Source of the DNA: a virus
Reading direction: 5' to 3' (one strand)
Virus record (IMG/VR): IMGVR_UViG_3300029268_000083
Span: 1-32,104 of that record
DNA length: 32,104 nucleotides
How positions within the stretch are numbered: position 1 is the first letter of the stretch; each line of letters opens with the position of its first letter. Positions 1-32,104 of this stretch are shown in pieces. Position numbers and translations under genes: made by a program. Under the pieces are notes generated by a model that was given only the letters and a program-made list of their open reading frames with translations, had not been told where the DNA came from and searched no databases.

Positions 1-2
1 GG

Positions 3-875
3 ACAAAGCGCGGAGATGTATGGAAGATCGGCCGCCATCGGATTATGTGCGGGGATGCCACATCGATAGACGACCTCACCAAACTCATGGATGGCCAGAA
101 AGCTGACCTCTGCTGGACGGACCCCCCGTACGGTGTGAGCTACACCGATAAGAATGATTACCTGAATAATAAGCGAGCCGGGAATAAGCACAAGGCCATT
201 GCCGGCGATGAGCTCCGCGGCGATGCTTTATATGAAATGCTGCAGGCGGCATTTGCCAATGTCAGCGCGGTGAGCCATCCCGGAGCCTGCATTTATGTGG
301 CCCACGCCGATATCAACTCTGCTTTGTTCCGACTGGCGCTGACGGAGGCTGACTACCATATCAGTCAAAGTTTGATCTGGGTAAAAAACTGTTTTGTCCT
401 GTCCAGGAATGATTATAACTGGCAACATGAACCGATACTATATGGCTGGAAACAAGGCCATGCACATTATTTCAGCCAGGATTTTACATCGTCTACAGTG
501 ATAGACGACCAGCCTGATCTCAAGAAAATGAGCAAAGAGGAACTCATTGTGCTGGCGACTGAACTGCGCAAAACCATTCCCTCAACGGTATTCAAAGAAA
601 ACCGTCCCAGTAAAAATGAGGAGCACCCGACCATGAAGCCGGTTGCGCTAATAGCCAGGATGGTAAGAAACAGCAGCGACCACACCAAACCGCAAATTGT
701 CCTGGACACATTCATGGGATCGGGATCAACACTGATAGCATGCGAGCAGATAGGCCGGACAGCCTATGGAATGGAACTGGACCCGGTCTATTGTGACGTG
801 ATAATGAAAAGATACGAAACGTTCACCGGCGAGACCGCGACACTTGTCCCGGAGGAAGCAAATGAGAGGACGTAA
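3..875 (+). CDS. DNA methyltransferase, 5' end outside window
   Basis: S-adenosylmethionine-dependent amino-methyltransferase (N6-adenine or N4-cytosine). The reading frame is open back to the window edge, and codons before the first ATG (position 45) read DVWKIGRHR followed by CGDAT. That is the usual sequence just before the catalytic domain in ParB-plus-methylase phage proteins, so the true start lies upstream and an N-terminal part is missing. The catalytic DPPYGVSY motif lies near the start and the SAM-binding FMGSGS motif near the end; this order is the beta class. The gene overlaps terS by 14 nt. It may protect phage DNA or mark packaging or replication sites. No cognate restriction gene is visible. 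Class confident, base specificity unknown. Confidence 0.9.
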   Translation, partial: TKRGDVWKIGRHRIMCGDATSIDDLTKLMDGQKADLCWTDPPYGVSYTDKNDYLNNKRAGNKHKAIAGDELRGDALYEMLQAAFANVSAVSHPGACIYVAHADINSALFRLALTEADYHISQSLIWVKNCFVLSRNDYNWQHEPILYGWKQGHAHYFSQDFTSSTVIDDQPDLKKMSKEELIVLATELRKTIPSTVFKENRPSKNEEHPTMKPVALIARMVRNSSDHTKPQIVLDTFMGSGSTLIACEQIGRTAYGMELDPVYCDVIMKRYETFTGETATLVPEEANERT

Positions 876-1344
876 ACCAAAACCCACGAACATTAGAAAG
901 ATAGAGGGTAACCCAGGCAAACGAAAATTGAATACCAGGGAACCTCAGCATACAGGGGAAACAACGCCGCCCGCACATCTTACTGGTGTCGCCAAAACGG
1001 AATGGAGGCGCCTATACACCGAACTCAAAGCCATGGGGCTGATCACCAGGGTAGACCGGGCGTCACTGGCGGCTTACTGCCAGGCATACGCGCGATGGGT
1101 AAAGTATGAATTGGTGCTGCAGGAAAAAGGCGAACTTTATAAAACAGCCTCCGGCTCCATTACCACCTCCCCGGCGCTGTGGATAGTCAATAAGGCGCTG
1201 GACCAGATGCATAAATTTGCCGTTGAGTTTGGATTTACACCGGCCAGCAGGTCAAGGCTCACGCTACCAAACGAAAAGCAGGCTGACTCATTCGACAAAC
1301 TACTGGACTATTGCAACGAGAGCACAAAGAAAACCAATGTATGA
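862..1344 (+). CDS. terS: terminase small subunit (P27 family)
   Basis: DNA-recognition subunit of the packaging motor, which brings phage DNA to the large terminase. The protein is 160 aa and begins MRGRKPKPTNIRKIEGNPGK, the signature start of P27-type small terminases. An in-frame TTG at 844 would add six residues, but the ATG at 862 has GGAGG at 851-855 at good spacing, so 862 is chosen. A helical middle (roughly residues 45-105) would mediate oligomer formation. The stop overlaps the terL start in an ATGA arrangement, which implies coupled translation. Confidence 0.93.
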   Translation: MRGRKPKPTNIRKIEGNPGKRKLNTREPQHTGETTPPAHLTGVAKTEWRRLYTELKAMGLITRVDRASLAAYCQAYARWVKYELVLQEKGELYKTASGSITTSPALWIVNKALDQMHKFAVEFGFTPASRSRLTLPNEKQADSFDKLLDYCNESTKKTNV

Positions 1345-2897
1345 TAAATCAAGCCAGGGCGGACACAGTCAAGGATTTCATTGAGGGACTAAAACACACC
1401 AAGGGTGAGTTTGCCGGCAATAACTTCAAGCTAACCGAATGGCAGTGGAACGATATCATCCAGCCGCTATTCGGCACTCTGAATAAGGACGGCTCCAGGC
1501 AATACCGCACAGCCTTCATCGAGCTCCCGCGCAAGAATGGCAAAACCACATTGGCCGCCGCGATAGCTTTATATCTTACCTTCGGCGATGGCGAGTACGG
1601 GAGCGAGGTTTATTCAGCCGCCAACGACCGCGAGCAGGCATCACTGGTATTCAACGAGGCCGCCGATATGGTCCGGCAGACCGGTCTATCCAAACATGCC
1701 AAAGTGGTAGACTCCACAAAGCGCATCGTATTTTATAAACGCAATTCCTTCTACCGGGCGATCAGTGCGGAGGCTTATACAAAGTGGGGATATAACGCCC
1801 ACGGCATTATTTATGATGAGCTCCATGCGGCGCCGAATAGGGACTTGTGGGACGTTTTAACCACCTCCCAGGGCGCCAGGCGGCAACCTTTAATAGTCGT
1901 CATCACCACTGCAGGATATGATAGACACTCAATTTGCTGGGAGCTGCACGACTACGCGTTAAAGGTGCAGAACGGCATCATTAAAGACAAAACATTCTTG
2001 CCCGTTATCTACGCGGCGGATGAGGAGGATGCCTGGCTGGATGAGAAGGTATGGGCGAAAGCTAACCCGGCTCTGATGGTCAAAGGCCGCAAAGATGCCT
2101 TCCGCCAGATCGATGAGATACGGATGCTGGCCAAACGCGCCGCGGAGACACCCGCACTGGAGATGACCTTCCGCAGACTATATCTAAACCAGTGGGTTAA
2201 TTCAGTACAGAGATGGATGCCAATAGATAAATGGGACGCCTGCAAAGGTGATATTAAACTGGACGACCTCAAAGGTAAAACCTGTTATGCCGGCCTGGAC
2301 TTATCAGCCACCACGGATCTGACAGCGCTGTCGTTAGTATTCCCGTTAGATGATGGGACTTATGCCACGCTGATGCGCTTCTGGATACCGGGTGATACCG
2401 CAGCCGAGGCTGAACGGCGCGACCGGGTACCGTACCGGGCCTGGGCAAAGCAAGGCCTCATCACGCTGACTGAAGGCAACGTCATTGACTACGACTATAT
2501 TCGTGAGGAAGTCAAAACCCTCCGCGAGACTTACGACATCAAAGAAATTGCGTACGACCGATGGGGAGCCGCTAAACTCGTCCAGGACTTAACGGAGGAC
2601 GGCCTGACAGTGGTCCCGTTCGGCCAGGGATATGCGTCGATGTCACCGCCAACTAAGGAACTGATGAACCTGGTGCTCAGTAAAAAGATAAACCACGGCG
2701 GGCATCCTATTTTAAGGTGGAACGCTGACAACCTTGTCGTGGCCACTGACCCAGCCGGCAACCTAAAGCCGGATAAAAGTAAGGCAACACAAAAGATTGA
2801 TGGCATAGTCAGTCTAATAATGGGGCTGGATCGCGCCACCAGGCATGCGGAGGAACCGCCCTCAATATATGAAAAGCGCGGAGCAGTATCTATATGA
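1341..2897 (+). CDS. terL: terminase large subunit
   Basis: ATP-driven packaging motor and nuclease, 518 aa. The Walker A-like loop is PRKNGKT (about residues 63-69) and Walker B is IIYDE (about 156-160), the variants typical of HK97-type (Terminase_1) large subunits. The C-terminal nuclease half shows YAGLDLSATTD, IAYDRWGA and a late KIDGIVSLIMG segment, giving the spaced acidic residues expected of an RNase H-like fold. A TTG 30 nt upstream is possible, but the ATG at 1341, overlapping the terS stop as ATGA, is the better start. The gene ends in another ATGA overlap. Confidence 0.96.
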   Translation: MINQARADTVKDFIEGLKHTKGEFAGNNFKLTEWQWNDIIQPLFGTLNKDGSRQYRTAFIELPRKNGKTTLAAAIALYLTFGDGEYGSEVYSAANDREQASLVFNEAADMVRQTGLSKHAKVVDSTKRIVFYKRNSFYRAISAEAYTKWGYNAHGIIYDELHAAPNRDLWDVLTTSQGARRQPLIVVITTAGYDRHSICWELHDYALKVQNGIIKDKTFLPVIYAADEEDAWLDEKVWAKANPALMVKGRKDAFRQIDEIRMLAKRAAETPALEMTFRRLYLNQWVNSVQRWMPIDKWDACKGDIKLDDLKGKTCYAGLDLSATTDLTALSLVFPLDDGTYATLMRFWIPGDTAAEAERRDRVPYRAWAKQGLITLTEGNVIDYDYIREEVKTLRETYDIKEIAYDRWGAAKLVQDLTEDGLTVVPFGQGYASMSPPTKELMNLVLSKKINHGGHPILRWNADNLVVATDPAGNLKPDKSKATQKIDGIVSLIMGLDRATRHAEEPPSIYEKRGAVSI

Positions 2898-3040
2898 AGT
2901 TTGACTTATCGGACGCCCTGGTCTTTATCGGATGGCTTGGGGCAATGGTTGGTATCTGGTTAATTTTCCCGCCTGCAGCCTATATCGCGGCCGGCGCGAG
3001 CCTCATGTACCTTGGCCTCAGTGGAAATAAAGGTGAGTAA
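2894..3040 (+). CDS. small two-helix membrane protein
   Basis: A 48-aa ORF that starts inside the terL stop (ATGA) and ends two bases before the portal ATG. After a short MKFDLSD head, nearly the whole protein is hydrophobic (ALVFIGWLGAMVGIWLIF, then PPAAYIAAGASLMYLGL), consistent with two membrane-spanning helices around a Pro-Pro turn. The exact fit between terL and portal supports it as a real gene. Comparable tiny membrane proteins occur beside portal genes in other phages, but no function is known to me. Confidence 0.7.
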   Translation: MKFDLSDALVFIGWLGAMVGIWLIFPPAAYIAAGASLMYLGLSGNKGE

Positions 3041-3042
3041 AT

Positions 3043-4545
3043 ATGGGCATAATAAAAAACTATATTGAAAAAAGAACAAACATAACCAATCCCCGCAACC
3101 CGGCCTACTGGTTGGGACTTGGAGGATATAAAAACCAGGCCGGCGTGGACGTTAACACCACCACGGCCATGCGCCAGTCCGCCGTTTTCGCCTGTGTGAA
3201 CCTGCTGGCCAATACCTTCGCCTGTGTACCATGGATAACATACCAGAGGTTGCCCAGGGGCAAGGAGAGGGCCACTGACCACCTGTTATATTCGGTTTTG
3301 CATGACCGGCCAAACCCTGAGCAAAGTTCCGCTAAGTTCCGCGCCATGATGATGAGCCATGCACTCTTACACGGGAACGGTTATGCCGAGATAGAATTTG
3401 ATGGCGGCGTCCCCGTAGCGTTATGGCCTATCCCTGCGTGGAAATGCAAAGCGCTCAGGCTGAATGATAATAGCTTAATTTATGAGGTACAGACTCCTGA
3501 AGGACAATTCAAACGACTCGCTGCATGGCAAGTATGGCATTTCACAGGACTGAGCACCGATGGCACGTCAGGCATGTCAGTGATAGCCCAGGCGCGGGAG
3601 TCTATCGGCCTGGCCATCGCCACGGAGCAATTCGGCGGGCATTTCTTCTCGCGCGGCGCCAATGTCGGCGGCGTTGCGCAGCACCCCAAGGTATTGTCGG
3701 CGCAAGGACACCAAAACCTCCAAAAGAGTTTGGATGAAGAATATGCCGGACTGGGACGGGACCACCGCCTACTGCTATTGGAGGAGGGCATGACTTACCA
3801 AAAGGTGGGCATACCTAACAACGATAGCCAGTTCCTGGAGACCCGTGTCTTTCAGATCGTTGATATAGCCAGAATGTTCCATGTTCCCCTGCACATGATA
3901 GGGGAACTCAGCCGCGCAACCTTTACAAACATCGAGCACCAGGGCATTGAATTCATGGTCTACACCATGAACCCATGGTTTGTATTTGCAGAGCAGGAGA
4001 CTAATTACAAACTCTTTGGCCTTGGGAGCGCTTACTTTTCCGAGTTCCTTGCCGATGGTTTACTCCGCGGCGACTCGGCGGCGCGGGCGTCGTTCTACCG
4101 TGAACTATTTTACTTAGGTTCAATATCCCCCAACGAGATAAGGGAAAAGGAAAACTGGAACCCCATCGATGATCCAGGCGGAGATGAATATTACACCCAG
4201 GCTAACATGGTGCCGATGAAGATGGCCGGACAACAGCAGCAAAGCCTTAATTCCAGGGTTCTATTCGACTATGCCATCAGGCGCATAGCCGAAAGGGAAA
4301 AAGCAAGGGCATTGCCTGCATGGAGGAAAAAGCCTGACGAATTCGACACATGGAAAACCGAGTATTATCGTGATTTCCCTCCGTTTATGAGGGGATTACT
4401 TCAACCGGCATTTGTGGCCGTCGGGCGCAACGACATGGAGGACTGGATAAGAACGTATATTGAATCATCTAAGAGATTGCTGACTGGGGATATTGAGTCA
4501 GTAATGATTGACTGGGAGCATCGACGGCTTTCAGATGAACTATAG
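3043..4545 (+). CDS. portal protein (HK97 family)
   Basis: Dodecameric ring at the capsid vertex through which DNA is packaged and to which the tail attaches. The 500-aa protein has the family N-terminal pattern TTAMRQSAVFACVNLLANT, then PWITYQR and PNPEQSSAKFRAMMMSHALL. The core contains VQTPEG..HFTGLSTDGTSG, FSRGANVGG and the clip/wing segment FHVPLHMIGELSRATFTNIE. About 100 residues after the core (from about residue 400) are charged and Trp-rich, longer than the minimal portal. It is followed directly by protease and capsid genes, the standard HK97 order. Confidence 0.96.
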   Translation: MGIIKNYIEKRTNITNPRNPAYWLGLGGYKNQAGVDVNTTTAMRQSAVFACVNLLANTFACVPWITYQRLPRGKERATDHLLYSVLHDRPNPEQSSAKFRAMMMSHALLHGNGYAEIEFDGGVPVALWPIPAWKCKALRLNDNSLIYEVQTPEGQFKRLAAWQVWHFTGLSTDGTSGMSVIAQARESIGLAIATEQFGGHFFSRGANVGGVAQHPKVLSAQGHQNLQKSLDEEYAGLGRDHRLLLLEEGMTYQKVGIPNNDSQFLETRVFQIVDIARMFHVPLHMIGELSRATFTNIEHQGIEFMVYTMNPWFVFAEQETNYKLFGLGSAYFSEFLADGLLRGDSAARASFYRELFYLGSISPNEIREKENWNPIDDPGGDEYYTQANMVPMKMAGQQQQSLNSRVLFDYAIRRIAEREKARALPAWRKKPDEFDTWKTEYYRDFPPFMRGLLQPAFVAVGRNDMEDWIRTYIESSKRLLTGDIESVMIDWEHRRLSDEL

Positions 4546-4554
4546 GAGGCATAA

Positions 4555-5157
4555 ATGGACACAGATATCGAAGTAAGGACCATCGAAACTGAAATAAAGG
4601 TTGAACAACGCGAGGATAAGATGCCGGTTATCAGCGGCTATGCCATCGTATTCAACAAACTCTCTGAGGATTTGGGCGGATTTCGCGAACAGGTAGCACC
4701 AGGAGCCTGTACCCGCGCCATTAAAGAGGATGATATCCGCGCGGCTTTTAACCACGACCCTAATTTTATCCTGGGCCGCAACAAGGCCGGGACGCTGCAG
4801 CTTGCCGAGGATAATAAGGGCATCCGCTTCACCATCGACCCTCTCCCTGATACCCAGTGGTGCCGGGACCTGCAGGTGAGCATTGGCCGGGGAGACATCA
4901 ACCAGTGCTCGTTCAAATTCAGCACAATAAAGGATGCCTGGGACAACAGCACAAAGAATGTCGTGCGCACGCTGCAGGATATCCGGCTTTTTGACGTGTC
5001 TATCGTTACCTATCCGGCCTATCCGCAAACCAGCGTAAAAGTACGTGACTATATAAATACTTTAGCTGAGCCGGACGGTCAGGGCTCTCCAGCGGAGGGT
5101 GTTGATGGCCTGGAGATACTCAAGCGACGGCAGGATTTCCTGAAACTAACTAAATAA
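4555..5157 (+). CDS. prohead maturation protease (HK97/U35 family)
   Basis: Serine protease that digests the scaffold or delta domain of the capsid protein during head maturation. The 200-aa protein has the family features SGYAIVFNKLSEDLGGFRE near residue 27, the catalytic His in FNHDPNFILGR (His67), and the catalytic Ser in NQCSFKF (Ser119; most relatives have MSFGF there). A C-terminal tail of about 40 residues ends LKRRQDFLKL. A strong GGAGG lies just before the ATG. It sits between portal and major capsid, as expected. Confidence 0.94.
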   Translation: MDTDIEVRTIETEIKVEQREDKMPVISGYAIVFNKLSEDLGGFREQVAPGACTRAIKEDDIRAAFNHDPNFILGRNKAGTLQLAEDNKGIRFTIDPLPDTQWCRDLQVSIGRGDINQCSFKFSTIKDAWDNSTKNVVRTLQDIRLFDVSIVTYPAYPQTSVKVRDYINTLAEPDGQGSPAEGVDGLEILKRRQDFLKLTK

Positions 5158-5170
5158 ACGGAGGCAAAAA

Positions 5171-6334
5171 ATGATTAACCCTAACCCCATGAAGGAAAAA
5201 CGGGCCAAACTCATTGCCGATGCCCAGGCAATTCTCGACAAGGGCGAACTTACCCCGGAGGACCGGGCCGCGCTTGACAAGATGCACACCGACGCCAAGG
5301 CATACGGCGAGGACGTCGAGAGAATCGAGCGCCAGAACGACATGGAGATGAAACATGCTCCGACTCACCAGGCTGTGATAACCGAGGACAGGAAAGCCGA
5401 GAAACGGTCTGCCTTTTTCAAGGCTATGCGCGAAGGCCGCTCCGGTATGTCCAAGGAAGAACGGGCGCTGGTGGAAGATACCTCTGGCCTTTACTGGGTC
5501 CCGGAGGACATGGAAGCCGAGATATACCGCGCATTGCCGCAGCTTAACGTTATCCGCCAGTTGGCCACTATACGCCCGACTTCGCGTGACAAAATCAGCA
5601 AGCGCAGCATGACCGAAGTATCTGTCGGTTGGGGCAAGCTGGAACTGGGCACCGCAATCACCGAAAGTACGCCGGTACCTGCCAAGGATTACATCTACGT
5701 TGAGGACTTGTCCGGCCTGACCAAAGTAGGCAAAGACGAACTCAACGACACGGATGCCAACCTCGCCGCGATTATCACCGATTCCTTCTCCAGGGCGATT
5801 GCCGATGCAGAGGCCAAGGCTTTTGTCGTAGGCACCGGACACGCCTTCAATCAGCCGGACGGCGTGACACTTGATGCCACTATCATCTCCACCTACACTG
5901 ATCTCGATACCGCCGATACCGCAGTTCCGGATGATCTGATCGACCTGGAGACTGCACTTCCTGCACAGTATCACAAAGGCGCAAGCTACCTGATGCACCC
6001 GTCAACCAAAGGTCAACTTCGCAAAGTTAAGGCTACGGCGAATTATCTGTGGAATCCGGCAATGACTGGTATTCCGGAAAGCTTTAACCAATTCCCTGTC
6101 TACCTATGCAATGACATGATTTATCCCGCTTCCACCAACGTAGACCGCTCTATCGTGGCGCTGTTAGGTGACTGGAAAGCTGGTTACATGATCGTCGACC
6201 GTGCCGGTATTGCCATCCAGAGGCTTGATGAGCTTTATGCGGAATCAGGGCTCGTCGGATTCATTTGCCACTTCCGCGTGGGTGGTGGGGTTATCCGCCC
6301 CGATGCCTTCCGCGCACTTAACAACAACACCTAA
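5171..6334 (+). CDS. major capsid protein (HK97 fold)
   Basis: Main shell protein, 387 aa. The first 100 or so residues are charged and helical with coiled-coil character (KEKRAKLIADAQAILDKGEL onward), matching the delta/scaffold domain removed by the protease. The shell domain begins near GLYWVPEDMEAEIYRALPQL and continues through VSVGWGKLELGTA, SYLMHPSTKGQLRKVK and GDWKAGYMIVDRAGIAIQRL, the usual HK97-fold landmarks. GGAGG at 5160-5164 is the ribosome-binding site. An 8-bp GC hairpin follows the stop. Confidence 0.96.
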   Translation: MINPNPMKEKRAKLIADAQAILDKGELTPEDRAALDKMHTDAKAYGEDVERIERQNDMEMKHAPTHQAVITEDRKAEKRSAFFKAMREGRSGMSKEERALVEDTSGLYWVPEDMEAEIYRALPQLNVIRQLATIRPTSRDKISKRSMTEVSVGWGKLELGTAITESTPVPAKDYIYVEDLSGLTKVGKDELNDTDANLAAIITDSFSRAIADAEAKAFVVGTGHAFNQPDGVTLDATIISTYTDLDTADTAVPDDLIDLETALPAQYHKGASYLMHPSTKGQLRKVKATANYLWNPAMTGIPESFNQFPVYLCNDMIYPASTNVDRSIVALLGDWKAGYMIVDRAGIAIQRLDELYAESGLVGFICHFRVGGGVIRPDAFRALNNNT

Positions 6335-6347
6335 ACCAGTCTTTGAC

Positions 6348-6368
6348 GGGGCGGCGAGGAGCCGCCCC
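6348..6368 (+). terminator. GC-rich hairpin after capsid gene
   Basis: Perfect 8-bp stem GGGGCGGC / GCCGCCCC with the 5-nt loop GAGGA, 13 nt after the capsid stop. The bases after it are CTATCAAAATAAAAT, with no T-run, so it is a poor intrinsic terminator. An RNA-stabilising or processing hairpin at the end of the abundant capsid message is equally likely. Confidence 0.5.
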
Positions 6369-6397
6369 CTATCAAAATAAAATAAACGAGGGAAAAA

Positions 6398-7198
6398 ATG
6401 ACTGCAAAATTAAAAAGACTTCACATTCCCAATGTGGGTGAATGTATCATGTCCCAGGGTTCCGGTTATCCTTACGTTCCCGCTTCGCTGATTTGTCCTT
6501 CGGGGTTTGAAATCAACGATACCATCCGAATCGGCAGAAAGGAATTCACACTTTCCAAGTCCGGCGGCGTAATGGCCAGCACCGCGCTGGGCGCCAAGAA
6601 CGGCCTGCCCCAGGGCGTGGCCTTCGCTGACGTAGCCGAGGCCGCTGCAATCGGCGCGACTGCCGTGGTACTGACCACAGCCGCAACCGACGGTGCCGCA
6701 GGGACCGGACTCATGGCCGCCGATGAATTCAAGGGCGGCGAGATCGTACTTTTCACCAATGGCAGCGATATCCCGCAGCGCAGAGGCATCACAGGCAATA
6801 CCGCCCGCGCCGCAACCGGCAATGTGTCGGTGACATTCTACCTGGACTCGCCGCTGACCTCAGCACTGACCGTAGAGGATCACGGCGAATGCATGCAGAG
6901 TCCTTACTCTTACCTGGTGCAGGACGGCGAAATAGGCCATCCCGTCATGGGCGTGCCCTGTGTCCCGGTGAGCGCGGCCAATATGTACTTCTGGCTGCAG
7001 ACTAAGGGCATCTGCTTTGTCTCCCCGCAGGCAAACGTCGGCGTGGGCGGAGCAGGCATCGGCTGCTATTGGAGGCACGACGGCTCCATCGACGTCTATG
7101 CCAATATCGGCACCTACGTGTCCACTCAGTACGCAGGGAAAGTTGTTGCAGAGTCGAGCACGCATACCCAGGCTGCGCCGTTCGTTGATCTCGTATAA
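6398..7198 (+). CDS. probable capsid-associated structural protein
   Basis: A 266-aa protein directly after the capsid gene, bracketed by two GC-rich hairpins. It is rich in Gly, Ala, Thr and Val with little charge (for example VAEAAAIGATAVVLTTAATDG) and looks beta-rich, like virion surface or cement proteins. It has no signal peptide or obvious enzyme motif. It ends QAAPFVDLV. The position suggests capsid decoration, a head-fibre base or another abundant head protein, by inference only. I do not recognise a named family. Confidence 0.6.
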   Translation: MTAKLKRLHIPNVGECIMSQGSGYPYVPASLICPSGFEINDTIRIGRKEFTLSKSGGVMASTALGAKNGLPQGVAFADVAEAAAIGATAVVLTTAATDGAAGTGLMAADEFKGGEIVLFTNGSDIPQRRGITGNTARAATGNVSVTFYLDSPLTSALTVEDHGECMQSPYSYLVQDGEIGHPVMGVPCVPVSAANMYFWLQTKGICFVSPQANVGVGGAGIGCYWRHDGSIDVYANIGTYVSTQYAGKVVAESSTHTQAAPFVDLV

Positions 7199-7209
7199 GG
7201 AGGCTAATC

Positions 7210-7308
7210 ATGGAAAATCCGGATTACATACAGAGGAAACTTGCCGAGCGCGGTGAAAAAGCCGACGACAAGCCCAAGAAAAAGGACAAGAAAGAAAAAG
7301 ACGAATAA
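7210..7308 (+). CDS. 32-aa charged mini-protein
   Basis: Short ORF with a strong AAGGAGG (7198-7203) at proper spacing before its ATG. It encodes MENPDYIQRKLAERGEKADD followed by a lysine/aspartate-rich tail ending KEKDE. It lies between the capsid-associated protein and the second GC-rich hairpin, so it would be expressed with the structural genes. The ribosome site and exact fit support translation. No family recognised; a short basic/acidic tail could bind other virion parts or nucleic acid. Confidence 0.6.
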   Translation: MENPDYIQRKLAERGEKADDKPKKKDKKEKDE

Positions 7309-7313
7309 GGCAC

Positions 7314-7339
7314 AGGGGGCCGGGGAAACTCGGCCCCCT
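7314..7339 (+). terminator. GC-rich hairpin before connector genes
   Basis: Perfect 9-bp stem AGGGGGCCG / CGGCCCCCT with the 8-nt loop GGGAAACT, directly after the 32-aa gene and 8 nt before the next ATG. No T-run follows. Partial terminator or mRNA-stabilising element; with the hairpin at 6348 it brackets two probable structural genes. Confidence 0.5.
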
Positions 7340-7347
7340 CCTATATT

Positions 7348-7617
7348 ATGAAACTCAAATTATTAAAAGACATAAGGATGCAGGGTGCCCCGGCTGTGCA
7401 GATATTGGCCGGGTCTATTGTTGACGCCAGCGACGGGACAGCAAAAGCATGGATATCCGCCGGGGCTGCGGTGCCCATAAATATTATTGAGACAGCAACA
7501 CCAAAGGCTGTAACCGAAACGGCAGTTACAGATAGCGTTACAGACAGAAAACGCGAACAAACGCGCGAAAGAGTCCGCCGTTACAGGGAAAAACTAAAGA
7601 GCGTTACAGGTGAATAA
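7348..7617 (+). CDS. small head-region protein, unknown
   Basis: An 89-aa protein. Its N-terminal 50 residues (MKLKLLKDIRMQGAPAVQIL, GSIVDASDGTAKAWISAGAA) match a short module common near phage head-tail genes, in which a property value is followed by an 'index above the limit' strand pattern; function unknown. The C-terminal 25 residues are strongly basic and helical (DRKREQTRERVRRYREKLK), like nucleic-acid-binding tails. The stop overlaps the next start as TAATG. The next gene shares the 'K-x-[ARW]-LI-x-[SA]-G-x-A' style, suggesting related modules. Confidence 0.6.
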   Translation: MKLKLLKDIRMQGAPAVQILAGSIVDASDGTAKAWISAGAAVPINIIETATPKAVTETAVTDSVTDRKREQTRERVRRYREKLKSVTGE

Positions 7618-7865
7618 TGATCATAAAATATAAGTCCTGCACCATAAACGGGATTGATATGACCGGCAAAGTTGAGAAGGTTGATGATAAGCAAGGGGCG
7701 CGCTTGATAAAATCCGGCTTTGCTGAAATTGCCACGGCTGGGCCGGTTGTCAATTACATGGGCCAAAACCCGAGGCGGGCTGAATATCCTGACGTTGAAA
7801 AGCCTGCCGATGAACCCAAATCCGGCATATTCGGCAAAAAGAAAAGGAAGGCTGATTGTGCTTAA
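7617..7865 (+). CDS. small head-region protein, unknown
   Basis: An 82-aa protein translated by stop-start coupling (TAATG) with the gene before it and overlapping the connector start by 8 nt. The middle DKQGARLIKSGFAEIA resembles the short 'position/index' module seen in many phage head-region proteins; the tail is basic (IFGKKKRKAD). No enzyme motif. Position between capsid and connector genes suggests a minor head or connector accessory role, by inference. Confidence 0.6.
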   Translation: MIIKYKSCTINGIDMTGKVEKVDDKQGARLIKSGFAEIATAGPVVNYMGQNPRRAEYPDVEKPADEPKSGIFGKKKRKADCA

Positions 7866-8778
7866 ACTCAAAACTGCGCCCACAGTTGAGCCTATCTCAC
7901 TGGCTGAAGCCAAACTCCATTTGAGACTTGACCCTGGCGTGGCCGGTGATACCTCAACCGTGTCAACTATTGCCCATGGCTCCCACCCGATAGCCGCTGC
8001 TTATTCTTTAATAGGCACTCCCATTGATATTACAGGCTATGGAGTGGTGGTAAACCTCGTCTGCCTAACCAACGGCGCCTCCGGGACCGCGGACGTTAAA
8101 CTCCAGGACTCTGACGATGGGACAACATGGGTAGATGTGGCCAGCGGGGCATTCACTCAAGTCACCGAGGCTAACGACAACGCCACCTACAGCAAGACAT
8201 ACATAGGTATAAAAAAGTATATCCGGGCCGTGGCCACCGTCGCTGTCGCTAATTGCGACTTCGGCGTTGACGTGGTTAAAAGTGGAGGAACTTCCGTGGA
8301 AGATACCCTCCTGTCACGGTTGATCACCGCCGCCCGCGAATATTGTGAGTCATTCCAAAACCGCGCCTTTATCACCCAAACCTGGTATCTGTGGTTGGAT
8401 GCCTGGCCTGTCGAAATTAAAGTTCCATTGCCTCCACTATTATCAGTAACCTCTATCAAATATTACGACACTACTAATGCCGAAGCCACAATGACGGCCT
8501 CCGATTATTATGCCGATACTAATTCAACGCCAGGCCGGGTTGTCTTAGCATGGGGAAAGACGTGGCCGGGTACTACGTTGAGGCCGGCTAACGGGATCTG
8601 CGTGGAGTTTGTTTGCGGATATGGCGCAACGTCGGCCTCCGTGCCAGCCGCTGTCCGCCAGGCCATGCTCCTGCTCATCGGCCATCTTTACGAAAACAGG
8701 GAAGCTGTTAGTGAGAAGCCGTTGACCCAGGTACCCATGGCTGTCGAAAGCCTCTTATGGACGGAGCGCGTGCTGTAA
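7858..8778 (+). CDS. head-tail connector with inserted beta domain
   Basis: Connector of the gp6/phiE125-gp8 (QLRG-like) type, 306 aa, which sits under the portal and forms the neck. Start is GTG at 7858, giving MLKLKTAPTVEPISLAEAKL, the standard family start. The family helix resumes at VEDTLLSRLITAAREYCESF (about residue 144), followed by RAFITQTWYLWLD, PPLLSVTSIKYYDT and a C-terminal LLLIGHLYENREAV helix. Between HLRLD (about residue 24) and VEDTLL, about 115 extra residues are inserted. They are beta-rich and include VKLQDSDDGTTWVDVASGAF and IGIKKYIRAVATVAVANCDF. Usual family length is under 200 aa, so this is a domain insertion. Confidence 0.88.
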   Translation: MLKLKTAPTVEPISLAEAKLHLRLDPGVAGDTSTVSTIAHGSHPIAAAYSLIGTPIDITGYGVVVNLVCLTNGASGTADVKLQDSDDGTTWVDVASGAFTQVTEANDNATYSKTYIGIKKYIRAVATVAVANCDFGVDVVKSGGTSVEDTLLSRLITAAREYCESFQNRAFITQTWYLWLDAWPVEIKVPLPPLLSVTSIKYYDTTNAEATMTASDYYADTNSTPGRVVLAWGKTWPGTTLRPANGICVEFVCGYGATSASVPAAVRQAMLLLIGHLYENREAVSEKPLTQVPMAVESLLWTERVL

Positions 8779-9098
8779 TGGAAGCAGGGAAACTTCGTCA
8801 GCACATCGTCCTGCAGCAACCCATAGCGGGGAGCAATGCCATCGGGGAAATTGTAAATACCTGGGCGGACGTAGCCACTGTTTGGGCTGCTGTAGAACCG
8901 GCTACCGGCTCCTGGTATTACGCCGGGCAGCAGGCCGAGTCAAAAGTCGATGGCAGGGTGAGGATACGCTACCGCGCCGACGTCCTCCCGACATGGCGGA
9001 TTAAATTTGGTGACAGGTATCTGTCAATTATTTCTATCCTAAACCCACAGGAACGCAACAAGGAACTTATTTTGATGTATGTGGAGTCATTGGACTGA
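8778..9098 (+). CDS. head closure / head-tail adaptor protein
   Basis: Phage head-tail joining family (SPP1 gp16 / HK97 gp7-like), 106 aa. It closes the portal channel and joins it to the tail. Diagnostic features are MEAGKLRQHIVLQQPI, the central WADVATVWAAVEP strand pair, RIRYRADVLPTWRIKFGDRY, and a short C-terminal NKELILMYVE strand. The start chosen is the ATG at 8778, which overlaps the previous stop as TAATG; an earlier in-frame start would run into the connector gene. Confidence 0.9.
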   Translation: MEAGKLRQHIVLQQPIAGSNAIGEIVNTWADVATVWAAVEPATGSWYYAGQQAESKVDGRVRIRYRADVLPTWRIKFGDRYLSIISILNPQERNKELILMYVESLD

Positions 9099-9529
9099 TG
9101 GATATCGATATTGAGATCCAGGGTAAAGAGGAGTTTGAAAAAACCCTGCTGGCCCTGGCCAAAGCCTTGCCCAACGATAAAGTCGAGCCAGTGATGATGG
9201 AGGGTGCCAAGGTCGTGGCCGCAGCTGCTAAAGCCAAGGCGCCGCAAGGTCCTACCGGCAATCTTAAAAAAGGGGTCAAGGCCAAATACTTACGGCAGAT
9301 CAGCAACTATCCGCGTTCTGCTGCAGCTACAGTAGACCGCAAGATTGTCCGCCATGCCCATATTATCGAGTATGGGACTAAGCCGCGCTACCAGAAGTCG
9401 GGGCGTTATACCGGCATCGGCCCGGCCAAACCCTTCTTCCGCCCTGCTGTTGACACTAACAGGGAGCCGGTCTACAGAAAGGTACGGGATAAGCTCTTGA
9501 ACATGATCCTTGAAGCCGCGAGAAAATAA
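9098..9529 (+). CDS. tail completion protein (HK97 gp10 family)
   Basis: A 143-aa protein of the HK97 gp10 family that completes the neck/tail top. It shows MDIDIEIQGKEEFEKTLLAL, the helix EPVMMEGAKVVAAAAKAKAP, the QGPTGNLKKGV loop, HAHIIEYGTKPRY and PAKPFFRPAVDTNR, in the order of the family. It overlaps neighbours by one base at both ends (TGATG and TAATG), so it is translated in series with head closure and tail terminator. Confidence 0.93.
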   Translation: MDIDIEIQGKEEFEKTLLALAKALPNDKVEPVMMEGAKVVAAAAKAKAPQGPTGNLKKGVKAKYLRQISNYPRSAAATVDRKIVRHAHIIEYGTKPRYQKSGRYTGIGPAKPFFRPAVDTNREPVYRKVRDKLLNMILEAARK

Positions 9530-9927
9530 TGTACGTTGAACATGCCCTCTTAAAGCACCTGTTGGCCCAATCTGCCTTGGCCGCGCTTGTCGGTGAAAAA
9601 ATCTACTATGTGAACGCGCCGCAGGAAGTAGCAAGCCCGTATGTCGTGTTCTTTAAGGTATCAGCGGTAAGGGAGACCTCGCTCACCGGAACGTCCCATT
9701 TGGTTAACTCCCGCTTTCAGTTTTCTATATTCTCCGAGACTTATTACCAGGCCAAGCAGATAGCCGAGCAGATACAGTTGGCTTTACAGGATAAAAACAA
9801 CGAAGTCATAGGAGGAACAGGTGGGGTGAGGGTCAGCATTCAATATGACAACGAACAGGATTTATACGATCCCGAAACAGGGTTTTACCATATCCCAGTC
9901 GAATATTTAATCTACTACAACGAATAG
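9529..9927 (+). CDS. tail terminator protein (DUF3168 type)
   Basis: A 132-aa tail-terminator-like protein that caps the tail tube when it has reached full length. Recognisable features are HALLKHLLAQSALAALVGEK, YYVNAPQEVASPYVVFFKVS, the SHLVNSRFQFSIFSETYYQA segment and IAEQIQLALQDK, matching DUF3168 proteins. Position between gp10-type and tail-tube genes fits. It starts by TAATG coupling; the tube gene follows after a strong AGGAGG. Confidence 0.9.
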   Translation: MYVEHALLKHLLAQSALAALVGEKIYYVNAPQEVASPYVVFFKVSAVRETSLTGTSHLVNSRFQFSIFSETYYQAKQIAEQIQLALQDKNNEVIGGTGGVRVSIQYDNEQDLYDPETGFYHIPVEYLIYYNE

Positions 9928-9937
9928 GAGGTCAAAC

Positions 9938-10654
9938 ATGAGCAACGCTATAGCAGCCAAGGGAGCTACCTTAGCCAGGGACGGGCACACCATTGCCGAG
10001 ATTACCAAGATCGGCGGCATCGAGATCAACCTGGAGACGCTGGACGTCACCACGCTGACCTCGCCCGACAGCTTCAAGGAATTTATCGGCACCTGGTTTG
10101 ATACCAGCGAAGTGCCCATCGAAGGAAACTTCATCGCCGGTGACGCCGACGGGCAGGTCGCCTTGATGGCCGACCAATTAGCCATGACCGTGCAGTCGTT
10201 CGTCCTCACACTGCCCACAGCTATAACGGCCACCTGGGCTTTCAATGCCCTAGTGACCAAGTTCAAGGTCGGCGATTATGCCGTAGGTGGCAAGATCGAC
10301 TTCTCCGCCTCTTTGAAGATATCGGGCAAGCCGACTCTGGCCATTGGCGCTTCAGCTGGCTTGACCACGCCGTTCTTCGAGATTAGCGATGACGCGGTTA
10401 TCGTGCCAGAGCCTGTAAACAATTATTATGATTATGTGGCCATGGTAGCCACTGGTATCAGTTCGGTAACCGTGACACCCACGGCGACTGCTGGCGTTAT
10501 CACCGTTAACGGCAATATTGTGGCCAGCGGTGAGGCCTCGGGCTCGATTGCCCTGGGAGACGCAGGCAGTATCACAGCAGTTACCATCGTGGTAACCGAG
10601 ACCGGCAAGGTGGCCAAGACATACACTGTACGAGTGGTCAGGGCGGTCAGCTAA
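9938..10654 (+). CDS. major tail tube protein with Ig-like C-domain
   Basis: Tail-tube subunit, 238 aa. Residues 1-150 carry the tube-protein pattern: ATLARDGHTIAEITKIGGIE, LDVTTLTSPDSFKEFIGTWF, EVPIEGNF, then the FKVGDYAVGGKIDFSASLKI strands. From about residue 165 a second domain (VTVTPTATAGVITVNGNIVA ... KTYTVRVVRA) has the cadherin/Ig-like form found on tail tubes and exposed to the outside. AGGAGG at 9927-9932 is the strongest ribosome site nearby, as expected for an abundant protein. Confidence 0.93.
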   Translation: MSNAIAAKGATLARDGHTIAEITKIGGIEINLETLDVTTLTSPDSFKEFIGTWFDTSEVPIEGNFIAGDADGQVALMADQLAMTVQSFVLTLPTAITATWAFNALVTKFKVGDYAVGGKIDFSASLKISGKPTLAIGASAGLTTPFFEISDDAVIVPEPVNNYYDYVAMVATGISSVTVTPTATAGVITVNGNIVASGEASGSIALGDAGSITAVTIVVTETGKVAKTYTVRVVRAVS

Positions 10655-10975
10655 ATGGATAACATACCTATAGTTCTCGATAAAGAACGGCACCTGAAAT
10701 GGACCATGGGCGGTATGGAGAAATTTCAGGAGGTCACCGGGATTGATGTGCTTTCTGGCGATGCCGATCCAGCCAGCTTCACACAAAAGGAAATCATCCC
10801 ATTTCTCTGGGCTTGTTTGCTCTGGGAGGATAGGACATTAAAGCTGGAAGACGTTAAATACATGGTTGATATCAGCAAGATGATGGAGTTTATCCAGCTT
10901 ATACCCAAAGTGGTAAACGCTGCTGTTCCCCAGGGAAACGCAGACCCAAACGCGGCGAGCCTCTCGACTGGCTGA
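10655..10975 (+). CDS. tail assembly chaperone, first frame (gpG-like)
   Basis: A 106-aa protein between tail tube and tape measure, the invariant place of tail-assembly chaperones. It begins IPIVLDKERHLKWTMGGMEK and has helical segments KEIIPFLWACLLWEDRTLKL and DISKMMEFIQLI. The frame contains GGGAAAC at 10933-10939 and ends 34 nt later. A -1 slip there would continue into the downstream frame, giving a longer G-GT type product. Both forms are expected to coat the tape measure during assembly. Confidence 0.88.
   Translation: MDNIPIVLDKERHLKWTMGGMEKFQEVTGIDVLSGDADPASFTQKEIIPFLWACLLWEDRTLKLEDVKYMVDISKMMEFIQLIPKVVNAAVPQGNADPNAASLSTG
10933..10939 (+). promoter_or_regulatory. -1 programmed frameshift site GGGAAAC
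   Basis: The heptamer GGGAAAC is phased as G GGA AAC with the first chaperone frame, so both tRNAs can re-pair one base back on GGG AAA. It is the X XXY YYZ form; lambda uses GGGAAAG. The upstream frame stops at 10973 and the -1 frame is open through the site to 11274. Frequency of slipping cannot be read from sequence. Confidence 0.85.
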
Positions 10976-11274
10976 CACTGTGGTCTGTCGGGAGGTACGA
11001 TCTTAATTTATCCGAGGATGATTTCTGGGCACTCACGTTAAAAGAATTGAGCGCCCTTCTGAAGCGCCGGGCGTTTCTCATCGAACGCCAGGATTTTCAC
11101 GCCGGGCTGATCTGCGCCGTGCTGGCCAATATTCACCGCGACCCTAAGAAAACCAACGCCTTCACGCCGCAGGATTTTATGCCCGGCAAAACAGAGAAAA
11201 AACAGCAAACAGCGGAACAGATGATGCAGATTATTCAACTCTACCAGAAGTATTTCGAGGTAAAAGATGAGTGA
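10939..11274 (+). CDS. tail assembly chaperone, frameshift extension (gpT-like)
   Basis: Second frame of the chaperone, reached by -1 frameshift. No good ATG/SD start exists; the TTG at 11047 would lose the conserved part. From the slip site it reads through PLDWLTLWSVGRYDLNL, SEDDFWALTLKELSALLKRR and NIHRDPKKTNAFTPQDFM, the pattern of the second tail-chaperone domain (DUF6889-like), ending QLYQKYFEVKDE. The fused product would be 95 + 111 = 206 aa. The stop overlaps the tape measure start by 8 nt. Confidence 0.85.
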   Translation, partial: RRPKRGEPLDWLTLWSVGRYDLNLSEDDFWALTLKELSALLKRRAFLIERQDFHAGLICAVLANIHRDPKKTNAFTPQDFMPGKTEKKQQTAEQMMQIIQLYQKYFEVKDE

Positions 11275-12886
11275 CGCAGAAAAGAGTCTTGTCTTCGTCC
11301 TACGTGCAAATATCACGGACTTTAATAAAAAACTCGGTGACGCGGAACGCCAGTTCAAGAAGTCGTTCGGCAATATCCAGGCCGACCTGAAAGCAACTGC
11401 TATTCAGTCGACGGCGTTGGCTGCTGCCATCATGGTGCCCATCGCGACTGCGTTCAAATCCTTTGCCCAGCATGGTGAGGATATAGCCAACATGGCCGAC
11501 AAAACAGGACTAGCCACCAAGGAAGTCCAGCAGCTGGGCTACGCGGCCAAGGTCACGGGCAGCGACATGTCCGGGCTGGATATCTCGGTAAAGAAGATGC
11601 AGCGGACGCTGGTCGATGCCAGGACCGGAGGCAAGGCGGCGCAGGATGCTTTCAAACAGCTAGGTCTGTCCTGGGAAAACCTGAGCAAAATGAGCGTCGG
11701 CGATCAGTTCAAGACCATCGCTGACGCGTTAGGCAAAGTAGAGGACGAAGCGACCCGCACGGATTTGGCCGTTACCATATTCGGCAAAAACGGCACCACC
11801 ATGCTGCCCATGTTCATCGAGGGTGTCACCAAATTATCCGATGCCTTCGATAAGCTCGGAGGAGGAATGAGCGATGCCGATCTGGAAAAGGCTAAGGCAG
11901 CGCAGCGGGCCATAGAGAATTTGGAGACAGCCTGGGGTCAGCTGCTCAACACGTTAACCAGTGCCGCCACTGGCAAGCAGGGGGCAGAATTCATTACCAG
12001 CCTTACCGAGGCGCTCGTTGGCATGAATAAATGGGCCAAAGAGAATCCGGAGGTGGTTAATGCCATCGGCCAGATCGTGATTGGTATTGCTGCCCTGGCC
12101 GGAGCACGGGGGATAGTGGCGGGCATAGGTTGGGCGCTGATGCCCCTGGTCAAAGCCTTTACCTGGCTGGGCACGTTTCTTCCTGGCTTGGGACCTATGA
12201 TAGCCGGTGTATTCGGAGGCACAGCGTTGGTTACTATAGGAGCTTTCCTTGCTGCCATAGGCGGCGTAGCGTTCTTTGTCTACGCCCTGGTGACCGAATG
12301 GGACAGGTTAGGGCAACTGTTGGGCATTGTGGGTGACATTATCCGCAACAATCTGAATATAGCCATAAATCAGGCACACATAGCATTCATGCAGGCCAGG
12401 GATGGGATCGTGAATGCATGGAATACCGTTGTAGCCTTTTTCACCGGAGTCGTTGATGGTATCAAGAACGCTTTCGTAGCAGTGGGGGAGTGGCTGACGC
12501 AGCCGTTCAGGGACGCCTGGGCGCAGATACAGCAATTCTGTAATGACATAAGGAACTCCTGGAATAACCTTTTCAGCGGTGGATCGTCTGCCACAGTTAC
12601 TGTTACTGCAGGTGTTCCGCGGACAGCTATGGGCGGTATCGTTACCTCTCCCCAAATCAGGCTGGTAGGCGAAAGTGGCCCGGAGGCCATCGTGCCCCTC
12701 AGCCAAATGGGAGGTATGGGCGGTATGGGTGGGAATACGTTTAATTTCAATGGTCCGTATATGGGCGATGATATCTCCAAACGCGCCCTGGTACGTGACC
12801 TTCAAAGAATAATGAATGAAGAGACTCGGCGTAGTTCATTTAAACCGGCTGAGACTTCGTTCTATAGTGTGGGCGGACATCTCTAA
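11267..12886 (+). CDS. tail tape measure protein
   Basis: Tail-length ruler and DNA-channel protein, 539 aa. N-terminal region is coiled-coil (FVLRANITDFNKKLGDAERQ, then QFKKSFGNIQADLKATAIQS), followed by the classic MADKTGLATKEVQQLGYAAK segment, hydrophobic helices from about residue 265 to 345 (IVIGIAALAGARGIVAGIGW and onward) and a glycine-rich MGGMGGMGG tail near IRLVGESGPEAIVPLSQ. At the usual 0.15 nm per residue it predicts a short tail near 80 nm. It starts inside the chaperone stop. Confidence 0.95.
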   Translation: MSDAEKSLVFVLRANITDFNKKLGDAERQFKKSFGNIQADLKATAIQSTALAAAIMVPIATAFKSFAQHGEDIANMADKTGLATKEVQQLGYAAKVTGSDMSGLDISVKKMQRTLVDARTGGKAAQDAFKQLGLSWENLSKMSVGDQFKTIADALGKVEDEATRTDLAVTIFGKNGTTMLPMFIEGVTKLSDAFDKLGGGMSDADLEKAKAAQRAIENLETAWGQLLNTLTSAATGKQGAEFITSLTEALVGMNKWAKENPEVVNAIGQIVIGIAALAGARGIVAGIGWALMPLVKAFTWLGTFLPGLGPMIAGVFGGTALVTIGAFLAAIGGVAFFVYALVTEWDRLGQLLGIVGDIIRNNLNIAINQAHIAFMQARDGIVNAWNTVVAFFTGVVDGIKNAFVAVGEWLTQPFRDAWAQIQQFCNDIRNSWNNLFSGGSSATVTVTAGVPRTAMGGIVTSPQIRLVGESGPEAIVPLSQMGGMGGMGGNTFNFNGPYMGDDISKRALVRDLQRIMNEETRRSSFKPAETSFYSVGGHL

Positions 12887-13440
12887 TGGCACAGCCCGTA
12901 TATTCCATAGCGATAGATTGGGATTGCGTGGACTGGGCAGGTGCGCATGACTTTACAGCTGCCGGCGATGATATTACCGGTGATGTTAAGGCATTCCGGA
13001 TATCGCGTGGTAAAGACAAAGATAGCAACAGTTACCCGGCGGCCACGCTGGAAATGACCATAGAAAATTCCAGCGGCAACTATTACCCCACCAACATAGG
13101 GAAGAATCCTGGCCCAAAAGTCCGGCTGTGGCTGCCGGTGCGTGTCCAGGCCACCTATGACGGAACGACCTACGACCTGTTCTATGGATATTTGAACAGG
13201 ATCACAGCATACCCGATAAAAAACCGGCAGGAGATCTACTTCTATGCCACGGATGGTATCGACCTACTGGCCAAGCAGATAGTAATTCAGGATATGGACG
13301 ACAAAACCACAATGAACGACGGGGCGGCGGTTAACCTGGTACTCGATGCGGCATCATGGAACCAAACGAGGCGCGCCATTGATGTCGATGGCGGCGACAT
13401 AACGAGCTTCCCCGATACCTTTGAGTTTGAGAAACCATAA
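12886..13440 (+). CDS. tail hub protein, part A (first domains)
   Basis: First of five coupled cistrons that together look like one baseplate/tail hub protein. The 184-aa product begins MAQPVYSIAIDWDCVDW, has DDITGDVKAFRISRGKDKDS, an LEMTIENSSGNYYPT strand region, VRVQATYDGTTYDLFYGYLN and VNLVLDAASWNQTRRAID. These are the ordered landmarks of the N-terminal part of large siphovirus hub proteins, which are normally several times longer. It stops after FEFEKP; the next cistron starts on the last stop base (TAATG). Function: tail tip structure joined to the tape measure end. Confidence 0.8.
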   Translation: MAQPVYSIAIDWDCVDWAGAHDFTAAGDDITGDVKAFRISRGKDKDSNSYPAATLEMTIENSSGNYYPTNIGKNPGPKVRLWLPVRVQATYDGTTYDLFYGYLNRITAYPIKNRQEIYFYATDGIDLLAKQIVIQDMDDKTTMNDGAAVNLVLDAASWNQTRRAIDVDGGDITSFPDTFEFEKP

Positions 13441-13622
13441 TGGCATACACGGACAAGACGATAACCAACGCATTTAACAAAGACGACACGCACCCGGAAG
13501 GCTATGATTTTGTGCCTGCCGCTGAACTGCTGAGACGTATCGCCGATACTGCTCTTGGTCGGCTATATATTAACAGTCTGGGCAATATAGTCTATGAGAG
13601 CCGTCATCATAGGGAGGCATGA
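13440..13622 (+). CDS. tail hub protein, part B (module 1, first copy)
   Basis: A 60-aa cistron coupled to part A by TAATG. The C-terminal half AELLRRIADTALGRLYINSL then GNIVYESRHHREA is the segment that, in undivided hub proteins, follows the part-A domain. The same module returns at the end of part C (KQALDDVMKLSIGRYYADAQ then GDFEYESRFRRNA). The 5' end supplies a short linker. On its own it is too short to be a folded hub, so it probably assembles with A and C. Confidence 0.75.
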   Translation: MAYTDKTITNAFNKDDTHPEGYDFVPAAELLRRIADTALGRLYINSLGNIVYESRHHREA

Positions 13623-14842
13623 TGCCCGGTCACTGGGAAAAAACAACGTGGTCTTTTAATCCGGTACAAGCGGTGGGTCATTACGAAGGCTATGATATGG
13701 ATCAATGGTCTTACCCGGATTGGCATCCATATAATTGGGATGGCAATCCTTCTGATTCCTACTGGCAATACGGCAGCGAGGCCCAGATGTTCGATCATCA
13801 GCGATTCGCCTCGCTTCAATACGAGCATCAGAGTGCGTGCACAACCTATCCCAATCACGTGCCTGGGCCGGGATACCTGAGCGGCTGGTTCGGCGATGAG
13901 GATATGTGGACATATCTGAAATCCTTTCGCTATGACCTGTCATGGCTGATCGATTATCTTGAAGCCAATCCAGACACATTTAGATTGGACGCAGAGATGA
14001 ATCCATATGTCCAATTCAATTACGCGTATTCGAACGTGGGATACGGAAGGAATTCCCTGCCGTGGCCTTCACCGGACATTAACGCTACTCTAAACGTGGG
14101 TGGTAATTCGATCGAACTGGGGCACGAGACGAGCAGCACAACATATAAAAGAGATCTGTCACCAGGCGTGATAGCTCCGATTGTCGAGTGTTCAGTATCA
14201 GCATCTTACACTGAGCCGGAGCTCGATGTCGGCCCTATAACTTACCATGACTTCTATTACTGCGGGGAGTTGTGGGAGAACAAATACGTCTGCATTTATT
14301 ATCATCAGGAATGGGTTCTCACCGGGACAGGTGGACGGTGCACGCGTCCCATCTTATGTGTCAATATCGAGTATTGGGTAGAAGACGAGCCGGTTCTGCA
14401 AAATATCGAGACCTTGAACGCCAAATATATCCACGTGTCCTCGGCCACTATTGGAGGCAAATTTACTACTTCCGATGATACTCATGTCGAGATGGGTATA
14501 CATTGGAGGCCCAAGGGCGCGACTTTATGGCAGACCTACTGGTGGGCCAAGTCGCCGTTTTATATAGCATGGAACCTGACCTTCTGGTACACATTATCGG
14601 GATTAAACTCCAATCGTACATATTACTACAGGGCATTTTTCAGGAAAGACGGCGAATATATCTACGGTTCGGAAAAAAGCTTTACGACGGCTGCGATTCC
14701 GGTAGTGTTCAAATATCCAGGCACGGAATACCGCACGGCCAAACAGGCACTGGATGATGTGATGAAATTGAGTATAGGCCGGTATTATGCCGACGCCCAG
14801 GGCGACTTTGAGTATGAGAGCCGGTTTCGGAGAAACGCCTGA
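13622..14842 (+). CDS. tail hub protein, part C (adhesin + Fn3 + module 1 copy)
   Basis: 406-aa cistron. ATGs exist at 13619 and 13622; 13622 is chosen because AGGGAGG at 13611-13617 is spaced better and the paralogous C/D junction also restarts at TGATGCC. Residues 1-250 are remarkably rich in Trp, Tyr and Asn (DQWSYPDWHPYNWDGNP and similar) and beta-like, suggesting a sugar- or receptor-binding domain. Residues 258-358 form a fibronectin type III domain (HVEMGIHWRPKGATLWQTYW ... LNSNRTYYYRAFFRKDG). Residues 365-406 duplicate module 1 of part B. Probable host-contact part of the baseplate. Confidence 0.72.
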   Translation: MPGHWEKTTWSFNPVQAVGHYEGYDMDQWSYPDWHPYNWDGNPSDSYWQYGSEAQMFDHQRFASLQYEHQSACTTYPNHVPGPGYLSGWFGDEDMWTYLKSFRYDLSWLIDYLEANPDTFRLDAEMNPYVQFNYAYSNVGYGRNSLPWPSPDINATLNVGGNSIELGHETSSTTYKRDLSPGVIAPIVECSVSASYTEPELDVGPITYHDFYYCGELWENKYVCIYYHQEWVLTGTGGRCTRPILCVNIEYWVEDEPVLQNIETLNAKYIHVSSATIGGKFTTSDDTHVEMGIHWRPKGATLWQTYWWAKSPFYIAWNLTFWYTLSGLNSNRTYYYRAFFRKDGEYIYGSEKSFTTAAIPVVFKYPGTEYRTAKQALDDVMKLSIGRYYADAQGDFEYESRFRRNA

Positions 14843-15309
14843 TGCCGGCCAGTGCATTCACTTTCAATAATGCGAACATCACCGATCTGATTTACGAGTT
14901 AAACGACGGTGAGTTGTTCAATGACGTGATGGCCATTGTAGGGGCAGCAGGTTCGGAAAACCTGGTAAGGTGGACGGATGACGGGTCCATTGCCAGGTAC
15001 GGTAGAAGGTCTTTCAGAATTGACCGCCCGATAGGGGTTGATGATGCAGTGGTAGATACATTGGTAACTGCACAGTTAGACCGCACCGTCGAGCCCTATG
15101 CCAACCTGACCATCACGGTATTATCCACGACTGCCGCATTGATAGTTGCCACACTTGAACTTGAAATTAGTAACAAGGTAACAGTCAGCGAAACCACGAT
15201 GGGCATGACTGCCGTTGACTTTATCATTGAGAGCATTGATATCAGCGTGGATCGTAACAATTTGATCACGGCGACATACGGGATGGTGCAGGCGAGAACA
15301 GGCGAGTAA
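14842..15309 (+). CDS. tail hub protein, part D (module 2, first copy)
   Basis: 155-aa cistron starting on the stop of part C (TGATG). It contains FTFNNANITDLIYELNDGEL, FNDVMAIVG, the short GSIARYGRRSFRID motif, and a C-terminal strand-rich TVSETTMGMTAVDFIIESI then ITATYGMVQARTGE. This order matches the C-terminal hub region of siphovirus tail proteins, where 'SIARYGRR' type motifs are common. Its own homologue is repeated at the end of part E, so it is one of two copies. Confidence 0.75.
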   Translation: MPASAFTFNNANITDLIYELNDGELFNDVMAIVGAAGSENLVRWTDDGSIARYGRRSFRIDRPIGVDDAVVDTLVTAQLDRTVEPYANLTITVLSTTAALIVATLELEISNKVTVSETTMGMTAVDFIIESIDISVDRNNLITATYGMVQARTGE

Positions 15310-16400
15310 TGAGCAATACGCTGTTCGAATCGTGGGAGTCGTTCAATGAGTATTGCTACGCTCGGGTGACTCTGGATCGCTGGGAGTGGCAGGTATTCTA
15401 TCCTCAGATCAGTCACACTATCACCAGCATCTCGGTGCTGATGTGTGCGCAATACTGGGATACTGTGGATTTAGGGAATATAACAGCCGAGATTCAATCT
15501 ACTGTATGGGACGATGGAGTGGAATCCGGCGACCCTCCATGCTGGAAACCATCAGGGGTCGCACTCTGTTCCGGTACCCTTGACACTTCTCTGATCACGA
15601 CAGAAGACCGTTTTGGGGAGTGGTATGAGATAACTCTTGGAGCAGGCGCATTTCTTGTGGCCGGGTCTAAGTACGCTATCGTACTAAAGGGGGAAGTTCT
15701 CGGCGACAATGGGGAGATAAGCTGGTTCTATGATTATGAGACTGATCCTCTATATCACGGAGGCAAGGACTGCGGGTACAAAAATGATGGTGAGGAGGAG
15801 TGGTGGAGTTGGTGGGGGCAGACGTATGCCTTCAGAGAATATGGGGCGCTCGGGGAATTCTCAGGCCTGTGGGATGCCAATCTGAGTGACCTCACAATCA
15901 CCCTCGACGATACTGAAATCTGCAATGACCTGAGAGTAATGATACCTCATTATTCTTATGATCTGTCATACGTCGGTGAAGCCGTAACAGTCAACTACCG
16001 TGATCTTGTTTACACATCACTGGACGGCGATTCCATTAACAAGTACGGCAGACGGTCAAAGGTCAACAAGTATCAGGTGATGGATGAAACCTTTCAGGAA
16101 GCATGGTGCGAGAACCAGAAGCAGAAGTACGCCGAACCTTATTACTGGGCTGAAGCCACGCTTCCCGGCACGGATGCCAATATGGTGAAATGCCTGGCCA
16201 CTAAAGTATCCAGCGTTGTGTCCCTGCTTAACACGCTATCCGGTATCAACAATGAATACATGGTTGACAGTTATATGCTGGAAGCCAGGCAGGGATGTTT
16301 AACAGTAAAACTGGGGCTACGGGAAATGGACACGGAACAGCAGTTGACGCTGTTCGTTATCGACACAGATTCAATTGACGGAGATCATGTTATAGGATAA
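15309..16400 (+). CDS. tail hub protein, part E (jelly-roll + module 2 copy)
   Basis: 363-aa cistron coupled to part D by TAATG. Residues about 30-180 look like a carbohydrate-binding or choice-of-anchor jelly roll (GEWYEITLGAGAFLVAGSKY then AIVLKGEV, and SWFYDYETDPLYHGG). From about residue 188 it repeats module 2: DANLSDLTITLDDTEICNDL, DSINKYGRRSKV, and a long C-terminal region that matches the order of part D. So a binding domain is again joined to a copy of the neighbouring hub module. Likely tail-tip surface protein. Confidence 0.72.
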   Translation: MSNTLFESWESFNEYCYARVTLDRWEWQVFYPQISHTITSISVLMCAQYWDTVDLGNITAEIQSTVWDDGVESGDPPCWKPSGVALCSGTLDTSLITTEDRFGEWYEITLGAGAFLVAGSKYAIVLKGEVLGDNGEISWFYDYETDPLYHGGKDCGYKNDGEEEWWSWWGQTYAFREYGALGEFSGLWDANLSDLTITLDDTEICNDLRVMIPHYSYDLSYVGEAVTVNYRDLVYTSLDGDSINKYGRRSKVNKYQVMDETFQEAWCENQKQKYAEPYYWAEATLPGTDANMVKCLATKVSSVVSLLNTLSGINNEYMVDSYMLEARQGCLTVKLGLREMDTEQQLTLFVIDTDSIDGDHVIG

Positions 16401-16404
16401 AAAA

Positions 16405-16926
16405 GTGAGTTGGAGCATACCGAAGACCTGGACAACCGGCGCTGTCCTAACTAAGACAGACCTGGATAAAGAAGTCCGAGATAACCTTAACTATCTGAAG
16501 CTGAATATCGCCCTGGAAGGCGCCGAAGAATTAACCATCGCCGGCAATGCTTTGTATCCCGGCTTCACCCAATCGCACCACACCATAGACACCGAGGGAG
16601 ACGAAGCGAGCGATGACCTCGAGCAGATATTCGGTGGCACTGAGGGCCAGGTCGTCTTGATCCGGCCTGCGGACGGCGCCAGGGTGATAGTGGTCAAGCA
16701 TAACGTTGGCAACATCTGGCTACCGGGCGCCGCGGATATAAGCCTCGACCAGGCCGACGCGTACCTGATGCTGGTCTACAGCGGCGTCAATTGGGTGGCC
16801 ATCGCCGGCTCCGGCGCCGATCCGGCCCACAGGATACGAGTGGCCAACGCTGCGCCCGCCTCGCCAAGCGAAGGCGATATTTACATAGATTCGGTGGAGA
16901 ATGCCTTATATATAGCTACCGATTAG
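16405..16926 (+). CDS. tail fibre/baseplate accessory protein
   Basis: 173-aa protein, GTG start at 16405. The N-terminus SWSIPKTWTTGAVLTKTDLD then KEVRDNLNYLKLNI is a common phage structural start found where a short helix joins the fibre to the baseplate. The middle contains QSHHTIDTEGDEASDDL, IFGGTEGQVVLIRPADGA and VNWVAIAGSG, a beta-strand pattern of small tail spikes. The C-terminus SEGDIYIDSVENALYIATD is typical of phage fibre tails. It follows the hub genes closely. Confidence 0.75.
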   Translation: MSWSIPKTWTTGAVLTKTDLDKEVRDNLNYLKLNIALEGAEELTIAGNALYPGFTQSHHTIDTEGDEASDDLEQIFGGTEGQVVLIRPADGARVIVVKHNVGNIWLPGAADISLDQADAYLMLVYSGVNWVAIAGSGADPAHRIRVANAAPASPSEGDIYIDSVENALYIATD

Positions 16927-16934
16927 GAGGTTCA

Positions 16935-17147
16935 ATGTTCGAGAAAGAAAAAAAGCCGCCACAGGTTGAGACGGAGGGCGAGATCATCGTTAAAATCCCG
17001 CGACAGCTGCTGCCCGACTTCGAGGAATTGGCCAGAAGCCGCGGATTCCCCGACTCACGGGCTTTCCTGGCCAACTTCGTGCGCAAGCAGCTGGCCCTGC
17101 ATTTCCAGACCGGCACCGACAGTTCAAAACTATCAGATATTAAATAG
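16935..17147 (+). CDS. small ribbon-helix-helix-like protein
   Basis: 70-aa protein with AGGAGG directly before the ATG at 16935. The sequence IIVKIPRQLLPDFEELARSR then GFPDSRAFLANFVRKQL has the strand-helix-helix spacing of ribbon-helix-helix DNA-binding proteins, although it lies among tail-fibre genes. It could instead be a small coiled assembly factor for the fibres. No cysteine cluster or membrane segment. DNA binding is an inference from fold pattern only. Confidence 0.55.
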   Translation: MFEKEKKPPQVETEGEIIVKIPRQLLPDFEELARSRGFPDSRAFLANFVRKQLALHFQTGTDSSKLSDIK

Positions 17148-17158
17148 GAGGTTTATAC

Positions 17159-17557
17159 ATGGCTGTAACATGGAAGAAACTGGCACAGGAAGCCGACGTC
17201 GTCCTCAAGACGGCCTACGCGGCCAAGGGCGACCTGCTGGTGGCCTCGGCCGCCAACACCCCGGCCGTGCTCGGCATCGGCAGCACCAATGACGTGCTCA
17301 CCGTATCCGGGGGCACTGCCGTCTGGGCGGCTCTGGGAGCGCCGGCCTCGCATGCCACGACCCACAAGAACGGAGGCAGCGACGAACTGCTCTTGCACGA
17401 GCTGGGCGAACCTACGGGAGACGTCGAGTGCAATGACCAGGAGTTCAACGGATTAGTCCTGGAAAACTCGGCATCCGACCCTGCCACTGCTCACCTGGGC
17501 AAAGTCTACTTCAAGACTGGAGACACCGGCATTTACGTCTGCACGATAGCTTCATGA
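17159..17557 (+). CDS. small tail fibre protein (copy 1)
   Basis: 132 aa, preceded by AGGAGG. Starts MAVTWKKLAQEADVVLKTAY, then GDLLVASAANTPAVLGIGST and APASHATTHKNGGSDELLLH, the latter being the 'HxxxHxxGGSDE' motif seen repeatedly in phage tail fibres. The C-terminus PATAHLGKVYFKTGDTGIYV is a fibre-end pattern. The gene at 17744 begins with a closely related 40-residue segment (MAVTWKRLAPIDDVI...), so the two are duplicates. Confidence 0.75.
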   Translation: MAVTWKKLAQEADVVLKTAYAAKGDLLVASAANTPAVLGIGSTNDVLTVSGGTAVWAALGAPASHATTHKNGGSDELLLHELGEPTGDVECNDQEFNGLVLENSASDPATAHLGKVYFKTGDTGIYVCTIAS

Positions 17558-17742
17558 TGAAGACCGTGCCGATTGATAAGTTCGAGGAGGCCCGCCTTAA
17601 CAAAATGGCGGGCCTCCACAACGCCATCCTCAAAGAGATAATCAAGCGCAGGCTGACCTATGCCGAGATCTACATCACTTTAGAAGAGGTCAAGAAACAG
17701 GTATTGGAGCAGTTTGAAAAGCGCATCATGAAGGGAGAATGA
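17554..17742 (+). CDS. small helical protein between fibre genes
   Basis: 62-aa protein that starts inside the previous stop (ATGA) and sits between two related fibre genes. It is almost entirely amphipathic helix (DKFEEARLNKMAGLHNAILK then EIIKRRLTYAEIYITLEEVK), ending EKRIMKGE. Such helices often trimerise fibres or act as assembly chaperones. ATG at 17557 is an alternative start. No family recognised. Confidence 0.6.
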   Translation: MMKTVPIDKFEEARLNKMAGLHNAILKEIIKRRLTYAEIYITLEEVKKQVLEQFEKRIMKGE

Positions 17743-17743
17743 A

Positions 17744-17977
17744 ATGGCCGTAACCTGGAAACGCTTAGCACCCATTGACGACGTCATCACCAAGAACCTT
17801 TTAACCCAGCAGGGTGACGTAATATACGCCTCTGGTGCGTCTACCCCTGCTGTATTGCATCCGGGTACGGACGGACAGGTGCTGACCACTAAAGGGAACG
17901 GGGTCAATCCGATATGGGCAGACGCCGCCGGTGGGGCTGATATAGCCGCTCAAACATTGACTTGGTTAGGGTTATAA
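17744..17977 (+). CDS. small tail fibre protein (copy 2, short)
   Basis: 77 aa, closely resembling the first half of the fibre protein at 17159: MAVTWKRLAPIDDVITKNLL and GDVIYASGASTPAVLHPGTD then GQVLTTKGNGVNPIWADAA. It lacks the HxxxHxxGGSDE part and ends after TLTWLGL. It could be a fibre truncated by recombination, or a deliberately short attachment module, since the next gene begins two bases later and continues the fibre region. Confidence 0.72.
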   Translation: MAVTWKRLAPIDDVITKNLLTQQGDVIYASGASTPAVLHPGTDGQVLTTKGNGVNPIWADAAGGADIAAQTLTWLGL

Positions 17978-17978
17978 A

Positions 17979-18305
17979 ATGGGAAGTTTCACGATTAAAA
18001 ACCTGGGTAATGGGCAGCTCCCCAATTCCATCGGAGATCTCTACACGGTCCCTGCTTCCACGACCGCTGTTATCCGGTCAATCGTCTTAATCAATACCAA
18101 CACCACCGCCGAGACCGTCAACCTTTACTACCTCAAATCGGGTGGGACGGCCAGGCGGATCATACCTAAATCGTTGTCCCTGGCAGCCAACAACTCCCTG
18201 GTTTTCGACAGCCCGCTGACCCTGGGGGCAGCCGACAAGATACAGGGAGATACGACCACCGCGTCTAAAGTGGACTACGTTATCAGCGGCGCGGAGTACG
18301 CCTAA
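17979..18305 (+). CDS. beta-sandwich tail protein
   Basis: 108-aa protein with NGQLPNSIGDLYTVPASTTA, VIRSIVLINTNTTAETVNLY, and a terminal SLAANNSLVFDSPLTLGAAD. This strand pattern is a small beta-sandwich common among phage virion surface or tail proteins. It begins one base after the previous stop and stops immediately before the next ATG (no spacer). Probable fibre-associated structural protein. Confidence 0.7.
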   Translation: MGSFTIKNLGNGQLPNSIGDLYTVPASTTAVIRSIVLINTNTTAETVNLYYLKSGGTARRIIPKSLSLAANNSLVFDSPLTLGAADKIQGDTTTASKVDYVISGAEYA

Positions 18306-19343
18306 ATGAGAATTTACAATGCATCGGGTGCCGTGATCTCCTCAGACATACTGGGGGAATTTACGGCCAATGCCATATTTCCGCTTACCGGCTGGGCCTA
18401 CCGCAAGTCAATCACCATCAGCCGCGCTTCCGGCGCCGTGACCAATTACCAGATGAAACTGCTGGTCGGGAAAGACTCCGGCGCCACCGGTGAAAACGTA
18501 GACTGTGCCGGGCACTGCGAGAACGACTTCAGAGATATCAGGTTTACCAAGGCAGACGGCGTAACCCTGCTCGACTACTGGATCGAATCGTACGGGGCCT
18601 CGGGGACATCCTACCTGGCCACTATCTGGATCGAGTTCGATTCCATCGATACAGGCGCCACCACCTTCTACATGTACTATGGCAACAGCGGGGCAACATC
18701 GGCCAGCAACATCCAGAACACCTTCATATTTGCCGACGACTTCAGCGGTGCATCCCTTGATACCACTAACCGATGGGATGAGGGCGGCAGTGGAGGGTCC
18801 GTGGCCATATCCAGCGGCGAGGCTGTTATCACCGGTGCACGCCGTTATATCACAAGCAAGTCAACCTATGCCAACAATACCGCCCTGCACGCCAGGGTGA
18901 AATTCAGCACCTCCGTGGCAAGCTTCAAGATGCTCGGTTTCATAGGCACGGTCGGAAGTCCCAGTGAGCAACTGATGACCATGGGGCTCCGTTTTTATCA
19001 CGGAGACACTAATTTTTCAGCAGAATCCGGCAATGGGACATCCATACACAAACCGAGCCTGGGAGTGGCCTTTGATACGGCTTCGTATCATATCATGGAA
19101 CTGCGCCGCTATGCCATAAGCGGCACCAACTACGACCGGTTCATACTTGATGGGCGTTCTCCCGTGACCGGCAATTACCCGACTGCAACAGCCAGGTACA
19201 TCGATATCGATATGGACGATTCGGGCCAAGCACTGAATGTTGACTGGATATTCCTGCGCCAGTATTTATCAACAGAACCGGCCTGGGGTAGCTGGGGAAG
19301 TGAAGAAGGTGCCATGCCCATAACTCCTATCAGGATAAAGTAA
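18306..19343 (+). CDS. receptor-binding tail protein (DUF2341 + jelly roll)
   Basis: 345 aa. Residues about 28-125 carry DUF2341 landmarks: WAYRKSITISRASGAVTNYQ, VDCAGHCENDFRDIRFTKAD, DYWIESYG and TTFYMYYGNSGATSASN. From about residue 140 (FADDFSGASLDTTNRWDEGG) to the end is a laminin/jelly-roll-like domain, with FRFYHGDTNFSAESG and WIFLRQYLSTEPAWGSWGSE. DUF2341 proteins bind surface sugars; here it is the last gene of the fibre block, so host recognition is likely. The stop overlaps a negligible 8-codon ATG frame. Confidence 0.82.
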   Translation: MRIYNASGAVISSDILGEFTANAIFPLTGWAYRKSITISRASGAVTNYQMKLLVGKDSGATGENVDCAGHCENDFRDIRFTKADGVTLLDYWIESYGASGTSYLATIWIEFDSIDTGATTFYMYYGNSGATSASNIQNTFIFADDFSGASLDTTNRWDEGGSGGSVAISSGEAVITGARRYITSKSTYANNTALHARVKFSTSVASFKMLGFIGTVGSPSEQLMTMGLRFYHGDTNFSAESGNGTSIHKPSLGVAFDTASYHIMELRRYAISGTNYDRFILDGRSPVTGNYPTATARYIDIDMDDSGQALNVDWIFLRQYLSTEPAWGSWGSEEGAMPITPIRIK

Positions 19344-19388
19344 TGGCTGATCAACAAGATTACACCTGAATAAACAAGGAGTACGCCA

Positions 19389-19622
19389 ATGCCAGATAAC
19401 GGCATAGATTGGGAGAACAGGTTCGGCAAAACGCCGGCCGAAATGACCGAAGGAGAATGGAGGGTCGCCGTAGCCAGCCTTCTTTGCGAGGCGGTCAAAT
19501 CCTGCCGGGCAATCCCTAAAATCGAAGCGTTCTATAAGGTCGCTATATGGATAGCACCGCTGATCATAACGGCCATGGTGGCTTTCATCATAGCGTTCGT
19601 TAATCACGTTCAAATGAGATAG
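19389..19622 (+). CDS. holin-like or antiholin-like small membrane protein
   Basis: 77-aa protein with AAGGAG before its ATG. Residues 1-48 are polar and helical (PAEMTEGEWRVAVASLLCEA, KSCRAIPKIEAFYK); one membrane helix lies near the C-terminus (VAIWIAPLIITAMVAFIIAF). This topology matches XhlA-like lysis accessory proteins. A terminator hairpin follows, and a second membrane gene comes right after. Lysis role inferred from position and topology. Confidence 0.6.
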   Translation: MPDNGIDWENRFGKTPAEMTEGEWRVAVASLLCEAVKSCRAIPKIEAFYKVAIWIAPLIITAMVAFIIAFVNHVQMR

Positions 19623-19644
19623 CTATTTCACTCGTTCATCCATG

Positions 19645-19676
19645 CCGCCGGGCAAATATTCTGCCGGGCGGTTTTT
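19645..19676 (+). terminator. intrinsic terminator
   Basis: Stem CCGCCGGGCA / TGCCGGGCGG with one G-G mismatch (9 of 10 pairs), 7-nt loop AATATTC, then TTTTT. It follows the small membrane gene and marks the probable end of the late fibre operon. The lysis genes after it have no clear promoter, so read-through is likely. Confidence 0.75.
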
Positions 19677-19696
19677 CATTTTCATGGAGGTTTATC

Positions 19697-20518
19697 ATGG
19701 ATACTACCCTTCTTGACGGCTACAAGAAAATCATCGTCACTCTCTTGACCCTGGCATCCGGCATGGTAGGCATCTTCATAACCGATCCGGCTAAGGCGCA
19801 GACCATCGGCCAGTTTCTGGTGGATATCCTGGGCCCGGTGCTCATTACCCTGGTCGGCATCGTCTATACCATCGTCCAGGGCAACATCGACAAGGAAAAG
19901 GCCAAGACTGTAGCAACCGAGGCCAAAGTACAGGCCATTATGGCCCAGGAAGCATCCCCAAAAGCTGATAGCGTTGCGGCTGTGCAGCCGGCAGTAGCGC
20001 CAATCGTGACGGCTGCAGAGATCGAAAGTTATCAGCCGGCGGACCTGGCCAAGTACGTCACCGCGGCGGAGGGATCTATCAAGGCTGATGGACAGATGAT
20101 CACCCCACTTACCCGGGCCTTCTATTTCTGGCCTTACATCGCTCATTTCGACCTGCGGGATGTCCCGCGCCAACTCCGCATAGGCGAAGCTAAGCGCTTC
20201 GTCGATAAAGGCGTCGAGCTATTCACGGAGGCCTTCAAGTTCCACACCAAGCTTGCGACCGTTCCCACACCGGCCCAGGCCGGCAACCAGCACAGCTACA
20301 TGTTTCAGCTGAAGAAAGATTACGAGAAAGCCAATAACCTGCTTTGCTCGAATAAAACCTTTGAGGATCTGCGCAACCTGGTGACCTATTTCAATGATCT
20401 CTACACTGCACAGGACGGCCTTAATCAACTGACTGACAAAACCGTGGACTGGTCGATCTACGGCAGCGGTGCTTTCACTCCCACACAGGTCGGCTGGGAT
20501 TACGTGAAATTGCTCTAA
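19697..20518 (+). CDS. holin-like membrane protein with unknown C-domain
   Basis: 273 aa. The first 68 residues contain two membrane helices (IIVTLLTLASGMVGIFI and FLVDILGPVLITLVGIVYTI) followed by a basic NIDKEKAK stretch, the form of a class II holin. An Ala/Val/Pro-rich linker runs to about residue 120. The rest is soluble (FYFWPYIAHFDLRDVPRQLR, KRFVDKGVELFTEAFKFHTK, SYMFQLKKDYEKANNLL) and ends AFTPTQVGWDYVKLL; I do not recognise a lysin motif (no amidase, lysozyme or peptidase signature). Holins are usually under 150 aa, so the C-domain is unusual. Confidence 0.6.
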   Translation: MDTTLLDGYKKIIVTLLTLASGMVGIFITDPAKAQTIGQFLVDILGPVLITLVGIVYTIVQGNIDKEKAKTVATEAKVQAIMAQEASPKADSVAAVQPAVAPIVTAAEIESYQPADLAKYVTAAEGSIKADGQMITPLTRAFYFWPYIAHFDLRDVPRQLRIGEAKRFVDKGVELFTEAFKFHTKLATVPTPAQAGNQHSYMFQLKKDYEKANNLLCSNKTFEDLRNLVTYFNDLYTAQDGLNQLTDKTVDWSIYGSGAFTPTQVGWDYVKLL

Positions 20519-20529
20519 GAGGCGCAAAG

Positions 20530-20838
20530 ATGAAAGGAAAGTTGGTATTACTGGCACTCATTCTGGCCATTGTATGTGCGGGTTGTAGTCCGCCTCTGGC
20601 CATAACCGATATTAAGATTGTGACTGTTGATGAAGGCGGCTATCAATGCCTGTCCTGGTCAACTAATCAGGATGCGCAGTGCAAGGTGACGTACTGTGAA
20701 GGTAATCTGTGCTCTACCAGCCCGCTGGAACCCGAGTACGGAACACTTCATTGCATTGGTATCCCCGCAGGAGGCAAAGACTTAACCGTTACAGCTATCG
20801 GCCGTGACGGACAAACGTGTAGCATAAACATCGATTAG
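20530..20838 (+). CDS. small putative lipoprotein
   Basis: 102 aa with a cleavable-looking N-terminal signal KLVLLALILAIVCAGCSPP; Cys19 would be the lipidated residue (-3 is Cys, not the usual Leu, so the lipobox is imperfect). The mature part has five further cysteines (YQCLSWSTNQDAQCKVTYCE, LCSTS, LHC, QTC). It follows the holin-like gene and precedes a strong terminator. Candidate roles: spanin-like lysis protein or surface exclusion lipoprotein; neither is proven. Confidence 0.6.
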   Translation: MKGKLVLLALILAIVCAGCSPPLAITDIKIVTVDEGGYQCLSWSTNQDAQCKVTYCEGNLCSTSPLEPEYGTLHCIGIPAGGKDLTVTAIGRDGQTCSINID

Positions 20839-20885
20839 ACACAGCTTGCAGGCTGCCTTTCCTGCAAGGCATCTACCTCCTTCCC

Positions 20886-20924
20886 GCCGGGTGGTCCTTA
20901 ATCGGACTGCCCGGCTCTTTTTTT
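20886..20924 (+). terminator. strong intrinsic terminator
   Basis: 12-bp stem GCCGGGTGGTCC / GGACTGCCCGGC, all pairs formed (two G-U), loop TTAATC, followed by TCTTTTTTT. It ends the lysis operon and isolates the downstream regulatory region, whose promoter begins about 30 nt later. Confidence 0.9.
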
Positions 20925-20952
20925 GTTATTCAAAAGATTTTTGTAAAACCTA

Positions 20953-20981
20953 TTGACAAGTAAACCTTGAAGATATATTAT
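20953..20981 (+). promoter_or_regulatory. consensus promoter for first BRO cassette
   Basis: TTGACA at 20953-20958, 17-bp spacer, TATTAT at 20976-20981, in AT-rich sequence. Expected transcription start near 20988, next to the ATG at 20989, so the first mRNA codon would be at the 5' end (leaderless). It is the clearest promoter in this part and drives the zinc-ribbon gene and the first BRO gene. Confidence 0.8.
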
Positions 20982-20988
20982 TATTACC

Positions 20989-21129
20989 ATGATTAAAATA
21001 TGTAATTGTAAAAGATGCGGACATGAATGGCCATCCAAGATGCCGAAACCCCGTATATGCCCGAAGTGCAAGTCGGCTTCGTGGTATATTCCGAAGAAAA
21101 TAAAGGAGGCTGCTGAGGGAGTTAATTAA
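20989..21129 (+). CDS. 46-aa zinc-ribbon protein
   Basis: MIKICNCKRCGHEWPS, then PKPRICPKCKSASWYIPKK: the Cys pattern (NCKRCGHEW and ICPKC) is a zinc ribbon of the small 'CGHEW' type often found in phage regulatory regions. Its ATG lies where transcription should start, with no ribosome-binding site, so translation would be leaderless. The stop TAA is directly followed by the ATG of the BRO gene. Probably a DNA- or RNA-binding helper of unknown target. Confidence 0.75.
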   Translation: MIKICNCKRCGHEWPSKMPKPRICPKCKSASWYIPKKIKEAAEGVN

Positions 21130-21888
21130 ATGGTAACAGCAACACGGGAACTGACAGTTTATCAATTCGGCGAATATCCCCAAGATATTCAGGTTGTTGA
21201 CGGAAAGGAGTGGTGGAGCATACCGGATGCCTGTCGTATTCTCGGCCATAAAAATTCACGGATGGCAACTAAGAGCATCCCAAATCAACATGTAAAGATG
21301 CTTACAGGTTGCGCCAAAGATGGCCGGAAAAGGAAGCTACGGTATACCGATGAGTACGGGCTAAACCAGTTAATCTCCCTGGCGCGAACAGAGCAAGCAT
21401 TGGCATACAAAGAATGGGCCTTCGGAACTGTCCTGCCCACAATCCGCAAAACCGGCTTCTATTCAGTCGCGCCAGCGGATAGCTCGCTCGCTCCCATGCT
21501 TGAGCAGATAGTCAGCACACTTGCCAACGTGGTGACTCAGCAAGGACAGATTCTTACCCGGCTCGCTACTGTGGAACTTAATCAGGGCTGGAATCAACTG
21601 ACCGTACACACTACAACTACCGTGAAATCAGAGGTCAAAAGGCAGGAAAGGACACCGCATATCATCCTTGACGCGATGGTAAAGGCCCACGCTCGCAACT
21701 TTTATGATGACCACGTTCCGTATGTGTGGAATATCTTGGTCTACCAATACCGCCTCGATAGGGGAATAAATTTGAATATCCGGCGCAGCAATAAAAATAT
21801 CACTATAGCGCAGGCTGCTGAAAGGGCTGGTTGCCTGGATGACCTTATTAAGTATGCCGAAAACCTATTTATGAACGACAAGAGATAA
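21130..21888 (+). CDS. BRO-family antirepressor-like protein 1
   Basis: 252 aa. Residues 10-110 match the BRO N-terminal domain: DGKEWWSIPDACRILGHKNS, IPNQHVKM, TDEYGLNQLISLARTEQALA and FGTVLPTIRKTGFY. A helical linker and a C-terminal ORF6C-like region (RTPHIILDAMVKAHARNFYD then VPYVWNILVYQYRLDRGINL) follow. BRO/antirepressor proteins bind DNA or the phage repressor and promote the lytic switch. Starts MVTATRELTV, nearly identical to the second BRO gene's start. GAGGGAG lies 8 nt before the ATG. Confidence 0.88.
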   Translation: MVTATRELTVYQFGEYPQDIQVVDGKEWWSIPDACRILGHKNSRMATKSIPNQHVKMLTGCAKDGRKRKLRYTDEYGLNQLISLARTEQALAYKEWAFGTVLPTIRKTGFYSVAPADSSLAPMLEQIVSTLANVVTQQGQILTRLATVELNQGWNQLTVHTTTTVKSEVKRQERTPHIILDAMVKAHARNFYDDHVPYVWNILVYQYRLDRGINLNIRRSNKNITIAQAAERAGCLDDLIKYAENLFMNDKR

Positions 21889-21890
21889 GC

Positions 21891-22061
21891 ATGAACACCA
21901 TCACCGATTTCAAACTGGCGGGCGTCACCTGGGGAACGGGTGACTATAAAGAGTTAACCAAGCTCATAGATCTGGTAATAAAGGAGGGAAATAATGGCAA
22001 AGGTATGTCCACTGAAATTCCTGGCCACGCGCTATCTTCTGCAGCGCTTCCATGGAAGTAA
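21891..22061 (+). CDS. short ORF of unknown status
   Basis: 56 codons starting two bases after the BRO stop (MNTITDFKLAGVTWGTGDYK ...). The first 33 residues look protein-like, but the ORF overlaps both the truncated gene at 21994 and the antisense repressor, and its last part is the same DNA read in another frame. It has only a weak purine run before the ATG. It may be the remnant of a gene cut by the same rearrangement. Confidence 0.35.
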   Translation: MNTITDFKLAGVTWGTGDYKELTKLIDLVIKEGNNGKGMSTEIPGHALSSAALPWK

Positions 22062-22185
22062 AACTGTACTGCCCCTTCTCTAAACGGGAAATGAACGCCG
22101 GGGTGTACCCGGTTAATTTAGCGAGTTCCCCTTGCGTTAAACCACGCCGTAACCTGTGTTCGCGGACAGCCTCAGCCAAATCCAT
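21964..22185 (-). CDS. XRE-type repressor, possibly truncated
   Basis: Lambda-Cro/C1-type helix-turn-helix, 73 aa from the ATG at 22185: DLAEAVREHRLRRGLTQGEL then AKLTGYTPAFISRLEKGQ, an excellent XRE motif. A GTG at 22194 is an alternative, but AAAGGA is 2 nt from it and 11 nt from the ATG. The core ends KIAR near residue 53; the last 20 residues (EFQWTYLCHYFPPLLPDL) are the antisense of the truncated gene at 21994, so the normal repressor C-terminus is missing. It faces a divergent promoter pair, the arrangement of a phage immunity repressor. Confidence 0.8.
   Translation of the reverse strand: MDLAEAVREHRLRRGLTQGELAKLTGYTPAFISRLEKGQYSFTSMEALQKIARGQEFQWTYLCHYFPPLLPDL
21994..22083 (+). pseudogene. 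truncated copy of the CPLKFLA small-protein gene
   Basis: Keeps an AAGGAGG and the start MAKVCPLKFLAT, then diverges at the point where the antisense repressor core begins (about 22030). The 24 nt at 22006-22029 are identical to 23740-23763 in the intact small gene. The remaining 17 residues (RYLLQRFHGSKTVLPLL) are the antisense of repressor sequence and not homologous. A gene fragment left by recombination. Confidence 0.7.
22006..22029 (+). repeat. 24-nt direct repeat, copy 1
   Basis: Identical to 23740-23763; encodes CPLKFLAT in both copies. It ends exactly at the boundary with the repressor core, so it marks a recombination junction. Confidence 0.85.
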
Positions 22186-22216
22186 AACGTTCACAATCCT
22201 TTCTGTGCATTACCAA

Positions 22217-22245
22217 TTATTAACACGATGTCAATCTTTTGTCAA
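22217..22245 (-). promoter_or_regulatory. promoter for repressor (minus strand)
   Basis: On the minus strand TTGACA (22245-22240), 17-bp spacer, TAATAA (22222-22217). A second TGTCAA occurs at 22229-22234. The expected start is near 22210, upstream of the repressor ATG at 22185. It diverges from the + promoter at 22272, with -35 boxes 26 nt apart. Confidence 0.75.
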
Positions 22246-22271
22246 GTATTAAATTTATGTTACCTTAACCA

Positions 22272-22300
22272 TTGACAAAGCATGAACATACTGTTAATAT
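22272..22300 (+). promoter_or_regulatory. promoter for second BRO cassette
   Basis: TTGACA at 22272-22277, 17-bp spacer, TAATAT at 22295-22300. Start expected near 22307, again a few bases before the ATG at 22311 (leaderless). TTAATAT is repeated at 22294 and 22306, and TTGTCAA (22239) is the inverse of TTGACAA (22272); both are candidate operator half-sites. Confidence 0.8.
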
Positions 22301-22310
22301 ATCCATTAAT

Positions 22311-22505
22311 ATGAGGAAAATATCAAAAGAACTCAACAAAAAACTCGCCGCCGAAAAAATCACCCAGCACCAATTAGCAAAGGAACTTTCAATCCAGCCT
22401 GCCCTACTATCCATGATACTCAAGGGCAAGCGCACGCCCTCCCTGGTTGTTACCAAGGCACTCTGCCGCAGATACCCGGACATGGTGGACATTTTATTGA
22501 GGTGA
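22311..22505 (+). CDS. Cro-like helix-turn-helix protein
   Basis: 64 aa: MRKISKELNKKLAAEKITQH then QLAKELSIQPALLSMILKGK, a helix-turn-helix of the Cro/C1 family with the short length of a Cro. It is transcribed away from the repressor from its own promoter, the classical cI/cro layout. There is no ribosome site: the ATG lies at the expected RNA start. The second BRO gene follows 5 nt after the stop. Confidence 0.85.
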   Translation: MRKISKELNKKLAAEKITQHQLAKELSIQPALLSMILKGKRTPSLVVTKALCRRYPDMVDILLR

Positions 22506-22510
22506 ATTGA

Positions 22511-23272
22511 ATGGCAACAGCAACACGGGAACTGATGGTCTTCAAGGGGCACAATCTTAGAACTGCAATCAACGATGAGGGGGAACCTGGGGTACTTCTC
22601 GCTGATATAAGCGCTGCTATCGGGATCAAAAGGTCAAGCAATGTTGCCTCAAGGTTGTCAAGCAAGGATGCATTTATTAAATGCACCCTTACATCGGGTG
22701 GCATGCAAGACATGTGGTATGTCACGGAATCAGGGATTTATGCTGTTTTAGTAGGTAGTCGTAAACCACTGGCCAAGGAACTGACGAAAGTGCTTCTCAC
22801 GGAATTGCCCAAGCTACGCAAGCAGGTCGTACATTCAACGGACGTCCTCGCCCCACAATCTGACCATTGGGCGGTTCTCAAGGCTGTGGCTGCTGGCATG
22901 ATAGATATGCAGGCCGACATGGAGGCAGTGAAGTCTGACATTGCAGAATTAAAGGCAAGTAAAAAAACCGACATTCTGCTATTAAAGCCGGTCATTGATT
23001 ACAGCGAACGTGTCCGGTTACTTATCCATGACTGGGTAGAGTCTCACTCTGATAATCCGCGCGTCACATATCCAAACGTGCACAAAAGGCTTAATACTCG
23101 CTTCTTTTATAAGCACAAGCACAACATCAGCGAGATGGGCAAGAAGCGCAATAAGTCAGCCTTACAGGTGGCTATAGACCTGGGCATGGGAGTCGAGATG
23201 CTCTCACTGGCGCAGGAACTGGTAGACAATAACTTTGAAGGTTATTTCAGCGAAAGTGAGGTGCTATTTTAA
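22511..23272 (+). CDS. BRO-family antirepressor-like protein 2
   Basis: 253 aa. Starts MATATRELMVFKGHNLRTAI; the BRO N-domain shows GVLLADISAAIGIKRSSNVA, DAFIKCTLTSGGMQDMWYVT and LTKVLLTELPKLRKQ. After a helical linker, the C-terminal ORF6C-like region (DYSERVRLLIHDWVESHSDN, YPNVHKRLNTRFFYKHKHNI) resembles BRO 1. Sequence identity between the two proteins is strongest in the first 10 residues, with the rest diverged. It is expected to act on the repressor at the divergent operators. Confidence 0.88.
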   Translation: MATATRELMVFKGHNLRTAINDEGEPGVLLADISAAIGIKRSSNVASRLSSKDAFIKCTLTSGGMQDMWYVTESGIYAVLVGSRKPLAKELTKVLLTELPKLRKQVVHSTDVLAPQSDHWAVLKAVAAGMIDMQADMEAVKSDIAELKASKKTDILLLKPVIDYSERVRLLIHDWVESHSDNPRVTYPNVHKRLNTRFFYKHKHNISEMGKKRNKSALQVAIDLGMGVEMLSLAQELVDNNFEGYFSESEVLF

Positions 23273-23490
23273 TGAAAAATTCACAACATAGGTTTAGGTT
23301 GAATATTGATGTAGCCCAACTAATTTATATGGTCCGGGCTCTATGGAGAGATATCTTTCACCCTGGATGGCGAAGGGCCGATGAAAAGGATCACCCAGGC
23401 TGGGTTAGCGTTTGGTTGGATGATATGGAGAAGCAGGGTGAGATGGGGAAACTACTGGAATTTGCCAAGGAATATTTCGGAAGGAAATAG
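23272..23490 (+). CDS. hypothetical early protein
   Basis: 72 aa, TAATG-coupled to BRO 2. Aromatic-rich: VAQLIYMVRALWRDIFHPGW then HPGWVSVWLDDMEKQGEMGK, with a C-terminal helix. The repeated HPGW element is distinctive. Not recognised; no cysteine cluster or membrane segment. Part of the early operon. Confidence 0.55.
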   Translation: MKNSQHRFRLNIDVAQLIYMVRALWRDIFHPGWRRADEKDHPGWVSVWLDDMEKQGEMGKLLEFAKEYFGRK

Positions 23491-23771
23491 TGACCAAAAA
23501 AGAGGCCGGGCACCTGGGCGGAATCGCAACGAGCATAAAGTTCGGCATCGAGCGCTGTGAACACTGCCACCAATTACTCCCGCCGAATGAACATCACAAA
23601 CGGATCGGCGCTAAAGGCGGAGTCAAGGGCGCCGCAGTTTTACAGCGAAAGTACAGCGCGGAGCAAAGACGCGAGTGGGCCCGGCTCGGAGGCCGACCAA
23701 AAAAGGAGGGTAATGAAAAAGGCAAGCGACCGCAAAATCTGTCCACTGAAATTCCTGGCCACGGCGGGTAA
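23490..23771 (+). CDS. KGG-type small protein
   Basis: 93 aa, starting GTG on the stop of the previous gene. It has repeated glycine motifs EAGHLGGIATSIKFG, RIGAKGGVKGAAVLQ and WARLGGRPKKEG, the pattern of KGG/con-10-like small stress proteins that occur in phages. It also has a CEHCHQLLP zinc-like cysteine pair. The last 20 residues overlap the next gene in another frame, so the true end may be earlier in the ancestral form. Confidence 0.6.
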   Translation: MTKKEAGHLGGIATSIKFGIERCEHCHQLLPPNEHHKRIGAKGGVKGAAVLQRKYSAEQRREWARLGGRPKKEGNEKGKRPQNLSTEIPGHGG

Positions 23772-23859
23772 TGCCTGCTGCGTCGAGGAACTATGCGCCT
23801 GGTGGTGCGGGACTGAATGTGTGCTGATAGCACGCGAGAAGGCAAAGCATGGCCTATAA
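23713..23859 (+). CDS. 48-aa Cys-rich CPLKFLA-type protein
   Basis: Preceded by AGGAGGG. MKKASDRKICPLKFLATAGN then ACCVEELCAWWCGTECVL: six cysteines with a CAWW core, like small zinc-binding phage proteins. The first half of the gene occurs again as a truncated copy at 21994. The gene at 30482 (MHDRECGIGCRAWSASHDCC) is a related type. Start confirmed by the ribosome site; the KGG frame overlaps it by 59 nt. Function unknown; likely binds metal and DNA or RNA. Confidence 0.68.
   Translation: MKKASDRKICPLKFLATAGNACCVEELCAWWCGTECVLIAREKAKHGL
23740..23763 (+). repeat. 24-nt direct repeat, copy 2
   Basis: Exact repeat of 22006-22029, here inside the intact 48-aa gene. Shows that the fragment near the repressor derives from this gene or a close relative. 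Confidence 0.85.
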
Positions 23860-24043
23860 AGTAGATGTGGACTATACCGGGCGGGAAAGTTACATCTTTG
23901 AGGCACCGGGCCGCGAGGAGGCTGCGGAAAAGGCAGTCGAATTATTTGAGCAGAACAACCCTGGCCTGATAGTTACTGGAACCTACGTGGAGACTTTAAC
24001 AGCGCAAGATCGGCGCGAATTAAACCACGCCGACGAATTATAA
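23849..24043 (+). CDS. hypothetical early protein
   Basis: 64 aa, overlapping the preceding gene by 11 nt. Sequence MAYKVDVDYTGRESYIFEAP then GREEAAEKAVELFEQNNPGL: an alpha/beta pattern (strand, helix, strand) with a negatively charged end (AQDRRELNHADEL). Not recognised. It directly precedes the recombination-factor-like gene with its own AAGGAGGG site. Confidence 0.55.
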   Translation: MAYKVDVDYTGRESYIFEAPGREEAAEKAVELFEQNNPGLIVTGTYVETLTAQDRRELNHADEL

Positions 24044-24055
24044 AAGGAGGGATGC

Positions 24056-25066
24056 ATGCCCATCAAAGGACTCAGCGAAAAGCGCCGGCTGCCGCGCTTA
24101 GGCAAAATTCGCACCGGCATCAAGACGGCCAATGCCAAAGGCACAGAGTATCCACAGGCGGTCGACTACTTTGTGTGCCCCCCGGAGGTGCAGGAAGTCT
24201 ACGGGGAAAAACCAAAGTCACTGAGAATTTACTTCCCGATCGAGGATGACGCCATCTTCGCCAGCCAATTCTACCGCGCATACTCAGCGTCCAGGGGGTT
24301 GATATGCAAGGGCGATGGAGCGGCGGCTTACCGGCTGTGTGACATAAACAACGACTCTTTCCCCACGCCGGACAGCAAAGAGACAGCGCTAAAAGAGGTA
24401 GCATGCGAGGGCAAGGACTGTGAGTTTTACGGTAAAAAGTGCACAGAGGTAATGAACCTGCAATTCCTACTGCCGGACGTACCAGGACTGGGAGTCTGGC
24501 AATTAGACACGGGCTCCATTAACGCCATCAAGAACGTTAACAGCACCTTGGAACTGATACGCTCCATCATTGGGCGGGTCGCCATGGTGCCCCTGGACCT
24601 GGTTATCGCGCCGCTGGAGGTTACGGCGGACGGAAAAAAGAAAACCGTCCACATCATCAACATCAAACTCAACAAAACCCTGCTGGAGCTGCGGGCGTCC
24701 ATGGGCAAAGAACTGCCCAGGTTAGCGCCGGTAGACAAAGCAACAGGGGAGATAAACCCCGGCCTGCCGGTGCCAGACGACGAAATACCGGAACTCATCG
24801 CGCCCGAGAATCAAAATCACGATCAGGAAGCTGACGATCAGTTATTCCCGTCCTCCCCGGCTCCCATCGATTGGTCAAAATCCAGCAATGCGGATTTCAA
24901 GGATGCCAGGGATGCCTTGATAGTCCGGCTGGGCATGTCGAAGCCGCTGATCACTGAGCACCTGCGCCGCCGGGGCCTGGTGGGCGACGGGGGCCTGGTT
25001 ACCATGGCCAACCGGGGCCTGGTCATTGCTGAACTGACGAAGATGTGTGAGGTGGAGGGCAAATGA
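24056..25066 (+). CDS. recombination-directionality-factor-like protein
   Basis: 336 aa matching the phiC31 Gp3-like RDF family: RRLPRLGKIRTGIK near the N-terminus, VDYFVCPPEVQEVYGEKPKS, YFPIEDDAIFASQFYRAYSA, GLICKGDGAAAYR, a zinc-like CEGKDCEFYGKKC cluster, and DTGSINAIKNVNSTLELIRS. The C-terminus is helical (DARDALIVRLGMSKPLITEH). RDFs make a serine integrase excise instead of integrate. No serine integrase is in this window, so its partner lies outside or the protein has another job. Strong AAGGAGGG start; the stop overlaps the next ATG inside GGAGGGCAAATGA. Confidence 0.8.
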   Translation: MPIKGLSEKRRLPRLGKIRTGIKTANAKGTEYPQAVDYFVCPPEVQEVYGEKPKSLRIYFPIEDDAIFASQFYRAYSASRGLICKGDGAAAYRLCDINNDSFPTPDSKETALKEVACEGKDCEFYGKKCTEVMNLQFLLPDVPGLGVWQLDTGSINAIKNVNSTLELIRSIIGRVAMVPLDLVIAPLEVTADGKKKTVHIINIKLNKTLLELRASMGKELPRLAPVDKATGEINPGLPVPDDEIPELIAPENQNHDQEADDQLFPSSPAPIDWSKSSNADFKDARDALIVRLGMSKPLITEHLRRRGLVGDGGLVTMANRGLVIAELTKMCEVEGK

Positions 25067-25677
25067 ACCAGGAAACCCCCAATGCCCTATTCGATGCGAA
25101 GTGGCAGGTCGGGGCACTGGAACTCCGTAATAAAGCCCTGTTCAGGTATATGGAGTCCATTGAGATTACCAACCGTGACCAGCAGAAAAACAGCGAGCAG
25201 TTATTGATCGACGGCCGAGCTGCGCTGAAAGAGGCGGAAATTAAGAGGAAGGAACTTATCACTCCTCTGAGGGCAGAGGAAAAATATATTAACGACACAT
25301 TCAAGAGGTTTACATCACGGATTGAATTAGGTTTGGCCAGGATAGACAACGCGCTAAAAGTCTACCATGCCGAACAAAGGAAACTGGCCGAGGCCAAGCA
25401 AATAGAGCAAATGGTGGTCGCTGCCGAAGCCAGGGAGACGGGTGAGATTGTGGAACTTCAGCCTGCTCCCCCTGTGGGTAAGACGTCCCACACGTACGGC
25501 GGGTCCGTAACCTACCGCGAAGACTATGACATACAGATCGTTGACATGGACGCGGTGCCCAGGGACCTGTGTGTCCCCGACATGGTGAGGATCCGCGCCA
25601 GGGTAAAAAGCGGCATTACTTCTATTCCCGGCGTGCTCGTAACAAAGAAATTAGTCACCGTAGCGAGGCCGGGATAA
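25063..25677 (+). CDS. phage coiled-coil protein, unknown
   Basis: 204 aa, ATGA-coupled. Residues 20-125 are helical (LRNKALFRYMESIEITNRDQ, KEAEIKRKELITPLRAEEKY and KVYHAEQRKLAEAKQIEQM). The C-terminus VDMDAVPRDLCVPDMVRIRA then IPGVLVTKKLVTVARPG is a conserved pattern in proteins found beside phage recombination genes. It may support DNA recombination but lacks catalytic motifs, so the role is unproven. Confidence 0.62.
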   Translation: MNQETPNALFDAKWQVGALELRNKALFRYMESIEITNRDQQKNSEQLLIDGRAALKEAEIKRKELITPLRAEEKYINDTFKRFTSRIELGLARIDNALKVYHAEQRKLAEAKQIEQMVVAAEARETGEIVELQPAPPVGKTSHTYGGSVTYREDYDIQIVDMDAVPRDLCVPDMVRIRARVKSGITSIPGVLVTKKLVTVARPG

Positions 25678-25678
25678 T

Positions 25679-25716
25679 GGCCTGGGCGGGTTTACCTCCT
25701 TTTACCCGTCCAGGCC
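25679..25716 (+). other. 13-bp hairpin with anti-Shine-Dalgarno loop
   Basis: Stem GGCCTGGGCGGGT / ACCCGTCCAGGCC (all pairs, one G-U) and 12-nt loop TTACCTCCTTTT. The loop carries ACCTCCTTT, the same as the 16S 3' anti-SD end. No T-run follows, so it is not a simple terminator. It lies between a stop (25677) and the next ATG (25727). Confidence 0.6.
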
Positions 25717-25726
25717 GGGGGGTCGT

Positions 25727-26281
25727 ATGGAAATAGCTGATTACGAACGGGCAACCCGCGAATGGGGCCGCCGTAATCCTGAATTTATCCGTGAGGACGT
25801 ATTAAACCCTAAGAAGGTGAAAGTTATGAAAACACCTGTGGTAACAAATGCTACAACAAATGTGGTAATGGAAGGCTACAAGTGCTCATTTTGCGCCCGC
25901 GAGTTTGAAAAGGAAAGGTCAGTCGGCGTCCATGAAAGCCAGTGCCGAAAGAACCCGGATGCACACCAGTGGGCCAGGGGCAAGGCCAGGCGCCGCAGAG
26001 GGGCACAGCCAGGGAACCATAACCGCAAGAAAAAACAGCCCGTTGAAACGATACAGGCCATACCTGAGACGATTCACCCTGATAGTGAGACGATTAGCAA
26101 CTCAGTTGAAACGACGGTGCTGCAAGCCGAGATACCACACACTGTGGGGCAGCCGGCACCCGTAAAATCCTTTGCCACGAACCGTCTCTATGACTACCTG
26201 CTGGCGGGTATATTACTGGCCATCCTGTTCTGCGGGGTGATCTATGCTGCCCTGGGGATTAAATTACTGTTCGGTTTGTGA
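25727..26281 (+). CDS. membrane-anchored zinc-finger protein
   Basis: 184 aa. A zinc finger C-X2-C-X12-H-X3-C (Cys53, Cys56, His69, Cys73 in YKCSFCAREFEKERSVG and HESQC) is followed by a very basic ARGKARRRRGAQPGNHNRKK and a region repeating ETI (VETIQAIPETIHPDSETIS). The C-terminal 33 residues hold one membrane helix (DYLLAGILLAILFCGVIYAA). A finger plus membrane anchor is unusual. The ATG at 25829 (MKTPVVTN) is another possible start. It may tether DNA or a partner at the membrane, by inference. Confidence 0.6.
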   Translation: MEIADYERATREWGRRNPEFIREDVLNPKKVKVMKTPVVTNATTNVVMEGYKCSFCAREFEKERSVGVHESQCRKNPDAHQWARGKARRRRGAQPGNHNRKKKQPVETIQAIPETIHPDSETISNSVETTVLQAEIPHTVGQPAPVKSFATNRLYDYLLAGILLAILFCGVIYAALGIKLLFGL

Positions 26282-26287
26282 GGTGAA

Positions 26288-26866
26288 ATGATATACACAA
26301 CCTACAATTTAGCAGTCAAACATAATGCCTGTGAGAGGGCGTTGGAATCATGGGATAAGCACGTCGGGGGGATTAAGAAGTTTGGGGCTGATACCCCAAT
26401 CCCCTTGACCGATATCCTTGAAGTCCTGGGCATCGATGATTGCCTCTGGGCATTCCGCGCTGTGCAGGATGAAGAGGTGGCCGACACTATCATTCTTAAG
26501 TTTTTAACCGCCGTTGCTGACAAGTGGTTGATTCATTTTGAATCTAAATATCCGCAAGATAAGCGACCTTGCAAAGCGTTCAAAGCGCTACGGGATTATT
26601 TTTTAAATCCGTCATACAAGGCAGCAGTGGCGGTGGATTCAGCTTACAAGGAGGCCATCAAAGCGGATCTCAGTAAAGATGATAGGGATTATCTTTGGCT
26701 GCTTGCGGGCGGTGATTGGACTTATTCGTCGTATTGCGGCTCGCGGTTTCGGAGTGCGTATAACGATCGCTGGTATGCGGCTTCGACTATCGGCGGGCGG
26801 GCGCTTTCGGAGGCGGAGAAAAAATGGCAAACGGCAAAATTACAGGAATTGTTGGAGGAGGCATGA
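26288..26866 (+). CDS. hypothetical phage protein (192 aa)
   Basis: Preceded by GAGGTG. Sequence includes KHNACERALESWDKHVGGIK, DILEVLGIDDCLWAFRAVQD, and KAFKALRDYFLNPSYKAAVA then VDSAYKEAIKADLSKDDRDY. The helical composition with a CERALESW head resembles a family of phage early proteins of unknown role whose members often carry Ala/Tyr repeats in the middle. No catalytic motif. Located just before the replication module. Confidence 0.58.
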   Translation: MIYTTYNLAVKHNACERALESWDKHVGGIKKFGADTPIPLTDILEVLGIDDCLWAFRAVQDEEVADTIILKFLTAVADKWLIHFESKYPQDKRPCKAFKALRDYFLNPSYKAAVAVDSAYKEAIKADLSKDDRDYLWLLAGGDWTYSSYCGSRFRSAYNDRWYAASTIGGRALSEAEKKWQTAKLQELLEEA

Positions 26867-26906
26867 TCTGTCCGTTCATTGTTCGGTTTATAGGAGATAG
26901 TAGACC

Positions 26907-27557
26907 TTGCCAAACCGAATAATTAAGGAGTCGATCTGCACGAGCTGCGACATCGAGCAGTTATCTCCTATGGAGGAGGTGTTCTTTTACCGGCTCATCG
27001 TGAATTGCGATGACTACGGTCGGATGGATGGGCGGGCCCCGATACTCCGGGCGAAGTGCTTTCCACTGCGCCTGGGCAAGGTGTCCGACGCCATGGTTGA
27101 TGGATTTTTAGCCAAGCTGGTCAACGTGGGCATGGTGCAAACATATGTGGTTACTGGAAAACCGTACATCCAGATTTCCGCATGGGAAAGGCATCAGCAG
27201 CAACGAGCGAAGCGAAGCAAATATCCATCACCGGATGGCAATGGATATCAAGTGATATCAAATGCCCCCGTAATCCAATCCGAATCCGAAATAGAAAAAG
27301 AAAATACCAAAGAAAAAGAGCTGAAACATGAAATTAGACCTGGTATTTTCCTATCATCGCCGGAACACGAAAGATTGATTAAGCAATTCGGAGAGGCCGG
27401 AGCTGATGAGAGAATAGAAAAACTCTCATTGTATTTGCTATCAACTGGGAAAAAATACAAGTCACACTACTATACGATCTTAAACTGGGAAAGGATGGAC
27501 TCCAAAAAACAGGACCCGGTGCTGACCAATGAGGGGAGGTATCCACGGGCACAATGA
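26907..27557 (+). CDS. replication initiator / replisome organiser
   Basis: 216 aa, TTG start at 26907 with GGAG upstream. The N-terminal winged-helix-like part NRIIKESICTSCDIEQLSPM then EEVFFYRLIVNCDDYGRMDG and RAPILRAKCFPLRLGKVSDA is the phage DnaD-like initiator pattern. The middle is polar and A-rich, and the C-domain (RIEKLSLYLLSTGKKYKSHY YTILNWERMD split) matches helicase-loader ends. It is followed at ATGA by dnaB, so it probably loads the helicase at the origin. Repeats in the middle of the gene are candidate origin elements. Confidence 0.82.
   Translation: MPNRIIKESICTSCDIEQLSPMEEVFFYRLIVNCDDYGRMDGRAPILRAKCFPLRLGKVSDAMVDGFLAKLVNVGMVQTYVVTGKPYIQISAWERHQQQRAKRSKYPSPDGNGYQVISNAPVIQSESEIEKENTKEKELKHEIRPGIFLSSPEHERLIKQFGEAGADERIEKLSLYLLSTGKKYKSHYYTILNWERMDSKKQDPVLTNEGRYPRAQ
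27221..27290 (+). repeat. candidate origin repeats inside initiator gene
   Basis: ATATCCAT (27221) and its inverse ATGGATAT (27241), GATATCAA at 27244 and 27254 in exact 10-nt phase, and AATCC at 27272, 27277 and 27283. An A-rich stretch follows (27290-27345). Iterons within the initiator gene are the lambda-like origin layout; unproven here. Confidence 0.4.
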
Positions 27558-28807
27558 ACGTCCCTCACAACCTTGATGCCGAAGTGGCTGTCCTGGGGTC
27601 AATCCTCATAGACCCGGACGCACTGGGGGTGGTCAACCTGGTCCCTGCAGACTTTTTCAGCGACCAGAATCAGACAGTATTCCAGGCGATACTCGCTCTA
27701 AAAAGCGGGGTTGACCAACTGACAGTGGCCCATGAGCTGCAGCGCCAGGGTAAGCTGGATGAAGTGGGAGCAGGGTATCTGTCCCACCTGGTGTCCCTGG
27801 TCCCGACCTCAATCCATGCCAAATATTATGCGGGGATAGTAAAGCAGTGTGCCTTCAACAGACGGCTGATCTCCGCGTCGGAGCAGTTGCGGGTCCTGGG
27901 TTACAAGAACGAGGAGCCTGGGATGGTGCTGCAGAAAGCCGGGCAGATGATATCCGAGATCGGGAAGTCAATCGAGGATACAAAATTGTGGGCCCCGGGC
28001 GACATGGCCACCAAGGCGATGGACCGTTACATGGAGATGCGCCGCGTCTCACCTGGTTTGGCCTCGGGGATCCCTGAGTTCGATGACCTGACCGGCGGTT
28101 TTTTAAAGGGTGAGTACATCATCCTGGCCGGGCGAGGAGGAATCGGCAAGACGACCTTGGCCCTGCAACTCGCCCGCAATATGGCCAAGAAACTTAATGT
28201 GCTGTTTGCCTCTATGGAGATGCGGGCCGAGTCGGTCACTGACAAAAACGTGGCCGCCATCGCAGGGAGGATGACACGGACCATATCCAGAGGGAATTAT
28301 TCAGACGACACACTGGCTGGCATCAACACCGCCCTGGGCAAACTGGCTGACCTCAACCTCTACATCGTCGAGGGGAATCAAACAACCCAGTCACTCAGGT
28401 CCCGCATTGAGCAGCAGATAGGGGCTTACGGTTGTGATGTGGTATTCGTGGATTACCTGCAGAGATTCGCTGACCGGTACGGGTCCTCTGCCAACGAAAG
28501 GATTGGCCACATATCCAATGAACTGGCCAATATAGCCAAAGATTTCAATTTGCCATTGATAGTGCTCTGCCAGCTCAATAGGGATACCGACAAGCGGGAG
28601 GATAAACGGCCGCACCTGTCTGATCTGCGCGACAGCGGGGCCATTGAGCAGGATGCTGACATGGTGCTGTTTGTCTACAGGGACAGTTACTACAAACGCA
28701 ACGAGGTAAATAACCAGGTCGAGCTCATCATTGCCAAGGACCGGCTGCGCGGCTGCACCGGTTATATCCCACTCAGTTTTGAGAGGGACGGTGAAGTTTA
28801 TGTTTAA
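27554..28807 (+). CDS. dnaB: replicative DNA helicase (DnaB family)
   Basis: 417 aa. N-terminal domain starts MNVPHNLDAEVAVLGSILID; the RecA-like domain has Walker A GRGGIGKT (193-200), Walker B VVFVDYLQ around Asp300, QLNRD, and the H4-type LSDLRDSGAIEQDAD. It unwinds the phage fork as a hexamer, loaded by the initiator gene that it overlaps (ATGA). The stop overlaps the RusA start by 8 nt. Complete by domain order; slightly shorter than bacterial DnaB (about 450-470 aa). Confidence 0.95.
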   Translation: MNVPHNLDAEVAVLGSILIDPDALGVVNLVPADFFSDQNQTVFQAILALKSGVDQLTVAHELQRQGKLDEVGAGYLSHLVSLVPTSIHAKYYAGIVKQCAFNRRLISASEQLRVLGYKNEEPGMVLQKAGQMISEIGKSIEDTKLWAPGDMATKAMDRYMEMRRVSPGLASGIPEFDDLTGGFLKGEYIILAGRGGIGKTTLALQLARNMAKKLNVLFASMEMRAESVTDKNVAAIAGRMTRTISRGNYSDDTLAGINTALGKLADLNLYIVEGNQTTQSLRSRIEQQIGAYGCDVVFVDYLQRFADRYGSSANERIGHISNELANIAKDFNLPLIVLCQLNRDTDKREDKRPHLSDLRDSGAIEQDADMVLFVYRDSYYKRNEVNNQVELIIAKDRLRGCTGYIPLSFERDGEVYV

Positions 28808-29165
28808 GATTACCTTCGTCTTTGACAGCCTGCCTCCCATGGACCTATCCCCCAACGGCCGGCTCCACTGGCGCGGCCGGGCCGCCAAAGTCAAACAGGA
28901 GAGGGAGTACGCCAGGTTACTGGGGATGCAGAATAAAGGCGACTGGCAGGCACCGGACAAGGCAATTTTATCGTTTGAATTCTACAGCTCAACAAAGAGG
29001 GCCTTCGACCTGGACAATGCCATCTCCGCGACAAAAAGCTGGATTGATGGCTTAAAAGATGCCGGCATTGTTTTAAGCGATGACTGCTGGCACCTGTCCT
29101 ACGGCAAGGCGGAGGTCATCGCCGCCAAATATGACGAGACACGCCTTATCCTGGAGGCCAAATGA
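28800..29165 (+). CDS. rusA: RusA-type Holliday junction resolvase
   Basis: 121 aa, same length as RusA. The hallmark FDLDNAISATKSWIDGLKDA carries Asp70 and Asp72, with a downstream acidic pair (Asp94/95) in IVLSDDCWH; these are the metal-binding acid residues of the family, and Lys79 is suitably placed. It resolves junctions in replicating phage DNA before packaging. The ATG at 28800 lies inside the dnaB end (FVF start MFKITFVFDSLPP). It ends LEAK inside GGAGGCCAAATGA, coupled to the next gene. Confidence 0.9.
   Translation: MFKITFVFDSLPPMDLSPNGRLHWRGRAAKVKQEREYARLLGMQNKGDWQAPDKAILSFEFYSSTKRAFDLDNAISATKSWIDGLKDAGIVLSDDCWHLSYGKAEVIAAKYDETRLILEAK
29153..29165 (+). repeat. GGAGGNCAAATGA gene-junction element
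   Basis: One of five copies that differ only at N: 25054-25066, 29153-29165, 29380-29392, 29559-29571 and 30252-30264. Each holds the last three codons and stop of one gene (E-x-K-stop), the ribosome site GGAGG and the ATG of the next gene. Confidence 0.85.
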
Positions 29166-29392
29166 CCAATTCAGAGTGGATGACAGTAAACCCATGCCGC
29201 CCTGACTGCCCTACAAAGGATGGACATTGCCCGCCGAACAGCCGTTTTCCTTGTGAAATGCGCCGAGAATTTGACGCTGAGGTTGAAGCACAACGCAAGC
29301 TGCTGGAATATCTTTATAAGCGCGTGTCTGATGGTGATTGGATATCCGCTACAGCAATCAAGCAAATGCTCAACCAACTGGAGGCCAAATGA
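29162..29392 (+). CDS. small Cys-rich early protein
   Basis: 76 aa. CRPDCPTKDGHCPPNSRFPC near the N-terminus is a four-cysteine cluster, then a helical KLLEYLYKRVSDGDWISATA and IKQMLNQLEAK. Starts and ends in the GGAGGCCAAATGA junction. No named family; metal binding is likely from the cysteines. Confidence 0.6.
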   Translation: MTNSEWMTVNPCRPDCPTKDGHCPPNSRFPCEMRREFDAEVEAQRKLLEYLYKRVSDGDWISATAIKQMLNQLEAK

Positions 29393-29571
29393 TCTACTGT
29401 CAAGGCTCCTACGGTTGGCAGGAGTGCCTTATCACCTGCGGGTGTGGTTATGAGGTTATAGGACTCTACAAGAGGGAAATGGACACAGGACGTAGTTATT
29501 ACGCCGATGCCACACAGGACATATTAGATAAGCCGTGCCCGGAGTGTGGCGATAAATTGGAGGACAAATGA
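29389..29571 (+). CDS. 60-aa zinc-ribbon-like protein
   Basis: The ATG at 29389 is used, not an upstream one, because GGAGGCCAAATGA marks the junction. Sequence MIYCQGSYGWQECLITCGCG then YEVIGLYKREMDTGR ends DKPCPECGDKLEDK: the CGCG and CPECG pairs form a zinc ribbon. Translation is coupled at both ends (13-nt junction). Unknown nucleic-acid-binding role. Confidence 0.62.
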   Translation: MIYCQGSYGWQECLITCGCGYEVIGLYKREMDTGRSYYADATQDILDKPCPECGDKLEDK

Positions 29572-30095
29572 CAGACATCATCCCTGTAAGCGACACCATC
29601 GAATTAACCATAGCAGAGAGCAATGTTGTTGACACCATGCAGTTAGCACGGCATGTCAAGAAGTGCTTTGTGAGGATGGGTGAGTTATTGAAGGCCAATA
29701 AAGACAACGCCTACTGGTCACAGTCAGGATATGAGAATTGGAGAGACTATGTGGAGCAGCTTGGCATAGGCGGCCAGGCCACGGCGTCAAGGTTGATAGC
29801 TGTTTATGAATTATGCGCCGGCGCAATTTTATCCGAGGACGAGGTTTATGAGATAGGGCTGGAGAAAATGAAGCTCTTACTGCCCCTGGCTAAAAAGGGG
29901 ATGCTGACGCCGGAGATCATCAGCCTGGCCAAGTCCTCCCCCAAGCGCGACCTCATGGCGCAGCTCGGGCTAAGGATCCCACACAACGACAGCAAGCACA
30001 GTGTGACCTGCTCAAGATGCGGTGCTGAGATCACCGGTGCCGCCTGGATTAAGAAAGATGGACATACCGCAGAAGATAAGACTGGAGGTATTTAA
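29568..30095 (+). CDS. hypothetical early protein with zinc knuckle
   Basis: 175 aa. The body is helical (NVVDTMQLARHVKKCFVRMG, WSQSGYENWRDYVEQLGIGG and MKLLLPLAKKGMLTPEIISL), in the manner of phage proteins with a 'W-x-x-Y-v-e-x-L-G' N-terminal pattern. The C-terminus VTCSRCGAEITGAAWIKKD provides a cysteine pair. DUF3102-like resemblance is possible but not certain. It overlaps the HNH gene by 38 nt. Confidence 0.58.
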   Translation: MTDIIPVSDTIELTIAESNVVDTMQLARHVKKCFVRMGELLKANKDNAYWSQSGYENWRDYVEQLGIGGQATASRLIAVYELCAGAILSEDEVYEIGLEKMKLLLPLAKKGMLTPEIISLAKSSPKRDLMAQLGLRIPHNDSKHSVTCSRCGAEITGAAWIKKDGHTAEDKTGGI

Positions 30096-30264
30096 CCGTG
30101 CGGGTGGGTTATGCGAAGTGTGCAAAGGCCCCGGCGGCTGGAGAGGATTATCAATGCACCATATCAAACTGCGGGCGCAGGGCGGCGAGCACACAGCGGA
30201 TAATTTGCGCCTGTTGTGCGGAGGGTGCCATTCGATCCAGCATGGAATACGGGAGGTCAAATGA
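30058..30264 (+). CDS. small HNH endonuclease
   Basis: 68 aa: GGLCEVCKGPGGW then LSMHHIKLRAQGGEHTADNL and RLLCGGCHSIQHG, i.e. C-X2-C ... HH ... N ... C-X2-C-H, the complete HNH core. ATG at 30058 is within the previous gene; an in-frame GTG at 30022 is an alternative. It could nick DNA for replication, packaging or homing; this one lies in the early region, unlike the HNH at 31651. Confidence 0.8.
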   Translation: MDIPQKIRLEVFNRAGGLCEVCKGPGGWRGLSMHHIKLRAQGGEHTADNLRLLCGGCHSIQHGIREVK

Positions 30265-30470
30265 GCGATTGGGAAGGTAGGTTTGAAATTGAATACTGGC
30301 CCTCTTTCGTAAAGTCCTCAAAGGATAAAGGCAGGTATCTAAGCCAATCAGAGAGGGAGCTGGTGCTGTCCTTTTTGAAACACGTTGATAGGTTGGTCAC
30401 GGAGCAAATGCACCAGGCCAAGCAGCCCATTATCGCGCCGGATATATTGGAAGGCGGGCCTGACGACTAA
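30261..30470 (+). CDS. hypothetical early protein
   Basis: 69 aa, starting in the GGAGGTCAAATGA junction. WEGRFEIEYWPSFVKSSKDK then GRYLSQSERELVLSFLKHVD and APDILEGGPDD: mixed helix/strand with an acidic tail. Not recognised; part of the same short-gene string. Confidence 0.55.
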   Translation: MSDWEGRFEIEYWPSFVKSSKDKGRYLSQSERELVLSFLKHVDRLVTEQMHQAKQPIIAPDILEGGPDD

Positions 30471-30481
30471 AGGAGGTGCCT

Positions 30482-30631
30482 ATGAAATGTTTTATGCACG
30501 ACCGGGAATGCGGGATAGGCTGCAGGGCATGGAGCGCAAGCCATGACTGCTGCCTGTTGTTAAGGTACATAGAGCAGATGGTTGAATGGGGCGAGGCTGA
30601 TGATATCGAAGAAGAGGCTGACTATGCCTGA
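30482..30631 (+). CDS. 49-aa Cys-rich protein
   Basis: Follows AAAGGAGG. MKCFMHDRECGIGCRAWSAS then HDCCLLLRYIEQMVEWGEAD: five cysteines around a C-x-AW core like the 23713 protein, then an acidic helix. The ribosome site and start overlap with the next gene (ATG at 30624) support translation. Probable zinc-binding small phage protein. Confidence 0.65.
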   Translation: MKCFMHDRECGIGCRAWSASHDCCLLLRYIEQMVEWGEADDIEEEADYA

Positions 30632-30812
30632 CTTCCTGGACTCGTTATCAGATCATGGCCGGGCTCAGTGGTATCAGCTCCTGCAGGAACTGGGCATTGC
30701 ATACAAAGCAAAGGATAAACAAAGGACGGTCAGTGTGAGCGCAAAGCTTGAGGACATTGAGGAGATAGGTAAATTGATGGCTCAGGCTCCCAGGAGGTCA
30801 AAGGATGAATAG
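30624..30812 (+). CDS. hypothetical early protein
   Basis: 62 aa, overlapping the Cys-rich gene by 8 nt. MPDFLDSLSDHGRAQWYQLL then QELGIAYKAKDKQRTVSVSA and KLEDIEEIGKLMAQAPR: an all-helical small protein. No family recognised. The start before it would give a longer frame, but the ATG at 30624 fits the neighbours. Confidence 0.55.
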   Translation: MPDFLDSLSDHGRAQWYQLLQELGIAYKAKDKQRTVSVSAKLEDIEEIGKLMAQAPRRSKDE

Positions 30813-31020
30813 ATACCCCATCGACATGCCGGAATATGCCAGCCAAAAGAACAGACTTAGTGGCATCATACGAGGCAAGCCCTTCATCCCTCACCATGAG
30901 GAAGTGGACAGCGCAAACAAAACAGGCACCACATACCATCCCTCTAAAGGCAACCCCTGTGTAACTGACCTTCACTTCCATAGTGAATGTTTAGCAGCGC
31001 CGTATAAATTGGAGGTGTAA
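30805..31020 (+). CDS. hypothetical early protein
   Basis: 71 aa, coupled with an 8-nt overlap and GGAGG just upstream. MNRYPIDMPEYASQKNRLSG then IIRGKPFIPHHEEVDSANKT and DLHFHSECLAAPYKLEV: His- and Pro-rich, no recognised domain. Ends immediately before the next ATG. Confidence 0.5.
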   Translation: MNRYPIDMPEYASQKNRLSGIIRGKPFIPHHEEVDSANKTGTTYHPSKGNPCVTDLHFHSECLAAPYKLEV

Positions 31021-31452
31021 ATGCAATTAAGCTACAGCAATAACTTAATACGTTTCACACTCAACAACTGGCTGGATATCAAGTCCGGGTGTGTATGCAT
31101 AGATAAGATGGCGGAGTTCACCAAGTCAGCAGGTAGAAAGAACCCGACTGAAAGCGCATTGATCTGGGCTGCTGATATAGACAGGGCGATTGATGCGTTA
31201 TCCCACGGTGAATGGTTAGCCATGGTCAGGGACTTAGGCCATGAAGGGTTAAGAGATCAGGCGCAGAAGTTACCCCGTGTGCAAAGAATAATAGTATTGG
31301 AGTGCATCTTTGCCGGCTGCCCTGGTTGTCCCAAACCAATGACATGTGCCAATGGTGGGATCATCAGTAAAATGAGAAGATGGTTAAATGGTGAGCCGGA
31401 GCCACCACCCAGGACAGCGCCACGCATTAAGCCGTTACAAGGAATCGTCTAA
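31021..31452 (+). CDS. candidate late-gene regulator (unknown)
   Basis: 143 aa with GGAGG just before it. NLIRFTLNNWLDIKSGCVCI, a helical SALIWAADIDRAIDALSHGE, QKLPRVQRIIVLECIFAGCP and a Cys group GCPGCPKPMTCANG. Last gene before the promoter/terminator at 31484-31560, where lambdoid phages place the antiterminator Q. The cysteine cluster would suit zinc-containing regulators. This is positional inference; no family match is claimed. Confidence 0.55.
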   Translation: MQLSYSNNLIRFTLNNWLDIKSGCVCIDKMAEFTKSAGRKNPTESALIWAADIDRAIDALSHGEWLAMVRDLGHEGLRDQAQKLPRVQRIIVLECIFAGCPGCPKPMTCANGGIISKMRRWLNGEPEPPPRTAPRIKPLQGIV

Positions 31453-31483
31453 TCAAGTCCCCCTATTCATATTCAATCTGAAT

Positions 31484-31512
31484 TTGACAATGTTAAACAA
31501 GTGTGCTAATAA
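31484..31512 (+). promoter_or_regulatory. candidate late promoter
   Basis: TTGACA at 31484-31489, 17-bp spacer, TAATAA at 31507-31512. Start expected near 31519, so the transcript meets the terminator hairpin within about 20 nt. It faces the tRNA and HNH gene and, on a circular map, the packaging genes. Confidence 0.75.
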
Positions 31513-31535
31513 TTAGTGTAGATTAGGAAAGTACA

Positions 31536-31560
31536 GCCCGCTTCGGCGGGTGTTTTTATT
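31536..31560 (+). terminator. intrinsic terminator in short leader
   Basis: Stem CCCGC-TTCG-GCGGG (UUCG tetraloop), a G-U pair below it, then GTTTTTATTT. It lies directly after the candidate late promoter and before the tRNA, so genes downstream need read-through or antitermination, or a separate promoter. Confidence 0.85.
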
Positions 31561-31563
31561 TAA

Positions 31564-31638
31564 CGCAGGGTAGAGCAGAGGAAGCTCGCCGGCCTCATAA
31601 CCCGGAGGTCAGTGGTTCGAATCCACTCCCTGCTACCA
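31564..31638 (+). tRNA. tRNA with CAT anticodon, initiator-like
   Basis: 75 nt: acceptor CGCAGGG / CCCTGCT (6 pairs, first pair C1-U72 unpaired), D arm GAGC / GCTC, anticodon loop CTCATAA (anticodon CAT, 31596-31598), variable AGGTC, T arm AGTGG-TTCGAAT-CCACT, discriminator A and encoded CCA. An unpaired 1-72 and a GC-rich anticodon stem resemble bacterial initiator tRNA(fMet). One C-C mismatch (31-39) is odd. Elongator Met or lysidine-modified Ile cannot be excluded from sequence. Confidence 0.85.
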
Positions 31639-31650
31639 AGGACAATCATC

Positions 31651-31995
31651 ATGCCATATAAACCAAATCGTCCATGCCGCGCACCCGGCTGTCCCCACCT
31701 GGTCAACAACACTACTGGCTACTGTCCTGTCCATAGTAAGCAGGCTGACATCAGGGGCAGTGCAGCAGAGAGAGGGTACGATAACACATGGGCGAAGATA
31801 CGCAGACAATTCCTGATGGCTAACCCATTGTGCTCTGTATGTCAGCAGGCAGGCAGGACACAGATAGCAGAGGTAGTCCACCACATCAACCGCAACCCTA
31901 AGGACTGCGATGTGTCTAACTTGGTTGGATTATGCGTTGACTGTCATGCTAAAGAGCACAGCAAAGATAAAAAGATACGGAATGTATTAGTTTAA
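31651..31995 (+). CDS. HNH endonuclease (packaging type)
   Basis: 114 aa from the ATG at 31651; an upstream in-frame start would lie in the tRNA. The N-terminal RPCRAPGCPHLV then GYCPVHSKQAD is a zinc-binding start; RGSAAERGYDNTWAKIRRQF, PLCSVCQQAG, VVHHINRNPKDCDVSNLVGL and CVDCHAKEHS complete the HNH. HNH nucleases of this form are normally next to terS and help cleave DNA during packaging. Here the methyltransferase and terS would follow on a circular map. Confidence 0.9.
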   Translation: MPYKPNRPCRAPGCPHLVNNTTGYCPVHSKQADIRGSAAERGYDNTWAKIRRQFLMANPLCSVCQQAGRTQIAEVVHHINRNPKDCDVSNLVGLCVDCHAKEHSKDKKIRNVLV

Positions 31996-32104
31996 GGTAG
32001 ATAGTTTATTTCTTACTTTTAGGGGATTAACTCATTTCCCCATTGCATCCAGCCATTCTTATCATGTCGTGCAAATAATTCAAGGTATGGGGCAGGGCTG
32101 CAAC

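Follow-up and report, generated by a model that had tools for sequence, protein, structure and literature searches.

Few parts of tailed phages, of the T6SS and of related injection machines are as well conserved as the hub. The locus analysed here raises the question of whether such a hub can be divided into several small, separately made chains. Directly behind the tape measure gene of an uncultured virus of microbes, represented by an IMG/VR virus record of 32,104 bases (referred to as a whole as the window), lie five ORFs, A to E (12886-16400), which an earlier note had read as one large siphovirus hub protein divided into five coupled cistrons with duplicated modules.

Layout of the locus and conservation of the split

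The five ORFs are preceded by genes for terminase, portal, protease, capsid, connectors, tail tube and tape measure, and their position in the tail module, behind the tape measure gene, matches that of hub genes (Table 1). We confirmed on the sequence that all four junctions of the five ORFs are stop-start overlaps, reading TAATG at 13440, ATGATG at 13619-13624, TGATG at 14842 and TAATG at 15309. C starts at either 13619 or 13622, the latter being located 4 nt from the AGGGAGG motif. Because such overlaps are common genome-wide (of the 13 neighbouring gene pairs in the window that overlap by 1 or 4 nt, nine are located away from the four A-E junctions), their presence alone would not indicate that a gene has been divided. 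None of window A-E received a confident name from Pfam or PHROG scans, and no separate Dit gene was recognised between the tape measure gene and A, either in the window or in Pontimonas phage phiPsal1. The terminase and capsid show less than 60% identity to those of known phages, and a DNA search against known phages gave no match. The downstream tail region encodes a DUF2341-domain protein, possibly a binding protein (18306-19343, E = 5e-21), and two Bro-N antirepressor-like proteins are encoded close together at 21130-21888 and 22511-23272.

Table 1. The tape measure gene, cistrons A-E and their parts in the window (aa, amino acids; B′ and D′, paralogues of B and D)
Feature	Position	Strand	Assignment or basis
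Tail tape measure protein, 539 aa	11267-12886	+	PHROG tape measure families, E = 1.5e-34
Cistron A, 184 aa	12886-13440	+	Predicted N-terminal hub part: first tube-like beta domain and start of alpha/beta linker
Cistron B, 60 aa	13440-13622	+	Predicted helix-plus-hairpin module of the hub
AGGGAGG	13611-13617	+	Likely ribosome binding site of C (sequence)
Cistron C, 407 aa	13619-14842	+	Variable cassette, Fn3-like domain and B paralogue
C cassette, residues 1-245	13619-14353	+	Aromatic-rich (18% W+Y+F); other lineages have unrelated sequence here
C Fn3-like domain, about residues 262-355	14402-14683	+	Aligns in most lineages
B′ module, C-terminus of C	14696-14842	+	Paralogue of B
Cistron D, 155 aa	14842-15309	+	Predicted C-terminal hub part, second tube-like domain
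Cistron E, 363 aa	15309-16400	+	Putative jelly roll and D′ module
E N-terminal beta-rich domain	15309-15860	+	Putative jelly roll; window lineage only; model pLDDT below 50
D′ module of E	15861-16400	+	Paralogue of D; hub fold by model

Profile mapping showed that the order A-B-C-D-E is kept in all 14 IMG/VR contigs (contigs carry L numbers below), and separate searches with A, D and E returned the same 14 contigs at close level. Among the split contigs the identity of A, B and D falls to 46-56%. Over all pairs of the 12 distinct versions, one of them that of the window, A is best kept (median identity 67%), followed by B (59%), D (57%), E (36%) and C (27%). Gaps at the junctions range from −16 to +9 nt, frame relations 0, 1 and 2 all occur among the relatives, and no downstream frame is open for more than 26 codons 5′ of its start (range 0-26). 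In most comparisons, made between close pairs, dN/dS is 0.04-0.15 for A-E, i.e. the ORFs are under purifying selection; the exception is C in the L020/L021 comparison (0.38), since there the alignment crosses a replaced cassette.

These data bear on two readings in which the five ORFs would not correspond to five chains. If assembly frameshift errors or decay had broken a single hub ORF into five, the fact that all four window junctions go to the −1 frame would be readily understood, but the split is kept in 14 contigs with a start codon at every junction, and both the differing gaps and frames and the selection acting on every ORF speak against it, leaving this reading with next to no probability; sequencing error and decay are refuted by the conserved split together with the dN/dS values. 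That programmed frameshifting, stop readthrough or protein splicing partly joins the ORFs into a fused hub is also very improbable. The short overlaps of 1-4 nt would suit such joining, as would L020 and L021, where the stop of A is followed in frame by the start of B, but neither the gaps of up to +9 nt nor the short open stretches ahead of the downstream starts do, and a programmed frameshift is ruled out by frames that vary between relatives. The divided arrangement is thus real and conserved, and it is near certain that A-E are separate chains.

No relatives of A or D turned up in two scans covering bacterial and archaeal genomes. Most of the viral relatives, e.g. L004 (10001-10786), have an insertion of ~70 residues (NGHGLSN...YYVVNKT...) near the C-terminus of A that is absent from window A; a similar motif is found inside C of L028.

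Undivided relatives and the predicted hub fold

In 35 of 38 distant contigs (L032-L069), as well as in phiPsal1, A begins a single ORF, whose length is 361-400 aa; in full it is about 395-400 aa, and the shortest versions are cut by contig ends. Two further distant contigs end after 141 and 158 aa of the ORF, and in L069 (7926-8381) an A-like ORF of 151 aa is without a recognised continuation, which may reflect truncation, error or another type of split. Relatives with intact and with likewise split hubs, both envisaged in the earlier note, were therefore found: 35 contigs plus phiPsal1 of the former kind and 14 contigs of the latter.

The lengths of A, B and D sum to 184 + 60 + 155 = 399 aa, as compared with ~398 aa for the undivided ORF. 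On the undivided hubs, A matches residues 18-186 (hhalign E = 1.6e-38), B residues 186-217, directly after A (E = 1.4e-4), and D, weakly but in order, residues 266-343 (E = 0.05). Since the distant relatives hold A, B and D in one ORF and in the same order, the core hub is A+B+D; C is located exactly between B and D, at the linker position of the undivided hub. The idea of one large hub spread over five ORFs is borne out insofar as these ORFs replace a hub gene that is intact in the relatives. The counterpart of that gene is, however, A+B+D, corresponding to a short hub of 395-400 aa, and C and E are paralogous additions. A tree of A places the split and the undivided relatives in two groups, divided at 100/100 support, and a single origin of the split would be sufficient to explain it; the wide occurrence of single-chain hubs suggests that the split is the derived state.

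Homology of D to the undivided hub is indicated by the weak profile match, the order, one Pfam match and the fold of its paralogue E. The Pfam match is that of D of L004 to PF06605 (Prophage_tail; E = 4.7e-5, 23.6 bits, below the gathering score of 31.3), seen with one of 10 D proteins.

The AlphaFold model of the undivided L036 protein has a mean pLDDT of 51 (mostly 55-80 in the A and B regions, below 50 in the D region). Compared with the PDB using Foldseek, it gave 43 matches at E values up to 1e-3 (best E = 2e-7), dominated by hubs of phages, tailocins and contractile injection systems and by T6SS VgrG. The model of E (mean pLDDT 56; about 55-87 in the D′ module and below 50 in the N-terminal half) again matched hubs, with the lambda tail tip foremost (best E = 9e-7). 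The hubs matched include the MuSo2 43 kDa protein, Mu gp44, T4 gp27, VgrG, 80alpha Tal, T5 pb3 and the lambda tip. The tail hub fold proposed in the earlier note is in agreement with the matches of both models, at low to moderate confidence, and a predicted gp27/Tal-type fold with two tube-like beta domains is well supported, with low model confidence as its limit. At the sequence level, querying the PDB with the hub, D and C gave no credible match. The core is not a single polypeptide, as it is in most hubs, being spread across A, B and D in 14 contigs; this does not exclude it from the hubs, because those of lambda and RcGTA are divided as well.

In predicted secondary structure B comprises one helix and two strands. 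Because B is only such an element, the A/B cut probably falls within the alpha/beta linker domain, and the claim that all cuts lie at domain borders is not supported; B probably completes a domain that it shares with a neighbouring chain.

Copied modules and comparison with known hubs

Both module repeats that had been proposed were recovered in 12 of the 12 distinct versions. B matches the C-terminus of C (BLASTP E = 2e-5; profile E = 5e-6 to 5e-8) and D matches E (BLASTP E = 6e-9; profile E = 3e-11), with YGRR and EP kept in D and E and G..Y...G...YES in B and B′. By these comparisons the repeats are beyond chance. Tree reconstruction placed B and B′ in two 12-member groups, and likewise D and E, each with 100/100 support; both duplications therefore predate the clade. 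The modules lie in the order B, B′, D, D′, which would imply two separate duplications or a rearrangement, and not a single tandem block copy.

E diverges faster than D (median identity 36% versus 57%) and has an insertion relative to it. A domain ahead of D′ is found only in E of the window, of the near-identical L002 and of L003/L019, whereas in other lineages E is a bare module of 180-191 aa. Judged by this distribution, the putative jelly roll is a late local addition, younger than the duplication that gave rise to E. Hence the view that the second copies arose by duplication of hub modules holds for both C and E, with the qualification that the E duplication is older than the extra domain, while a binding-like domain ahead of the second copy is a feature of C (its cassette) and, for E, is limited to the contigs just named. 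By eye, the E N-terminal domain resembles parts of L025 C and of L015 (10421-10990); BLASTP gave no match between it and either of them. In L025 (7383-9239) an additional domain of ~155 residues follows B′, which is therefore not C-terminal in this C.

A divided hub is not new in itself, because two-chain hubs are known from lambda and RcGTA. In lambda, HDI resides in gpL and HDII-HDIV in gpJ (PMC10721106); the two chains are cut elsewhere than here, and no duplicated hub modules are described for them (PMC10721106). Lambda gpL has an iron-sulphur domain, whereas window A, with a single cysteine (Cys14), cannot coordinate a four-cysteine cluster and is thus not of the gpL type. The RcGTA hub (g13) and megatron (g15) together superimpose on T4 gp27 (PMC7296036), roseophage R4C shares this two-chain design (PMC10276861), and the two GTA proteins align with T5 pb3 (PMC10038345). 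One of the two chains in RcGTA and R4C is very large, in contrast to the three small core chains and two paralogues found here. T4 gp27, Mu gp44, VgrG, T5 pb3 and 80alpha Tal belong to the same fold family by Foldseek, and each is a single chain. A single chain is also encoded in phiPsal1 (gp19, AUV61428.1) and the 35 undivided IMG/VR relatives, where the hub gene likewise follows that of the tape measure and has the A+B+D order in one ORF of about 395-400 aa, but C and E are lacking. In evolved Tal proteins, inserted carbohydrate-binding modules decorate the hub (PMC7291167); these are located inside the hub chain, whereas here the presumed binding parts are on separate chains ending in copies of hub modules. 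Key-term literature searches, with most subscription journals outside their scope, found no hub in more than two chains, no cut isolating a 60-aa part and no exchangeable chains built on copied hub modules. What is new is the combination of three core chains with duplicate-derived chains, a variation on a known machine. A natural hub in three small chains would show which cuts the fold tolerates.

The exchangeable part of C and the probable role of the paralogues

The first 170-370 residues of C differ between lineages, while the Fn3-like domain and B′ are conserved. The DNA of L004 and L005 agrees at 92% of positions as far as the ATG of C, beyond which it is unalignable for about 1,170 nt versus 640 nt, and is again 87% identical from the Fn3-like region onward. 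Here a cassette has been replaced naturally, and on its left side the replaced stretch stops at the cistron border. The Fn3-like domain of the relatives gave weak matches to PhoD_N and Pur_ac_phosph_N, both of them Pfam models of Fn3-like type (best E = 6.5e-8), and that of window C gave no Pfam match. The replaced part of L004 contains, by eye, GLUG-like repeats and has a PHROG match of unknown function. A role of the cassette in receptor binding is suggested by its variability and position.

We consider it probable that A, B and D constitute a divided hub core and that C and E are docked paralogues with outward-facing parts. The three core chains, translated separately, would assemble into a trimeric gp27/Tal-type hub that closes the siphovirus tail tip, and translation of A-E would be coupled. 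C, with its C-terminal copy of B, and E, itself a copy of D, are later paralogues that probably dock on the hub via the copied modules; C would hold its exchangeable cassette outward on the Fn3-like stalk, and window E would additionally hold an extra outward-facing domain. Cistron borders would serve as clean exchange points, so that the virus could swap the probable receptor-binding part with the hub untouched.

It is unlikely, if a reading to be taken seriously, that A, B and D form the hub while C and E are independent, non-docking baseplate proteins, such as a second ring or a fibre adaptor. The faster divergence of E and its insertion relative to D would be expected in that case, but both module pairs retain their key motifs and the gene order is fixed in all lineages. 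Distinctly less probable still is a changeable hetero-hub in which some of the three subunits contain C and E in place of B and D; the points in its favour are indirect, namely that the pairs B/B′ and D/D′ are maintained together and that known phage hubs are trimers. Starting from the three-chain core with docked paralogues that we favour, one may propose that paralogous chains plug into the core and that binding parts are swapped in units of a cistron or part of one, perhaps with chain numbers that vary, a tentative proposal that we lean slightly against. Copied modules acting as docking plugs, if true, would offer a simple route to adding or changing binding parts, and the idea is open to direct test, because L004 and L005 differ naturally in a stretch whose left edge is a start codon. 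The C protein of L004 begins with MWLRILLLACILFSGC (10969-11030), which resembles a lipoprotein signal, an uncommon feature in a tail protein, and has a second ATG at residue 21.
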